Source: Streptacidiphilus anmyonensis (lineage in GTDB: Bacteria; Actinomycetota; Actinomycetes; Streptomycetales; Streptomycetaceae). From it: DNA of 49,932 nt. The position numbers and the translations under genes are program-made. Every line of letters begins with the position of its first letter. Positions within the stretch are counted from its first letter, which is position 1. A model generated the notes under the pieces. That model saw only the letters and a program-made list of their open reading frames with translations. It had not been told where the DNA came from and did not search any database. The stretch lies in the NCBI RefSeq assembly GCF_000787855.1, contig NZ_BBPQ01000056.1, positions 1 through 49,932 of the forward strand. The letters are read 5' to 3'. Below, piece by piece: positions 1-49,932 of this stretch.

Positions 1-835
1 GCCGGCCCCCGGCGCCTCCACCCCCGGGCAGGCCGCTGGCGACGCCGGTGTCGCCGCCGGCGGTGTTGCCGCCGACGCCCCCGCGGCCACCGGACCCCGG
101 GGTGTCAGTGGTCGCTCCTGTGCCGGCGATTCCGGGACCCCCGCCGCCGTTCAGCGGCGCGCCGTCGCCGTTGGCGCCGGCTCCGCCGTTGCCGCCTCCG
201 CCGACACCGCCGCGGCCGCCCGGGTGGTGGTAGACGGAGTTGTTGAAGGCCGCGCCGTTGCCGCCGCCACCACCGCCGCCACCGGCGACGACGATCCGGC
301 CGAGGACGCTGAACCCGAACTCACCGGTGCGGACGTCCGAGGCCCCGCCGCCGCCTCCGGCCTCGCCGGTGTCGGTGGGGCCGCCGGCGCCTCTGCTGCC
401 GACGGCGCCGCCGTTGAACCCGCCGGTGAGGAGACCGCCGGCACCGCCGACGTTGACCTGGAGGACCTGCCCGGGGGTGACCGGGACCGTCGTCACCACC
501 CGCGCGCCGAAGCCGCCGACGTTGCCGCTGCCACCGCCGACACCGGCGCCGTTGCCGCCGTGCGCGCCTTCGACGGCGAGGGTGAGCGAGGTGACCCCGG
601 CGGGCACGGTGAAGGTGTCGCTGCCGGAGCGCTCGTACAGGCAGGACCGGAACGTCCCGACGTCCACCGGGACGCCGTTGCCGCAGGGGGCGGCGGCCGG
701 TGCCGGGGTGGCGCCTGCGATCAGCCCGGCGGGCGCCAGGGTCAGGGCCGTGACCGCGGCGAACACCGACCTCCGCCGTCCACGACCAAAGCGGTCGGCC
801 CGCGGGCGTCGCAAGGTTGACTGGCCGTCGTCCAT
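1..835 (-). CDS. Secreted glycine-rich protein (3' end beyond window)
   Basis: The frame is open from an ATG at 835 to the window edge, so the C-terminus is missing. GGAGG at 842-846 lies 6 bases upstream of the start. The N-terminus (MDDGQSTLRRPRADRFGRGR) is followed by a hydrophobic stretch ending in APAAA, a probable Sec signal peptide of about 50 residues. The mature part starts with a short beta-rich section (roughly residues 55-95, containing two Cys and the phrase FTVPAGVTSLTLAVEGAHGG), then becomes very Gly/Ala/Asn-rich with repeated GGxGG and GGGGA runs. This resembles actinobacterial glycine-rich surface proteins in which a 'VPAGVTSL' strand introduces Gly loops. The role is unknown; an extracellular structural or adhesive function is inference. 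High-GC repeats produce long spurious frames on the other strand. Confidence 0.8.
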   Translation of the reverse strand, partial: MDDGQSTLRRPRADRFGRGRRRSVFAAVTALTLAPAGLIAGATPAPAAAPCGNGVPVDVGTFRSCLYERSGSDTFTVPAGVTSLTLAVEGAHGGNGAGVGGGSGNVGGFGARVVTTVPVTPGQVLQVNVGGAGGLLTGGFNGGAVGSRGAGGPTDTGEAGGGGGASDVRTGEFGFSVLGRIVVAGGGGGGGGNGAAFNNSVYHHPGGRGGVGGGGNGGAGANGDGAPLNGGGGPGIAGTGATTDTPGSGGRGGVGGNTAGGDTGVASGLPGGGGAGGR

Positions 836-993
836 GACGGTCCTCCGCTCTGGTCGAGGGATCTCGGCAGCGGGTCTGCCTTCCGCCACTGTGGATCAGC
901 CATCGGCAACCACGCCTCGCCCGCAATCGGACACACCGTCGATTCACCCCGGCGGTCCCGAGGCCGGGGAGCTGCCAGCCGACGGGTGAGCGC

Positions 994-1887
994 CTAGGAC
1001 GAGCGGCCCGGCCGGGGGCGGGGGCTCGTCGCGGCGCCCTCCGCGTACAGCTCGGAGATCAGCGCCACGGCCTCCGCCGTCGCCGGGTGGGGGTCGCGGC
1101 GCGGCCAGACCACGTGCACCGCGACCGGCGCGGTGCCGCGCAGCGGCCGGAAGGCGATCCCCTCGCGGCGGTACTGCGTCGCTGTGCTCTCCGGGGTGAT
1201 GCCGATGCAGCGGCCGGTGGTGATCGCGGCGAGCCAGTCGTCGATGTCCTTGGTGTAGCTCAGGGTCGGCCGCTCGCCGGTGGGCCAGAGCTCGGGCGTG
1301 GTGGTGCCGGTGCGGCGGTCGATGACGACGGTGCGCTCGCGGGTCTCCTCCAGGCCGACGGACCGTCGTCTGGCCCACGGGTCGTCCGAGGCGACGGCCA
1401 CCACCCGCCGTTCCAGCCCGACGACCGTGCTGGCGAAGCGCTGCGCGTCGACGGGCCCGCGCACGATCGCGAGATCGCACACTCCCTCGGCCAGCCCGCC
1501 GGTCGAGGTGTTGGTGCGGATCAGCTGGAGCTCGACCTCCGGGTGGGCGGCGGCCCAGCGGCGCTGGAACGCGGCGGTGTGATGGCCCATCGCGGACCAG
1601 GCGTGGCCGATGCGCAGCCTGGTGTGGCCGGTGGCGACCTCGCGCATCAGGGTGTCGACCTCGGCGAGCAGGTGGCGGGCTCGGCCCAGCACGTGGGTGC
1701 CGGAGGGCGTGAGCGCGATGCTGCGGCTGGTGCGGTGGAGCAGCCGCACGCCGAAGGCGGCCTCCAGCCCGGCCAGGGTGCGGGAGACGGCGGCCTGCGA
1801 GACGCCGAGCTCCAGCGCGGCGTCGGTGAAGCTCCCGGTGTCGACGATGGCCACCAGGCAGCGCAGTTGCTTCAGCTCCACATCCAT
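994..1887 (-). CDS. LysR family transcriptional regulator
   Basis: A 297-residue LysR-type regulator. The N-terminal winged helix-turn-helix (about residues 1-60) reads MDVELKQLRCLVAIVDTGSF, then AALELGVSQAAVSRTLAGLE, followed by the usual LLHRTSRSIALTPSG stretch. The remaining 200 or so residues form the periplasmic-binding-fold co-inducer domain. An upstream in-frame ATG at 1929 would add 14 atypical residues. I prefer 1887 because the HTH begins directly there and a TACGCT -10-like hexamer sits 6 bases upstream, suggesting a leaderless mRNA. The gene diverges from an EamA exporter across 68 bases that hold a perfect LysR-type palindrome, so it probably controls itself and the exporter. The ligand is unknown. 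Confidence 0.92.
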   Translation of the reverse strand: MDVELKQLRCLVAIVDTGSFTDAALELGVSQAAVSRTLAGLEAAFGVRLLHRTSRSIALTPSGTHVLGRARHLLAEVDTLMREVATGHTRLRIGHAWSAMGHHTAAFQRRWAAAHPEVELQLIRTNTSTGGLAEGVCDLAIVRGPVDAQRFASTVVGLERRVVAVASDDPWARRRSVGLEETRERTVVIDRRTGTTTPELWPTGERPTLSYTKDIDDWLAAITTGRCIGITPESTATQYRREGIAFRPLRGTAPVAVHVVWPRRDPHPATAEAVALISELYAEGAATSPRPRPGRSS

Positions 1888-1900
1888 ACGCTCAGCGTAT
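1886..1900. promoter_or_regulatory. Candidate LysR operator overlapping the lysR start codon
   Basis: ATACGCTCAGCGTAT is a perfect inverted repeat with 7-base arms around one base. It contains the T-N11-A pattern typical of LysR boxes. It covers the regulator's start codon and its probable -10 hexamer, which suits negative autoregulation, and it lies 56 bases before the divergent EamA start. Confidence 0.6.
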
Positions 1901-1955
1901 AGGTCGGCCGCTGCATGCATTTTGCGCATCCACGAAGCCGCGCCATGCTGCGGGT

Positions 1956-2870
1956 ATGACGACCTCTCCAGCGTCCGACGCTTCCGTGTCCGACGCCCAG
2001 GCGTCCTCCGACCTCGCCGCCGGGGGCCGACCGGCGGGCGCGGCTCCGGCCTCCGGCATCGTCATGATGGTCGGCAGCGCCCTGTCCAACCAGCTCGGCG
2101 CGGCCACCGGCGCGCTCGCGTTCCCGGCCATCGGGCCCGCCGGGGTGGTCGCGGTACGGCAGTGGGTGGCCGCGGTCGTGCTGCTGGCGGCGGGGCGGCC
2201 CCGTGTACGGCGGTTCACCTGGCGGCAGTGGTGGCCGGTGCTGCTGCTGGCGCTGGTCTTCGCGACCATGAACCTGACGCTCTACACGGCCGTCGACCGC
2301 GTCGGCCTCGGCCTCGCGGTCACCCTGGAGTTCCTGGGCCCGCTCACGCTCGCCCTGGCCGTCTCCCGCCGCCGCACCGATCTGGCCTGCGCGCTGGCCG
2401 CGGGCGCGGGCGTGGTCTGCCTGCTGCGACCCAAGCCGACCACCGACTACCTCGGCCTCGGCCTGGGCCTCGCCGCGGCGGCCTGCTGGGCCGCGTACAT
2501 CCTCCTCAACCGCGTGATCGGCGCGCGCATCCCCGGCGCCGAGGGCCCCGGCGCGGCGGCCGCGATCTCAGGACTGCTCTACGTGCCCGTCGGGGTGCTC
2601 GTCTTCGCCCGTCACCCGCTGACCGCCCACGCCCTGGCGTGCGCGGCCGCGGCCGGGGTGCTGTCGTCGGGGGTTCCGTTCCTGGTCGACATGCTGACGC
2701 TGCGCAAGGTCCCGACGCGGTTCTTCGGGGTCTTCATGAGCGTGCACCCCGTGATGGCTGTCGTGGTCGGCTGGGTCGTCCTGGGCCAGCGGCTGCCGCC
2801 GGCCGACTGGCTCGCCATCGCGGCGATCGTCGCCGCGAACACGGTCAGCGCCCTGGCGTCCTCGCAGTGA
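1956..2870 (+). CDS. EamA/RhtA-like DMT-superfamily exporter
   Basis: A 304-residue membrane protein with about ten hydrophobic segments and two EamA repeats (about residues 35-165 and 170-300), as in the RhtA threonine/homoserine exporters of the drug/metabolite transporter superfamily. Recognisable pieces include FPAIGPAGVVAVRQWVAA, LYTAVDRVGLGLAVTLEFLG and the second-half FFGVFMSVHPVMAVVVGWVV. The first 30 residues are a hydrophilic Ala/Ser-rich tail. No clear Shine-Dalgarno precedes the ATG; a CATGCT hexamer at 1944-1949 could serve as -10 for a leaderless or nearly leaderless transcript. Divergence from a LysR gene suggests induction by the exported compound, probably an amino acid or related metabolite (inference). 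Confidence 0.92.
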   Translation: MTTSPASDASVSDAQASSDLAAGGRPAGAAPASGIVMMVGSALSNQLGAATGALAFPAIGPAGVVAVRQWVAAVVLLAAGRPRVRRFTWRQWWPVLLLALVFATMNLTLYTAVDRVGLGLAVTLEFLGPLTLALAVSRRRTDLACALAAGAGVVCLLRPKPTTDYLGLGLGLAAAACWAAYILLNRVIGARIPGAEGPGAAAAISGLLYVPVGVLVFARHPLTAHALACAAAAGVLSSGVPFLVDMLTLRKVPTRFFGVFMSVHPVMAVVVGWVVLGQRLPPADWLAIAAIVAANTVSALASSQ

Positions 2871-3026
2871 CGTGGCCGAGCCTGCACGCCGCACCGCGCC
2901 GGGACCGACGACCTCGAGCTTGACGACTCCGACACCGTGTTGTGGCGCGGCGGAGATCCAGATGCCTGGCAGCCCGACCCCCACCGCTCTACGCTGCCCC
3001 CGACACACCTGATCCGGGGGGCGGCG

Positions 3027-3215
3027 GTGCATCAGCAGCAGTTCAACGACGGTCCGGGCATGCTGCTCGTCTCGGTCCTGTTCTTTGCGATCCCTGCGGC
3101 CATCGTGATCGCGGCGGCGGTCATCGGGGCGGTCGTCAACAAGAGGAGACCACCGGCCCCGCCACCGGTTTGGTGGGCGCCTCCGCGAGCGCCCGATGGG
3201 GAGCACAAGGACTGA
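3027..3215 (+). CDS. Small single-pass membrane protein
   Basis: A 62-residue protein from a GTG preceded by a G-rich run (GGGGGGCGGCG). The sequence starts VHQQQFNDGPGM, has one strong hydrophobic segment (about residues 13-40, LLVSVLFFAIPAAIVIAAAV), and then a basic, proline-rich tail (NKRRPPAPPPVWWAPP). This topology is common among small actinobacterial membrane proteins of unknown role. An ATG at 2937 in the same frame would add 30 unlikely hydrophilic residues. It lies between the exporter and the FUSC gene on the same strand, without obvious co-transcription. I do not recognise a family. Confidence 0.5.
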   Translation: MHQQQFNDGPGMLLVSVLFFAIPAAIVIAAAVIGAVVNKRRPPAPPPVWWAPPRAPDGEHKD

Positions 3216-3276
3216 CACGCTCATTCCCTGCCGCGAGGACGGACGGCGGTCGACCAGGACGGCGTCCGGTGGATTT

Positions 3277-3292
3277 ATTTCACGAGTGAAAT
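3277..3292. promoter_or_regulatory. Candidate MarR operator upstream of the FUSC-marR pair
   Basis: ATTTCACGAGTGAAAT is an inverted repeat with 7-base arms and a 2-base centre in an AT-rich island that stands out from the GC-rich surroundings. It overlaps the expected -35 position of a promoter whose -10 (TAAACT, 3299-3304) lies 6 bases before the FUSC start codon. A MarR gene overlaps the end of that FUSC gene, so autorepression through this site is likely. Confidence 0.65.
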
Positions 3293-3298
3293 ACTTGC

Positions 3299-3304
3299 TA
3301 AACT
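3299..3304 (+). promoter_or_regulatory. -10 hexamer of a probable leaderless FUSC promoter
   Basis: TAAACT ends 6 bases before the ATG at 3311, and no Shine-Dalgarno sequence lies between them. Transcription should start at or next to the A of the start codon. Confidence 0.5.
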
Positions 3305-3310
3305 ATCTGC

Positions 3311-4585
3311 ATGCGCCAGAACCCCGCCCTCCCGCTGCGCGGCTCGCTGCGGCTGCGGCCCGCCGTCGGGCCGTGGCACCGGCCCGCGTTCAGCGTCGCC
3401 GTCGCCACGGGCCTGCCGAACCTGATGCTGTGGGCGCTCGGGCGGCTGGACCTCGTGCCGTACACCTCCGCCGGGACCATGTGCGCGCTGTTCGCGCACG
3501 CGCTGCCCTACCGGGAGCGGGCGCGGACGCTGGCGTGGGTGGTCGCGGGGATGGCGGCGAGCGTCGGGGTGGCGCTGACGGCCGCCTCGCTGACGCGCTC
3601 GGCAGTGGTGCTGGTGGCACTGGCAGCGCTCATGGCCGGGCTGCAGAAGCTGCTGTGCGACGCGACGCGGCTCGGGCCGCCCGGGAACGTGATCTTCACA
3701 TTCGTGACCGCCTCGGCGTTCTTCCTGCCGCACCAACGGCTGGGCGAGGTGCCCCCGCACCTGGCGCTGGTCGCCGTGGGCGGGCTGGTGGCGTGGCTGG
3801 TCTGCCTGGCGCCCGCGCTGGTACGGGACCACGGCCCGGCGCTCACCCTCGCCCGACCGCGAAGGCCGCGGCCGCTGCGGATGCACCTGCCTCTCGCCTC
3901 ACGCGTGGCGCTGGGCTGCGCGCTGGCCGGGTGGGCGTCGCTGGCGGCCGGGGTCGGGCACCCGTACTGGGCGGTCGTGACGGCCGCCGCGGTGCACCGC
4001 GCCAACACCAGCGTCTCCTTCCAGCGCGCGTTGCAGCGCACCGTGGGAAGCCTGCTCGGCCTGCTGGTCTTCACCGTCGCCGTGCCGCTCACCCACGTCC
4101 CGGAGGCGGGCGCGCTGCTCGCGCTGCTGTTCATCGGGGCCTGCCAGGTGGGCGCGGAGGCGACGATCACCCGCAACTACTGGCTCGGGCAGGTCTTCGT
4201 GACCCCGATGGCGCTGCTGCTGGTGAGCCTCGGCAGCACCGAGCCCGTCGGCACGCTCGTCGGCGACCGCTGGCTGGACACGCTGTTCGGGGCGGCGCTC
4301 GGGATGGCCGGCGCGTTCCTGGTGACCAACCGCCGAGCCGGGGAGCGCCTGACGGCCGCGCTGCACCAGGCGCGGACCGCCCAGCGGGTCGCACTGAGGG
4401 AGCCGGTCGGCGCCGACGCGCACGCCCGGCTCGCCGACACCCTCCACGAGCTGCGAGAATCCGCCGACGGCCATGCGGGAGAGTGGTGGCAGCGACCGGT
4501 TCCGCTGCAGGAAGTGGCACAGGTGGAGCAGGAGGGGCACCGGATGCTGGCCCTGCTGACGGAGCGGCAGGCCGCGCATGTCTGA
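3311..4585 (+). CDS. FUSC-family (aromatic acid exporter-like) inner membrane protein
   Basis: A 424-residue membrane protein with two clusters of hydrophobic helices separated by an arginine-rich loop near residue 185 (LARPRRPRPLRM). The second cluster has the FUSC/ArAE signature GHPYWAVVTAAAV, followed by SFQRALQRTVGSLLG, typical of fusaric-acid-resistance/YccS-like proteins. The C-terminal 80 residues are soluble and helical. The family exports aromatic acids or related toxic compounds. The stop overlaps the following MarR gene by 8 bases, so the two are translationally coupled. The ATG is close behind a -10 hexamer, implying a leaderless mRNA. Induction by a phenolic ligand relieving MarR is inference from arrangement and family knowledge. 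Confidence 0.88.
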   Translation: MRQNPALPLRGSLRLRPAVGPWHRPAFSVAVATGLPNLMLWALGRLDLVPYTSAGTMCALFAHALPYRERARTLAWVVAGMAASVGVALTAASLTRSAVVLVALAALMAGLQKLLCDATRLGPPGNVIFTFVTASAFFLPHQRLGEVPPHLALVAVGGLVAWLVCLAPALVRDHGPALTLARPRRPRPLRMHLPLASRVALGCALAGWASLAAGVGHPYWAVVTAAAVHRANTSVSFQRALQRTVGSLLGLLVFTVAVPLTHVPEAGALLALLFIGACQVGAEATITRNYWLGQVFVTPMALLLVSLGSTEPVGTLVGDRWLDTLFGAALGMAGAFLVTNRRAGERLTAALHQARTAQRVALREPVGADAHARLADTLHELRESADGHAGEWWQRPVPLQEVAQVEQEGHRMLALLTERQAAHV

Positions 4586-5144
4586 CCAGCGGCCCCGCGA
4601 GGCACGGGAGGCAGGCGAAGGACGCGAAGGACGCGAGGACATCGTCACCGGCATCATGCGCCAGTGGCAGCAGGTCCACCCGGATCTCGACGTGGAGCCG
4701 ATCGGCGTCATCGGACGGATCAACCGCTGCGCGGCGCTGCTCCAGCAGGCCGCCGACGCGCAGCTGCGACCCCAGCAGCTCACCCGCGCGGAGTTCGACC
4801 TCCTCGGCACGCTGCGCCGCTCCGCCCGGCCGCTCACGGCCGGGGAGCTGGCCCGGGAGACCTTCGCCTCCGGCGCGGCCGTCACCAAGCGGCTGCGGCA
4901 GCTGGAGCAGCAGGGCCTGGTGGAGCGGCGCACCGACGAGCGCGACCGCCGCGTCGCGCGGCTGACCCTCACCGACGCGGGCCGCGAGCTGGCCGACCGG
5001 ACGCTGCCCGAGCAGCTGGACCGCGAGCACGCGCTGCTGTCCGGCCTGCCGCCCGAGCACCGAGCGGAACTGGCCGAGCGGCTGGCGGAGCTGCTGCTGC
5101 ATCTGGAGGGCAGCATCCCGCACGTTCCCCGCGCCGCGGGCTGA
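4578..5144 (+). CDS. MarR family transcriptional regulator
   Basis: A 188-residue regulator. After a hydrophilic start with repeated Glu/Gly/Arg (EAREAGEGREGRED, encoded by imperfect GAAGGACGC repeats) comes the MarR winged-helix core (about residues 50-150): LTRAEFDLLGTLRRSARPLT, then GELARETFASGAAVTKRLRQ as recognition helix, and the wing VERRTDERDRRVARLTLTD. Flanking helices form the dimer interface. The ATG lies inside the last codons of the FUSC gene (8-base overlap), so it is the second gene of a bicistronic operon. The palindrome at 3277-3292 is its likely operator. Confidence 0.93.
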   Translation: MSDQRPREAREAGEGREGREDIVTGIMRQWQQVHPDLDVEPIGVIGRINRCAALLQQAADAQLRPQQLTRAEFDLLGTLRRSARPLTAGELARETFASGAAVTKRLRQLEQQGLVERRTDERDRRVARLTLTDAGRELADRTLPEQLDREHALLSGLPPEHRAELAERLAELLLHLEGSIPHVPRAAG

Positions 5145-5177
5145 GGTCCGGGAAATTCCCGCAGATCTCGTCGAGGA

Positions 5178-5205
5178 TGTCGAAATGGCCGGGCGTGCTT
5201 CTACC
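5178..5205 (+). promoter_or_regulatory. Possible ECF42-type promoter before the YciI gene
   Basis: TGTCGA at 5178-5183 is followed, after about 17 bases, by a CTACCTAC stretch. From memory, ECF42 sigma factors recognise TGTCGA in the -35 region, and the sigma gene lies two genes downstream. The -10 element is not a clear match, so this is tentative. Confidence 0.35.
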
Positions 5206-5256
5206 TACCCGTGAGAGCCCCGCCGGGGGCGGGTACGACGAACGAGGAGCAAAGCG

Positions 5257-5658
5257 ATGAAGTACATGCTGCTGATGCAGTTCAGCGAGAAGAACGTCGA
5301 CTTCCCCAAGCTCGACGAGTGGAAGCCGGAGGAGATCCAGGCCCACATCCGCTTCATGATGGAGACCAACACCGCCCTGTCCGCCTCCGGGGAGCTGGTC
5401 GACGCCCAGGGACTGGCGATGCCGGAGACCGCGAAGATCGTCCGCTCGCACAGCGGCGGCGCGCCGGTGGTGACCGAGGGTCCGTTCGCGGAGTCGAAGG
5501 AGTGGGTGGCCGGCTGGTGGATCGTGGACTGCGAGAGCGAGGAGCGGGCGATCGGGATCGCCGCGGAGGTCTCCGCGGCCCCCGGCCCCGGCGGCCTGCC
5601 GCTGAACATGCCGATCGAGGTGCGCCAGGTCATGGCCGGCCCGCCCGCCGAGCTGTGA
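5257..5658 (+). CDS. YciI/DGPF-domain protein
   Basis: A 133-residue YCII-related protein starting MKYMLLMQFSEKN, with GAGGAG at 5244-5249 as ribosome site. The family has a small ferredoxin-like fold with a conserved His/Asp site; characteristic here are the helix IRFMMETNTALSASGELVDA and the later VTEGPFAESKEWVAGWWIVD. Genes of this DGPF type lie beside ECF42-group sigma factors in many actinobacteria, and they are reported targets of those sigma factors. The sigma gene follows 37 bases downstream on the same strand. The biochemical role of DGPF proteins is not established. Confidence 0.92.
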   Translation: MKYMLLMQFSEKNVDFPKLDEWKPEEIQAHIRFMMETNTALSASGELVDAQGLAMPETAKIVRSHSGGAPVVTEGPFAESKEWVAGWWIVDCESEERAIGIAAEVSAAPGPGGLPLNMPIEVRQVMAGPPAEL

Positions 5659-5695
5659 CCGGCGCCCGCGACCGGGCGGCGGTGACCGGCTCCCG

Positions 5696-6970
5696 GTGAC
5701 GGCGCTCGAACCCGACGTCGAGGACCTGCTGCGCACGCTCGCGCCGCAGGTCGTCGGCGTGCTCACGCGCCGCTGGGGCGACTTCTCCGCCGCCGAGGAC
5801 GCGGTGCAGGAGGCGCTGCTCGACGCCGCTTCGCAGTGGCCCGTCGAGGGGGTTCCGCGCAGTCCGCGCGGCTGGCTCGTCCAGGTCGCGGGACGCCGGA
5901 TGACCGAGCAGGTGCGCAGCGAGCAGGCCCGTCGTCGACGCGAGGAGCTGGTGGCCGGGCAGGTCCCGGCCGACCGGCGCTCCGCACCCGGCGCGGACGC
6001 GGAGGCGGAGGACGGCAGCGGGCAGGACGACACGCTGACGCTGCTGTTCCTGTGCTGCCACCCGGTGCTCACGCCCGCCTCGGCGATCGCGCTCACGCTG
6101 CGCTCCGTCGGCGGTCTGACGACCGGTGAGATCGCCCGCGCGTTCCTGGTGCCCGAGGCGACGATGGGACAGCGGATCAGCCGGGCCAAGCAGCGGATCA
6201 AGTCCTCCGGCGTGCCGTTGCGGATGCCCGACGCGGCCGAGTGGCCGGCCCGGCTGGACGCGGTGCTGCACGTGCTCTACCTGATCTTCAACGAGGGCTA
6301 CGCCAGCAGCACCGGCGCGCGACTGCGCCGCGTCGAGCTCTCCCGCGAGGCGATCCGGCTCACCCGGGCCGTGCGCGCGCAGCTGCCGGGCGACCCGGAG
6401 GTTGCCGGGCTGCTCGCGCTGATGCTGCTGACCGAGGCGCGCGGACCCGCCCGGACCGGCCCGGACGGCGAGCTCGTCCCGCTCGACGAGCAGGACCGGA
6501 CGCGTTGGGAGGCCGACGCGATCGCCGAGGGGGTCGCGCTGGTCACCGCCGCGCTGCCGCGCGGCCCGGTCGGCCCGTACCAGGTCCAGGCGGCCATCGC
6601 GGCCGTCCACGACGAGGCGCGGACGGCGGCCGAGACGGACTGGCCGCAGATCCTCGCCCTCTACGGGGTGCTCGCCCGCATCTCCGACAACCCGCTGATC
6701 ACGCTGAACCGCGCGGTCGCCGTCGCGATGGTCGAGGGTCCGGCCGCCGGGCTCGCGCTGCTCGGCGACCCTCCCCCGGCCGCGCTCGCCGGGCACCACC
6801 GGCTGTACGCGGTCCGCGCCCATCTGCACGAGCTGGCCGGTGACCGCGAGGCCGCCGTCGCGGACTACCGTGCCGCGGCGCACCGCACCGCGAGCCTCCC
6901 CGAACGCCACCACCTCACCCTCCGCGCCGCCCGCCTGGCGGCCGGGCCCGAGGACCCGCACCGTCCCTGA
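5696..6970 (+). CDS. ECF42-type RNA polymerase sigma factor with C-terminal extension
   Basis: A 424-residue ECF sigma factor from a GTG start. Region 2 (about residues 5-75) includes LTRRWGDFSAAEDAVQEALL and the helix PRSPRGWLVQVAGRRMTEQV. Region 4 (about 100-165) has TLLFLCCHPVLTPASAIALT, then GGLTTGEIARAFLVPEATMG and RISRAKQRIK. The remaining 250 residues are the long helical, TPR-like extension of the ECF42/DUF6596 group (VLYLIFNEGYASS, LNRAVAVAMVEGPAAGLALL). This group lacks an anti-sigma factor, and the extension is thought to regulate activity. Pairing with the preceding YciI gene is the usual arrangement. Confidence 0.92.
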   Translation: MTALEPDVEDLLRTLAPQVVGVLTRRWGDFSAAEDAVQEALLDAASQWPVEGVPRSPRGWLVQVAGRRMTEQVRSEQARRRREELVAGQVPADRRSAPGADAEAEDGSGQDDTLTLLFLCCHPVLTPASAIALTLRSVGGLTTGEIARAFLVPEATMGQRISRAKQRIKSSGVPLRMPDAAEWPARLDAVLHVLYLIFNEGYASSTGARLRRVELSREAIRLTRAVRAQLPGDPEVAGLLALMLLTEARGPARTGPDGELVPLDEQDRTRWEADAIAEGVALVTAALPRGPVGPYQVQAAIAAVHDEARTAAETDWPQILALYGVLARISDNPLITLNRAVAVAMVEGPAAGLALLGDPPPAALAGHHRLYAVRAHLHELAGDREAAVADYRAAAHRTASLPERHHLTLRAARLAAGPEDPHRP

Positions 6971-7164
6971 CATCCCACGCTCCCCGGCCCGGTTCACGTG
7001 GGCGAGGCCCTCGACGCGGCACGCCGCCGCACGTCAGCGCGCGTCGCCGCACGACGCGAAGCCTCGCGGGCACCCCGGTGCGCACACGACCCACCGCTGC
7101 CGCTAGCCTGCTCCCCGACCGTCGGCGGGGGCCGGCGGACGGAGGCGGAACGGGGGGCGGGGCG

Positions 7165-7881
7165 ATGAGGCGGCGCTGGGTCAAGGTGCTGGCGGTCGTG
7201 GTGGTGGTGCTCGCGGTGCTGGGCACGGTCGCGGACCGATTGGCGGACGACTACGCCGAGCAGAAGGCGGCGCAGCTCGCGCAGCAGAAGTACGGCTACG
7301 GCCAGGGGACGACGGACGGCTACACGCATGTCGCGATCGACGGCTTCCCGTTCCTGACGCAGGCGCTGAGCGGACAGCTGGACCATGTGACGGTGGACGC
7401 GGGCAACTTCACCCTCGACACCTCCGAGCACCCGCAGGGCGGCTACCTGAACGTGCGGCGGCTCACGCTCGACCTGCACGACCTGAAGGTGACCTCGCTG
7501 ACCGCCCGCAGCGCGCAGGCCCAGCTGGTCACGGGCGATCTGACGCTCTCCTACCAGGACCTGTCGGGCGTGGTGACACGGCTGATGGCGAGCCGCGGCG
7601 CGCTGACCGTGGGTCCCGCGCCGGGGTCGAACGGGCAGGAGGCGCGGATCCGGGTGACCGGCGCGTGGAACGGGCGGCAGGTGGACGCCGTCGGCACCCT
7701 GCTGGCGCAGGGGAACGAGATCGAGATCCGGGTGCCCGGCGTCGGCCAGGGCTCCTACGACTACCCGGTCACCCTGCCGTTCGGCGTGGGCTTCGACACG
7801 GCGACCTCGACCGGGACCGGCGTGGACGTCCACCTGGTCGGCCATCAGGTGCTGCTCGGCTCCTCGGTCTACGGCAGGTGA
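7165..7881 (+). CDS. DUF2993 (LmeA-like) lipid-binding protein
   Basis: A 238-residue protein with an N-terminal hydrophobic segment (residues 6-24, VKVLAVVVVVLAVLGTVADR) acting as signal anchor. The DUF2993 domain follows: DGFPFLTQALSGQLDHVTVD, RRLTLDLHDLKVTSLTARSA, then a beta-rich section ending in a C-terminal strand (VDVHLVGHQVLLGSSVYGR). The LmeA relatives in mycobacteria bind phospholipid and act in envelope glycolipid assembly; this protein's own role is inferred. I take the ATG at 7165 because it follows a GGGGGGCGGGG run and begins directly with the signal anchor. A TAGCCT hexamer about 60 bases upstream may be the -10. The stop codon sits in the loop of a terminator hairpin shared with asnB. 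Confidence 0.88.
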   Translation: MRRRWVKVLAVVVVVLAVLGTVADRLADDYAEQKAAQLAQQKYGYGQGTTDGYTHVAIDGFPFLTQALSGQLDHVTVDAGNFTLDTSEHPQGGYLNVRRLTLDLHDLKVTSLTARSAQAQLVTGDLTLSYQDLSGVVTRLMASRGALTVGPAPGSNGQEARIRVTGAWNGRQVDAVGTLLAQGNEIEIRVPGVGQGSYDYPVTLPFGVGFDTATSTGTGVDVHLVGHQVLLGSSVYGR

Positions 7882-7900
7882 GTCGGTAGACCGAGGAGCC
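7858..7900. terminator. Bidirectional hairpin between convergent DUF2993 and asnB genes
   Basis: A 15-base inverted repeat with arms at 7858-7872 and 7886-7900 (left arm GGCTCCTCGGTCTAC) pairs perfectly around a 13-base loop. The left arm lies inside the last codons of the DUF2993 gene and its stop codon is in the loop. No T-run follows, as is usual in high-GC actinomycetes. It can serve both converging transcripts. Confidence 0.75.
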
Positions 7901-7909
7901 GGCGGGCGG

Positions 7910-9763
7910 TCAGATGTCGAGCGTGACGTCGTAGTTGCGCAGCCAGGTGTCGAGCGCCAGCACGATCTCCGCGGAGTTGCGCAGGTCCGCGCCCGGGGCG
8001 CTCGCGACGGCGTCGGAGGTGGCGCCGAGGTCCAGCAGGTCGCGGACGGGTGCGTCGCGGTCCGCGAGCAGGGCGCGCAGGTCCGCGCGCAGGACCTCGG
8101 CGTAGCCGGGGTCCTGGGTGGACGGGTAGGGGCTCTTGACGCGCTCGGCGACCACGTCCGGCAGGACGTCGCGGGTCGCGGCCCGCAGCAGGGACTTCTC
8201 CCGGCCGTCGAAGGTCTTCATCGCCCAGGGGGCGTTGAAGACGTACTCGACCAGCCGGTGGTCGCAGAACGGGACGCGGACCTCCAGGCCGGTCGCCATG
8301 GAGGCGCGGTCCTTGCGGTCGAGCAGGCTCTGCACGAAGCGGGTCAGGTGGAGGTGGCTGATCTCCCGCATCCGGCGCTCCAGTCCGCTCTCGCCCGCGA
8401 GGCGCGGTACCTCGGCGATCGCCTCGTGGTAGCGGGCCTGCTGGTAGCCGGCGACGTCGATCTTGCCGAGCAGGCCGGGGGCGAGCAGGGCGTCGCGGCC
8501 GCGGACGGTGCTCTCGGCGGCGAAGCCCCGCTCGATGACCCACAGCCACGGGAAGGAGCCGGCGGCGACGGCCTCGGGGTCGTGGAACCAGGAGTAGCCG
8601 CCGAAGATCTCGTCCGCGGACTCGCCCGACAGGGCGACCGTGGTCTGCTCGCGGATGGCCTTGAACAGCAGGTAGAGGGAGGTGTCGCCCTCCCCCAGCC
8701 CGATGGGCAGGTCGCGGGCGAGCAGGACGGCGTCGCGGTGCCCGCGCTGGGTGAGGTCGGCGGTTTCCAGCACGATGTCGCGGTGGTCGGCGGCGACGTG
8801 CTCGGCGAGCGCGTGGGCGTAGGGGCCGTCGGGCGTGGCGCGCAGCGCGTCGGGGCGGAAGTTCTCGGTCTGGCCGACGAAGTCGACGGCGAAGGAGCGC
8901 ACCGGGCCGTGTCCGCTCTCGCGCAGGGCCTTGGCGGCCAGGGCGGTGACGGCGGAGGAGTCCAGGCCGCCGGAGAGCAGCGTGCACAGCGGCACGTCGG
9001 CGATGAGCTGGCGCTCGACGATGTCGTCGAGCAGCTCGCGCACGTGCCGGATCGTGGTGTCGAGGTCGTCGGTGTGCTCCTTGGCCGCAAGCGCCCAGTA
9101 GCGGCGCTCGGTCAGGCCGCCGCGGCGGACCCGCAGGGTGTGGCCGGGGCGCAGTTCGTGCATGCCGCGGTATACGGCGTGGCCGGGGGTCTTCACGAAG
9201 GCCAGCAGCTCGGCCAGGCCCTCGCGGTCGACGACGGCGCGGGCGAGGGGGTGGGCCAGGATCGCCTTGGGTTCGGAGCCGAACAGGACGCCGTCGGCGG
9301 TCGGGTAGTAGTAGAGCGGCTTGATGCCCATCCGGTCGCGCACCAGCAGCAGCTCCTCGCTGCGCGGGTCCCACAGCGCGAAGGCGTACATGCCGTTGAG
9401 GCGGTGGGTGAAGTCCTCGCCCCACTCGAGGTAGGCGTGCAGGGCGACCTCGGTGTCGCTGGCGGTGGTGAACGCGTGGCCGCGGGCGGCGAGCTCGGCG
9501 CGCAGCTCGCGGTAGTTGTAGATCTCGCCGCTGTAGGTGGTGGCGAGCAGGGTGCGGCCGTCGTGGGTGACGGTCATCGGCTGGGCGCCGCCCTCGAGGT
9601 CGATGACGGCGAGGCGGCGGTGGCCGAGGGCGGCGTGGGTGTCGAGCCAGAGCCCGCCGGCGTCGGGGCCGCGGTCGGTCATGGTGGCGTTCATCGCGGC
9701 GAGGGTGGCGTGCTCGGTGGTCAGGTCCCGGTCGTAGGAGACCCATCCGGTGATCCCGCACAT
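7910..9763 (-). CDS. asnB: Glutamine-hydrolysing asparagine synthetase
   Basis: A 617-residue AsnB. The N-terminal class II glutaminase domain begins MCGITGWVSYD, with Cys2 as the nucleophile exposed once Met is removed. It includes HRRLAVIDLEGGAQPM, SGEIYNYRELRAELAARGH and the DTEVALHAYLEWGEDFTHRL segment. The C-terminal synthetase domain (from about residue 240) carries the ATP-pyrophosphatase P-loop LLSGGLDSSAV and, later, ALSGESADEIFGGYSWF. It converts aspartate, glutamine and ATP to asparagine, glutamate, AMP and PPi. Length is slightly above the E. coli enzyme, typical of the actinobacterial type. A good promoter lies about 90 bases upstream, leaving a leader of about 80 bases. The gene is monocistronic and convergent with the DUF2993 gene. 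Confidence 0.96.
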   Translation of the reverse strand: MCGITGWVSYDRDLTTEHATLAAMNATMTDRGPDAGGLWLDTHAALGHRRLAVIDLEGGAQPMTVTHDGRTLLATTYSGEIYNYRELRAELAARGHAFTTASDTEVALHAYLEWGEDFTHRLNGMYAFALWDPRSEELLLVRDRMGIKPLYYYPTADGVLFGSEPKAILAHPLARAVVDREGLAELLAFVKTPGHAVYRGMHELRPGHTLRVRRGGLTERRYWALAAKEHTDDLDTTIRHVRELLDDIVERQLIADVPLCTLLSGGLDSSAVTALAAKALRESGHGPVRSFAVDFVGQTENFRPDALRATPDGPYAHALAEHVAADHRDIVLETADLTQRGHRDAVLLARDLPIGLGEGDTSLYLLFKAIREQTTVALSGESADEIFGGYSWFHDPEAVAAGSFPWLWVIERGFAAESTVRGRDALLAPGLLGKIDVAGYQQARYHEAIAEVPRLAGESGLERRMREISHLHLTRFVQSLLDRKDRASMATGLEVRVPFCDHRLVEYVFNAPWAMKTFDGREKSLLRAATRDVLPDVVAERVKSPYPSTQDPGYAEVLRADLRALLADRDAPVRDLLDLGATSDAVASAPGADLRNSAEIVLALDTWLRNYDVTLDI

Positions 9764-9849
9764 ACGGCGTGGTGCCTTTCTGCGAGGGTCGGCGCGGCGC
9801 CCCGGGTGGGCGGGGCGTGGCCGGTCCGCTGCGGCCCGCCGACATGATC

Positions 9850-9878
9850 ACGCTAAGTAGTTTGGATGCAGAGCGCAA
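9850..9878 (-). promoter_or_regulatory. asnB promoter
   Basis: On the minus strand TTGCGC (9878-9873) is followed after exactly 17 bases by TAGCGT (9855-9850), a good SigA-type match for an actinomycete. The expected start near 9843 gives a leader of about 80 bases. An 11-base palindrome (GCAATCATTGC, 9875-9885) overlaps the -35 and may be an operator. Confidence 0.65.
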
Positions 9879-10103
9879 TCATTGCCCGGCCTCAAAGTCA
9901 TGTTCAGGCCAATGGCGCAACACTGCCCTGAGCAGGGTGGACGCCCGCCGCCGCCGGGCGCCGCCGCCGTTCGGCGGCAGCGGAGCGGCCCTCCGGCCTC
10001 GCGCGGATGTGACCCGATCCCGACGGGTCGTGCACGCTCGACCGGCCGCAGGGGCTGCCGGGAAAACGGGAGACGGGCCACCGGTTCCTCAAGTGAGGCG
10101 AAA

Positions 10104-10117
10104 GTGAAACATGTCAC
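10104..10117. promoter_or_regulatory. Candidate CRP-family site upstream of pntAB
   Basis: GTGAAACATGTCAC matches the general CRP pattern GTGA-N6-TCAC and, from memory, the Streptomyces Crp motif GTG-N6-GNCAC. Its centre lies about 54 bases before the start implied by the TAGGTT hexamer at 10153-10158, within the range used by activating CRP proteins. Confidence 0.55.
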
Positions 10118-10169
10118 GGTCCTGACCGGTCGGTATGCCCGCGCCCGACGGGTAGGTTCCTGCGACCAA

Positions 10170-10204
10170 GGGGGAAGGAGTCCCTACAACACTCCGCTTC
10201 CCCC
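10170..10204 (+). promoter_or_regulatory. 5' leader hairpin of pntAB
   Basis: GGGGGAAG (10170-10177) pairs with CTTCCCCC (10197-10204), and GAGT (10178-10181) pairs with ACTC (10191-10194), leaving a 2-base CG bulge and a 9-base loop. If transcription starts near 10165, this is at the very 5' end of the mRNA, suggesting a stability or attenuation element. Confidence 0.45.
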
Positions 10205-10252
10205 GATCGCGGATCCCCCGTCACACCCTCCCCTGACGAGAGAACACGAGAC

Positions 10253-11818
10253 ATGTCTGCTCAAGAACCCGCGCACCACCCACCACAGCGCATCGGCGTC
10301 GTCGCCGAGTCCGCCTCCGGGGAGACGCGCGTCGCCGCCACCCCGGCGACCGTACGCCAGCTGCTGGGCCTCGGCTACGAGGTCGTCGTCGAGTCCGGGG
10401 CCGGATCGGCCTCCGGCTTCACCGACGAGGCCTATCTCGACGCCGGCGCGGGAATCGCGGGCAGCGGCGAGCCCTGGGAAGCGGACGTGGTCCTGAAGGT
10501 CAACGCCCCCACCGACGCGGAGATCGCCCGGCTGCGCGAGGGCGCGACGCTCGTCGGCCTGCTCGCCCCCGCGCAGAAGCCCGAACTCCTCCAGGCGCTC
10601 GCCGCCGCCGGGGTGACCGCCCTCTCCCTGGACGCCGTGCCCCGCATCTCGCGCGCCCAGTCGATGGACGTGCTCTCCTCCATGGCGAACATCGCCGGGT
10701 ACCGGGCCGTCATCGAGGCCGCGCACGTCTTCGGCCGGTTCTTCACCGGCCAGGTCACCGCGGCCGGCAAGGTCCCCCCGGCGAAGGTCCTCGTCGCCGG
10801 GGCGGGCGTGGCCGGTCTCGCGGCGATCGGCGCCGCGTCCTCGCTCGGCGCGATCGTGCGCGCCACCGACCCGCGCCCCGAGGTCGCCGACCAGGTGAAG
10901 TCGCTGGGCGGCGAGTACCTGCCGGTCAACGTCGTGCAGGAGCAGAGCACCGACGGCTACGCCAAGGCCACCTCCGCCGACTACGACCGCGCCGCGGCCG
11001 AGCTCTACCACGAGCAGGCCAAGGACGTGGACATCGTCGTCACCACCGCGCTCATCCCCGGCCGCCCCGCCCCGCGCCTGCTGACGGCCGACGACGTGGC
11101 GGCGATGAAGCCGGGCAGCGTCGTCGTCGACATGGCCGCCGCGATGGGCGGCAACGTCGAGGGCACGGTCGCGGGCCGGGCCGTGGTGACCGACAACGGC
11201 GTCACCATCATCGGCTACACCGACCTCGCCTCCCGGCTGCCCGCCCAGGCGTCGCAGCTGTTCGGCACCAACCTGGTGAACCTGATCAAGCTGCTGACGC
11301 CCGGCAAGGACGGGCAGCTGACGATCGACTTCGAGGACGTCGTCCAGCGGGCCGTCACCGTCGCGCAGAGCGGCGACGTCACCTGGCCGCCGCCGCCCGT
11401 CTCGGTCTCCGCCGCGCCCGCCGCGCAGCCGGCCGCCGCCCCGGCCAAGCCCGAGCCCAAGCAGCCGAAGCTGACCCCCGCGGGCCGCTTCTCCCTCATC
11501 GGCGCCGGAATGCTCGCGATGTTCCTGCTGGTGGCCTTCGCGCCCGCGCAGCTCGCGGAGAACTTCACGGTGTTCGCACTCGCGGTGGTCATCGGCTACT
11601 ACGTCATCGGCAAGGTGCACCACGCGCTGCACACCCCGCTGATGTCGGTGACCAACGCGATCTCCGGCATCGTCGTGATCGGCGCCCTGCTGCAGATCGG
11701 GCACGAGAGCTGGGTCGTCACCGCGCTGTCCTGCGTGGCGATCCTGCTGACGAGCGTCAACATCTTCGGAGGTTTCGCCGTCACCCGCCGCATGCTGTCC
11801 ATGTTCTCGAAAGGCTGA
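10253..11818 (+). CDS. pntA: NAD(P) transhydrogenase, alpha subunit
   Basis: A 521-residue subunit of the proton-translocating Re/Si-specific transhydrogenase. The NAD-binding dI domain (residues 10-385) opens with RIGVVAESASGETRVAATPA, includes QSMDVLSSMANIAGYRAVIE, the Rossmann loop VAGAGVAGLAAIGAASSLGA and DLASRLPAQASQLFGTNLVN. An Ala/Pro linker (AAPAAQPAAAPAKPEPKQPK) joins it to about four membrane helices (residues 410-520). With PntB it couples hydride transfer between NADH and NADP+ to proton movement, supplying NADPH. This is the two-subunit E. coli-type split. The ribosome site is weak (GAGAG upstream). pntB follows after 6 bases. Confidence 0.96.
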   Translation: MSAQEPAHHPPQRIGVVAESASGETRVAATPATVRQLLGLGYEVVVESGAGSASGFTDEAYLDAGAGIAGSGEPWEADVVLKVNAPTDAEIARLREGATLVGLLAPAQKPELLQALAAAGVTALSLDAVPRISRAQSMDVLSSMANIAGYRAVIEAAHVFGRFFTGQVTAAGKVPPAKVLVAGAGVAGLAAIGAASSLGAIVRATDPRPEVADQVKSLGGEYLPVNVVQEQSTDGYAKATSADYDRAAAELYHEQAKDVDIVVTTALIPGRPAPRLLTADDVAAMKPGSVVVDMAAAMGGNVEGTVAGRAVVTDNGVTIIGYTDLASRLPAQASQLFGTNLVNLIKLLTPGKDGQLTIDFEDVVQRAVTVAQSGDVTWPPPPVSVSAAPAAQPAAAPAKPEPKQPKLTPAGRFSLIGAGMLAMFLLVAFAPAQLAENFTVFALAVVIGYYVIGKVHHALHTPLMSVTNAISGIVVIGALLQIGHESWVVTALSCVAILLTSVNIFGGFAVTRRMLSMFSKG

Positions 11819-11824
11819 GCCGAG

Positions 11825-13285
11825 ATGACCTCCATGACGGCCTCCCACGCCGCCGACCTGGTCGCCGCGCTGCTGTTCATCCTCAGCCTGGCGGGCCTGT
11901 CCCAGCACCGCACCTCCCGCGCCGGCGTCGTCTACGGCATCGCCGGGATGGCGCTCGCGCTGGTCGCCACCATCGTGGTCGCCGCGCAGAGCATCACCGC
12001 CGGCGCCGTCGCGCTGATCCTGGTCGCGATGGCGATCGGCGCCGTCGTCGGCCTGTGGCGGGCCCGCAGCGTCGAGATGACGCAGATGCCCGAGCTGATC
12101 GCCGTCCTGCACAGCTTCGTCGGCCTGGCCGCCGTGCTGGTGGGCTGGAACAGCTACCTCGAGGTGGAGCGGCACGGCACGGCGCAGACCCGGATCGCCG
12201 CGGACCTGCTGAGCATCCACCACGCCGAGGTGTTCATCGGCATCTTCATCGGCGCGGTCACCTTCACCGGCTCGATCGTGGCGTTCCTGAAGCTGTCGGC
12301 GCGCATCAACTCGCGTCCGCTGATGCTGCCGGGCAAGAACTTCCTGAACCTGGGCGCGCTGGGCGCGTTCGTGGCGCTCACGGCGTGGTTCACCGTCAGT
12401 CCGAGCCTGCCGCTGATGATCGTGGTGACGGTGCTGGCGCTGGCGCTGGGCTGGCACCTGGTCGCCTCGATCGGCGGCGGCGACATGCCCGTCGTCGTGT
12501 CGATGCTGAACAGCTACTCGGGCTGGGCGGCGGCCGCGGCCGGCTTCCTGCTCGACAACAACCTGCTCATCGTCACCGGCGCGCTGGTGGGCTCCTCCGG
12601 CGCCTACCTCTCCTACATCATGTGCAGGGCGATGAACCGGTCCTTCATCTCCGTCATCGCGGGCGGCTTCGGCATCGAGGCGCCGTCCAGCCAGGAGGAG
12701 GAGCAGGGCGAGCACCGCGAGGTGCGCGCCGAGGAGGCGGCGGAGCTGCTGGCCACCGCCCGTTCGGTGATCATCACCCCCGGCTACGGCATGGCCGTCG
12801 CCCAGGCGCAGCACCCCGTCGCGGAGCTGACGCGTCAGCTGCGCGAGCGTGGCGTCGAGGTCCGCTTCGGCGTCCACCCCGTCGCCGGCCGCCTGCCCGG
12901 CCACATGAACGTGCTGCTGGCCGAGGCGAAGGTCCCCTACGACATCGTCCTGGAGATGGACGAGATCAACGAGGACTTCGCCGCCACCTCGGTCGTGCTG
13001 GTCATCGGCGCCAACGACACCGTCAACCCGGCCGCGGCCGAGGACCCGGGCAGCCCGATCGCCGGCATGCCGGTGCTGCGGGTCTGGGAGGCGGAGAGCG
13101 TCATCGTCTTCAAGCGCTCGATGGCCTCCGGCTACGCGGGCGTGCAGAACCCGCTGTTCTTCCGCGAGAACAGCAGCATGCTCTTCGGCGACGCCAAGGC
13201 GAGCGTCGACGCGATCCTCCAGGCGCTCAGCACCGACGGCCGCCGGCCGGCCGCTCCGGCGCCGCGTCAGACGGTCGCGGGCTAG
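11825..13285 (+). CDS. pntB: NAD(P) transhydrogenase, beta subunit
   Basis: A 486-residue membrane subunit. About nine helices span residues 8-270 (dII), including [40 protein letters not shown] and the conserved [20 protein letters not shown]. The NADP-binding dIII domain (from about residue 310) carries [60 protein letters not shown] and [19 protein letters not shown], all typical of the family. It forms the proton channel with PntA and is clearly co-transcribed with it. A strong terminator begins 17 bases after the stop. Confidence 0.97.
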
Positions 13286-13302
13286 GCCCTCCCGCTCCAC
13301 CC

Positions 13303-13346
13303 CGGGTGCCCCGGTCTCCGCCTCGGAGGCCGGGGCACCCGATTTT
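13303..13346 (+). terminator. Rho-independent terminator of pntAB
   Basis: CGGGTGCCCCGG (13303-13314) pairs with CCGGGGCACCCG (13330-13341). Inside it, CTCCG pairs with CGGAG around a CCT loop, extending the stem to about 18 pairs, and TTTT follows at 13343-13346. Confidence 0.85.
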
Positions 13347-13445
13347 GACATTCCTTTACAACCCCGGCCCCGGGGTGCGTCGTCTCTCCTGCCGCTCGAC
13401 GCTCACCGCTCGATGCGTTCGGATCGACAAGGGAGACGCACGACC

Positions 13446-14225
13446 ATGCGCAGCAGCAGTAAGGCCCTGCGGGCCGCCGCCACCGGCGCCGCCTCGGTGG
13501 CGCTCGGGGCCTCGGCCCTCGCGTTCGCGCCGTTCGCCGGCGCGGCCACGCCGGCGACCACCCCCATGTGCACCACCGCCCAGCTGACCGGCGCGCTCGG
13601 CGGCGAGGACGCGGGCGCCGGACAGCTCTACTACGACGTGGTGCTCACCAACCACGGCTCCACCACCTGCCACCTCACCGGCTACCCCGGGGTGTCGGTG
13701 CTCGACTCGCACGGCAACCAGATCGGCGCGCCCGCCACCCACGACCCGCGGGCCTACGACACCGTCGAGCTGGCCCCGCACGCCTCGGCCACCACCACCA
13801 TCCACACCGGCAACCGGATGACGAACAACCCCGGCGAGTGCCGGCCCACCTCCACCTCGCTGCGCGTCTACCCGCCGGGCAACCGCGCCTCGCTGGTCGT
13901 CCCCGCCAAGGTGACGGTCTGCGACATCTTCACCCTCATCCCGATGGTCGCGGGCGGCAGCACCCTGCCCACCCCGCCGGCCGGCGGCGGCAGCGGCTCC
14001 GGCACGCCGACGGCCACACCGAGCTCCGGCTCCTCGGCGATCCCCTCGGCCGCGCCGACCTCGCAGGTCAGCGCGGTGCCGAGCGGCGCTCCCGCGACCG
14101 GTGAGGCGCCGACCTCCTCCGACGGATCCGGGGGCGCGCTGGCGGTCGGCGGCGGCGCGCTGCTGGTGGTCGGCGGCACGGGCGTCGCGGTCGCCCGTGC
14201 CCGGCGCTCCCGGGCGCGGGGCTGA
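13446..14225 (+). CDS. Secreted DUF4232 protein with C-terminal sorting-like anchor
   Basis: A 259-residue protein; the ATG at 13446 follows GGGAGAC. A signal peptide (ALRAAATGAASVALGASALA, cleavage near AGA-AT) leads to a DUF4232 domain (about residues 40-160) with four Cys in the positions expected for two disulfides (MCTTAQL, TTCHLTGYPG, GECRPTS, VTVCDIF). A Ser/Thr/Pro/Gly-rich, wall-spanning-like linker follows. The C-terminus has APATGE, then a hydrophobic segment (ALAVGGGALLVVGGTGVAVA) and an Arg-rich tail, the plan of a sortase sorting signal but with Ala instead of Leu at the first motif position. The next gene is sortase-like and starts on this stop codon. The domain is very similar to the one in the membrane protein two genes further on. 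Confidence 0.88.
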   Translation: MRSSSKALRAAATGAASVALGASALAFAPFAGAATPATTPMCTTAQLTGALGGEDAGAGQLYYDVVLTNHGSTTCHLTGYPGVSVLDSHGNQIGAPATHDPRAYDTVELAPHASATTTIHTGNRMTNNPGECRPTSTSLRVYPPGNRASLVVPAKVTVCDIFTLIPMVAGGSTLPTPPAGGGSGSGTPTATPSSGSSAIPSAAPTSQVSAVPSGAPATGEAPTSSDGSGGALAVGGGALLVVGGTGVAVARARRSRARG

Positions 14226-14899
14226 TGCCGCGTCGCCCGGAGGCGGCACGGTCGGCACGCTCGGGGCGGTCGGGGCGGCCGGGGCGGACCGCACGGACCG
14301 GTGTCGCGCTCGCGGCCTGCGGGCTGCTGCTCGCGGGCTGCGCCGCGCACGCCGACAGCTCCCCGCCGGCGGCCCCGGTGTCGGCGGGCGGGTCGGCGTC
14401 GGCCTCCGCGCCGTCCGGCGTTCCGGTCGCGCCGCTGGGCCGGTCGCTTCCGGTGGGGCTGACCATCGCGTCGATCGGCGTGCACGCGTCCGTGATGTCC
14501 GTCGGGCTGAACCCCGACGGCACGGTCGGCGTGCCGCCGATCGAGGCGAACGCGCCCGCCGCCTGGTACGACGGGACGCCGACGCCGGGCCAGACCGGCC
14601 CGTCGGTGATCCTCGGGCACGTCACCGTCGGGCAGTTCGGCGACGGGGTCTTCCTGCACCTGTCGCGGATGCGGCCGGGCGACCGGATCGAGGTGAAGCG
14701 GCAGGACGGCTCGACGGCGGTGTTCACCGTCGACCGGGTGCAGACCGTCGGCAAGTCCGCCTTCCCGACCTCGGCCGTCTACGGGAACGTCGACCACCCC
14801 GCGCTGCGTCTCATCACGTGCGGCGGCCCGCATCTGAGCGGCGGCGGCTATCCGGACAACGTGATCGTCTACGCCTCTCTCACCGGGACCGCGTCCTGA
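14225..14899 (+). CDS. Class F sortase-like lipoprotein lacking the usual catalytic Arg
   Basis: A 224-residue protein whose ATG overlaps the preceding stop by one base, so the two are coupled. The N-terminus is basic, then hydrophobic, ending in the lipobox LLAGC (Cys near residue 39), which predicts a lipoprotein. After a Ser/Ala/Pro linker comes a class F sortase domain (about residues 80-224): IASIGVHASVMSVGLNPDG, AAWYDGTPTPGQTGPSVILG, the catalytic His in GHVTVGQFGDGVF and the catalytic Cys in RLITCGG. The family normally has a catalytic Arg shortly after the Cys (about DR before SYxxNVVVYA); here the stretch reads PHLSGGGYPDNVIVYA, with no Arg. It may be an altered or inactive sortase. 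The adjacent DUF4232 protein is its obvious candidate substrate. Confidence 0.85.
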   Translation: MPRRPEAARSARSGRSGRPGRTARTGVALAACGLLLAGCAAHADSSPPAAPVSAGGSASASAPSGVPVAPLGRSLPVGLTIASIGVHASVMSVGLNPDGTVGVPPIEANAPAAWYDGTPTPGQTGPSVILGHVTVGQFGDGVFLHLSRMRPGDRIEVKRQDGSTAVFTVDRVQTVGKSAFPTSAVYGNVDHPALRLITCGGPHLSGGGYPDNVIVYASLTGTAS

Positions 14900-14949
14900 A
14901 CGTCGGGGTGCGCAGCCGGGAGTGGGCCGCGGAAACCGGGCCCGAGGTC

Positions 14950-15546
14950 ATGAGGGGGGCGGTCACCGCGGATCGCACGGAGCACACGGAACACGCGCAC
15001 GGGACCGAGCGCGCGCACGGCACGGAACGCGCGGGGCGCAGGGAGCGAAGAGAACGCCGCAAGGCGTCGGAGGAGGACGCGGCCGAACTGTTCCGCAGCC
15101 TCTACCCGCGCCTGGCGGGCTGGTGCCGTCGTCTGGTCGACGACGACGGCACCGCCCACGAGATCGCCTCCGAGGCCTTCACCCGGCTGTGGGCGCGCTG
15201 GACCACGGTCGACGAACCGACCGGGTTCCTCTACGTCACCTCCGCCAACCTGGTGCGCGACCACTGGCGCAGAATGGAGCGCGAACGGCGCGCGCTGCGC
15301 CGGGCGGGGCAGGAGGAGTCGGTGCGCCAGACCGTCGAGGGGGACGAGCCTTCGGTGCGGCTGCTGGTCCAGTCGCTCCCCGAGCGCCTGCGCGACCCGG
15401 TGCTGCTGTACTACTTCGCGGACCTGCCGGTGCGTGAGGTCGCGGCGCGCCTCGGCCGTCCCGAAGGCACCGTCAAGTCCGACCTGCGCACCGCCCGCGA
15501 ACTGCTCCGTGCGACCCTTGGGGGCTTCCATGACCCGATCCGCTGA
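14950..15546 (+). CDS. ECF-type RNA polymerase sigma factor
   Basis: A sigma-70 family protein of 198 residues from the ATG, or 212 if a GTG at 14908 is used; neither has a convincing ribosome site. The N-terminal tail is unusual: a repeated, charged stretch (TEHAHGTERAHGTERAGRRE). Region 2 (about residues 45-110) contains FRSLYPRLAGWCRRLVDDDG, HEIASEAFTRLWARW and TGFLYVTSANLVRDHWRR. Region 4 (about 135-190) contains SLPERLRDPVLLYYFADLPV, REVAARLGRPEGTVKSDL and RTARELLR. The next gene starts inside its last codons, a strong sign of a sigma/anti-sigma pair. Position after the DUF4232 and sortase genes suggests it controls this surface module. Confidence 0.88.
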   Translation: MRGAVTADRTEHTEHAHGTERAHGTERAGRRERRERRKASEEDAAELFRSLYPRLAGWCRRLVDDDGTAHEIASEAFTRLWARWTTVDEPTGFLYVTSANLVRDHWRRMERERRALRRAGQEESVRQTVEGDEPSVRLLVQSLPERLRDPVLLYYFADLPVREVAARLGRPEGTVKSDLRTARELLRATLGGFHDPIR

Positions 15547-16444
15547 CCGCTTCGGCCCGGACGGCGACGCGGACCGCCACGCGGACGACCCGGGCGGGCC
15601 GGACGCCGGAACCGATCCGCTCGCGGAGCTGGCGCGCGGTCCCTTCGAGTCGCTGCCCATCCCGGAGGGCGCCTTCGGCGAGCTGCGGCGGCGCGCGGCC
15701 CGGCGCAGACGCCGGCGTGCGACGCTGAGCGCCACGGCGGGCGTCGGCGTGCTCGCGGTGGCGGTCTACCTGACCGGGGCGTTCTCCCCGCAAGGCCCCG
15801 GCGAGGTCGTCACCCCGCCCGCGAGCGCCGGACACGGCGTGTCCAACCCGGTGACCGTGCCGCCCTCGACCGGACCGGGCAGCGCCCACTCCCCGTCCCC
15901 GACGCCTTCGGCGGCTCCCACGACGAGCACCCCGACCGGCGGCACGGGCGGCTCGGCGAGCGCGAGCGCTCCCGCGAGCGCCGGCGGCACCCCGACGGCG
16001 GGGACCGGCGGGACCGGCGGCACCCCGCTGTGCACCGCCGCCCAACTGGCCCCGCACCTGGGCGGGGGCAACGCGGGCGCGGGCCAGATCTACACCTACC
16101 TGGTCGTCACCAACCGCAGCTCCACGCCGTGCCATGTGACGGGCTTCCCCGGGCTGTCGCTGCTGGACGCCTCGGGCCGTCAGATCGGCGTGCCGGCGAC
16201 CTACGACCACCTGGCGTACGCGCCGGTGGTGCTGGCCCCGGGCGCGTCGGCGAGCGACACCATCCACACGGTGAACCGCCAGACGAACAACCCCTCGGAG
16301 TGCCAGCCGGCCTCGACGTCCCTGCGGATCTACCCGCCGGGCAGCCGCGCGTCGCTGGTCTTCCCCGGTCAGGTGACGGTCTGCCTGGGCACCTTCGAGG
16401 TGACGCCGTTCGGTCCGGGCGCCACCGGCAATCCGGCGAACTGA
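15530..16444 (+). CDS. Membrane protein with extracytoplasmic DUF4232 domain, likely anti-sigma partner
   Basis: A 304-residue protein from an ATG overlapping the sigma gene by 17 bases. Residues 1-65 are cytoplasmic and charged (PLAELARGPFESLPIPEGAF, then an Arg-rich run); one transmembrane helix follows at about 67-85 (ATLSATAGVGVLAVAVYLTG). A long Ser/Thr/Pro/Gly linker leads to a DUF4232 domain (about 165-300) with the same four-Cys pattern as the secreted protein upstream. My hand alignment gives about 65% identity over roughly 118 residues. Overlap with an ECF gene, a short cytoplasmic part and a single helix suit an anti-sigma or co-sensor role. I see no zinc-binding HxxxCxxC motif, so if it is an anti-sigma factor it is not of the ZAS type. 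Confidence 0.82.
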   Translation: MTRSADRFGPDGDADRHADDPGGPDAGTDPLAELARGPFESLPIPEGAFGELRRRAARRRRRRATLSATAGVGVLAVAVYLTGAFSPQGPGEVVTPPASAGHGVSNPVTVPPSTGPGSAHSPSPTPSAAPTTSTPTGGTGGSASASAPASAGGTPTAGTGGTGGTPLCTAAQLAPHLGGGNAGAGQIYTYLVVTNRSSTPCHVTGFPGLSLLDASGRQIGVPATYDHLAYAPVVLAPGASASDTIHTVNRQTNNPSECQPASTSLRIYPPGSRASLVFPGQVTVCLGTFEVTPFGPGATGNPAN

Positions 16445-16510
16445 CCCGCGCCGGGCCGGGTGGTTGTCGGTCCGGCCGCCTTGTCGGTGGGCGGTGGTAG
16501 CTTCGAAGGC

Positions 16511-16975
16511 ATGACGCCGGAGGAGCTCGCCAACCTCGCTCACCTGCGCCGGGCCCGGGATCTGATCGACCGCGAGTACGCCCGACCACTCGACGTGCCG
16601 ACGATGGCCGCCCGCGCGCTGATGTCGCCCGCGCACTTCTCGCGGCGCTTCCGCGCGGCGTACGGCGAGACCCCGTACAGCTATCTCATGACCCGCCGCA
16701 TCGAGCGGGCGATGACGCTGCTGCGCGGGGGCATGAGCGTGACGGACGCGTGCATGGCGGTGGGCTGTACCTCGCTGGGTTCGTTCAGCTCGAAGTTCAC
16801 CGAGATCGTCGGCGAGACGCCGAGCGCCTACCGCGACCGCGACCACAGCGCGGTGGTCGCCATGCCCGCCTGCGAGGCCAAGGTGCGCACCCGTCCCACC
16901 CGCGAGCCGGCCTCCGGCTCGGCGCGTCCGGCATCGAGCAGGATTCGAGAAGCAGGCGGCGACACCGCCGCCTAA
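16511..16975 (+). CDS. AraC-family DNA-binding protein (HTH only)
   Basis: A 154-residue protein consisting of the two-helix-turn-helix AraC/XylS domain (about residues 8-105) and a short basic tail, without a ligand domain. Typical pieces: HLRRARDLIDREYARPLDVP, TMAARALMSPAHFSRRFRAA, GETPYSYLMTRRIERAMTLL and the second HTH ACMAVGCTSLGSFSSKFTEI, ending VGETPSAYR. The ATG at 16511 lies 7 bases after TAGCTT (16498-16503), suggesting a leaderless mRNA. A VOC protein gene starts 10 bases after the stop; regulators of this size next to a VOC gene are frequent in actinobacteria, so the pair probably forms one transcription unit. Confidence 0.92.
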   Translation: MTPEELANLAHLRRARDLIDREYARPLDVPTMAARALMSPAHFSRRFRAAYGETPYSYLMTRRIERAMTLLRGGMSVTDACMAVGCTSLGSFSSKFTEIVGETPSAYRDRDHSAVVAMPACEAKVRTRPTREPASGSARPASSRIREAGGDTAA

Positions 16976-16985
16976 CGTGAGCGGC

Positions 16986-17393
16986 ATGACCATCGCTCTC
17001 CAGTACTGCCACATCACCGTCAACGACGTCGACGAGTCGGTCGCGTTCTACCGTGACGCGCTCGGGCTGGACCTCAAGAACGACGTCGCCTCCGGCGGCT
17101 TCCGCTGGGTCACCCTCGGCAGCCCCGACCAGCCGGAGGTGGCCGTCGTGCTCTCCGAGCCGCACGCCGGCCGGTCGCAGGCCGACGGCGACGTGCTCCA
17201 GGAGCTGCTCACCAAGGGCGTCCTGCCGTCGACCATCTTCAGCACGGACGACGTCGACGCGACCTTCGAGCGGGTGCGGGCCTCGGGCGCGGAGGTGCTC
17301 CAGGAGCCGATCGACCAGCCGTGGGGCCCGCGCGACTGCGCGTTCCGCGACCCCTCCGGCAACATGGTCCGGATCCAGGCCACCAAGTCCTGA
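16986..17393 (+). CDS. VOC (glyoxalase/bleomycin-resistance-like) protein
   Basis: A 135-residue single VOC unit made of two beta-alpha-beta-beta-beta modules: YCHITVNDVDESVAFYRDAL then GGFRWVTLGSPDQPEVAVVL, and STDDVDATFERVRASGAEVL then GPRDCAFRDPSGNMVRIQ. Metal-binding positions look like the first-strand His (CHITV) and the final-strand segment near NMVRIQ, where the usual Glu is not obvious, so metal use is uncertain. The ATG is preferred over a GTG three codons upstream. It follows the AraC gene by 10 bases; TAACGT (16973-16978), overlapping that gene's stop, could also drive a leaderless transcript. Substrate unknown. Confidence 0.9.
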   Translation: MTIALQYCHITVNDVDESVAFYRDALGLDLKNDVASGGFRWVTLGSPDQPEVAVVLSEPHAGRSQADGDVLQELLTKGVLPSTIFSTDDVDATFERVRASGAEVLQEPIDQPWGPRDCAFRDPSGNMVRIQATKS

Positions 17394-17417
17394 CCTCTCC
17401 CCTCCGTCGCACGCCCG

Positions 17418-17444
17418 TCCCGGCCGCCGTCACGGCGGCCGGGA
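17418..17444. terminator. Hairpin after the VOC gene
   Basis: TCCCGGCCGCC (17418-17428) pairs with GGCGGCCGGGA (17434-17444) around GTCAC. The 11-pair GC stem lies 25 bases after the VOC stop. There is no T-run. Confidence 0.6.
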
Positions 17445-17533
17445 TTGACGCGTTCGCGGAGACGGTCATACGGTTCCCGAGGGTGTTCGCATAGATGTCC
17501 CGCGTTCACATACAGGAACCAGGAGCAGCCTGC

Positions 17534-18799
17534 ATGAGCCGGATCGCCGCCGTCACCGTCACTCCCGTCGCGTTCCAGGACCCGCCGTTGCTCAACGCCG
17601 TGGGCGTGCACGAGCCCTACGCGCTGCGCGCGATCGTGGAGGTCACCACCGACTCCGGCGTCACCGGCCTCGGCGAGACCTACGCCGACGAGGGGCACCT
17701 GCTCCGGCTGCGGCAGGTGGCCGAGGCGGTCATCGGCCAGGACGTCTTCGCCCTCAACCTGATCCACGCACGCGCCGCGCAGGCGCTCGCCGGGGCGACC
17801 GGCAGCGACGGACACGGGCTCACCGGCCGGATCACCACCACCGGCACCGTCGACCGCGTCTTCTCCCCCGTCGAGGTCGCCTGCCTCGACATCCAGGGCA
17901 AGCTGCTCGGACGCCCCGTCAGCGACCTGCTCGGCGGGGCGGTCCGCCCGCGCGTCCCCTTCAGCGCCTACCTCTTCTACAAGTGGGCCGCCCACCCCGG
18001 CGGCGCGCCCGACGCCTGGGGCGAGGCACTGGACCCGGCCGGCATCGTCGCCCAGGCCCGCACGATGGTCGACCGCTACGGCTTCACCGCCGTCAAGCTC
18101 AAGGGCGGCGTGTTCCCGCCCGAGCAGGAGATCGCGGCGATCCGCGCGCTGCGCGAGGAGTTCCCGGAGCTGCCGCTGCGTCTGGACCCCAACGCCGCCT
18201 GGAGCGTCGAGACCTCGGTCGAGGTCGGCAAGGAGCTCGCGGGCGTGCTCGAGTACCTGGAGGACCCGACCCCCGGCATCCCCGGCATGGCGGAGGTCGC
18301 CTCGCGCGTCCCCATGCCGCTGGCGACCAACATGTGCGTGGTCGGCTTCGACGAGGTGCCGGCCGCCGTGCGCGCGGGATCGGTCGCTGTGGTCCTCTCC
18401 GACCACCACTACTGGGGCGGACTTCAGCGCTCCCGGCTGCTCGCCGGGATCTGCGAGACCTTCGGGCTGGGCCTGTCCATGCACTCCAACTCCCACCTGG
18501 GCGTGAGCCTCGCCGCCATGGTCCACCTCGCGGCCACCACCCCGAACCTCGGCTACGCCTGCGACACCCACTGGCCCTGGAAGCGCGAGGACGAGGACGT
18601 CGTCCGCCCCGGCGCCCTCGCCTTCGAGGGCGGCTCCGTCGCCGTCCCCCGCGCCCCCGGTCTCGGCGTCGAACTCGACCGCGACGCCCTGGCCCGCCTG
18701 CACCGGCAGTACCTCGACTGCGGCCTGCGCGACCGCGACGACACCGGCTACATGCGGCGGGTCGACCCGTCCTACCGGCTGGTCCAGCCGCGCTGGTGA
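17534..18799 (+). CDS. Glucarate dehydratase-like enolase superfamily enzyme
   Basis: A 421-residue mandelate racemase/muconate lactonizing enzyme-family protein from the ATG at 17534, which follows AGGAG. The N-terminal capping domain begins RIAAVTVTPVAFQDPPLLN and includes VTGLGETYADEGHLLRLRQ. The barrel holds the base motif AVKLKGG (KxK), the metal-site strand RLDPNAAWS, EYLEDPTPG and the closing LSMHSNSHLGVSLAAMVHLA, whose His/Asn pattern is that of D-glucarate dehydratases. The predicted reaction is dehydration of D-glucarate (or a related aldarate) to 5-keto-4-deoxyglucarate. No partner aldolase is nearby, and the transport gene is not evident. Direct repeats GTTCGCATA/GTTCACATA at 17485 and 17504 lie in the promoter region. 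Confidence 0.88.
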   Translation: MSRIAAVTVTPVAFQDPPLLNAVGVHEPYALRAIVEVTTDSGVTGLGETYADEGHLLRLRQVAEAVIGQDVFALNLIHARAAQALAGATGSDGHGLTGRITTTGTVDRVFSPVEVACLDIQGKLLGRPVSDLLGGAVRPRVPFSAYLFYKWAAHPGGAPDAWGEALDPAGIVAQARTMVDRYGFTAVKLKGGVFPPEQEIAAIRALREEFPELPLRLDPNAAWSVETSVEVGKELAGVLEYLEDPTPGIPGMAEVASRVPMPLATNMCVVGFDEVPAAVRAGSVAVVLSDHHYWGGLQRSRLLAGICETFGLGLSMHSNSHLGVSLAAMVHLAATTPNLGYACDTHWPWKREDEDVVRPGALAFEGGSVAVPRAPGLGVELDRDALARLHRQYLDCGLRDRDDTGYMRRVDPSYRLVQPRW

Positions 18800-18890
18800 G
18801 CACGGGCGCGCGGGGTGACCGTTCGCGCGGCGGGATCGGCGCGCTCTCGGTAGCGTCGGGAGGAGCGCCCTGTGATCCGTGGAGGCAGTC

Positions 18891-19643
18891 ATGAGCGAAC
18901 AGGCACCCCCGCCGCTGGCCCCGGTGGACGAGGACTGGCAGACCGCGCTCGCCGTCGTGGCGCACCCCGACGACATGGAGTACGGCGCGGCGGCGGCCGT
19001 GGCCCGCTGGACAAGGCGGGGCAAGCGCGTGGTGTACGCGATGGTCACCAGCGGCGAGGCCGGCATCGACGGGCTGGACCCCGAGCAGTGCGGGCCGCTG
19101 CGCGAGGCGGAGCAGATCGCGTCGGCGGCCGTGGTCGGCGTGGACACCGTGGAGTTCCTGCACCACCCGGACGGCGTGCTGGAGTACGGCCTGCCGCTGC
19201 GGCGCGACATCGCCCGGCTGGTGCGCCGCCACCGCCCGGACGTCGTGATCACCACCAACTACCGCGACACCTACGGCGGCGTCTTCCCCAACCAGGCCGA
19301 CCACATCGCCGCCGGGCGGGCGGCGCTCGACGCCGCCCGCGACGCCGGGAACCGCTGGGTGTTCCGGGAGCTGCTGGGCGAGGGGCTGGAGCCGTGGAAC
19401 GGTGTGCGGATGCTCCTCGCGGCGGGCTCCCCCGAGTCCGGCCACGGCGTGGACGTCACCGAGACCTTCGCGCTCGGCGTGGCGTCGTTGGCCGAGCACA
19501 AGGCGTACCTGGCCGGGCTCGGGGACGGGGCCATGGCCGACCCGGAGGAGTTCCTGGAGGGCTTCGGCCGCATGACGGGGTCCCGGCTCGGGGTCCGCTA
19601 CGGCTCCGCCTTCGAGGTGGTGTACCTGCGGCCGCCGGAGTAG
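18891..19643 (+). CDS. PIG-L family N-acetylglucosaminyl deacetylase-like protein
   Basis: A 250-residue PIG-L/LmbE protein. The zinc motif AHPDD is at about residue 25 (VVAHPDDMEYGAAAAVARWT), with the usual YAMVTSGEAGIDG, the RPDVVITTNYRDTYGG stretch and the second zinc His in NQADHIAAGRAALDAARD. The ATG at 18891 follows GGAGG, and TAGCGT at 18851-18856 is a plausible -10. Family members deacetylate GlcNAc conjugates, for example in mycothiol synthesis or its salvage, but the substrate here cannot be told. Genes on both sides are unrelated in function, and the next gene is convergent. Confidence 0.92.
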   Translation: MSEQAPPPLAPVDEDWQTALAVVAHPDDMEYGAAAAVARWTRRGKRVVYAMVTSGEAGIDGLDPEQCGPLREAEQIASAAVVGVDTVEFLHHPDGVLEYGLPLRRDIARLVRRHRPDVVITTNYRDTYGGVFPNQADHIAAGRAALDAARDAGNRWVFRELLGEGLEPWNGVRMLLAAGSPESGHGVDVTETFALGVASLAEHKAYLAGLGDGAMADPEEFLEGFGRMTGSRLGVRYGSAFEVVYLRPPE

Positions 19644-19674
19644 GCCGGGGTTTCGCCGGTCAGACGTCCGCCGG

Positions 19675-20505
19675 TCAGGCGGCCTGGGGAACGAAGGGAA
19701 GCATTTCCTCCCGCTCCTTGCTGACGACGCCGTAGGTGGCTTCCGGCACCTCGAGCCAGGCGCCGGGCAGGTCTCCGAGGGGTTCGGAGACCACCAGGCG
19801 CGCGTGGTCGGCCACCCCGCGGAGCATGGCCAGATCGGGATACATCTCCCTGAGCTGCGGGACGCTCCGGTTGAAGTAGAGCGATCGGCTCTGGCCCGCG
19901 CTCGAGTACCGGAACGCCCACAGGGAGTCGCCGTCGCTGGTCGCGATGGTCCCCTGGAAGGGGAACTGGTGCCCGTGCTCGCGTCCGCGCGCCTCGACGA
20001 ACCCGATCGTGCGCGCGACGGCGCCCGGAGGGTCCTCCTCGAGCCCGAAGGTGAGCGCCAGGAAGAACATCAGCTCGCTGTCCGTCGTGCCGCCGATGTC
20101 CAGGTAGAGCGAGGGGTCGACCGCGAAGGCGAGATCGCGTTTGATGTCGGCGAAGCCGTCGATGAATCCGTTGTGCATCCACAGCCACCGCTTGTACCGG
20201 AACGGGTGGCAGTTGGTCTGCTGGACGGACGACCCGATGGCGGCGCGGATGTGCGCGAAGAACAGCGGTGAGGTGGTGTGCGCCGACAACTCGCGCAGGT
20301 TGGTGTCGTTCCAGGCCGGCTCGGTGCCGTGGAACACCCCTGGCGTCTCGGTGTCGTCGTACCAGCCGATTCCGAAGCCGTCGCCGTTGGTCGTCTCGGC
20401 CCCGAGCTTGGAGTGCAGGCTCTGGTCGATGAGTGAGTGGACCGGTGTGTAGAGCACATCCGTCAGCCGGACAGGCGAGCCCCAGTAGGCGAGCCAACGG
20501 CACAT
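19675..20505 (-). CDS. Class II glutamine amidotransferase (YafJ/EgtC-like)
   Basis: A 276-residue stand-alone glutaminase-type domain. The start MCRWLAYWGSPVRL exposes Cys2 as nucleophile. Conserved pieces include GDGFGIGWY, FFAHIRAAIGSSVQQTNCHP, WMHNGFIDGF and DSELMFFLALTFGLEEDP. AGGAGG upstream of the ATG sets the start. The protein resembles YafJ and EgtC; EgtC hydrolyses the gamma-glutamyl bond in ergothioneine synthesis, but no other egt gene is here, so the substrate is unknown. It diverges from the TetR gene across 214 bases. Confidence 0.9.
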   Translation of the reverse strand: MCRWLAYWGSPVRLTDVLYTPVHSLIDQSLHSKLGAETTNGDGFGIGWYDDTETPGVFHGTEPAWNDTNLRELSAHTTSPLFFAHIRAAIGSSVQQTNCHPFRYKRWLWMHNGFIDGFADIKRDLAFAVDPSLYLDIGGTTDSELMFFLALTFGLEEDPPGAVARTIGFVEARGREHGHQFPFQGTIATSDGDSLWAFRYSSAGQSRSLYFNRSVPQLREMYPDLAMLRGVADHARLVVSEPLGDLPGAWLEVPEATYGVVSKEREEMLPFVPQAA

Positions 20506-20627
20506 GGTCGACCTCCTTGGACGTGACGGCCGGAAGTTCCACGGCGCAAGAACACCGGCGGGTTTCGGTCGCTACACCAATTGTCGACCAGCCCCTTGAG
20601 CGACGCAGGGCGAGAAGCGTGGCCGTG

Positions 20628-20641
20628 AGGAACCTGTTCCT
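20628..20641. promoter_or_regulatory. Palindrome in the GATase/TetR intergenic region
   Basis: AGGAACCTGTTCCT has 6-base arms around CT. It lies 79 bases before the TetR start and 123 bases before the divergent amidotransferase start, and could be the TetR operator. Confidence 0.35.
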
Positions 20642-20719
20642 GGCAGCCCGGCGCGGGCTGGGATCCCGGGACGAGCCCGGCCTCGCGGCGGCGTACAGGG
20701 CGCCCCGTATGCTCGGACC

Positions 20720-21364
20720 ATGGTCGGCACAGAGTCGTCGGGGGTCGAGCGGGGGCCGGGGCGTCCGCGGGAGGCCCGTGTCACGAGCGCCGCCCTCCAG
20801 GCCGTCGTCGAGTTGATCACGGAGCAGGGCGTCGCCGCCGTCACGATGGACGCGGTGGCGGCTCGCGCCGGGGTGAGCAAGCCCGCGCTCTACCGCCGCT
20901 GGCCGTCCAAACAGGCGCTCATCGTCGCAGCCGCCGAGACCCGCGTCGGACCGCTCGTGGTTGCGGACCAGGGCGATCTGCGAGCCGAACTGCGTGAGGT
21001 GTTCACCGCGCGCCTGGAGTCCTACCGGCTGCCCGGGACGGACCGGCTGCTGGCCGAGTTGATCGGCGCAGCCACCAGGGACAGCACCGAGCGGGAGGCG
21101 TACGCGGCGTACGCCGAACGCGTGACAAGCGAGACCCGGGTCATACTCGAGCGCGCGCTCGCCCGCGGCGAGGTCAGGTCCGACGTCGACATCCGGTCCG
21201 CCGCCACGCTCGTGGCGGCGCCGCTCATCTACCGCCTGCTGGCGGAGCGCCGACTGCCCGACGCGCGCTTCGTCGACGACCTGGTCGAACTCACCGTCCG
21301 CGCGGTCGCACCCTCGGAGACCGTCGTCTCAGCCTCCTTCGGCCGTGCTCGCCTCGGTTCCTGA
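20720..21364 (+). CDS. TetR family transcriptional regulator
   Basis: A 214-residue TetR regulator. The HTH domain (about residues 20-70) reads VTSAALQAVVELITEQGVAA, TMDAVAARAGVSKPALYRRW and PSKQALIVAAAE. The C-terminal part resembles the TetR_C_11/AcrR-type dimer domain (LYRLLAERRLPDARFVDDLV in its class; here APLIYRLLAERRLPDARF). TATGCT (20708-20713) ends 6 bases before the ATG and there is no ribosome site, so the mRNA is probably leaderless. The 3' end overlaps the convergent ClC gene by 36 bases. A target could be the divergent amidotransferase or itself. Confidence 0.92.
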   Translation: MVGTESSGVERGPGRPREARVTSAALQAVVELITEQGVAAVTMDAVAARAGVSKPALYRRWPSKQALIVAAAETRVGPLVVADQGDLRAELREVFTARLESYRLPGTDRLLAELIGAATRDSTEREAYAAYAERVTSETRVILERALARGEVRSDVDIRSAATLVAAPLIYRLLAERRLPDARFVDDLVELTVRAVAPSETVVSASFGRARLGS

Positions 21365-22678
21365 CGGTCGCGGCGGTGCGGAGGGCATGAGCCGGGCGCG
21401 CACGACATAGGACACGACCACCGCGACGATCACCAGTGGCATCAGCGCCAGGGCGTCGGACGCGAGCAGGATGCTCGGGATCAGGACGGAGGTCAGCGGG
21501 AGGTTCAGCATGGCCACGCACAGGGCGCCCATGCCCATCCCGGCGCCGGCGATCATCGGCAGGCCGGGCAGGTGGGACATCGCGATGCCGCCGGCCGCGC
21601 CGATGAACAGGCTGGGAAAGACCGGACCGCCGCGGAAGCAGCTGAGTGACGCGCCGTAGGCGACCGACTTGAACAGCACGAGCAGGACCAGCGGGCCCGC
21701 CGTCCACGACGCGGCGTTCTGCACCAGCACCGGCAATGCGGCCTGGCCCGAGAACAGGACCTCGTCGGTCCCCTTGCCGGTCGCGCCCTCGAACGCGATG
21801 GCGCACCCGCCTACCGCGAGCCCGACGATCGACGTCGCCCAGAGCAGGCGCGGTTCGACGATCGGCTGAAGCCATTGGCCAAGCCTGGTGACTCCGACGC
21901 CGAGGACGGCCGCCGCCACGCCGATGACCAGCGCCCAGAGGAACTCCACCACGTCCGGGCTGGTGAACGCCGGGATGTGAGGGACGGCCAGAGTGAAAGT
22001 GCCGTAACCGGTCCACCGGTCCAGGCCGACGAAGATCAGCGTGCCGACCCCGGCGGCGAGCAGGCCGGGCACGAGGATGACGCCGAGCAGGGAACCGCCG
22101 ATCCCGGCGGTCTCCATCAGCAGGAACGCTCCGGAGAGCGGGGAGCCGAGCAGGGTGGCGATGGCGGCGAAGCTGCCGGCCGCGCCGATGACGGCGACCG
22201 CCTGGGCCGGGGCGTCGCGGCGCAGCAAGTGCATGGCGAGCGCACCGAGGCCGGCGCCGATCGCGATCAGGGGCGCCTCCGGTCCGAGTACCGCGCCCAG
22301 TGACAGCGTGGCGAAGGCGGCGAGCACAATGCCGTACAGGTCGACGGGTCGCACCGGCTTACCCGTCTTGAAGCCCTCGGCCGGCTTGTGGCCGGAGGTA
22401 CCGGGCAGGAACCTGATGCACAGGGCGACGAGAAATCCGCTCAGCACCAGCGGGGGCAGCGGCCACCACAGGGGTGTCCGGTCGAAACCCAGGTCCTTGG
22501 GGAGCGTGGAGAAGACGAGGGTCTGGGTGGCGTCCACCCCTTTGAGGAAGAAGTACGACGCCGTGGCGATGGGAACGCCGATCACCGCGCCCAGGACCAG
22601 AAGCGCCAGATACTTCTTCGACCTGAGCAGGCTCCCGGGATCGACCGCGGGCTGGGTCGGGGCGTCGCTGGTCGTCAC
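21329..22678 (-). CDS. ClC-family chloride channel/transporter
   Basis: A 449-residue ClC protein with many hydrophobic helices. The GxExP motif appears as GPEAPLIAIGAGLG, keeping the gating Glu position; the region equivalent to GSGIP reads PGTSGHKPAEGF and is not canonical. The later GGxFxP-type motif appears as FRGGPVFPSLFIGAAGG. These fit a divergent actinobacterial branch, so ion selectivity (Cl- versus other anions) and channel versus H+ antiport are open. The C-terminus has no CBS domains. Its last 36 bases overlap the end of the TetR gene on the other strand. Confidence 0.9.
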   Translation of the reverse strand: MTTSDAPTQPAVDPGSLLRSKKYLALLVLGAVIGVPIATASYFFLKGVDATQTLVFSTLPKDLGFDRTPLWWPLPPLVLSGFLVALCIRFLPGTSGHKPAEGFKTGKPVRPVDLYGIVLAAFATLSLGAVLGPEAPLIAIGAGLGALAMHLLRRDAPAQAVAVIGAAGSFAAIATLLGSPLSGAFLLMETAGIGGSLLGVILVPGLLAAGVGTLIFVGLDRWTGYGTFTLAVPHIPAFTSPDVVEFLWALVIGVAAAVLGVGVTRLGQWLQPIVEPRLLWATSIVGLAVGGCAIAFEGATGKGTDEVLFSGQAALPVLVQNAASWTAGPLVLLVLFKSVAYGASLSCFRGGPVFPSLFIGAAGGIAMSHLPGLPMIAGAGMGMGALCVAMLNLPLTSVLIPSILLASDALALMPLVIVAVVVSYVVRARLMPSAPPRPSGTEASTAEGG

Positions 22679-22801
22679 GCCGGGACGCCGAGGTCGACAC
22701 TCATGGTCCGATTACGCGCCGCAGCCACGCGCTCGCGCAAGCCGTGTCGGCCGATCGGCTGAGACGGCCGCGGCGGGCCGTCGACCTGCACGGCGTCGCG
22801 G

Positions 22802-22830
22802 TTGCGGCGAGCCGACAGCGACCCCACGCT
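22802..22830 (+). promoter_or_regulatory. Promoter of the aldose 1-epimerase gene
   Basis: TTGCGG (22802-22807), a 17-base spacer and CACGCT (22825-22830) end 6 bases before the GTG at 22837. The spacing predicts a leaderless mRNA and supports that GTG as the start. Confidence 0.5.
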
Positions 22831-22836
22831 CGACAT

Positions 22837-23757
22837 GTGGACCAGCACCAGACCGGCCGTCAGTTCACCCTGCGTCACCGTGACCACGTCGTGGTCGTCG
22901 TGGAGCTCGGTGCGGCCCTGCGCTCGTACGCCGTCGCCGGCCGTCAGCTGCTCGACGGGTTCGACGCCGAGGGGCCTATCACCGGCGGGCGGGGCCAGCT
23001 CCTCGTGCCCTGGCCGAACCGGGTCCGCGGCGGCCGGTACCGGTGGAACGGGCAGGACCTCCAGCTGCCGCTGTCCGAACCGGAGCACGGCAACGCCATC
23101 CACGGACTGCTGCGCTGGGTCTCCTGGCGGGCGGTGGAGTCGGACGACCGGCACGCCGCGCTCGAGGCGACGCTGTGGCCCCAGCCCGGGTACCCCTTCC
23201 ACCTCGACGCGCGCGCCGACTACCGGCTGGACGACGACGGGCTGGAGGTCACGGTGACCGCGTGGAACCGCGGCGGGACCGCGGCGCCGTACGGCGTCGG
23301 CCAGCACCCCTACCTGACCGTCGGCACGCCGACCGTCGACGAGGCCCTGCTCACCGTTCCCGCCGGAACCTGGTTCAGCACCGACGAGAACGGACTGCCC
23401 GTAGGGGAGGCGGACGTCTCCGGGACGCCGTACGACTTCCGCGAGCCGCGCGCCGTCCGCGAACAGCGGCTCGACACCCCGTTCGGCGCACTCCGGCGGG
23501 ACGGGCGAGGACGGGCGGTGGTGCGCCTCGCGCATCCGTCCGGCGACCACGGAACCGACCTCTGGCTCGGCGAGGGCACCGAGTACCTCCAGATCTACAC
23601 CGGCGACACCCTCCCCGCGCCCGAGCGACGCCGCGCCGTCGCCGTGGAGCCCATGTCCTGCCCCCCGGGCGCCTTCAACAGCGGCGAAGGGCTCGTGAGC
23701 CTGGCCCCCGGCGAGCGGCACACCATGCGCTGGGGGATCACCCCGTGGCATCGGTAG
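22837..23757 (+). CDS. Aldose 1-epimerase family protein
   Basis: A 306-residue galactose mutarotase-like protein from the GTG chosen because a promoter sits exactly upstream and the conserved fold begins directly after it (TGRQFTLRHRDHVVVVVELG). Typical pieces are PWPNRVRGGRYRW, NAIHGLLRWVSW (catalytic His region), APYGVGQHPYLT (second His) and VAVEPMSCPPGAFNSGEGLV with the catalytic Glu. An upstream ATG at 22744 would add 31 unlikely residues. It interconverts anomers of hexoses, and could precede sugar oxidation in the downstream genes. The stop overlaps the start of the dehydrogenase gene by 13 bases, so they are coupled. Confidence 0.88.
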   Translation: MDQHQTGRQFTLRHRDHVVVVVELGAALRSYAVAGRQLLDGFDAEGPITGGRGQLLVPWPNRVRGGRYRWNGQDLQLPLSEPEHGNAIHGLLRWVSWRAVESDDRHAALEATLWPQPGYPFHLDARADYRLDDDGLEVTVTAWNRGGTAAPYGVGQHPYLTVGTPTVDEALLTVPAGTWFSTDENGLPVGEADVSGTPYDFREPRAVREQRLDTPFGALRRDGRGRAVVRLAHPSGDHGTDLWLGEGTEYLQIYTGDTLPAPERRRAVAVEPMSCPPGAFNSGEGLVSLAPGERHTMRWGITPWHR

Positions 23758-24743
23758 ACCCCGGCGAAGCCCCGGCGCATCAGCTCCCACGCGTGCTGAT
23801 GCCCTTCGCTCCGGCGGAGGTCGGCGGCCTGCCGGCGACGTGGGACGCCCTCTACTGGGACGGCCGCGACGACCCTCCTGACGCGGCGGCACTGCGGGCC
23901 GTCGAGTTCTTCGTGTTCCCGTACGGCTTCCACGCCGCGGCCCTCCCGATGCTGTCGCGGCTCCCCCGCCTGCGCGTGGTCCAGTCGCTGAGCGCGGGAG
24001 TCGACGATCTGCTGGCCGAGCTGCCGGAGGGGGTCACCCTGTGCAATGCGCGCGGGGTGCACGACGCCAGCACGGCGGAACTCGCCGTCGCACTCGTGCT
24101 CGCCGCCCTCCGCGGCATCCCGGGCTTCGTGCGCGACCAGCGGGCCCGACTGTGGTGCGAGGGCTTCCGACCGGCGCTGGCCGGACGGACCGTGCTGCTG
24201 GTCGGCTACGGGTCGATCGGAGCGGCCGTGGACGAACGGCTGGCCCCGTTCGAGTGCCGGGTCCTGCGCGTGGCCCGCTCCGCCCGCGACACGGCACGCG
24301 GACCCGTCCACGCCCTGGAACGACTGCCGGCGCTGCTGCCCGAGGCGGACGTGGTGGTGCTGACGCTGCCGCTGACCGCGGACTCCCGCGGCATGGTCGA
24401 CGCCGCCTTCCTGGCGCGCATGCGGGACGCGGCCCTTCTGGTCAACGTGGCCCGCGGACCGATCGTGGACACCCGGGCCCTGCTGACGGAACTGCACAGC
24501 GGCCGTCTGTGCGCGGCCCTGGACGTGACCGACCCCGAGCCTCTGCCCCCGGACCACGCCCTCTGGTCGGCCCCCAACACCCTGATCAGCCCTCATGCGG
24601 GCGGCAGCAGTTCGGCCTTCCTGCCACGGGCCCGGGCGCTCGTCCAGCAGCAGCTCGCCGCCTTCGTGGCCGGCATGCCGCTGGCCAACATCGTGGCCGG
24701 GCCGGACCGGACCGGGAACCCCGGGGGTCGCAAGCAGCGCTGA
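23745..24743 (+). CDS. D-isomer-specific 2-hydroxyacid dehydrogenase
   Basis: A 332-residue NAD(P)-dependent 2-hydroxyacid dehydrogenase. The catalytic domain has VVQSLSAGVDDLLAELPEGV and NARGVHDASTAELAVALVLA. The Rossmann part has VLLVGYGSIGAAVDERLAPF, then VVVLTLPLTADSRGMVDAAF, VNVARGPIVDTRALL (catalytic Arg), ALDVTDPEPLPPDHALW (Glu) and NTLISPHAGG (His). The GTG at 23745 overlaps the epimerase end; a GTG at 23793 would shorten the protein by 16 residues and is the alternative. Candidate substrates are glyoxylate/hydroxypyruvate, phosphoglycerate-like or 2-ketogluconate-like acids; the neighbourhood slightly favours a sugar acid. Confidence 0.93.
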   Translation: MASVDPGEAPAHQLPRVLMPFAPAEVGGLPATWDALYWDGRDDPPDAAALRAVEFFVFPYGFHAAALPMLSRLPRLRVVQSLSAGVDDLLAELPEGVTLCNARGVHDASTAELAVALVLAALRGIPGFVRDQRARLWCEGFRPALAGRTVLLVGYGSIGAAVDERLAPFECRVLRVARSARDTARGPVHALERLPALLPEADVVVLTLPLTADSRGMVDAAFLARMRDAALLVNVARGPIVDTRALLTELHSGRLCAALDVTDPEPLPPDHALWSAPNTLISPHAGGSSSAFLPRARALVQQQLAAFVAGMPLANIVAGPDRTGNPGGRKQR

Positions 24744-24800
24744 TCCCGCGCACATCGGACCGGTTCCCGCCAAGGGAATCCTGCAGCATTCGGAGCACTC

Positions 24801-26627
24801 ATGGATCGCTACCCGCCCATCGCCGACCACGGGCTCGTCGGGAACCTGCAGACCGCCGCCCTGATCTCGTCGCAAGGCGTGCTGGACTGGTTCGCGGCCC
24901 CGCGTTTCGACTCCCCGAGCGTCTTCGCCGCCCTTCTCGACCACGACCGCGGCGGGTACTTCCGTCTGGCGCCCGTCGAGCACCACCCCACCGACCGGCA
25001 GCTCTACTACCCGGACTCCGCCGTCCTGGTCACCCGGTTCATGTCGGAGGACGGGGTCGGCGAGGTGATCGACTGGATGCCCCCGCACACCGGCGCCGAG
25101 GTGTCCGACCGGCACACCGTGGTCCGCGCGATCCGCGCGGTGCGCGGCACGGTCCGGTTCACCCTGGACTGCTGCCCGCGCTTCGACTACGGGCGCGCCG
25201 AGCACGAGGTGAGCGTCGACGGCCAGGACGCCGTCTTCCGCGCACCCGGGGCGACCCTGCATCTGCGCGCCATGTTCCCGCTCCACCGCAAGGAGAACGA
25301 CGTCCACGGCACCGTCACGCTCCAGGCCGGCGAGACCTCCGGCGCGGTGCTCACGTTCTGCGCCGGCGACGGCGATGCCGAGGCTCCGCCGGCGCCCACG
25401 GTCGACGGGCTCACCGAGGAGCTGTGGCGGACGGTGGACTTCTGGCAGGGCTGGGTGCGCAAGTCCACGTACAAGGGGCGCTGGCCCGACATGGTGCGCC
25501 GCTCCGCGATCACCCTCAAGCTGCTGACGTACGCCCCGACGGGCGCCCTGGTCGCGGCGCCCACGATGGGGCTGCCGGAGCAGGTCGGCGGCGAGCGCAA
25601 CTGGGACTACCGGTTCACCTGGGTCCGCGACGCGTCACTGTCGGTGCGCGCCCTGCTCGACATCGGGTTCACCGACGAGGCCCGGGCGTTCACGTCCTGG
25701 CTCGTCGCGCGCCTGCACGAGCGGCTGGACCACCCGGGCGAGCGGCTTCAGATCATGTACCGCATCGACGGCGACCCGCAGTTGTCCGAGGAGAACCTCG
25801 AACACCTCGAGGGCTACCGGGGCTCCGCTCCGGTGCGAGCCGGGAACGCGGCCATGGACCAGCTCCAACTCGACATCTACGGAGAGGCGTTCTACGCCCT
25901 GGCGCAGGCCAGGGAGGCCGGGGTCCAGCCGGGCTACGACGGCTGGAAGGGCGCCGCGCGCACCCTCGACTGGCTGTGTGACAACTGGGACCGACCCGAC
26001 GAGGGCATCTGGGAGACCCGGGGCGGACGCAAGGACTTCACCTACAGCCGCGTCATGACCTGGACCGCCTTCGACCAGGGGCTGCGGCTGGCCGAGCAGT
26101 TCAGCCGTCCCGGTGACGTGGACCGCTGGCGCGAGGCGCGGGACGCGGTGCTGGAGCAGATCATGACGCGCGGCTGGAGCGAGAAGGAGCAGGCTCTCGT
26201 CCAGCACTACGACGGGGACGTCCTGGACGCGTCGCTGCTGCTGATCCCCCGGGTCGGCATGCTGGGGCCGCAGGACCCGCGCTGGTTGTCGACCCTCGAC
26301 GCGATGGACCGCAAGCTCGTCTCGGACAGCCTCGTCTACCGCTACGACCCGGCCGCGTCACCGGACGGCCTGCGCGGCTCGGAGGGCACCTTCAGCCTCT
26401 GCTCCTTCCTGTACGTCGACGCTCTCGCCCGCGCCGGGCGGCTGCGTCAGGCGCGGTACGCCTTCGAGAAGATGCTCACCTACGCCAACCACGTCGGCCT
26501 GTTCGCGGAGGAGATCGGTCCCGCCGGGGAGCAGTTGGGCAACTTCCCGCAGGCGTTCACCCACCTCTCGCTGATCATGGCGGCCTGCTCCCTCGACGAG
26601 GCGCTGGACCGGGAGCTCGGGCGCTGA
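24801..26627 (+). CDS. GH15 glucoamylase/trehalase-like hydrolase
   Basis: A 608-residue intracellular GH15 protein without signal peptide. It starts MDRYPPIADHGLVGNLQTAA, has a beta-sandwich N-terminal domain (to about 230), then an (alpha/alpha)6 barrel. The barrel includes GERNWDYRFTWVRDASLSVR, DEGIWETRGGRKDFTYSRVM (catalytic-acid Glu) and FAEEIGPAGEQLGNFPQAFT (catalytic-base Glu). Bacterial proteins of this type act on trehalose or on alpha-glucans, releasing glucose. The following GMC, gluconokinase and G6PDH-like genes could consume that glucose. The ATG lies 57 bases after the dehydrogenase stop, so it may be the third gene of the same unit. Confidence 0.92.
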   Translation: MDRYPPIADHGLVGNLQTAALISSQGVLDWFAAPRFDSPSVFAALLDHDRGGYFRLAPVEHHPTDRQLYYPDSAVLVTRFMSEDGVGEVIDWMPPHTGAEVSDRHTVVRAIRAVRGTVRFTLDCCPRFDYGRAEHEVSVDGQDAVFRAPGATLHLRAMFPLHRKENDVHGTVTLQAGETSGAVLTFCAGDGDAEAPPAPTVDGLTEELWRTVDFWQGWVRKSTYKGRWPDMVRRSAITLKLLTYAPTGALVAAPTMGLPEQVGGERNWDYRFTWVRDASLSVRALLDIGFTDEARAFTSWLVARLHERLDHPGERLQIMYRIDGDPQLSEENLEHLEGYRGSAPVRAGNAAMDQLQLDIYGEAFYALAQAREAGVQPGYDGWKGAARTLDWLCDNWDRPDEGIWETRGGRKDFTYSRVMTWTAFDQGLRLAEQFSRPGDVDRWREARDAVLEQIMTRGWSEKEQALVQHYDGDVLDASLLLIPRVGMLGPQDPRWLSTLDAMDRKLVSDSLVYRYDPAASPDGLRGSEGTFSLCSFLYVDALARAGRLRQARYAFEKMLTYANHVGLFAEEIGPAGEQLGNFPQAFTHLSLIMAACSLDEALDRELGR

Positions 26628-26701
26628 GCCCCCGGCCGGGCACCAGGTCGAGGAGCTGCGCGGACGGACGAGCGGTCCGGCGCGTGCGCTGATGCGTCAG
26701 G

Positions 26702-27721
26702 TCACTCCGCGGGCTGGGCCGCGCCGGTGTCGGGCTGCCCGGGTGAGACGCGGCGCCAGAAGACGTGGTAGGTCCAGCCCTGGTAGACCAGCACGACCGG
26801 GAGCAGGACGATGGCGACCACGGACATGACCTTGAGCGCGTAGTTCCCCGAGGCGGCGTTGCTGACGGTGATGTCGTACGCCTGGTTCGTGCTGGACACG
26901 ATGAGGTGGGGGTAGAGGTCGACGAAGACCGACAGCACGCAGGTGGCGATGGTCAGGGTGGTGGCCGTGAAGGCCCAGCCCTCGTGACCGGACGTCACCA
27001 GCCAGGCGGCGGAGATCACGAGCAGGACCGCGATCAGCTGCATGATGCTGGGCAGGACGCCCTTGCCCGCGGTGGAGTGGGTCCACGGGAGGAACGCGAG
27101 CACCGCCAGGGCGGTGAACGGGGCGATGCGCCGGGCCAGCAGCCGGGCCCGGCCGCGGACGGTGCCGGTGGTCCGCAGGGTGAGGAAGACCGCGCCGTGC
27201 AGGAGGCAGAGCAGCACCAACGTGAGGCCGGTGAAGACGGCGTACCCGGAGAACAGGTCGCCGAAGTTGCCGGAGAACTCCTGGTCCTGCCCGATCGGGA
27301 TGCCGTGCAGCATGCCGCCCAGCATGACGCCGAGGAAGAAGGGGACCAGCAGACTGCCGACGGTGAGCGTGGTGTCCCAAACCGTCCGCCAACTGGAGCG
27401 CTCGGCCTTGTCGCGGAACTCGAAGGAGACCCCGCGCAGGATGAGGCCGACCAGCACGAGGACCAGCACGAGGTAGTAGCCGGAGAACAGGGTGGCGTAC
27501 CAGCCGGGGAAGGCGGCGAACATCGCCGCGGCGGCGACGATCAGCCACACCTCGTTGCCGTCCCACAGCGGCCCGATCGTGCCGATCGCGGCGCGTCTGC
27601 CGGCATCGTCCCTGGCCACCACGGTGTGCAGCAGGCCCACGCCGAGGTCGAAGCCCTCCAGGACGAAGAAGCCGGTCCACAGCACGGCCGTGAGGATGAA
27701 CCAGAAGGTGGCGAGCGCCAT
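26702..27721 (-). CDS. cydB: Cytochrome bd ubiquinol oxidase, subunit II
   Basis: A 339-residue CydB with eight to nine hydrophobic helices. It begins MALATFWFILTAVLWTGFFV, followed by LEGFDLGVGLLHTVVARDDA and GPLWDGNEVWLIVAAAAMFA, which are family signatures, and later RGVSFEFRDKAERSSWRTVW. With CydA it forms the quinol:O2 oxidoreductase used at low oxygen. It is the second gene of a cydAB operon, 70 bases after cydA. The ABC transporter genes cydDC, often downstream or fused in actinomycetes, are not in this window. Confidence 0.97.
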   Translation of the reverse strand: MALATFWFILTAVLWTGFFVLEGFDLGVGLLHTVVARDDAGRRAAIGTIGPLWDGNEVWLIVAAAAMFAAFPGWYATLFSGYYLVLVLVLVGLILRGVSFEFRDKAERSSWRTVWDTTLTVGSLLVPFFLGVMLGGMLHGIPIGQDQEFSGNFGDLFSGYAVFTGLTLVLLCLLHGAVFLTLRTTGTVRGRARLLARRIAPFTALAVLAFLPWTHSTAGKGVLPSIMQLIAVLLVISAAWLVTSGHEGWAFTATTLTIATCVLSVFVDLYPHLIVSSTNQAYDITVSNAASGNYALKVMSVVAIVLLPVVLVYQGWTYHVFWRRVSPGQPDTGAAQPAE

Positions 27722-27762
27722 CGTGCGACCTCGTTGGTGCGGTGTCGGTGGGTCCGGCGGTG

Positions 27763-27804
27763 GTCAGTAGGCAGGTGTCAGTAGGCGGGTGTCAGTAGGC
27801 GGGG
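27763..27804. repeat. Three 14-base tandem repeats over the cydA stop codon
   Basis: Units at 27763-27776, 27777-27790 and 27791-27804 read GTCAGTAGGC(A/G)GG(T/G). On the minus strand each holds the end of cydA, GCC TAC TGA, so the coding end and stop are copied twice into the gap before cydB. Slippage during replication is the simplest cause. Confidence 0.85.
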
Positions 27805-29174
27805 ACCGGCTGCGGTACCTCGCTGCTCGGCGGTACGGCGGGATCCCGGCGGGCGTAGCGGGTCATCAGGACGATCTCCACGACGGCGAGCGCCAGGTAG
27901 AGCAGGAAGAAGACGAGGATGCTGATCGCCACCGTGGTGGTGGTGATCGACGGCGACACGCCGTTGCGGGTGAGCTGGATGCCCTGGACGATCCAGGGCT
28001 GGCGGCCGCTCTCGGTGAGCAGCCATCCGGCGGTGTTCATCAGGAACGGCAGGATCACGACCCAGGTGGCGACCCCCAGGAACACGCGTGCCGTCGACAG
28101 CTTCTTGCGCAGGAGCAGCCACAGCCCCCACAGACCCACCAGCAGCACGATCGTGGCGAGGTAGGCCATCACCCGCATCGACCAGTACTGGATGAAGATG
28201 TTCGGGACGTAGCTCCCCGGGCCGAACTGGGACTCGTACTGGCTCTGCACCGTGTTCAGCCCGAGCACCTTGCCGTTCCAGTGGTTGGTGGCCAGCAGCG
28301 AGAGCAGGTGCGGCACCTGGATGATCTTCGTCGGGGTCTCGTCGTTCTTCCCGCCGCCGACCTGGAAGATGGAGAACGAGCACGGCTGGCAGGTGGTCCA
28401 CTGGGCCTCGGCGCCCGCGATCTTCATCGGCTGGTACTTGCCCTCGGTGACGCCCAGTTCGCTGCCGACCAGCATCGCCACCAGGATCGCGGGCACGAGC
28501 ACCACCAGGGACAGGCGCGCCGAGGCGTGGAACACCAGCGGCGATCGCCCCTTGCGCAGCTGCCAGGCCGAGACCGCCAGCATCACGACCGCCCCGGTGA
28601 CCACCGAGGCCAGCAGCACGTGCAGGTAGCCCCGCAGGAAGACGGGGTTGGTGAACAGCTTCCACACGTCGTTGAGCTGCGGACGCCCCGTGCTGGGATT
28701 GACGGTGTATCCGACCGGATGCTGCATCCAGGAGTTGGCCGCCATGATGAACGCCGCCGACAGCGCCCCGCCCAGGGCGACGGCCCAGATGGTGGCGAGG
28801 TGGACACGCTTCGGCAGCCGGTCCCACCCGAACACCCACAGCCCGAGGAAGGTCGACTCCAGGAAGAACGCGGCCAGCCCCTCCATCGCGAGCGGCGCGC
28901 CGAAGACGTCTCCCACGGTGCGGGAGTAGACGGACCAGTCCATCCCGAACTGGAACTCCTGGACCAGACCGGTCACGACGCCGACCGCGACATTGATCAG
29001 CAGCAGGGTGCCGAAGAACTTCGTGAGCCTGAGGTAGTCGGCCAGGCCGGTACGGTGCCAGGCGGTCTGGAGCAGCGCGGTGAGGAAGCCGAGGCCGATG
29101 GTGACCGGGACGAACAGGAAGTGGTAGATCGACGTCATGGCAAACTGCAGCCGCGCCAAGTCGAGTTGACTCAC
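27792..29174 (-). CDS. cydA: Cytochrome bd ubiquinol oxidase, subunit I
   Basis: A 460-residue CydA from a GTG, preceded by GGGGAGAA, so the protein starts VSQLDLARLQFAMTSIYHFL; an ATG 15 codons upstream would add an atypical tail. The His of SIYHFLFVPVTIGLG is the b595/d-type ligand near the N-terminus. GWLLTESGRQPWIVQG is the conserved motif close to the Q-loop. The loop in between contains CQPCSFSIFQVGGGKNDETP. The gene is first in a minus-strand operon with cydB. Upstream lies an AT-rich stretch (about 29232-29255) that probably holds the promoter; I did not find a clear Rex operator. Confidence 0.96.
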   Translation of the reverse strand: MSQLDLARLQFAMTSIYHFLFVPVTIGLGFLTALLQTAWHRTGLADYLRLTKFFGTLLLINVAVGVVTGLVQEFQFGMDWSVYSRTVGDVFGAPLAMEGLAAFFLESTFLGLWVFGWDRLPKRVHLATIWAVALGGALSAAFIMAANSWMQHPVGYTVNPSTGRPQLNDVWKLFTNPVFLRGYLHVLLASVVTGAVVMLAVSAWQLRKGRSPLVFHASARLSLVVLVPAILVAMLVGSELGVTEGKYQPMKIAGAEAQWTTCQPCSFSIFQVGGGKNDETPTKIIQVPHLLSLLATNHWNGKVLGLNTVQSQYESQFGPGSYVPNIFIQYWSMRVMAYLATIVLLVGLWGLWLLLRKKLSTARVFLGVATWVVILPFLMNTAGWLLTESGRQPWIVQGIQLTRNGVSPSITTTTVAISILVFFLLYLALAVVEIVLMTRYARRDPAVPPSSEVPQPVPAY

Positions 29175-29376
29175 CGTTCTCCCCTCGCCCAAGGGCCCAC
29201 GCCAAGCGCCGCGACGCATCGGGCTCGATGTCCGTATAAAGGACTACTTATCCATCGCGAGTGAATCACGCCGCGGCGTGAGGGGAATCCGCAACATGCC
29301 AGGGATCAGCCGATCGGCCGAGGCGCCTTCATCCACGCGTCCGGGTCCTGGACCGTCCCGACCGCCAGGAGGATCC
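29175..29376. other. Divergent control region of cydAB and gluconokinase
   Basis: An AT-rich island (TATAAAGGACTACTTATCC, 29235-29253) stands out from the surrounding GC-rich DNA and contains TTATAC on the minus strand, a possible cydA -10. GTGA-A-TCAC (29261-29269) is a short imperfect palindrome next to it. No assigned operator. Confidence 0.4.
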
Positions 29377-29895
29377 ATGGAAGCCCCAGCCCCGCCGATC
29401 CTGGTGGTCATGGGGGTGTCCTCGTCCGGGAAGAGCACCGTCGCGGCCAGGCTCGCCTCCCGGCTGGGCGTCCCGTTCCTGGAGGGCGACCGACTGCACA
29501 GCCCCGAGAACCTCGAGAAGATGAGCTCCGGCACGGCCCTGACCGACCTGGACCGGGAACCGTGGCTGGACGCCCTGGCGGCATGGATCCGCAGGAACGA
29601 GCGGAGCGGCCGCGGCGGGGTCGTCTCCTGCTCCGCGCTCAAACGCTCCTATCGCGCCCGGCTCCGCAGCGCCGGGCGGGTCTGGTTCCTCTACCTCGCG
29701 CTCACCCCGGAACTCGCCGCCCGCAGGATCGCCCGGCGGACCGGACACTTCATGCCGCCCGGGCTGCTCGAATCCCAGTTCGAGATCCTGGAGCCCTTGG
29801 AGCCGGACGAGTGGGGTGCCACCGTCAGCGCCGCCGGCACCGTGGACGAGGTCATGGCCGCGGTCGACACCGTGCTGCCGCGCGGGGCCGACTGA
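29377..29895 (+). CDS. gntK: Gluconokinase
   Basis: A 172-residue gluconokinase of the AAA/shikimate-kinase fold. The start ATG at 29377 follows AGGAGGATCC. The P-loop is GVSSSGKST (residues about 13-21), followed by LGVPFLEGDRLHSPENLEKM and the SSGTALTDLDREPWLDALAA region typical of GntK. Later come VSCSALKRSYRARLRS and RRTGHFMPPGLLESQFEILE. It phosphorylates gluconate to 6-phosphogluconate. The product enters the pentose phosphate pathway, and the G6PDH-like gene two positions downstream feeds the same intermediate. Confidence 0.95.
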   Translation: MEAPAPPILVVMGVSSSGKSTVAARLASRLGVPFLEGDRLHSPENLEKMSSGTALTDLDREPWLDALAAWIRRNERSGRGGVVSCSALKRSYRARLRSAGRVWFLYLALTPELAARRIARRTGHFMPPGLLESQFEILEPLEPDEWGATVSAAGTVDEVMAAVDTVLPRGAD

Positions 29896-30036
29896 GAGCG
29901 GGACCTGACCCGGGCGCCCGTGTCCGCTCGCCCTCGCGCGCTCCTCGCTCTAACGTCGAAGGAGACAATCCGGACAGGTCTCCCCGGGTCCCTCAGAAAT
30001 CGGGCATCCGGACGCGCAGTATGCCCTGGACCGGCC

Positions 30037-30072
30037 GGGAGGACGCCCGGGAGGACGCCCGGGAGGACGCGC
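30037..30072. repeat. Three 12-base tandem repeats upstream of the GMC gene
   Basis: GGGAGGACGCCC occurs at 30037-30048 and 30049-30060, and with one change at 30061-30072. They lie in the 240-base gap between gluconokinase and the GMC oxidoreductase. Each copy contains a Shine-Dalgarno-like GGAGG. No short gene in the gap looks convincing. Confidence 0.8.
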
Positions 30073-30135
30073 AGCGGCCCGGGAGCTTCAGCGGAACTCC
30101 AGCCCGACCGGCGCCGGCCCTGAAACGGAGTGCCC

Positions 30136-31716
30136 ATGGCTGACAGCGAACACTACGACGTCATCGTGATCGGGACCGGCGCGGGCGGCGGCACGCTCGC
30201 CCACCGGCTCGCCGGGACCGGCAAACGGATCCTGATCCTCGAACGCGGCGGCTACCTGCCCCGCGAGCGGGACAACTGGGACTCGACCGCCGTGTTCGTC
30301 AAGGGAAAGTACCGGGCCCCGGAGTACTGGTACGACAAGGACGGCAACAGCTTCCCGCCCGAGGTCAACTACTACGTCGGCGGGAACACCAAGTTCTACG
30401 GCGCGGCGCTGTTCCGGCTGCGCCCCGAGGACTTCGGCGAACTGCGCCACCACGACGGGCTGTCCCCCGCCTGGCCGATCCGGTACGAGGACCTGGAGCC
30501 CTACTACACCCAGGCCGAGCACCTCTACCTCGTCCACGGCCGCCACGGCGAGGACCCCACCGAGGGCCCGGCCAGCGCCCAGTACGCCTACCCCCCGGTC
30601 GAGCACGAGCCGCGGATCCAGCAGCTCAGCGACGACCTGGAGAAGCAGGGCCTGCACCCGTTCCACCTGCCCATCGGCGTGAACCTGACCCAGGACGCCG
30701 ACGGCAGGGCGCGGCACGACAGCGTCTGCATCCGCTGCGACCGCGTGGACGGCTTCCCCTGCCTGGTCGGCGCGAAGTCCGACGCCCAGGTGATCTGCGT
30801 CGACCCCGCCCTGCGGCACGACAACGTCACCCTGGTCACCGGCGCCGACGTACGCCGTCTGGAGACCGACCCCTCCGGGCGCACGGTCACCGGCGTGGTC
30901 GCGGAACTCGACGAGGGCGGCACGCGCACGTTCAGCGGCGACATCGTCGTCGTGGCCTGCGGCGCGGTGAACTCCGCGGTGCTGCTGCTGCGCTCCGCCA
31001 ACGACCGGCACCCCGCGGGGCTCGCGAACAGCTCCGACGTCGTGGGCCGCCACTACATGCGGCACAACAACATGGCGCTGATGGCGGTCTCGAAGGAGCC
31101 CAACCCGACCGCCTTCCAGAAGACCCTGGCCCTGCACGACTGGTACCTGGCCGGGGACGACTGGGAGTTCCCCATGGGCGGCATCCAGATGCTCGGCAAG
31201 TCCGACGCCGACCAGATCCACGGCGAGGCCCCGCGCTGGGCCGGCGCGGTCTCCCCGGACATGCCGTTCGAGGTACTGGCCCACCACGCCGTCGACTTCT
31301 GGCTGTGCGGCGAGGACCTGCCCGTGAACACCAACCGGGTGACGCTCGACAAGGACGACCAGATCCACCTCGCCCTGGACGAGAAGAACAACATCGCCGG
31401 GCTGAACCGGCTGCGCCACCAGCTTCAGGGCATGCTCGGGCGCCTGGGCATGCACGAGCACCACCTGCTGTCGCACAGCCTCTACCTGCACAAGGGGATG
31501 CCCATCGGGGCCACCGCCCACCAGGCCGGAACGGTGCGCTTCGGAACCGACCCGGCCTCCTCCGCCCTGGACGTCCACTGCAAGGCCCACGACGTGGACA
31601 ACCTCTACGTCGTGGACACCAGCTTCTTCCCGAGCATCGGCGCGGTGAACCCGTCGCTGACGGCCATCGCCAACGCCCTGCGCGTCGGCGACCACATCGC
31701 CGAACGCATCCGCTGA
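30136..31716 (+). CDS. GMC family FAD-dependent oxidoreductase
   Basis: A 526-residue GMC oxidoreductase. The ATG at 30136 has GGAG 5 bases upstream; a GTG two codons earlier is the alternative. The FAD dinucleotide motif is VIGTGAGGGTLAHRLAGTGK, with LILERGG after it, then NYYVGGNTKFYGAALFRLR. The C-terminal part has the active-site His in GATAHQAGTVRFG and the final segment VDTSFFPSIGAVNPSLTAIA with the catalytic Asn position. A small Cys cluster (SVCIRCDRVDGFPC) is characteristic of a sugar/gluconate dehydrogenase-like branch. With the epimerase, GH15 and gluconokinase genes nearby, oxidation of glucose to gluconolactone is the best guess. The G6PDH-like gene follows 16 bases on. Confidence 0.88.
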   Translation: MADSEHYDVIVIGTGAGGGTLAHRLAGTGKRILILERGGYLPRERDNWDSTAVFVKGKYRAPEYWYDKDGNSFPPEVNYYVGGNTKFYGAALFRLRPEDFGELRHHDGLSPAWPIRYEDLEPYYTQAEHLYLVHGRHGEDPTEGPASAQYAYPPVEHEPRIQQLSDDLEKQGLHPFHLPIGVNLTQDADGRARHDSVCIRCDRVDGFPCLVGAKSDAQVICVDPALRHDNVTLVTGADVRRLETDPSGRTVTGVVAELDEGGTRTFSGDIVVVACGAVNSAVLLLRSANDRHPAGLANSSDVVGRHYMRHNNMALMAVSKEPNPTAFQKTLALHDWYLAGDDWEFPMGGIQMLGKSDADQIHGEAPRWAGAVSPDMPFEVLAHHAVDFWLCGEDLPVNTNRVTLDKDDQIHLALDEKNNIAGLNRLRHQLQGMLGRLGMHEHHLLSHSLYLHKGMPIGATAHQAGTVRFGTDPASSALDVHCKAHDVDNLYVVDTSFFPSIGAVNPSLTAIANALRVGDHIAERIR

Positions 31717-31732
31717 GCAGGAGGGTCAGCAC

Positions 31733-33109
31733 ATGGCAACCAACCAGATGGACGCGCTGGTCATCTTCGGCGCCACCGGCGACCTCGCCAAACTGGAGAC
31801 CTTCCCCGCCCTGGTCGGCCTCGTGGAACGCGGCGTGCTCGACAAGCCGATCGTCGGCGTGGCCAAGAGCGGCTGGGGCCTTCCGCAGTTCCGCGACTAC
31901 GCCGAGGCGTCGCTGAAGCTGAACGGCATGGACCCCGGGACGCCCGCCGCGACCAAGATGCTGGGGCTGCTGCGCTATGTCGACGGCGACCTCGACGACG
32001 ACGCCACCTACACCGCCATGGCCGAGGCGATGGGCGACGGCCGGCAGGCCCTGTACTACCTGGAGGTGCCGCCGCCCCTGTTCGGGCGGATCGCCAAGGG
32101 CATCGCCGGCGCCGGCCGCGCGCAGGGCGCCCGCGTCATGGTCGAGAAGCCGTTCGGCACCGACCTGCTCAGTGCCCGCAAGCTCAACGACACCATGCAC
32201 GAGTACTTCCCCGAGGACGCCATCTACCGGGTCGACCACTGGCTCGGCCTCGACCCCGTGGAGAACGTGCTGTTCGCCCGGTTCGCCAACTCCGTCATCG
32301 AGCCGCTGCTGAACCGCACACACGTCCGCAGCATCCAGATCACCATGGCCGAGGCGTTCGACGTCTCCGACCGCGGCCGCTTCTACGACCGCACCGGCGC
32401 CGTCCGCGACGTCGTGCAGAACCACATGCTCCAGGTGCTGGCCACCGTCCTCGCCGAACCGCCCGCCGGGCAGGGGCTGGAGTCCTGGCGCGACGCCAAG
32501 GCCAACATCGTCGCCTCGCTGCGCCCGCTGGACCCCGAGCACATCGTGCGCGGCCAGTACGAGGGCTACCTCGACGTCGACGGCGTCGCCCCGGGCTCGA
32601 CCACCGAGACCTTCGCCACCGTACGGCTCGCCTCCGACTCCTGGCGCTGGGCCGACGTGCCGATCCTCATCCGCGCCGGCAAGTGCATGCCCGTCACCGC
32701 CACCGAGGTGACGATCCACTTCCGCCCCGCCCCGCACGACGTCTTCGGCCTGCGGCCCACCCCCGCCACCAACAGCCTGCGGTTCCGGATCTGGCCCGAG
32801 ACCCAGGTCGGCCTCACCCTGGCCGGCAAGGCTCCCGGCGGCAGCTGGGAGGCCAAGCACGAGGAGCTCTCCTTCAGCGAGACCCCCGGCTCCGACATGC
32901 GTCCCTACGACCGCCTGATCGGCGCCGCCCTCGACGGGGACCGCTGGCTGTTCGCCCGCGAGGACACCGTCGAGGCCGCCTGGCGCGTCGTCGACCCGAT
33001 CCTCGGCGACGCCGCCCCGGTCCACCCCTACGCCCGCGGCACCTGGGGCCCCAAGGAATCGGACGCCCTCCTCCCCGAAGGCGACGCCTGGCACGACCCC
33101 GCCGCCTGA
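31733..33109 (+). CDS. Glucose-6-phosphate dehydrogenase-like protein with altered active-site motif
   Basis: A 458-residue zwf-family protein. The Rossmann start is FGATGDLAKLETFPALVGLV (canonical GASGDLA), followed by EKPFGTDLLSARKLND. The substrate motif, normally RIDHYLGKE, is RVDHWLGLD, so the Lys that binds the sugar phosphate is replaced by Leu while the His-Asp pair remains. Later sections (FARFANSVIEPLLNRTHVRS, GRFYDRTGAVRDVVQNHMLQ and WADVPILIRAGKCM) are family-typical. Length is about 30-50 residues short of standard bacterial G6PDH. It follows the GMC gene by 16 bases with AGGAGG upstream, and a strong terminator follows. A changed substrate, possibly unphosphorylated glucose, is inference. 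Confidence 0.9.
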   Translation: MATNQMDALVIFGATGDLAKLETFPALVGLVERGVLDKPIVGVAKSGWGLPQFRDYAEASLKLNGMDPGTPAATKMLGLLRYVDGDLDDDATYTAMAEAMGDGRQALYYLEVPPPLFGRIAKGIAGAGRAQGARVMVEKPFGTDLLSARKLNDTMHEYFPEDAIYRVDHWLGLDPVENVLFARFANSVIEPLLNRTHVRSIQITMAEAFDVSDRGRFYDRTGAVRDVVQNHMLQVLATVLAEPPAGQGLESWRDAKANIVASLRPLDPEHIVRGQYEGYLDVDGVAPGSTTETFATVRLASDSWRWADVPILIRAGKCMPVTATEVTIHFRPAPHDVFGLRPTPATNSLRFRIWPETQVGLTLAGKAPGGSWEAKHEELSFSETPGSDMRPYDRLIGAALDGDRWLFAREDTVEAAWRVVDPILGDAAPVHPYARGTWGPKESDALLPEGDAWHDPAA

Positions 33110-33116
33110 ACCCCGA

Positions 33117-33161
33117 CGCCGCGTCCCCGGTCGCGCCACACCGCCGACCGGGGACGCGGCG
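33117..33161. terminator. Terminator after the G6PDH-like gene
   Basis: CGCCGCGTCCCCGGTCG (33117-33133) pairs without mismatch with its reverse complement at 33145-33161, around an 11-base loop. The 17-pair stem begins 7 bases after the stop codon and has no T-run. Confidence 0.75.
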
Positions 33162-33263
33162 CCACGCGCGCGCCGGCTGCACGCGTGCGCCGCCCGAAGG
33201 GTCAACACCGCCTCCTGCGCTCCAATCCCGCTGGTCGCGAGGACGGCGACGTAGTCTTCCTGC

Positions 33264-34220
33264 GTGCGGAGCTGGATCGATCAAGGCGTCGAGATCGTCG
33301 AGGAGCCCTCGCTGCCTCTGGTCGAGCAGATCGTCGAGGCGGGCCGGGCCTTCTGGCTCGACATCGAGAACCCGACCGACGAGGTCATCGACCGCCTCGC
33401 TGCCCGCCTGCACCTGCATCCGCTGGCCGTGGAGGACTCCAAACAGTTCGGCCAGCAGGGGAAACTGCAGATCTACGGCAACGTGGCCATGATCGCCGGT
33501 TTTGGGCTCGACGAGCGGATGCGCGAGCCGGTGGAGGTGCACTGCTACTACACCACCGGCTTCCTCATCACGCTGCACCGAGCCCCGAGCCCGGCCCTGG
33601 AGGCGCTGCGCCGGGGGCCGTCCCTCCAGCCGCTGCTGCAGGCCGAGCCCATCCGGGCGCTGCACCGCCTGTTGAGCGCGCTGCACGCCCCGTTTCCGGC
33701 GTTCGTCCTGGGGATGGACGAACGGCTGGACGCGCTGGAGCAGCGGGTGCTCCGCGAGGCGGACGACGACGACCTGAGCGAGATCACCGCCATCCGGCAC
33801 CAGGCCGCGTCGATGCGCCACACGCTGCGGCCCGGCCGGGAGCTGGCGGCTCGGATGCCGCTGGTGATGTCGCTCCCCGGCGCCGACCGGGACACCCAGC
33901 TGTACGTCGAGGACTTCAGCGACGAGCTCCAGCGGGTCGTGGCCGACCTCACGGCGATCGAGGAGCGGTGCATCACGCTGCTCGGCCTCCAGGCGTCGCT
34001 GGCGGGCAATCACCTGGCCACGGTGAGCCGCCGGCTCGCCGCCGTCGCCACCATCTTCCTGCCCATCTCGTTCCTCGCGGGATTCTGGGGCGAGAACTTC
34101 AACGTCCTCACCGGAACCTTCGAGAAGGGATGGGCGGCCTTCCTGATCCTGAGCGTGGGACTGAACGTGGCCTGCGTCCTGATCACCGTGTTCGTGCTCA
34201 GCCGCCGCCGATGGAATTGA
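33264..34220 (+). CDS. CorA-like divalent cation transporter
   Basis: A 318-residue CorA/MIT-family protein from a GTG. TAGTCT (33252-33257) ends 6 bases before the start, suggesting a leaderless mRNA. The cytoplasmic domain includes AFWLDIENPTDEVIDRLAAR and LHLHPLAVEDSKQFGQQGKL, then a long helix (about residues 190-260). Two membrane helices lie at the C-terminus. The pore signature normally reads GMN; here the region is FLAGFWGENFNVL, so GMN is replaced by GEN. Members with changed signatures may carry other divalent cations or have different selectivity. The stop lies only 8 bases from the convergent PucR gene's end. Confidence 0.88.
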   Translation: MRSWIDQGVEIVEEPSLPLVEQIVEAGRAFWLDIENPTDEVIDRLAARLHLHPLAVEDSKQFGQQGKLQIYGNVAMIAGFGLDERMREPVEVHCYYTTGFLITLHRAPSPALEALRRGPSLQPLLQAEPIRALHRLLSALHAPFPAFVLGMDERLDALEQRVLREADDDDLSEITAIRHQAASMRHTLRPGRELAARMPLVMSLPGADRDTQLYVEDFSDELQRVVADLTAIEERCITLLGLQASLAGNHLATVSRRLAAVATIFLPISFLAGFWGENFNVLTGTFEKGWAAFLILSVGLNVACVLITVFVLSRRRWN

Positions 34221-34228
34221 GGACGTGC

Positions 34229-35860
34229 CTAGGTGCGCTCTCCGGGCAGCCACCGCAGCGCGAACCACAGCTCCATCCGCACGTCCTGGTCCTGCAGGTC
34301 GACATCGAGCAACTCGGCGACCCGGCCGATGCGTTGGCGGGCCGTGTTGCGGTGCAGTTGCAGGGCCGCGGCAGTGCGGTCCCAACTGCCGTGCAGGCTG
34401 AGCCAGGTGCGCAGCGTCTCCAGCAGCACGTCGGCTCCCGGCGTCCTCGCCTGGGCAAGGGGGGCGAATCGGGCCCTGGCCAGCGCTTCCGCGTCGGCAG
34501 GGGCGACCAGGCCGTGGACGCTCTGGTCCTGGACCCGGTGGCGCACGACCGGCAGGCCGACAGCCAGCGCGCGGCGCAGTGCGCGGGCGGCCTGGTTGTC
34601 GGCGACCGCCAGGTCCGTCGCCGACGCCGGCGCGCTGAAGCCGAAGGTCCAGCCGAGCCTCCCGAGGGTGGTGGCCTCGGTCGGGCGGGAGTCGCCGTGC
34701 TCGGGGACGAGGGCGCGCAGTGACGCGCCGTCCAGTTGGAGGTAGGCGGTGCCGAGCGTGGTTCCCAGGGCGGCCAGCTGCACGGGATCGCTCTCGGGTC
34801 GACCCATGGCGCTGGGAGTTGACTCCGTGTAACGGCCGTGGACGACCACCCAGCTGCTGCCGGGGGGCGCGTCGGGAGGCAGGAGTGCCGACGCGACCGC
34901 GCGCGGCGCCTCGCCGAGCATCAGTCGCACCAGCGCGCCTGCGCTGCGCGCGTCGCCTCCCAGCGCGTGCCGGGGGCTCGTGAGCAGGGACAGCAGCACG
35001 ATGGCCACCCCGGTCACCGAACGGTGCACGGCCGTCGGTGGCTTGGTGGCCGCCACCGCCAGGACCAGGGGCGCGGTACTGCGGTCGGTCCCCGGAAGGG
35101 TGTGCACGGTCAGGTGGAACCCGGTGTGGTGTTCCGCGGCTGAGGACGGCGGGCGGGGCCGGTCCGCGCCGCTCGCGTCTGCTGCCTGCGGCTGCGCGAC
35201 CAGATGCGTCGTCAGTTCGCGTAGCCGCTGGACGGTGGCGGCTGCGGGCCGGGGTCCGTCGGCGAAGAGCTCACGGCCGGTGGCGTCCGCCAGCGCCGTC
35301 CAGGCGTCGAGGTGGACCGAGAGCTGGTGGAGGACGGCCCGCAGCGCGTCCGGGCGTCCGGCCGCGGCGGCGAGCGCGGACTGGGCGTCGGAGATCTGTC
35401 GCAGGTCACGGTTGCGTGCCTCAGCCATGGCCGAGTAGGCCGCGCGGCCGACGGCGACGAAGGGCGTCTCACGCGGGACCCGCAGCAGCGGCAGACCGTG
35501 CCGGTCGCAGGCCGCGACCAGTTCGGGGGGCACCTCGTCGTAGACGGGGGCGATACCGAAGCCGATGGCCGCCGCACCGGCTCCGACGACGCTGCGGACG
35601 TAGGAGTCGACGCCTTCGGGGGTCTGCGGGAGCCGGACGCCTGCGGTCAGCAGCATGTGCCCGCTCAGCAGGTAGGGGGCCGGCTCCTCGACCTCGGTGG
35701 TGCCGACGGTCCCCACGAGGCGGTCCTCCGTGGGGCCGGCGATGTGGCGAAGGCCCAGGGAGGGGTCGGCCAGCAGGACGCTGAGCGGAACGGCGGGGGC
35801 ACCGGGTGCGGGTGCGTGGCCGACCGGGTGCGTCGCGGGCGAGGGTGCGGATTCATCCAT
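34229..35860 (-). CDS. PucR family transcriptional regulator
   Basis: A 543-residue regulator. The N-terminal PucR-like domain (about residues 25-155) begins VPLSVLLADPSLGLRHIAGP and includes LLSGHMLLTAGVRLPQTPEG and the GFGIAPVYDEVPPELVAACD segment. A middle GGDEF-like/CdaR section follows. The C-terminal PucR HTH_30 (about residues 480-540) reads LLETLRTWLSLHGSWDRTAA, LQLHRNTARQRIGRVAELLD and MELWFALRWL. It is transcribed away from the symporter operon, 189 bases upstream, and probably controls it in response to a nitrogen-rich substrate or intermediate (inference). PucR proteins regulate purine, GABA and polyamine-type catabolism elsewhere. Confidence 0.94.
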   Translation of the reverse strand: MDESAPSPATHPVGHAPAPGAPAVPLSVLLADPSLGLRHIAGPTEDRLVGTVGTTEVEEPAPYLLSGHMLLTAGVRLPQTPEGVDSYVRSVVGAGAAAIGFGIAPVYDEVPPELVAACDRHGLPLLRVPRETPFVAVGRAAYSAMAEARNRDLRQISDAQSALAAAAGRPDALRAVLHQLSVHLDAWTALADATGRELFADGPRPAAATVQRLRELTTHLVAQPQAADASGADRPRPPSSAAEHHTGFHLTVHTLPGTDRSTAPLVLAVAATKPPTAVHRSVTGVAIVLLSLLTSPRHALGGDARSAGALVRLMLGEAPRAVASALLPPDAPPGSSWVVVHGRYTESTPSAMGRPESDPVQLAALGTTLGTAYLQLDGASLRALVPEHGDSRPTEATTLGRLGWTFGFSAPASATDLAVADNQAARALRRALAVGLPVVRHRVQDQSVHGLVAPADAEALARARFAPLAQARTPGADVLLETLRTWLSLHGSWDRTAAALQLHRNTARQRIGRVAELLDVDLQDQDVRMELWFALRWLPGERT

Positions 35861-35990
35861 TCCGGCACAGCATAATGGACGAATCCTGCGCTTCCGTGGG
35901 GGGTTCCCGGCGAACTAACTTCTTGCTCCAAGGCGGTACGCCGGGCCCGGCGCTCCTCTCAGCGTGACGCACCGCCCCTCCCCCACAGCT

Positions 35991-36022
35991 GCTCCGAGCC
36001 CCTGTTCCAGGGGCTCGGGAGC
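35991..36022 (+). promoter_or_regulatory. Hairpin in the leader of the symporter operon
   Basis: CGAGCCCCTG (35995-36004) pairs with CAGGGGCTCG (36008-36017) around TTC. GCTC (35991-35994) pairs with GAGC (36019-36022) with one bulged G between. The hairpin ends 28 bases before the ATG. The upstream gene is divergent, so it is not another gene's terminator; an attenuator or leader element is likely. Confidence 0.6.
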
Positions 36023-36049
36023 TTCCCCCTGCCCCTTGGGAGTGCCTCC

Positions 36050-37543
36050 ATGGCCGTCGACTACCTTGTGATGATCGTCTACCTGTCCGGCATCATCGGC
36101 GTGGGCTGGTGGGGCAAGCGACGCGCCCGCTCCAAGAGCGACTTCCTCGTCGCCGGCCGACGGCTCGGCCCCCTGATGTACACCGGCACCATGGCCGCGG
36201 TCGTCCTCGGCGGCGCCTCGACCATCGGCGGTGTCCGACTTGGCTACACGTACGGCCTGTCGGGAGCCGCGATGGTCTTCGCCATCGGCCTCGGTCTGCT
36301 GGCCCTCAGCATCTTCTTCTCCGCGCGGATCGCGCGGCTGCGGGTCTACACCGTCGCGGAGATGCTCTCGCTGCGCTACGGCGACGGGGCGGCCCTGATC
36401 TCCGGCGTGGTGATGTGGATCTACACGCTCATGCTGGCCGTCACCTCCACCATCGCCTACGCCAGCGTCTTCGACGTCCTGTTCGACGTGCCGCGCTGGG
36501 CCGCGGTGTGCATCGGCGGCGCGATCGTCGTCGGCTACTCGGCGCTCGGCGGGATGTGGTCGATCACCCTGACCGACATGGTGCAGTTCGTGGTCAAGAG
36601 CATCGGCGTGCTGCTCCTGCTGCTGCCCATCGCCGTGGTCAAGGCCGGCGGCTTCGGCGCGATGGCGGACAGGCTGCCGCACGGCTACCTCTCGCCGACC
36701 TCGATCGGCGGCCAGACCATCTTCACCTACGTGCTGATCTACACCTTCGGCATGCTCATCGGCCAGGACATCTGGCAGCGGGTCTTCACCGCGCGCAGCG
36801 ACAAGGTCGCCGCCTACGGCGGGACCGTCGCCGGCGTCTACTGCCTGGTCTACGCCGTGGCCGGAGCCGTCATCGGCATGGCCGCCAAGACGCTCTACCC
36901 GACCCTGCCGGGCGCGGACAGCGCGTTCGCGACGATCGTCAAGCACGTCCTGCCCACCGGGATCAAGGGCCTGGTCCTGGCCGCTGCGCTGTCGGCGATG
37001 ATGTCCACCGCCAGCGGGGCCCTGATCGCGTCGGCCACCGTCGCGAACAACGACATCCTCGGCCGCCTGCGGGTCCTGCGCAGCGGCCGCACCGAGGACG
37101 GCGGCGGCCGGGAGGGCGACGAGGTGCGCGGCAACCGGGTGGCGATCGTCGTCCTCGGCGTCGCGGCCATCGTGATCGCCTGTCTGCTCAGCGATGTCGT
37201 CTCCGCCCTCACCGTGGCCTACAACCTGCTCGTCGGCGGCCTGCTCGTGCCGATCCTGGGCGGCCTGGTGTGGAAGCGCGGCAACCTGGCCGGAGCGCGC
37301 GCCTCGATGGTCGCGGGCGGCGCCACCGTCATCGGGTTCATGGTCGCCAAGGGCGTCCTCGCCAACGAGCCGATCTACTACGGCCTGGCCGTCAGCCTGG
37401 TGGCCTACACCGCCGCCAGCCTGGCCACCCGGCCCACGGACGCCCGGGTGCTGGAGCAGTGGCGCGACCGCCTGGCGGGGCGCAGCCCCGAGCAGACGCA
37501 GGCGACACCCGGCGAGTCCGCGATCGCCCCGGCCGCGCTCTGA
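36050..37543 (+). CDS. Sodium:solute symporter (SSS family)
   Basis: A 497-residue transporter with about 13 hydrophobic helices. It starts MAVDYLVMIVYLSGIIGVGW, with the family-typical KSDFLVAGRRLGPLMYTGTM and AVVLGGASTIGGVRLGYTYG. The later stretch YSALGGMWSITLTDMVQFVV and LSAMMSTASGALIASATVAN is also typical of SSS proteins such as PutP and PanF. The start is set by GGGAG, 7 bases upstream. It is first in an operon with aldolase, ureohydrolase, TPP enzyme and aldehyde dehydrogenase genes and diverges from PucR, so it probably imports the compound that those enzymes degrade. Confidence 0.93.
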   Translation: MAVDYLVMIVYLSGIIGVGWWGKRRARSKSDFLVAGRRLGPLMYTGTMAAVVLGGASTIGGVRLGYTYGLSGAAMVFAIGLGLLALSIFFSARIARLRVYTVAEMLSLRYGDGAALISGVVMWIYTLMLAVTSTIAYASVFDVLFDVPRWAAVCIGGAIVVGYSALGGMWSITLTDMVQFVVKSIGVLLLLLPIAVVKAGGFGAMADRLPHGYLSPTSIGGQTIFTYVLIYTFGMLIGQDIWQRVFTARSDKVAAYGGTVAGVYCLVYAVAGAVIGMAAKTLYPTLPGADSAFATIVKHVLPTGIKGLVLAAALSAMMSTASGALIASATVANNDILGRLRVLRSGRTEDGGGREGDEVRGNRVAIVVLGVAAIVIACLLSDVVSALTVAYNLLVGGLLVPILGGLVWKRGNLAGARASMVAGGATVIGFMVAKGVLANEPIYYGLAVSLVAYTAASLATRPTDARVLEQWRDRLAGRSPEQTQATPGESAIAPAAL

Positions 37544-37569
37544 GCCGCCCCCGACCGAGGAGCAGCACG

Positions 37570-38352
37570 ATGTCCCCGAGCACCACGCTCCAAGCCGGGC
37601 ACCGAGCCGCCGAGGAACTGCGTCTGCGGCGCGAACTCGCGGCGGTCTACCGCCTGGTGGCCCACTTCCGGATGACGGATCTGATCTTCACGCACATCTC
37701 CGTCCGTCTTCCCGGCCCCGGGCAGCACTTCCTGATCAACCCCTACGGCCTCCTCTTCGAGGAGGTCACCGCCTCCAACCTCGTGAAGATCGACCTGGCA
37801 GGGCAGGCGGTCGAGGAGACGCCGCACCCCGTGAACCCGGCCGGGTTCGTGATCCACAGCGCGATCCACGCGGCGCGCGCGGACGCCCACTGCGTCCTGC
37901 ACACCCATACCAGGGCCGGCTGCGCCGTCGCCGCCCAGCAGGACGGGCTGCTGCCCCTGAACCAGATCTCCATGGAGTTCCACGGCCGACTCGGCTACCA
38001 CGACTACGAAGGCGTCGCGCTCAACCTCGCCGAACAGGGCCGTCTGGTCGCCGACCTCGGCCCTCACCCCGCGATGATCCTCCGCCACCACGGTCTGCTG
38101 ACCGTCGGCGAAACCCCCGCCCAGGCGTTCCTGCGCATGTACTACCTGGACAAGGCCTGCGAGATCCAGACCGCCGCGGCAGCGGGCGGCGCGAAGCTCA
38201 CCGTCCCCGACGCCGCGATCTGCGACCTGACCGCGCGTCAGCTCTCCGGTGAGGAACACGGGTCCGACCTGCAGGACGATCACGCCTACGACCTGGCCTG
38301 GGCGGCGCTGCTGCGGCTGCTGGACCGCGTCGCCCCCGACTACACCGACTGA
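37570..38352 (+). CDS. Class II aldolase/adducin family protein
   Basis: A 260-residue class II aldolase/adducin head protein; the ATG follows AGGAGCAGC. The fold begins with [20 protein letters not shown] and [13 protein letters not shown]. The zinc-site His pair is in [18 protein letters not shown], and the third His is in [18 protein letters not shown]. The usual catalytic acid is probably the Glu in QISMEFHG. The gene is between the symporter (27 bases upstream) and the ureohydrolase (17 bases downstream). Aldol cleavage of a hydroxylated keto acid would suit the TPP/dehydrogenase chemistry next door, but its substrate is not known. Confidence 0.92.
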
Positions 38353-38369
38353 CAAGGAACACACCCTCC

Positions 38370-39344
38370 ATGAGCTCCACCGAACCACGCGGACCCGTCG
38401 ACTCCTCCCGCGTCCCCCGCTACGCCGGTCCCGCCACCTTCGCCCGCCTCCCCCGCCTCGACGAGGTCGCGCAGGCCGACGTCGCCGTGGTCGGCGTCCC
38501 CTTCGACAGCGGCGTCTCCTACCGTCCCGGGGCCCGCTTCGGCGGCAACGCCGTCCGCGAGGCCAGCCGCCTGCTGCGTCCCTACAACCCGGGCCAGGAC
38601 GCCGCACCGTTCGCGCTGGTCCAGGTCGCCGACGCGGGGGACGTCGCCGCCAACCCCTTCAACATCAACGAGGCGGTGGAGACGGTCGAGGCAGCCGCCG
38701 ACGCACTCCTGGCCACCGGAGCCAGGCTGATGACGCTCGGCGGCGACCACACCATCGCCCTGCCGCTGCTGCGCTCGGTCGCCAAGAAGCACGGACCCGT
38801 CGCGCTGCTGCACTTCGACGCCCACCTGGACACCTGGGACACCTACTTCGGCGCCGAGTACACGCACGGCACCCCGTTCCGCCGCGCCGTCGAGGAGGGC
38901 ATCCTCGACACCGAGGCGCTGTCCCACGTGGGCACCCGCGGCCCGCTGTACGGAAAGCAGGACCTCACCGACGACGAGAAGCTCGGCTTCGGCATCGTCA
39001 CCTCGGCGGACGTCATGCGGCGCGGCGTCGACGAGGTCGCCCAGCAACTGCGTGAACGGATCGGCGACCGGCCCCTCTACGTCTCCGTCGACATCGACGT
39101 GCTGGACCCCGCCCACGCCCCCGGCACCGGCACACCCGAGGCCGGCGGCCTCACCTCCCGTGAACTGCTGGAGATCCTGCGCGGCCTGGCCGGCTGCCAC
39201 CTGGTCTCCGCGGACGTCGTCGAGGTCGCCCCGGCGTACGACCACGCCGAGATCACCGCAGTCGCCGCCTCCCACACGGCCTACGAGCTCACGACGCTGA
39301 TGGCACGCCAGATCGCCGCGTCCCGGCAGGAGACCGCCCAGTGA
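38370..39344 (+). CDS. Ureohydrolase (agmatinase/guanidinobutyrase-type)
   Basis: A 324-residue arginase-superfamily enzyme. The two-manganese site is visible as [11 protein letters not shown], then [20 protein letters not shown] (DAHxD) and [20 protein letters not shown], with [17 protein letters not shown] after it. It hydrolyses a guanidino group, releasing urea. Sequence class is agmatinase/guanidinobutyrase/guanidinopropionase, and the choice cannot be made from motifs alone. Neighbouring TPP and aldehyde dehydrogenase genes favour a guanidino acid made from a guanidino-aldehyde. It overlaps the TPP gene by 4 bases (GTGA). Confidence 0.93.
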
Positions 39345-40972
39345 ACCACGTCCGCAACGGCGGTGACCTGGTCGTCGAATCCCTCACCGCGCTCGGCGCG
39401 CGGTGCGTCTTCGGCCTCCCGGGCCAGCACGCCCTCGGTCTCTTCGACGCCCTGCGCCGCTCCGAACTGCGGTATGTCGGTCTGCGCGTGGAGAACAACG
39501 CCGGCTTCGCCGCCGACGGATACGCCCGCACCGCGCGTACCGTCGCCCCGCTCTTCCTGTCCACCGGTCCGGGCGCGCTGACCTCCCTCGCCGCCCTCCA
39601 GGAGGCCGCCGCCGCCTCCGTGCCCGTGCTCGCGGTGTCCAGCCAGATCCCCTCGGCGGGCCTCGGCGGCCGCCGCCGCGGCTATCTGCACGAACTCGTC
39701 GACCAGCAGGCCAGTTTCCGGGACGTCGTCAAGTCGGTCCACACCGCGCGCACCGCCTCACAGATCCCCTCGGCTCTGGCCGCCGCCTGGGAGTCCGCGC
39801 TCGCCGCGCCCAGCGGCCCGGTATGGGTGGAGATCCCCCAGGACGTGCTCCTCGCGCCGACCACCGTTCCGCCGGTACGCGACCTGCACGCCGAGCCGCG
39901 CCCGCTCACCCCGCGCTCCGAGCTGATCGCCGAGGCCGCAGCCCTGGTGGCCGAGGCCCGGCGACCGGTGGTCCTGGCCGGCGGCGGCGTCGTCCGCTCC
40001 GGTGCGACCGACGAACTGCTGCGCCTCGCCGAGCAGGTGCGCGCACCCGTCGCGTGCACCTTCGGCGGCAAGGGCGCCTTCCCGTGGGAGCACCCGCTCT
40101 CCCTTCAGTCCTGGCTGGAGGACCGGTACACCACCGAGCTCCTCGAGGACGCCGACGTCCTCCTGGTGGTCGGCTCCGGTCTGGGCGAGCTGACCAGCAA
40201 CTACCACACCCTCGCGCCACGTGGCCGGATCATCCAGATCGAAGCGGACCTGGGGAAGCTGGAGTCCAACCACCCGGCGCTGGGCATCCACGCCGACGCC
40301 CGCCTCGCTCTGACCGCCCTCGCCGACGCCGTACCGGCCAGGACGCCCGACGGCGCCGCCGAGGCCACCGCGGCCGACCTGCTGAAGCGCGTCCGGGCCC
40401 GGCTCGACGCCCAGGGTCTCGATCTGGAGCAGGGCGTCCTCGCTTCTGTACGCGGGGCGCTGCCCGAGGGGGCCCCGGTCTTCTTCGACATGACCATCCT
40501 CGGCTACTGGGCCTGGTCGGCCTTCGACGCGCGCGAGCCCAACACCATGCACTCGGGCCAGGGCGCCGGCGGCCTGGGCTACGGCTACCCGGCGGCCCTC
40601 GGCGCCGCCGCGGCCCGCCCGGACAGCCCCGTCCTGGCGGTCTCCGGCGACGGCGGCGCGATGTACTCCATCGCCGAACTCGCCACCGCCCGCCAACTCG
40701 ACCTCGACGTCACCTGGCTGATCGTCGACGACGGCGGCTACGGCATCCTGCGCGAGTACATGAACGACACCTTCGGCGAGGCCACCGCGACCGAACTGGC
40801 CCGGCCGGACTTCGTCAAGCTCGCCGAGTCGTTCGGCGTTCCCGCCACCCTGACCACGGTCGCCGACCTGGCCCACGACCTCGCGGCGGCGCTGGCCGCA
40901 CCGGGCCCGAACGTGGTCGTCCTCCCCGCCTTCCTGCGGATGTTCGAGCCCACCCACATCGGGCCGAACTGA
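39341..40972 (+). CDS. TPP-dependent decarboxylase of the acetolactate synthase fold
   Basis: A 543-residue thiamine-diphosphate enzyme beginning at a GTG that overlaps the previous stop. The N-terminal Pyr domain has [20 protein letters not shown] and the cofactor-activating Glu in [17 protein letters not shown]. The central domain runs to about residue 340. The C-terminal PP domain has [20 protein letters not shown] and [20 protein letters not shown], ending in [18 protein letters not shown] (the GDG-N30-type motif). The family includes AruI, the 2-ketoarginine decarboxylase of the arginine transaminase route, and placement with a ureohydrolase and an aldehyde dehydrogenase makes that reaction a good candidate. 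Lack of a small ALS regulatory subunit argues against acetolactate synthesis. Confidence 0.9.
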
Positions 40973-41001
40973 ACGCCTGCCCCAGAACCGAGGAGAACGC
41001 C

Positions 41002-42447
41002 TTGCGCGACCTTCGCACACTGCACAACCACGTCAACGGTGCGTTCGTCGACGCCGTCGACGGACGCACCCTGGACATCGTCGACCCCACCACCGGTCAG
41101 GTGTACGCGACCTCTCCGCTGTCCGGCGCGGCGGATGTGGACGCCGCCATGGCAGCCGCCGCCGACGCCTTCCCGCACTGGCGCGACGCCACCCCCAGCA
41201 CCCGGCAGAAGCTGCTGCTCAGGATCGCCGACGCGATCGAGGCCCGAGCGGACGAACTCGTGGACGCGGAGTGCCGTGACACCGGCAAGCCGCGCGGGCT
41301 GACCCTCTCGGAGGAGATCGGCCCCATGGCCGACCAGGTCCGCTTCTTCGCCGGCGCCGCCCGCCTGCTGGAGGGCAGGTCCGCGGGCGAGTACGCGGAC
41401 GGGATGACCTCCATCATCCGCCGGGAGCCGATCGGCGTCTGCGCCCAGGTCGCACCGTGGAACTACCCCATGATGACGGCGGTGTGGAAGTTCGCCCCCG
41501 CCCTGGCCGCAGGGAACACGGTCGTCCTCAAGCCCTCGGACACCACTCCGGCCTCCACGGTGCTCCTCGCCGACATCGTCGGCGGCGTCCTCGCGGACAT
41601 GGGACTGCCGGCCGGCGTCCTCAACGTGATCTGCGGCGACCGCGAGACCGGCCGCCTGATGGTCGAACACCCGACCCCGGCGATGGCCGCCATCACCGGC
41701 TCTGTACGGGCCGGGATCCAGGTCGCCCAGTCGGCGGCCGGGGACGTCAAGCGCGTCCATCTGGAACTCGGCGGCAAGGCGCCGGTCCTGGTCTTCGAGG
41801 ACGCCGACATCGCCGAGGCCGCCCGGGTGATCTCGACGGCGGGCTTCTTCAACGCGGGCCAGGACTGTACGGCCGCGACCCGTGTCCTGGTGCACGAGTC
41901 GATCCACGCCCCCTTCGTCGAGGCCCTGACCAAGGCCGCCGCCGGCGCCAGGACCGGCGGCGTCGACGAGGCGGACGTCTGCTACGGCCCGCTGAACAAC
42001 GCCGACCAGCTAGCCCAGGTGTCCGGCTACATCGAGCGGCTGCCCGCTCACGCCACGGTGGAGACCGGCGGCCACCGGGTCGGCGAGGCGGGCTACTTCT
42101 ACGCGGCCACCGTCGTGACCGGCCTCCGTCAGCACGACGAGATCATCCAGAACGAGGTCTTCGGCCCGGTCATCACCGTGCAGAGGTTCTCCGACGAGGA
42201 CCAGGCCGTCGAGTACGCCAACGACGTGAGGTTCGCCCTGGCCTCCTCCGTCTGGACCAAGGACCATGCCCGCGCCATGCGCATGTCCCGGCGCCTGGAC
42301 TTCGGCTGCGTCTGGATCAACACCCACGCGCCGCTCCTCGCCGAGATGCCGCACGGCGGATTCAAGCAGTCCGGCTACGGCAAGGACCTCTCCGCCTACG
42401 GCTTCGAGGACTACACCCGCATCAAGCACGTCATGACCGCCCTCTGA
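41002..42447 (+). CDS. NAD(P)-dependent aldehyde dehydrogenase
   Basis: A 481-residue aldehyde dehydrogenase. The start is a TTG preceded by AGGAG with 6-base spacing; no better start exists before the fold (LHNHVNGAFVDAVDGRTLDI). Family residues are all seen: APWNYPMMTAVWKFAPALAA, KPSDTTPASTVLLA, the catalytic Glu in HLELGGKAPVLVFEDADIAE and the catalytic Cys in FFNAGQDCTAATRVLVHES, and the EVFGPVITVQRF stretch. Sequence resembles gamma-aminobutyraldehyde/betaine-aldehyde type enzymes. In this operon it should oxidise the aldehyde made by the TPP decarboxylase (or by the aldolase) to the acid used by the ureohydrolase. It is last in the operon. Confidence 0.93.
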   Translation: MRDLRTLHNHVNGAFVDAVDGRTLDIVDPTTGQVYATSPLSGAADVDAAMAAAADAFPHWRDATPSTRQKLLLRIADAIEARADELVDAECRDTGKPRGLTLSEEIGPMADQVRFFAGAARLLEGRSAGEYADGMTSIIRREPIGVCAQVAPWNYPMMTAVWKFAPALAAGNTVVLKPSDTTPASTVLLADIVGGVLADMGLPAGVLNVICGDRETGRLMVEHPTPAMAAITGSVRAGIQVAQSAAGDVKRVHLELGGKAPVLVFEDADIAEAARVISTAGFFNAGQDCTAATRVLVHESIHAPFVEALTKAAAGARTGGVDEADVCYGPLNNADQLAQVSGYIERLPAHATVETGGHRVGEAGYFYAATVVTGLRQHDEIIQNEVFGPVITVQRFSDEDQAVEYANDVRFALASSVWTKDHARAMRMSRRLDFGCVWINTHAPLLAEMPHGGFKQSGYGKDLSAYGFEDYTRIKHVMTAL

Positions 42448-42710
42448 GCGTCCGCCCTCGTCGTTCTCGTGCGCGCGACGCAGGTGCGGTGACGTGCCGC
42501 CCGCATCCGAAACCCCTGGAGCCCTGTCGCCCGGGCGATCCGGGCCCTGCCCACTCGTGAGGGTCCCTCTGGTTGCCGGTCGAGCGGGTCCGTGCCGAGA
42601 TGGTTACGGACGCACACGGACCTGATGGAGGCTCAGCCGGAGCCTTCGCCCGACCGGGAGAGCCGCCGCACGAGAGTGAGAGCTCCGGCGGCGCGACAGG
42701 GAGAGACGAG
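42448..42710 (+). other. Leader region with two hairpins before the duplicated membrane protein
   Basis: AGGCTC-AGCCG-GAGCCT (42629-42645) and GCCGCCG (42662-42668) with CGGCGGC (42686-42692) form short hairpins just before the ribosome site GGGAGAG. No coding frame here has a ribosome site or family match. Confidence 0.35.
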
Positions 42711-44744
42711 ATGGCGAGTCGATCGACCTCCGCTTCTCCGGCGGCGAGCGAACGTCGCACGGTGATGAAGGTCCTCATCGCGCTGGGCCTGGTGCTCGTC
42801 GCGCAGGCCCTTTTCGCGCTGTGCCTGGTGAGCGCCCAGCAATTGCTCGTCCCGCGGGACATGCCGTTCGGTGTGTCCGGGGCCCCGTCGCCCGTCGTCG
42901 CCGCGGTGGCGTCGAAGGCGGGGCTGAGCCTGACCTCGTATCCGAACCAGTCGGCGGTGACCAGCGCGGCGAACCGGGGCGAGATCTACGGGGCGTACCT
43001 CACCGGCGGCTCGTCCGACACGCTGGTCGTTGTTCCGTCGAAGAGCTTCTTCGCCCAGACCGAGCTGGAACCGGCGTTCCTGGACGCGGCCCACAAGCTG
43101 GGCCGCCCGGTCACGGTGCAGTCGATCGCGCCGCTCACCGCCGACGACCCGGTCGGCGCGGTGCCCTCGCTCCTGCTGCTGCCGCTGCTGATCGGCGGAT
43201 ACCTCGCGGCCGTGCTGGTCTTCAAGGCGGCTCACGGCGTCGCGGCCGCCCCTTGGCGCGCCGCCATCCTGATCGGGTACGCCCTGGTGGGCGCGCTGCT
43301 GACCGACCTGATCGCCGGTCCGGGCCTCGGGGCCTACCCCAACAGCCGCTTCTGGCCGTTGCTGCCGTGCTTCTGGCTGGTCACCTCCGCCGTGGCCCTG
43401 GCGTCCGCCGCCGTCCAGGCGGTGGTGGGCAGGATGGGCACCCTGCTGGTGGCGGTGCTGTTCATCGTCGTCGGCGGTCCGCCCGCCGGCGGTCTGGGCA
43501 CCTACCTGCTCCCCGTGTACTGGCGCAACATCGGCGTGGTCCTCCCGCCGCAGAACGCGATCACCCTGATCAACCACGTGCTCTACTTCGGCGGCAACGA
43601 CATCTCCACCCCGCTGGTCGTGCTGCTCCTGTACGTCGCCGCCGGGGTGGCCGTCATCGGCTGGTACGGGCGCATCCGCCCGGCCAGGGCCACGGCCCCG
43701 GCGGACGGCCCGGGGCGTGCGGGCGGTGTCCCGCCCGCACGCAGGCGGGCGGTGATCGCCATGGTCACGGCGCTCGGCGTCTGCGCCGTCATGCAGTGCC
43801 TGTTCGCGACCACCTACATGGACGCCGAGCACGCTCCCAAGGCCTCGAACCTCCCGTTCGGCGTCGTCGGGTCCTCCCCCGTCCTGACCGCGGCTCAGAA
43901 GAGCATCTCCCTCCAGGTCACCTCGTATCCCAACGAAGCCGCGGTCAAGTCCGCGATCGACCAGGCCCATCTCTTCGGCGCGCTGGTGTCCTCCGGCGGC
44001 TCGACCACCCTGATCGTGGTGCCGTCCATGAGCGACCTGGCGCCGCTCGACCTCGCGGTCCGCTTCGAGGACGCCGCCAAGGCCACCGGACAGAAGCTCG
44101 CCGTCCAGCCGTACGCGCCGGTCCCGCTCGCGGCCAAGGACCCGTTCGGCCTGGTCCAGGCGCTCATGCTGGTCCCCCTGCTCATCGGCGGGTACATGTC
44201 CTCGACCCTGCTGATGACCGCGACCGGCAGAGCCGCCGGCCGCTGGCGGGCGGCGCAGCTCCTCGGCTTCGCCGTCGTGGGCGGCCTGCTCGTCGACGTG
44301 GTCGTCTGCTACTGGCTGCGCGGGTTCCCCAGTCACAAGTTCTGGATCGTCTGGCCCATCTGTTCGCTGATCATCGCCGTGGTCGCCTTCGTCGCCGCGG
44401 TCCTGCAGAAACTGCTCGGGCCGATCGGCACACTGGTGACGGTCGTCGTGATGATCCTGCTCGGCAACCCGTCCTCCGGCGGTGCCAGTGGAGTGCCGTA
44501 CCTGCCCGCGTTCTGGCGCGACCTCGGCCCCTACCTGCCGCCCCGCAACGGATACATCCTGCTGCACCACACGATCTACTTCAGCGGACACGGAACCAGC
44601 CAGGCACTGACCAACCTGCTCATCTACCTGGTCGCCGCCGGTGCCGTCCTGGCCGTGCTCGACTGGCGTCGTCCCGAGCCCGCCGTGCCCGTCGACGCCA
44701 CCGAGGCGGCAGCCATGGCCGTCCCCATCGGCGCCACACCGTAA
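42711..44744 (+). CDS. Internally duplicated ABC-2/YhgE-like membrane protein
   Basis: A 677-residue membrane protein made of two copies of one unit. The ATG follows GGGAGAG. Unit 1 (about residues 18-345) and unit 2 (about 348-665) each have an N-terminal helix, an extracytoplasmic section, then several helices. Landmarks align with an offset near 330: MPFGVSGAPSP with LPFGVVGSSPV; SLTSYPNQSAVTSAANRGEI with QVTSYPNEAAVKSAIDQAHL; LLLPLLIGGYLA with MLVPLLIGGYMS; PVYWRNIGVVLPPQNAITLI with PAFWRDLGPYLPPRNGYILL. An Arg/Pro loop joins them. The single-unit relatives look like ABC-2/YhgE-Pip or DUF3533-type proteins (weak recognition). No ATPase gene is adjacent. Function unknown; export is the default guess. 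Confidence 0.82.
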   Translation: MASRSTSASPAASERRTVMKVLIALGLVLVAQALFALCLVSAQQLLVPRDMPFGVSGAPSPVVAAVASKAGLSLTSYPNQSAVTSAANRGEIYGAYLTGGSSDTLVVVPSKSFFAQTELEPAFLDAAHKLGRPVTVQSIAPLTADDPVGAVPSLLLLPLLIGGYLAAVLVFKAAHGVAAAPWRAAILIGYALVGALLTDLIAGPGLGAYPNSRFWPLLPCFWLVTSAVALASAAVQAVVGRMGTLLVAVLFIVVGGPPAGGLGTYLLPVYWRNIGVVLPPQNAITLINHVLYFGGNDISTPLVVLLLYVAAGVAVIGWYGRIRPARATAPADGPGRAGGVPPARRRAVIAMVTALGVCAVMQCLFATTYMDAEHAPKASNLPFGVVGSSPVLTAAQKSISLQVTSYPNEAAVKSAIDQAHLFGALVSSGGSTTLIVVPSMSDLAPLDLAVRFEDAAKATGQKLAVQPYAPVPLAAKDPFGLVQALMLVPLLIGGYMSSTLLMTATGRAAGRWRAAQLLGFAVVGGLLVDVVVCYWLRGFPSHKFWIVWPICSLIIAVVAFVAAVLQKLLGPIGTLVTVVVMILLGNPSSGGASGVPYLPAFWRDLGPYLPPRNGYILLHHTIYFSGHGTSQALTNLLIYLVAAGAVLAVLDWRRPEPAVPVDATEAAAMAVPIGATP

Positions 44745-44807
44745 GGCGACGGGCTACGCGGGCTGCCCGGCAGGACCGGACGTGGGACGAAAGGCATCGA
44801 CAGCATC

Positions 44808-46589
44808 GTGACGACCGACCAGATCCTCGCGGGCGTCGGGCTGACGCTGGTCCTCGCGGTGGGCTGTCAGATCCTCGCCGAGCGCTTCCGGTTCCCGGCG
44901 CTGGTCGCGCTCCTGCCCGTCGGGTTCGCCGCAGGAGCGCTGACCGACGTGGTCAATCCGCAGCGCCTGCTGGGCCCCGCCTTCTCACCGCTGGTCTCGC
45001 TCGCGGTGGCCGTGATCCTCTACGACGCGGGCAGGGCCTTGGACCTGGGCCGGTTGCACGGCCATACCCGCCGCGTCGTCCTGCGTCTGATCGCGCTGGG
45101 TGTGCCCATCACCGGTGGGGCCGCCATGGGATTCAGCATGCTTCTGTTCGACATGCCGGCGACCACGGCGGCCATGCTCGGGGTGATCCTGGTGGTGTCC
45201 GGTCCGACCGTGGTCGGCCCGCTGCTCGGTTTCGTGCGGCCGAAGGAGAGGCTCCAGCACATCCTGGCGTGGGAAGGGTCCCTGATCGACCCGGTCGGCG
45301 GCATCCTCGGCGCGATCACCTTCCACGCGGTCAGCGCGAGCACGGTCGGCCATCCCGGCGCCCAGGTGCTCCGGTTCTTCGGCAGCCTGGGCGTCGGCCT
45401 GGCCGGCGGCGCCGTGGGCACGGTGGCCATGTGGCTCCTGCTGGCCCGGATGCGCCTGAGCGAGAGGCTGGCCACCTCCGCCCAACTCGCGGTGGTGGTG
45501 GGGATCGCCGCCGCCTGCGACGCGGTTCGCGACGATTCCGGCCTCATCGCCGCGGTGGTCATCGGGCTCGCGGTGACCAACCTGTCCTCCCTGAGGATCC
45601 AGGCCCGCAATCCGTTCTTCGAAACCCTGGTGCAGCAGATTCTGGGCATCCTCTTCATCTCCATCAGCGCGACCATCACGCCCGCGAGCCTGCGGCACCT
45701 GGGGTGGCCGGCCCTCGGCCTGATCGCGGCCCTGGTGCTGCTGGTGCGTCCTGTCGTCGCGCTCGTCGCGACACTGCGGACGGACCTCGGCCGGGGCGAG
45801 CGAAGCTTCGTCGGCTGGATGGCTCCCCGCGGGATCGTGGCGGCGGGCACCGCGTCGACGTTCTCCGCGTCCCTGGCCTCGCAGGGCGTTCCCAAGGCCG
45901 CGGACATCCTCCCCGTCACCTACCTGGTCATCGTCGCCACCGTCACGCTGTACGCGTTCACGGCGGAGCCGGTGGCCTCCTGGCTGCGGGTGCGCCGGCC
46001 CGCAGCTTCGCGGCCCCTGCTGGTGGGCGGCGAGGACTGGGTGGTCGACCTGGCGACGGTCCTCCGGGCGGCGGGCGTCGACGTGCTGATGTGGGCCGGT
46101 CTGGAGGAGCAGCGGCAGCGGCTTCGGCAGACCGGGCTGGAACTGCTCCCCGGCGGGCTCATGGCCACCGGAATCGGCGACGGGGGCGGCATCGAGGGAA
46201 TCACCACGATCCTGCTGCTCAGCCGCGAGGACGACTTCAACGCCCTGGTCTCGACCCTGCTCGGCTCCCAGGGAGGCCGGGTGTACCGCCTCGCGCCGGC
46301 GGTCGAGCAGCGCGTCCGCGGCCCCCAGGCCGACAGCGAGACGCTGTTCGCACCCCAGCTCACCCGGACGGAGATCGAGCAGCGCCACCGAGGTGGTGCC
46401 ACGATCGCCGCCCACCCGGCGGGAACCGTCCCGTCGGCGGACTACGACCTCCTCTTCCGCATCCGAGCCGACGGGGCCCTGGCCCCCGTCACCCGGTCCC
46501 GTGCCCCGGCCCGCGAGGAAGGGGACACCGAGGTGGTTCTCGGCACGGGCGTGACGGCGATGCCCGTGCCTGTGGAGGGGACGACATGA
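44808..46589 (+). CDS. CPA-type Na+/H+ antiporter with C-terminal nucleotide-binding-like domain
   Basis: A 593-residue monovalent cation:proton antiporter from a GTG. About twelve helices occupy residues 5-395. Landmarks are ILAERFRFPALVALLPVGFA, VILYDAGRALDLGRLHGHTR, LVVSGPTVVGPLLGFVRPKE and AWEGSLIDPVGGILGAITFH. The last is the place where many CPA1 proteins have ND or DD; here it is ID, keeping the acidic residue. The C-terminal part (about 400-520) looks like a TrkA-N/RCK module: GEDWVVDLATVLRAAGVDVL and ILLLSREDDFNALVSTLLGS, without a clear GxGxxG. It lies between two other membrane genes on the same strand, with a 49-base gap to the next. Confidence 0.85.
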   Translation: MTTDQILAGVGLTLVLAVGCQILAERFRFPALVALLPVGFAAGALTDVVNPQRLLGPAFSPLVSLAVAVILYDAGRALDLGRLHGHTRRVVLRLIALGVPITGGAAMGFSMLLFDMPATTAAMLGVILVVSGPTVVGPLLGFVRPKERLQHILAWEGSLIDPVGGILGAITFHAVSASTVGHPGAQVLRFFGSLGVGLAGGAVGTVAMWLLLARMRLSERLATSAQLAVVVGIAAACDAVRDDSGLIAAVVIGLAVTNLSSLRIQARNPFFETLVQQILGILFISISATITPASLRHLGWPALGLIAALVLLVRPVVALVATLRTDLGRGERSFVGWMAPRGIVAAGTASTFSASLASQGVPKAADILPVTYLVIVATVTLYAFTAEPVASWLRVRRPAASRPLLVGGEDWVVDLATVLRAAGVDVLMWAGLEEQRQRLRQTGLELLPGGLMATGIGDGGGIEGITTILLLSREDDFNALVSTLLGSQGGRVYRLAPAVEQRVRGPQADSETLFAPQLTRTEIEQRHRGGATIAAHPAGTVPSADYDLLFRIRADGALAPVTRSRAPAREEGDTEVVLGTGVTAMPVPVEGTT

Positions 46590-46638
46590 CCAGGAGAGAC
46601 GCGCGGCTGCACCCGCCATCAGGCCGCAGGAGACTCCG

Positions 46639-47595
46639 GTGGAACTGATTCACGTCCGCATCGTGGTGCCTCCCACGCTGACCGAGCCGGTGGTCGAGTT
46701 GCTCAGCGCCGACCGGCATGTCTTCAACGTCGTGGTCGCGCCCGCCGCCGCACGCGATCCGGCAGGCGACGCTCTCGAATGCGACATCATGAAGGGCGGA
46801 GCGAACAGCGTGCTGGGCGCGCTGCGGGAGCTCGGCGTCGAGGACGCCGGTTCGATCGCGATCGACGAAGTCGACATGACGTTCTCTCAGCGCATGGAGC
46901 GGATCGAAGCCGAGGAGCCGGGTGCGTTCCTGCACTCGCCCCTGTGGGTCTCGGTCGAGGCGCACATCCGGAACGAGGGCACCTACCAGCCCAGCTTCTA
47001 CCTCTTCCTGGTCATCGCCGGGCTCATCGGCGCCGTCGGCATCATGTCGAACTCGCAGATCCTGATCGTGGCGGCCATGGTCGTCGGCCCCGAGTACAGC
47101 GCGATCACCAGCGTCGCCCTCGCCCTGGACCGGCACAACCGGCTGCGCGTCCTGGACGGTCTGCGCGCGCTGACGCTCGGATTCTCCCTGGCCATCGTCG
47201 CGAGCCTGGCCTTCTCCCTGCTGTCCCGCGCGGGCGGCTTCCAGTCCAGGGCCTTCGAACTCGGTCTGCGACCGGTCTCCAACCTCATCGACACACCGAA
47301 CTTCTTCTCGTTCGTCGTCGCGGTCCTCGCGGGCATCGTCGGGATCGTCTCCCTGACCGAGGCGCGCGCCAGCGCCCTGCTGGGCGTGTTCATCTCGGTG
47401 ACCACGATTCCCGCCGCCTCGGACGTCGCCGTGTCGATCGCCTACGGCTCATGGCACGAGGCGTGGGGCTCGTTTCTCCAACTGCTGCTCAATGTCGTGA
47501 CGCTCGTGATCGTGGGCGTCCTCGCCCTCCGGGGACAGCGGCGCCTGTGGCGCCGCGCCGCCCGTCGGGCCGCGGAACGCCCCGGACGGGCGTGA
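46639..47595 (+). CDS. DUF389 membrane protein
   Basis: A 318-residue DUF389 protein from a GTG preceded by AGGAG. The N-terminal soluble region (about residues 1-95) begins MELIHVRIVVPPTLTEPVVE. About six helices follow, starting FYLFLVIAGLIGAVGIMSNS, then the family signature QILIVAAMVVGPEYSAITSV. Later there are FFSFVVAVLAGIVGIVSLTE and SALLGVFISVTTIPAASDVA. The family is widespread but has no established function; some members are called TIGR00341 hydrophobic proteins. It follows the antiporter by 49 bases, probably in one unit, and ends before a bidirectional hairpin. Confidence 0.92.
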   Translation: MELIHVRIVVPPTLTEPVVELLSADRHVFNVVVAPAAARDPAGDALECDIMKGGANSVLGALRELGVEDAGSIAIDEVDMTFSQRMERIEAEEPGAFLHSPLWVSVEAHIRNEGTYQPSFYLFLVIAGLIGAVGIMSNSQILIVAAMVVGPEYSAITSVALALDRHNRLRVLDGLRALTLGFSLAIVASLAFSLLSRAGGFQSRAFELGLRPVSNLIDTPNFFSFVVAVLAGIVGIVSLTEARASALLGVFISVTTIPAASDVAVSIAYGSWHEAWGSFLQLLLNVVTLVIVGVLALRGQRRLWRRAARRAAERPGRA

Positions 47596-47614
47596 GGTCC
47601 TCACGACCGGACGT

Positions 47615-47649
47615 GGCGCTCAGGGCCTGATGATCGGGCCCTGAGCGCC
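47615..47649. terminator. Bidirectional terminator between DUF389 and GH16 genes
   Basis: GGCGCTCAGGGCC (47615-47627) pairs with GGCCCTGAGCGCC (47637-47649) around a 9-base loop. It lies between the convergent stops, 19 bases after one and 27 before the other. Confidence 0.75.
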
Positions 47650-47676
47650 TCGGCCGTCGCTAGCGGCGCATCCGGC

Positions 47677-49008
47677 TCACGGGATGCTCCACTGCTGGTT
47701 GGCGGTGTCGGCGCAGTCCCAGATCTGGACCTGGGTGCCGGAGCCGCCGTAGCCCGTGTCGTCCAGGCACTTGTTGGACTGGGGGTTGTACAGCTCGCCG
47801 TTGGACTGCGGGATCCACACCTGGGCTCCGGTGTTGTTGCAGTCGTACAGGTCGACCGTCGTCCCGTCGGCGCTGCCGCCGCCGTTGATGTCGAGGCACT
47901 TGCCCAGCACGTGCAGGGTGGTGCCGGCCTGGACGAAGGTCCACTGCTGGGCGGGGGTGCCGTTGCAGGTGTAGACCTGGATCGGGTTGAAGTTGGCGGT
48001 GCTGGCGGACCGGTCGTCGAGGCAGAGCCCCTGGTAGCCGGTGACCGGGCCACCGCCGCCCGTGCCGCCACCGCCGCCGCCGCTTCCGGTCGTGGTGTAC
48101 GCGGCGACGTAGCCGACGCTCATCGTCGCGCCGGAGCTGGTGGCCGACGTCGGCGTGGTGCAGCCGCAGACGCCGTTGGGGAAGCCGCCGCCCATGGCGA
48201 GGTCGAAGATGATCGATAGGTTGTGGTCGAAGGCCGCCTGCCAGGTGCTGGTGCCGACCTGGGCCTCGGTCACCTGGAAGTACTGGTTGCCGTCGAGGTA
48301 GAAGGTGATGTTCTCGGCGGCGGTGTTGGTGCGGTCGAGGATCATCGAGTACGTGTGGTAGCCGCTCTGGCAGCCGTTGCAGGCGGTGAGACCACTGCCG
48401 ATGCCGTTGCCCTCGTTGCACGGGCCGCCGGGGTAGGTGCCGCAGTGGATCGTCCCGGCCACCTGGGAGCGGGCGTTGACGTCCTCCATGATGTCGATCT
48501 CGCCGTTCTCGGGCCACTGGCCGGGGCCGAGCATCCAGAAGGCGGGCCAGTAGCCGAGCCCGGAGCCGGGGTTGGGCTGCTGGATCTCGGCGGTGACCTC
48601 CAGCTTGCCGCCGGCGGGCGCGCCGACGTTGGCGCTGGTGGTCTGGATCCGGCCGGAGGTCCAGTTGCCGTTGCCGTCCCTCAGGGCGGTGATGTCGAGG
48701 TGGCCGTTGCCGTCCAGGTGGACGTTGGCGGCCGAGTTGGTCATCGTCTCGATCTCGCCGGTGCCGAAGTTGGAGCCCGGGCCGGTGTCGTACATCCAGT
48801 TGCCCGAGGGGGCGGATCCCGAGGCGCCGGCGAAGTTGTCGCTGAAGGCGGTCTGCCAGCCGGAGGGCGGGCCGGGGACGGTGTCGGCGCGGGCGGCGCC
48901 GACGGGCGCGGTGATCAGCACGGCCACGACGGTGGCGATCGTCGCGAGCGTCGCGAGGACGCGCCTGATCAGGGTGGGGCGGCGGGAACGGGCGGGGTCG
49001 GACTGCAT
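47677..49008 (-). CDS. Secreted GH16 beta-glucanase with C-terminal ricin-type lectin domain
   Basis: A 443-residue secreted enzyme. The ATG at 49008 follows GGAGGAG. The signal peptide (RRPTLIRRVLATLATIATVV, cleavage near ARA-DT) leads to a GH16 jelly-roll (about residues 45-290): FSDNFAGASGSAPSGNWMYD, YWPAFWMLGPGQW and the catalytic motif NGEIDIMEDVN, with nucleophile and acid/base Glu both present. A Gly-rich hinge is followed by a CBM13 ricin B-like domain (about 310-443) with three QxW-type repeats (AQQWTF, AQVWIP, NQQWSIP). It should hydrolyse beta-1,3- or mixed-linked glucans of fungi or plants. An operator-like palindrome lies 36 bases upstream. Confidence 0.93.
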   Translation of the reverse strand: MQSDPARSRRPTLIRRVLATLATIATVVAVLITAPVGAARADTVPGPPSGWQTAFSDNFAGASGSAPSGNWMYDTGPGSNFGTGEIETMTNSAANVHLDGNGHLDITALRDGNGNWTSGRIQTTSANVGAPAGGKLEVTAEIQQPNPGSGLGYWPAFWMLGPGQWPENGEIDIMEDVNARSQVAGTIHCGTYPGGPCNEGNGIGSGLTACNGCQSGYHTYSMILDRTNTAAENITFYLDGNQYFQVTEAQVGTSTWQAAFDHNLSIIFDLAMGGGFPNGVCGCTTPTSATSSGATMSVGYVAAYTTTGSGGGGGGTGGGGPVTGYQGLCLDDRSASTANFNPIQVYTCNGTPAQQWTFVQAGTTLHVLGKCLDINGGGSADGTTVDLYDCNNTGAQVWIPQSNGELYNPQSNKCLDDTGYGGSGTQVQIWDCADTANQQWSIP

Positions 49009-49043
49009 GCGGCTCCTCCGGGTGGGGGGCGGGCGGAGCGGCC

Positions 49044-49057
49044 GGAGAGCGTTCTCC
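49044..49057. promoter_or_regulatory. Candidate LacI-family operator upstream of the glucanase gene
   Basis: GGAGAGCGTTCTCC has 5-base arms around a CG-centred core, the plan of LacI-family sites that repress polysaccharide-degrading genes in actinomycetes. It is 36 bases upstream of the start, where a bound repressor would block transcription. Confidence 0.5.
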
Positions 49058-49211
49058 CGGCGGCCGTTGGCATGTTCCCGCCGCCCCGGCCTCGGCGTCA
49101 AGACTTGTGCGCGTGAAGCTTGTTGACGAGCCGTTGCGTTCACTTTCCGAAGACGCGTGCCGGAACCCGTGGCTCGGAAGCCTTCGCCGGGGGTCTTCCT
49201 CCGATCCCACT

Positions 49212-49235
49212 CTTGTTGTAATTTCTGTCAACAAG
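49212..49235. promoter_or_regulatory. Inverted repeat upstream of the AurF-type gene
   Basis: CTTGTTG (49212-49218) and CAACAAG (49229-49235) form a perfect inverted repeat with a 10-base AT-rich centre, 40 bases before the ATG. The size suits a dimeric TetR-like repressor. Confidence 0.5.
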
Positions 49236-49274
49236 GGCAGCGGGGCCCGCGCCGAGCGTCACCCGGAGGCATCG

Positions 49275-49932
49275 ATGGCACAGCTCACCACCGCAGCGCA
49301 CGTCCACGGCAGAGCGCACACGTCCGCGGACGACGACGTCTCGAAGCGACTGCTCGACTCGGCCGCGACCCTCTCCTACGACCCGTCCGTCGAGATCGAC
49401 TGGGACGCGCCGCTCCCCGAGGACCACTACGGGCTCAACCCGGAGTGGAGCACCCTCTACGGCACCCGGCTGTGGGACGAGATGACCGAGCAGCAACGGG
49501 TCACGCTCACCCGGCACGAGGTCGGCTCGATCATGATGACGGGCATCTGGTTCGAGATGATCCTGCAGCAGATGGTGCTGCGCGATCAGTACCTGAAGGA
49601 CCCGGCCAACTCCGAGTTCCGCTTCGCGCTCACCGAGATCGCCGACGAGTGCCGGCACTCCATCATGTTCGCGCGGGCCTGCGAGAAGATGGGCGTGCCG
49701 CAGTACAAGCCGCTCCGGGCGTGGGCGGAGGCCGGGCGCGGCTTCAAGGCGCTGGCCCGCGCCGAGCTCGCCTACGGCGGCATCCTCGTCGCCGAGGAGG
49801 TCCTCGACGTGATGCAGCGCGACTGGATGCGCGGCGAGAACGTGCTGGAGATCGTGCGCGGCACCTCGCGGATCCACGTCGTCGAGGAGTCCCGGCACAT
49901 GAAGTTCGCTCGCCAGGAGATCCGCGAGCGGC
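49275..49932 (+). CDS. AurF-type diiron oxygenase (3' end beyond window)
   Basis: The first 219 codons of a ferritin-like diiron oxygenase of the AurF (p-aminobenzoate N-oxygenase) family. GGAGG 5 bases upstream sets the ATG. The four-helix metal site is visible: RHEVGSIMMTGIWFEMILQQ, the helix EIADECRHSIMFARACEKMG (ExxxH), LVAEEVLDVMQRDWM and RIHVVEESRHMKFARQEIRE (ExxxH). AurF and its relatives oxidise aryl amines or hydroxylate other substrates using O2. Stand-alone copies are common in actinomycetes, often beside a TetR gene; none is visible here, though the inverted repeat upstream suggests one. The reaction cannot be assigned. Confidence 0.9.
   Translation, partial: MAQLTTAAHVHGRAHTSADDDVSKRLLDSAATLSYDPSVEIDWDAPLPEDHYGLNPEWSTLYGTRLWDEMTEQQRVTLTRHEVGSIMMTGIWFEMILQQMVLRDQYLKDPANSEFRFALTEIADECRHSIMFARACEKMGVPQYKPLRAWAEAGRGFKALARAELAYGGILVAEEVLDVMQRDWMRGENVLEIVRGTSRIHVVEESRHMKFARQEIRER

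Follow-up and report, generated by a model that had tools for sequence, protein, structure and literature searches.

A putative autoregulated sigma/anti-sigma circuit for a sortase-anchored wall protein, with a mirrored DUF4232 sensor, in Streptacidiphilus anmyonensis

In Streptacidiphilus anmyonensis, a wall-anchor type protein and a membrane protein that share a DUF4232 domain are encoded on either side of a sortase and a sigma factor, which raises the question of whether the membrane protein reads the cell surface and controls the genes beside it. The locus lies in the 49,932 nt that we analyzed (contig NZ_BBPQ01000056.1 of assembly GCF_000787855.1, window 1-49,932; hereafter the window), with all four genes on the plus strand in the order DUF4232 substrate, class F sortase, ECF sigma factor and one-TM DUF4232 protein. 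The initial annotation described four tightly packed genes in this order, and the junctions bear this out: substrate and sortase genes overlap by 1 nt (TGATG), sortase and sigma genes are separated by 50 nt if the sigma factor starts at the ATG at 14950, and sigma and TM-protein genes overlap by 17 nt. The sigma start codon is uncertain, and its frame is open further upstream.

The four proteins and their conservation

The substrate (P0003; 13446..14225, +) comprises a signal peptide, a DUF4232 domain, a PST-rich stalk and a sorting signal, in which the motif GAPATG (14085..14102, +) is followed by a hydrophobic stretch and an Arg-rich tail; with its signal peptide, xPxTG-type motif, hydrophobic stretch and basic tail it has the makeup of a sortase substrate. 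GAPxTG and the hydrophobic tail were called in the substrates of 97 of 102 loci, and the G, A, P, T and G are invariant in 59 aligned substrates that lack DUF4232. The Pfam model Gram_pos_anchor (PF00746) has no match in P0003 at E<=0.1 and matches two of these 59 at that threshold (best 0.0093). Among the 150 of 343 candidates scored in the same genome, the strong sorting-tail homologues are the two module substrates only (1.1e-18 and 8.5e-17), with the third-ranked at 9e-4.

The second gene (14225..14899, +), annotated initially as a sortase-like lipoprotein, encodes a class F sortase (NF033748, 185 bits against a curated cut-off of 166) with the N-terminal lipobox LAGC (Cys39, 14330-14341). 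Inspection by eye places the predicted catalytic His and Cys, and Asn instead of Arg, in LGHV, LITCGG and PDNV; replacement of the catalytic Arg by Asn is described for actinobacterial class F sortases in the accessible part of PMC6998099. The lipobox rule is satisfied by 97 of 102 module sortases, 57 of which also fit a loose twin-arginine rule. The lipobox suggests that the module sortase is tethered by lipid, and we infer that it anchors the module substrate in a private pairing.

The sigma factor (14950..15546, +; 198 aa) contains sigma-70 regions 2 and 4 only, as in ECF sigma factors, with Sigma70_r2 (PF04542) at 38.3 bits (cut-off 24) and Sigma70_r4_2 (PF08281) at 47.3 bits (cut-off 25.7). 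It falls outside the SigE family as defined by TIGR02983 (86.3 bits against a cut-off of 141.55). The one-TM protein (P0004; 15530..16444, +) starts within the sigma gene. Among the 103 loci with enough downstream DNA, 93 have a start codon for the TM partner at a 17-nt overlap with the sigma gene, followed by at least 60 open codons, in a count that gives no weighting to favored offsets. N-terminal to its TM helix, P0004 carries the basic cytoplasmic motif LPIPEGAFGELRRRAARRRRRR (15653..15718, +), and the layout of this motif recurs in other module loci, including those with differing ectodomains; its L, P, G and R columns are invariant in 53 TM relatives that lack DUF4232.

These features point to the TM protein as the probable anti-sigma factor of the module sigma factor. 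It might instead be a structural surface protein, translationally coupled to the sigma gene by chance, and the domain searches are in keeping with this: P0004 has no known anti-sigma domain, with DUF4232 as its only Pfam match and sub-threshold NCBIfam matches only, while the 53 relatives have no Pfam match to an anti-sigma model and a single NCBIfam match, to CnrY/NccY (E=0.019). The recurrent start codon inside the sigma gene and the conservation of the basic motif even where the ectodomain differs argue against such a structural role, which we regard as improbable.

The four-gene order, for which the initial annotation proposed a search across actinobacterial genomes, is widely conserved: of 107 loci examined, 102 have both the sortase and the sigma factor, with a substrate called in 97 of these 102 and a TM partner likewise in 97. 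Of the 88 complete modules, 18 (including the frame-broken L156) have DUF4232 on both surface proteins, 70 have it on neither, and none has it on only one. In the sigma tree, the 22 DUF4232-bearing sortase modules form one clade, which rules out many independent gains of the pair; the 18-to-70 co-occurrence therefore counts as about one evolutionary event. Since 70 of the 88 complete modules lack DUF4232, the mirrored domain is a feature of one clade, and these modules speak against a purely DUF4232-based reading of the locus. The TM partners of two more distant sigma relatives (L073 and L074) likewise bear DUF4232.

The promoter and its distribution

Upstream of the operon is an ECF-like promoter, TTACAACC-N16/17-CGTCTCT (13356..13387, +), with TTACAACC as the -35 and CGTCTCT as the -10 element, 58 nt 5' of the substrate start codon. 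The exact pattern, searched as TTRCAACN{16,18}CGTCTCT, is found upstream of 91 of 96 module loci, or 95 of 96 when A or G is allowed at position 6. Second-copy modules use TTACAGC instead in four of the six loci scanned, and no site was found in the other two. Since module loci served to define the motif, finding it in them is expected by design; the independent part of the promoter evidence is its absence elsewhere, together with the extra sites. Across 297 Streptomycetaceae genomes, the pattern is present in 100 of the 102 with this sigma factor and in none of the 195 without it, and 96 of the 107 sites sit 996-1931 nt upstream of the sigma gene. We therefore consider it probable, from the distribution of the motif, that the module sigma factor transcribes from TTACAACC-N16/17-CGTCTCT.

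In its own genome the pattern has exactly two exact sites, one at this operon and one before an unlinked gene for a secreted DUF4232 protein; allowing one mismatch at spacer N17 adds only the paralogous module, and the reversed control pattern has no match. Over the 297 genomes the reversed pattern gives 8 matches, against 7 real sites outside modules, so that a single extra site proves little and recurrence at orthologues is what counts. The exact site is kept before the orthologues of the secreted DUF4232 gene in G000, G006, G008 and G007 (where the gene is frame-broken), and with one mismatch in G013. All five genomes have a DUF4232 module, and the spacers of these sites differ. In total, the site at the secreted gene occurs in five of the nine genomes of the genus that bear a DUF4232 module. 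It is missing at the homologues of G003 and G010 and at the second G007 copy, and the gene itself is absent from seven of 14 genus genomes at E<=1e-8. In G003, G109 and G223, further sites lie before genes for other secreted proteins.

The DUF4232 pair and the proposed circuit

The DUF4232 domains (PF14016, cut-off 27 bits) of the substrate (residues 42-156; 13569..13913, +; 107.7 bits) and of the TM protein (residues 168-294; 16031..16411, +; 105.4 bits), the latter an ectodomain predicted by AlphaFold2 with a mean pLDDT of 84.9, are the top two of seven DUF4232 matches in the genome, and are neighbors. They are 62% identical over 128 aa (E=1e-51), close to the 65% over roughly 118 residues first estimated by hand, and the four cysteines noted then as shared are invariant in 32 aligned DUF4232 domains. 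We considered two simple histories for the pair. The 62% identity and the occurrence of such a pair in 16 further loci exclude a recent tandem duplication, raised in the initial annotation, as an event private to the window. A single duplication after which the two domains diverged independently is rejected as well (AU p=4.9e-5, lnL difference 94.8): monophyly of the substrate domains is rejected, and one old tandem duplication alone does not account for the pair.

Within genomes, the substrate (D) and TM-protein (A) domains are on average 70.8% identical (17 loci), compared with 66.1% for D-D, 65.8% for A-A and 63.1% for cross-genome D-A comparisons (permutation p=1e-4). A four-residue insertion is shared by the two domains in four pairs (the window, L083, L084 and L087) and missing from both in ten, with no mixed pairs, in an alignment that leaves out L052, L054, L055 and L156. 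Such matching speaks for homotypic self-sensing, in which the DUF4232 domain of the wall protein, or of its unanchored form, would bind that of the TM protein, and the circuit would report the amount of substrate made or anchored. However, fourfold sites, too, are more alike within genomes (66.5% vs 59.8% identity, with 48.4% expected by chance), and part of the likeness is thus attributable to gene conversion at the DNA level. Moreover, the D domain of the window shares more identity with its L084 counterpart (76%) than with the A domain of the same module (63%), 70 modules lack DUF4232 altogether, and the third, secreted DUF4232 protein behind the same promoter might compete. Homotypic self-sensing is thus unlikely in our estimation.

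The D and A domains evolve in concert within genomes, partly by gene conversion, which can be neutral. Neutral conversion alone could keep neighboring domains alike and leave the TM-protein domain a passive ectodomain; the raised synonymous identity, the identical runs of up to 44 nt between D and A domains within genomes, and the distance of only about 2.5 kb between the domain starts in the window fit this explanation. Against it, both copies are kept in all 18 complete DUF4232 modules (L156 being frame-broken), the likeness of the two proteins in the window is limited to the domain, a DUF4232 gene also lies behind the second of the two exact promoter sites in the genome, and the distant relatives L073 and L074 have the domain on the TM partner. 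We give neutral conversion alone a limited chance, somewhat above that of self-sensing.

Taken together, our data favor, with a probability of roughly 0.6, an autoregulated ECF sigma/anti-sigma circuit for one sortase-anchored wall protein, with a mirrored DUF4232 sensor. Its observed basis is the gene order, the conservation and specificity of the promoter, the site at the secreted DUF4232 gene, and the co-presence and concerted evolution of the domains. In this circuit the sigma factor would drive the wall protein, the class F sortase, itself and the membrane partner and, here and in a few related species, one unlinked secreted DUF4232 protein. With its short basic cytoplasmic segment the membrane partner would retain the sigma factor until a signal at the outside DUF4232 domain brought about its release. 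We infer that this domain, being a near copy of that of the wall protein, most likely detects the ligand or surface state that the wall protein itself reads, on the principle of RsgI; direct contact of the two domains would be possible and unnecessary. The ligand/sensor mirror of the initial annotation thus stands in part: gene order, promoter, second site and domain likeness favor it, but most modules do without DUF4232 and the likeness is partly due to gene conversion.

A bolder version is that the lipid-anchored sortase processes a private substrate that is read, in free, unprocessed or wall-bound form, by an anti-sigma factor with a copy of the substrate's domain. Display of the protein at the surface would thereby feed back on its own transcription, and the two copies would be co-adapted and homogenized in each lineage. 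This version we hold to be speculative and unlikely.

Comparison with known systems

The literature searched, mostly without subscription journals, yielded no paper on DUF4232 or CU044_5270 and no sortase-coupled signaling circuit of the present kind; PMC3123327 and PMC4255298, in their accessible parts, do not describe this module. The class F sortases offer one point of comparison, as the module sortase scores above their cut-off; the lipobox, and the loose twin-arginine fit of 57 of the 97 sortases with one, distinguish the modules. In the accessible parts of PMC6998099 and PMC13251363 their role is stated as unknown, and the latter reports no phenotypic change in an Actinoplanes mutant without all four class F genes. 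The module supplies one such sortase with a promoter, a candidate regulator and a candidate private substrate of fixed motif (PxGAPxTG), and these roles are testable in those non-pathogenic laboratory Streptomyces that bear a version without DUF4232.

BldN and RsbN of Streptomyces resemble the module as an ECF sigma factor and cognate anti-sigma factor acting over surface proteins, the chaplins. To our knowledge, RsbN is a membrane protein, the BldN, RsbN and chaplin genes are not in one operon, no class F sortase is involved, and RsbN and the chaplins have no common domain. According to the part of PMC4255298 available, this sigma/anti-sigma pair governs surface proteins that include sortase substrates.

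A parallel in principle is SigI/RsgI of Clostridium thermocellum, with an autoregulated sigma factor and a one-TM anti-sigma factor whose outside domain resembles, or binds the targets of, the controlled enzymes. We know of no sortase in SigI/RsgI systems. The RsgI N-terminal domain has no match in P0004 at E<=0.1 in Pfam or NCBIfam, and the SigI regulon consists of many enzymes. As described in the accessible part of PMC4711584, SigI is without sigma region 4, whereas the module sigma factor has regions 2 and 4; there, RsgI6 carries GH10 and SigI6 activates xylanase genes. The module would provide an actinobacterial case in which the outside part of a regulator and the protein that it would control share one domain.

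The conserved four-gene module

The initial annotation described four tightly packed genes in the window, and re-reading of the sequence together with Pfam and NCBIfam domains bore this out; all four lie on the forward strand. The first protein (13446–14225) is of the wall-anchor type, with GAPATG, a hydrophobic stretch and an Arg-rich end; the second (14225–14899) is a class F sortase bearing a lipobox; the third (14950–15546) is an ECF sigma factor, whose best named match is in Streptacidiphilus melanogenes (97%); and the fourth (15530–16444) has one transmembrane (TM) segment, a short basic cytoplasmic part and DUF4232 outside. The module is flanked upstream by pntA-pntB and downstream by an AraC-type regulator and a glyoxalase-like gene. 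Opposite pntA-pntB, a 1055-aa open frame (10184–13351, reverse strand) looks like a high-GC mirror frame rather than a gene. The 9.39 Mb genome (G000, containing the window as contig C98) holds a second, paralogous four-gene module that lacks DUF4232 (G000:C126:44000-56000, locus L038).

The proposed search for gene order covered 114 loci centred on the sigma factor or one of its relatives: the window, 33 loci of a first genome set, part of 39 places found there, and, among 401 loci of named genomes, the 80 that matched best. Removal of seven known duplicates left 107 loci, with some genomes contributing two and further duplicates between the two genome sets possible. The order proved to be conserved, with a class F sortase directly upstream of the sigma gene in 102 of 107 loci; the five without one in this position are all distant (L044-L046, L073, L074). 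A GAPxTG substrate was recognised in 97 of these; contig ends cut three of the others, and L041 and L062 gave none. A TM partner was also called in 97 (complete in 92), with a clear hydrophobic segment in 95 of these (exceptions L095, L131). In 93 of the 103 loci whose sequence extends far enough, the sigma gene contains a start codon at the 17-nt offset that opens a frame of 60 codons or more. At this overlap TTG was called as the TM-gene start in 74 and ATG in 19 of 101 loci; the ATG-start genes listed belong to DUF4232 modules and the TTG-start genes to modules without the domain.

In L073 and L074, from another family of the order, a sigma relative precedes a DUF4232-bearing TM protein and has no adjacent upstream class F sortase, so the sigma and DUF4232-TM pair exists without the sortase half. 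The still more distant L045 and L046 keep the layout of sigma factor, basic motif and TM protein with quite different ectodomains, suggesting a wider family of ECF partners whose sensors are exchangeable.

The usual description of sortases is of TM-anchored enzymes; those of the modules look like lipoproteins, 97 of 102 having a lipobox under the rule applied. The other five comprise one cut (L093), two masked (L099, L134) and one frame-broken sequence (L156), and L061, whose CAGC the rule missed. Many Streptomyces sortases carry SRRAF...LLVGC, which we read as a probable twin-arginine-like lipoprotein signal, and a loose RRx-hydrophobic rule fits 57 of the 97 lipobox-positive sortases. When 150 of 343 candidates in G000 were scored with a sorting-tail profile, the two module substrates ranked top (1.1e-18 and 8.5e-17) and nothing else was better than 9e-4. 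Adjacency, the fixed motif and one-to-one numbers make the adjoining protein the putative substrate of each sortase.

Promoter sites across genomes

The module promoter (13356–13387, forward strand, 58 nt before the first start codon), TTACAACC-N16/17-CGTCTCT, resembles ECF promoters, which have AAC in the -35 and CGTC in the -10 element. Among the 96 loci with sufficient sequence upstream, TTRCAACN{16,18}CGTCTCT occurs in 91, and in 95 if A or G is allowed at position 6; L041 has neither version. Mononucleotide shuffles gave 0.0 matches. The C126 module carries TTACAGC instead of TTACAAC, as do second module copies in G002, G004 and G006.

Across 297 genomes of the family the pattern turned up 107 times, in 100 genomes. 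Every one of these belongs to the 102 that carry the sigma factor (E<=1e-50), and none of the 195 genomes without it at this threshold has a site; the two sigma genomes lacking a site (G121, G261) have the weakest matches. Ninety-six sites lie 996–1931 nt upstream of the sigma gene on the same strand. The remaining 11 comprise two sites at module substrates whose contigs are broken (G006 C24, G008 C145), two at candidate module substrates (G099, G221) and seven sites outside modules, about as many as the eight matches of a reversed-pattern control over the 297 genomes (our count of the table). These seven precede a secreted DUF4232 gene in G006, G008, G007 and G000, a secreted protein gene in G003, and a secreted protein that we read as a candidate peptidase in G109 and G223. 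In G000 this is the second exact site, and the gene behind it encodes P0005, a secreted protein of 177 aa in which DUF4232 scores 87.5 bits. As the number of extra sites is close to that in the control, support for the DUF4232-gene site comes from its repetition at orthologues in five genomes with differing spacers (one with a mismatch, one gene frame-broken). It is absent before homologues in G003 and G010 and before the second copy in G007.

DUF4232 on both surface proteins or on neither

By local profile, DUF4232 is present both upstream and downstream in 18 complete modules, in neither protein in 70 and in only one in none; 14 further modules were incomplete in this tally. The upstream domain is in frame with the sorting signal in 17 of the 18 (L156 is frame-broken). 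A Pfam scan of 53 (of 54) TM proteins and 59 (of 61) substrates from modules classed as lacking DUF4232 gave no hit to the domain; masked L123, and L098 and L115 with doubtful starts, were omitted. The 22 DUF4232 sortase modules form one clade in the sigma tree (SH-aLRT 98, quick tree), and their co-occurrence therefore amounts to roughly one event; the whole tree has two changes, because the sortase-less L073 and L074 also bear the domain on the TM partner. The pair has since been retained.

Across 200 bootstrap trees of 51 DUF4232 domains, the substrate domains were never monophyletic, nor were the TM-protein domains. A single clade of substrate domains was rejected (p-AU 4.9e-5) with 38 module domains, L156, L073, L074 and other DUF4232 being dropped. 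Over 17 loci, mean identity was 70.8% between the two domains of one genome, 66.1% among substrate domains, 65.8% among TM-protein domains and 63.1% between the two kinds across genomes; the permutation p for the raised same-genome identity in these 17 loci, 1e-4, ignores shared ancestry. The window is a weak case, at 63% between its own domains, yet its substrate domain is 76% identical to that of L084. Fourfold-site identity is also higher within genomes than across them (66.5% vs 59.8%; chance 48.4%), and gene conversion is therefore part of the cause of the likeness. Four pairs share a 4-residue insertion in their two domains and ten pairs lack it in both, four other DUF4232 loci lying outside that alignment.

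A putative sigma/anti-sigma circuit

AlphaFold2 predicts all-beta folds for both domains (mean pLDDT 84.9 for that of the TM protein and 79.5 for the other), and no close PDB relative of either emerged, the fold search covering the TM-protein domain. In the 53 TM proteins without DUF4232, P..PLAPPP is conserved outside, near the membrane after the TM helix (alignment A4), and is a possible cleavage or contact site. Gene overlap, topology and the conserved basic motif point to the TM protein as a putative anti-sigma factor; no Pfam or NCBIfam domain match supports this role. An ECF/anti-sigma circuit is the most economical explanation: the sigma factor would transcribe its own operon and few other genes, and the output would be a single sortase-anchored protein. 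The shared DUF4232 domain suggests that the regulator may sample the same thing as the surface protein, as in RsgI (PMC4711584).
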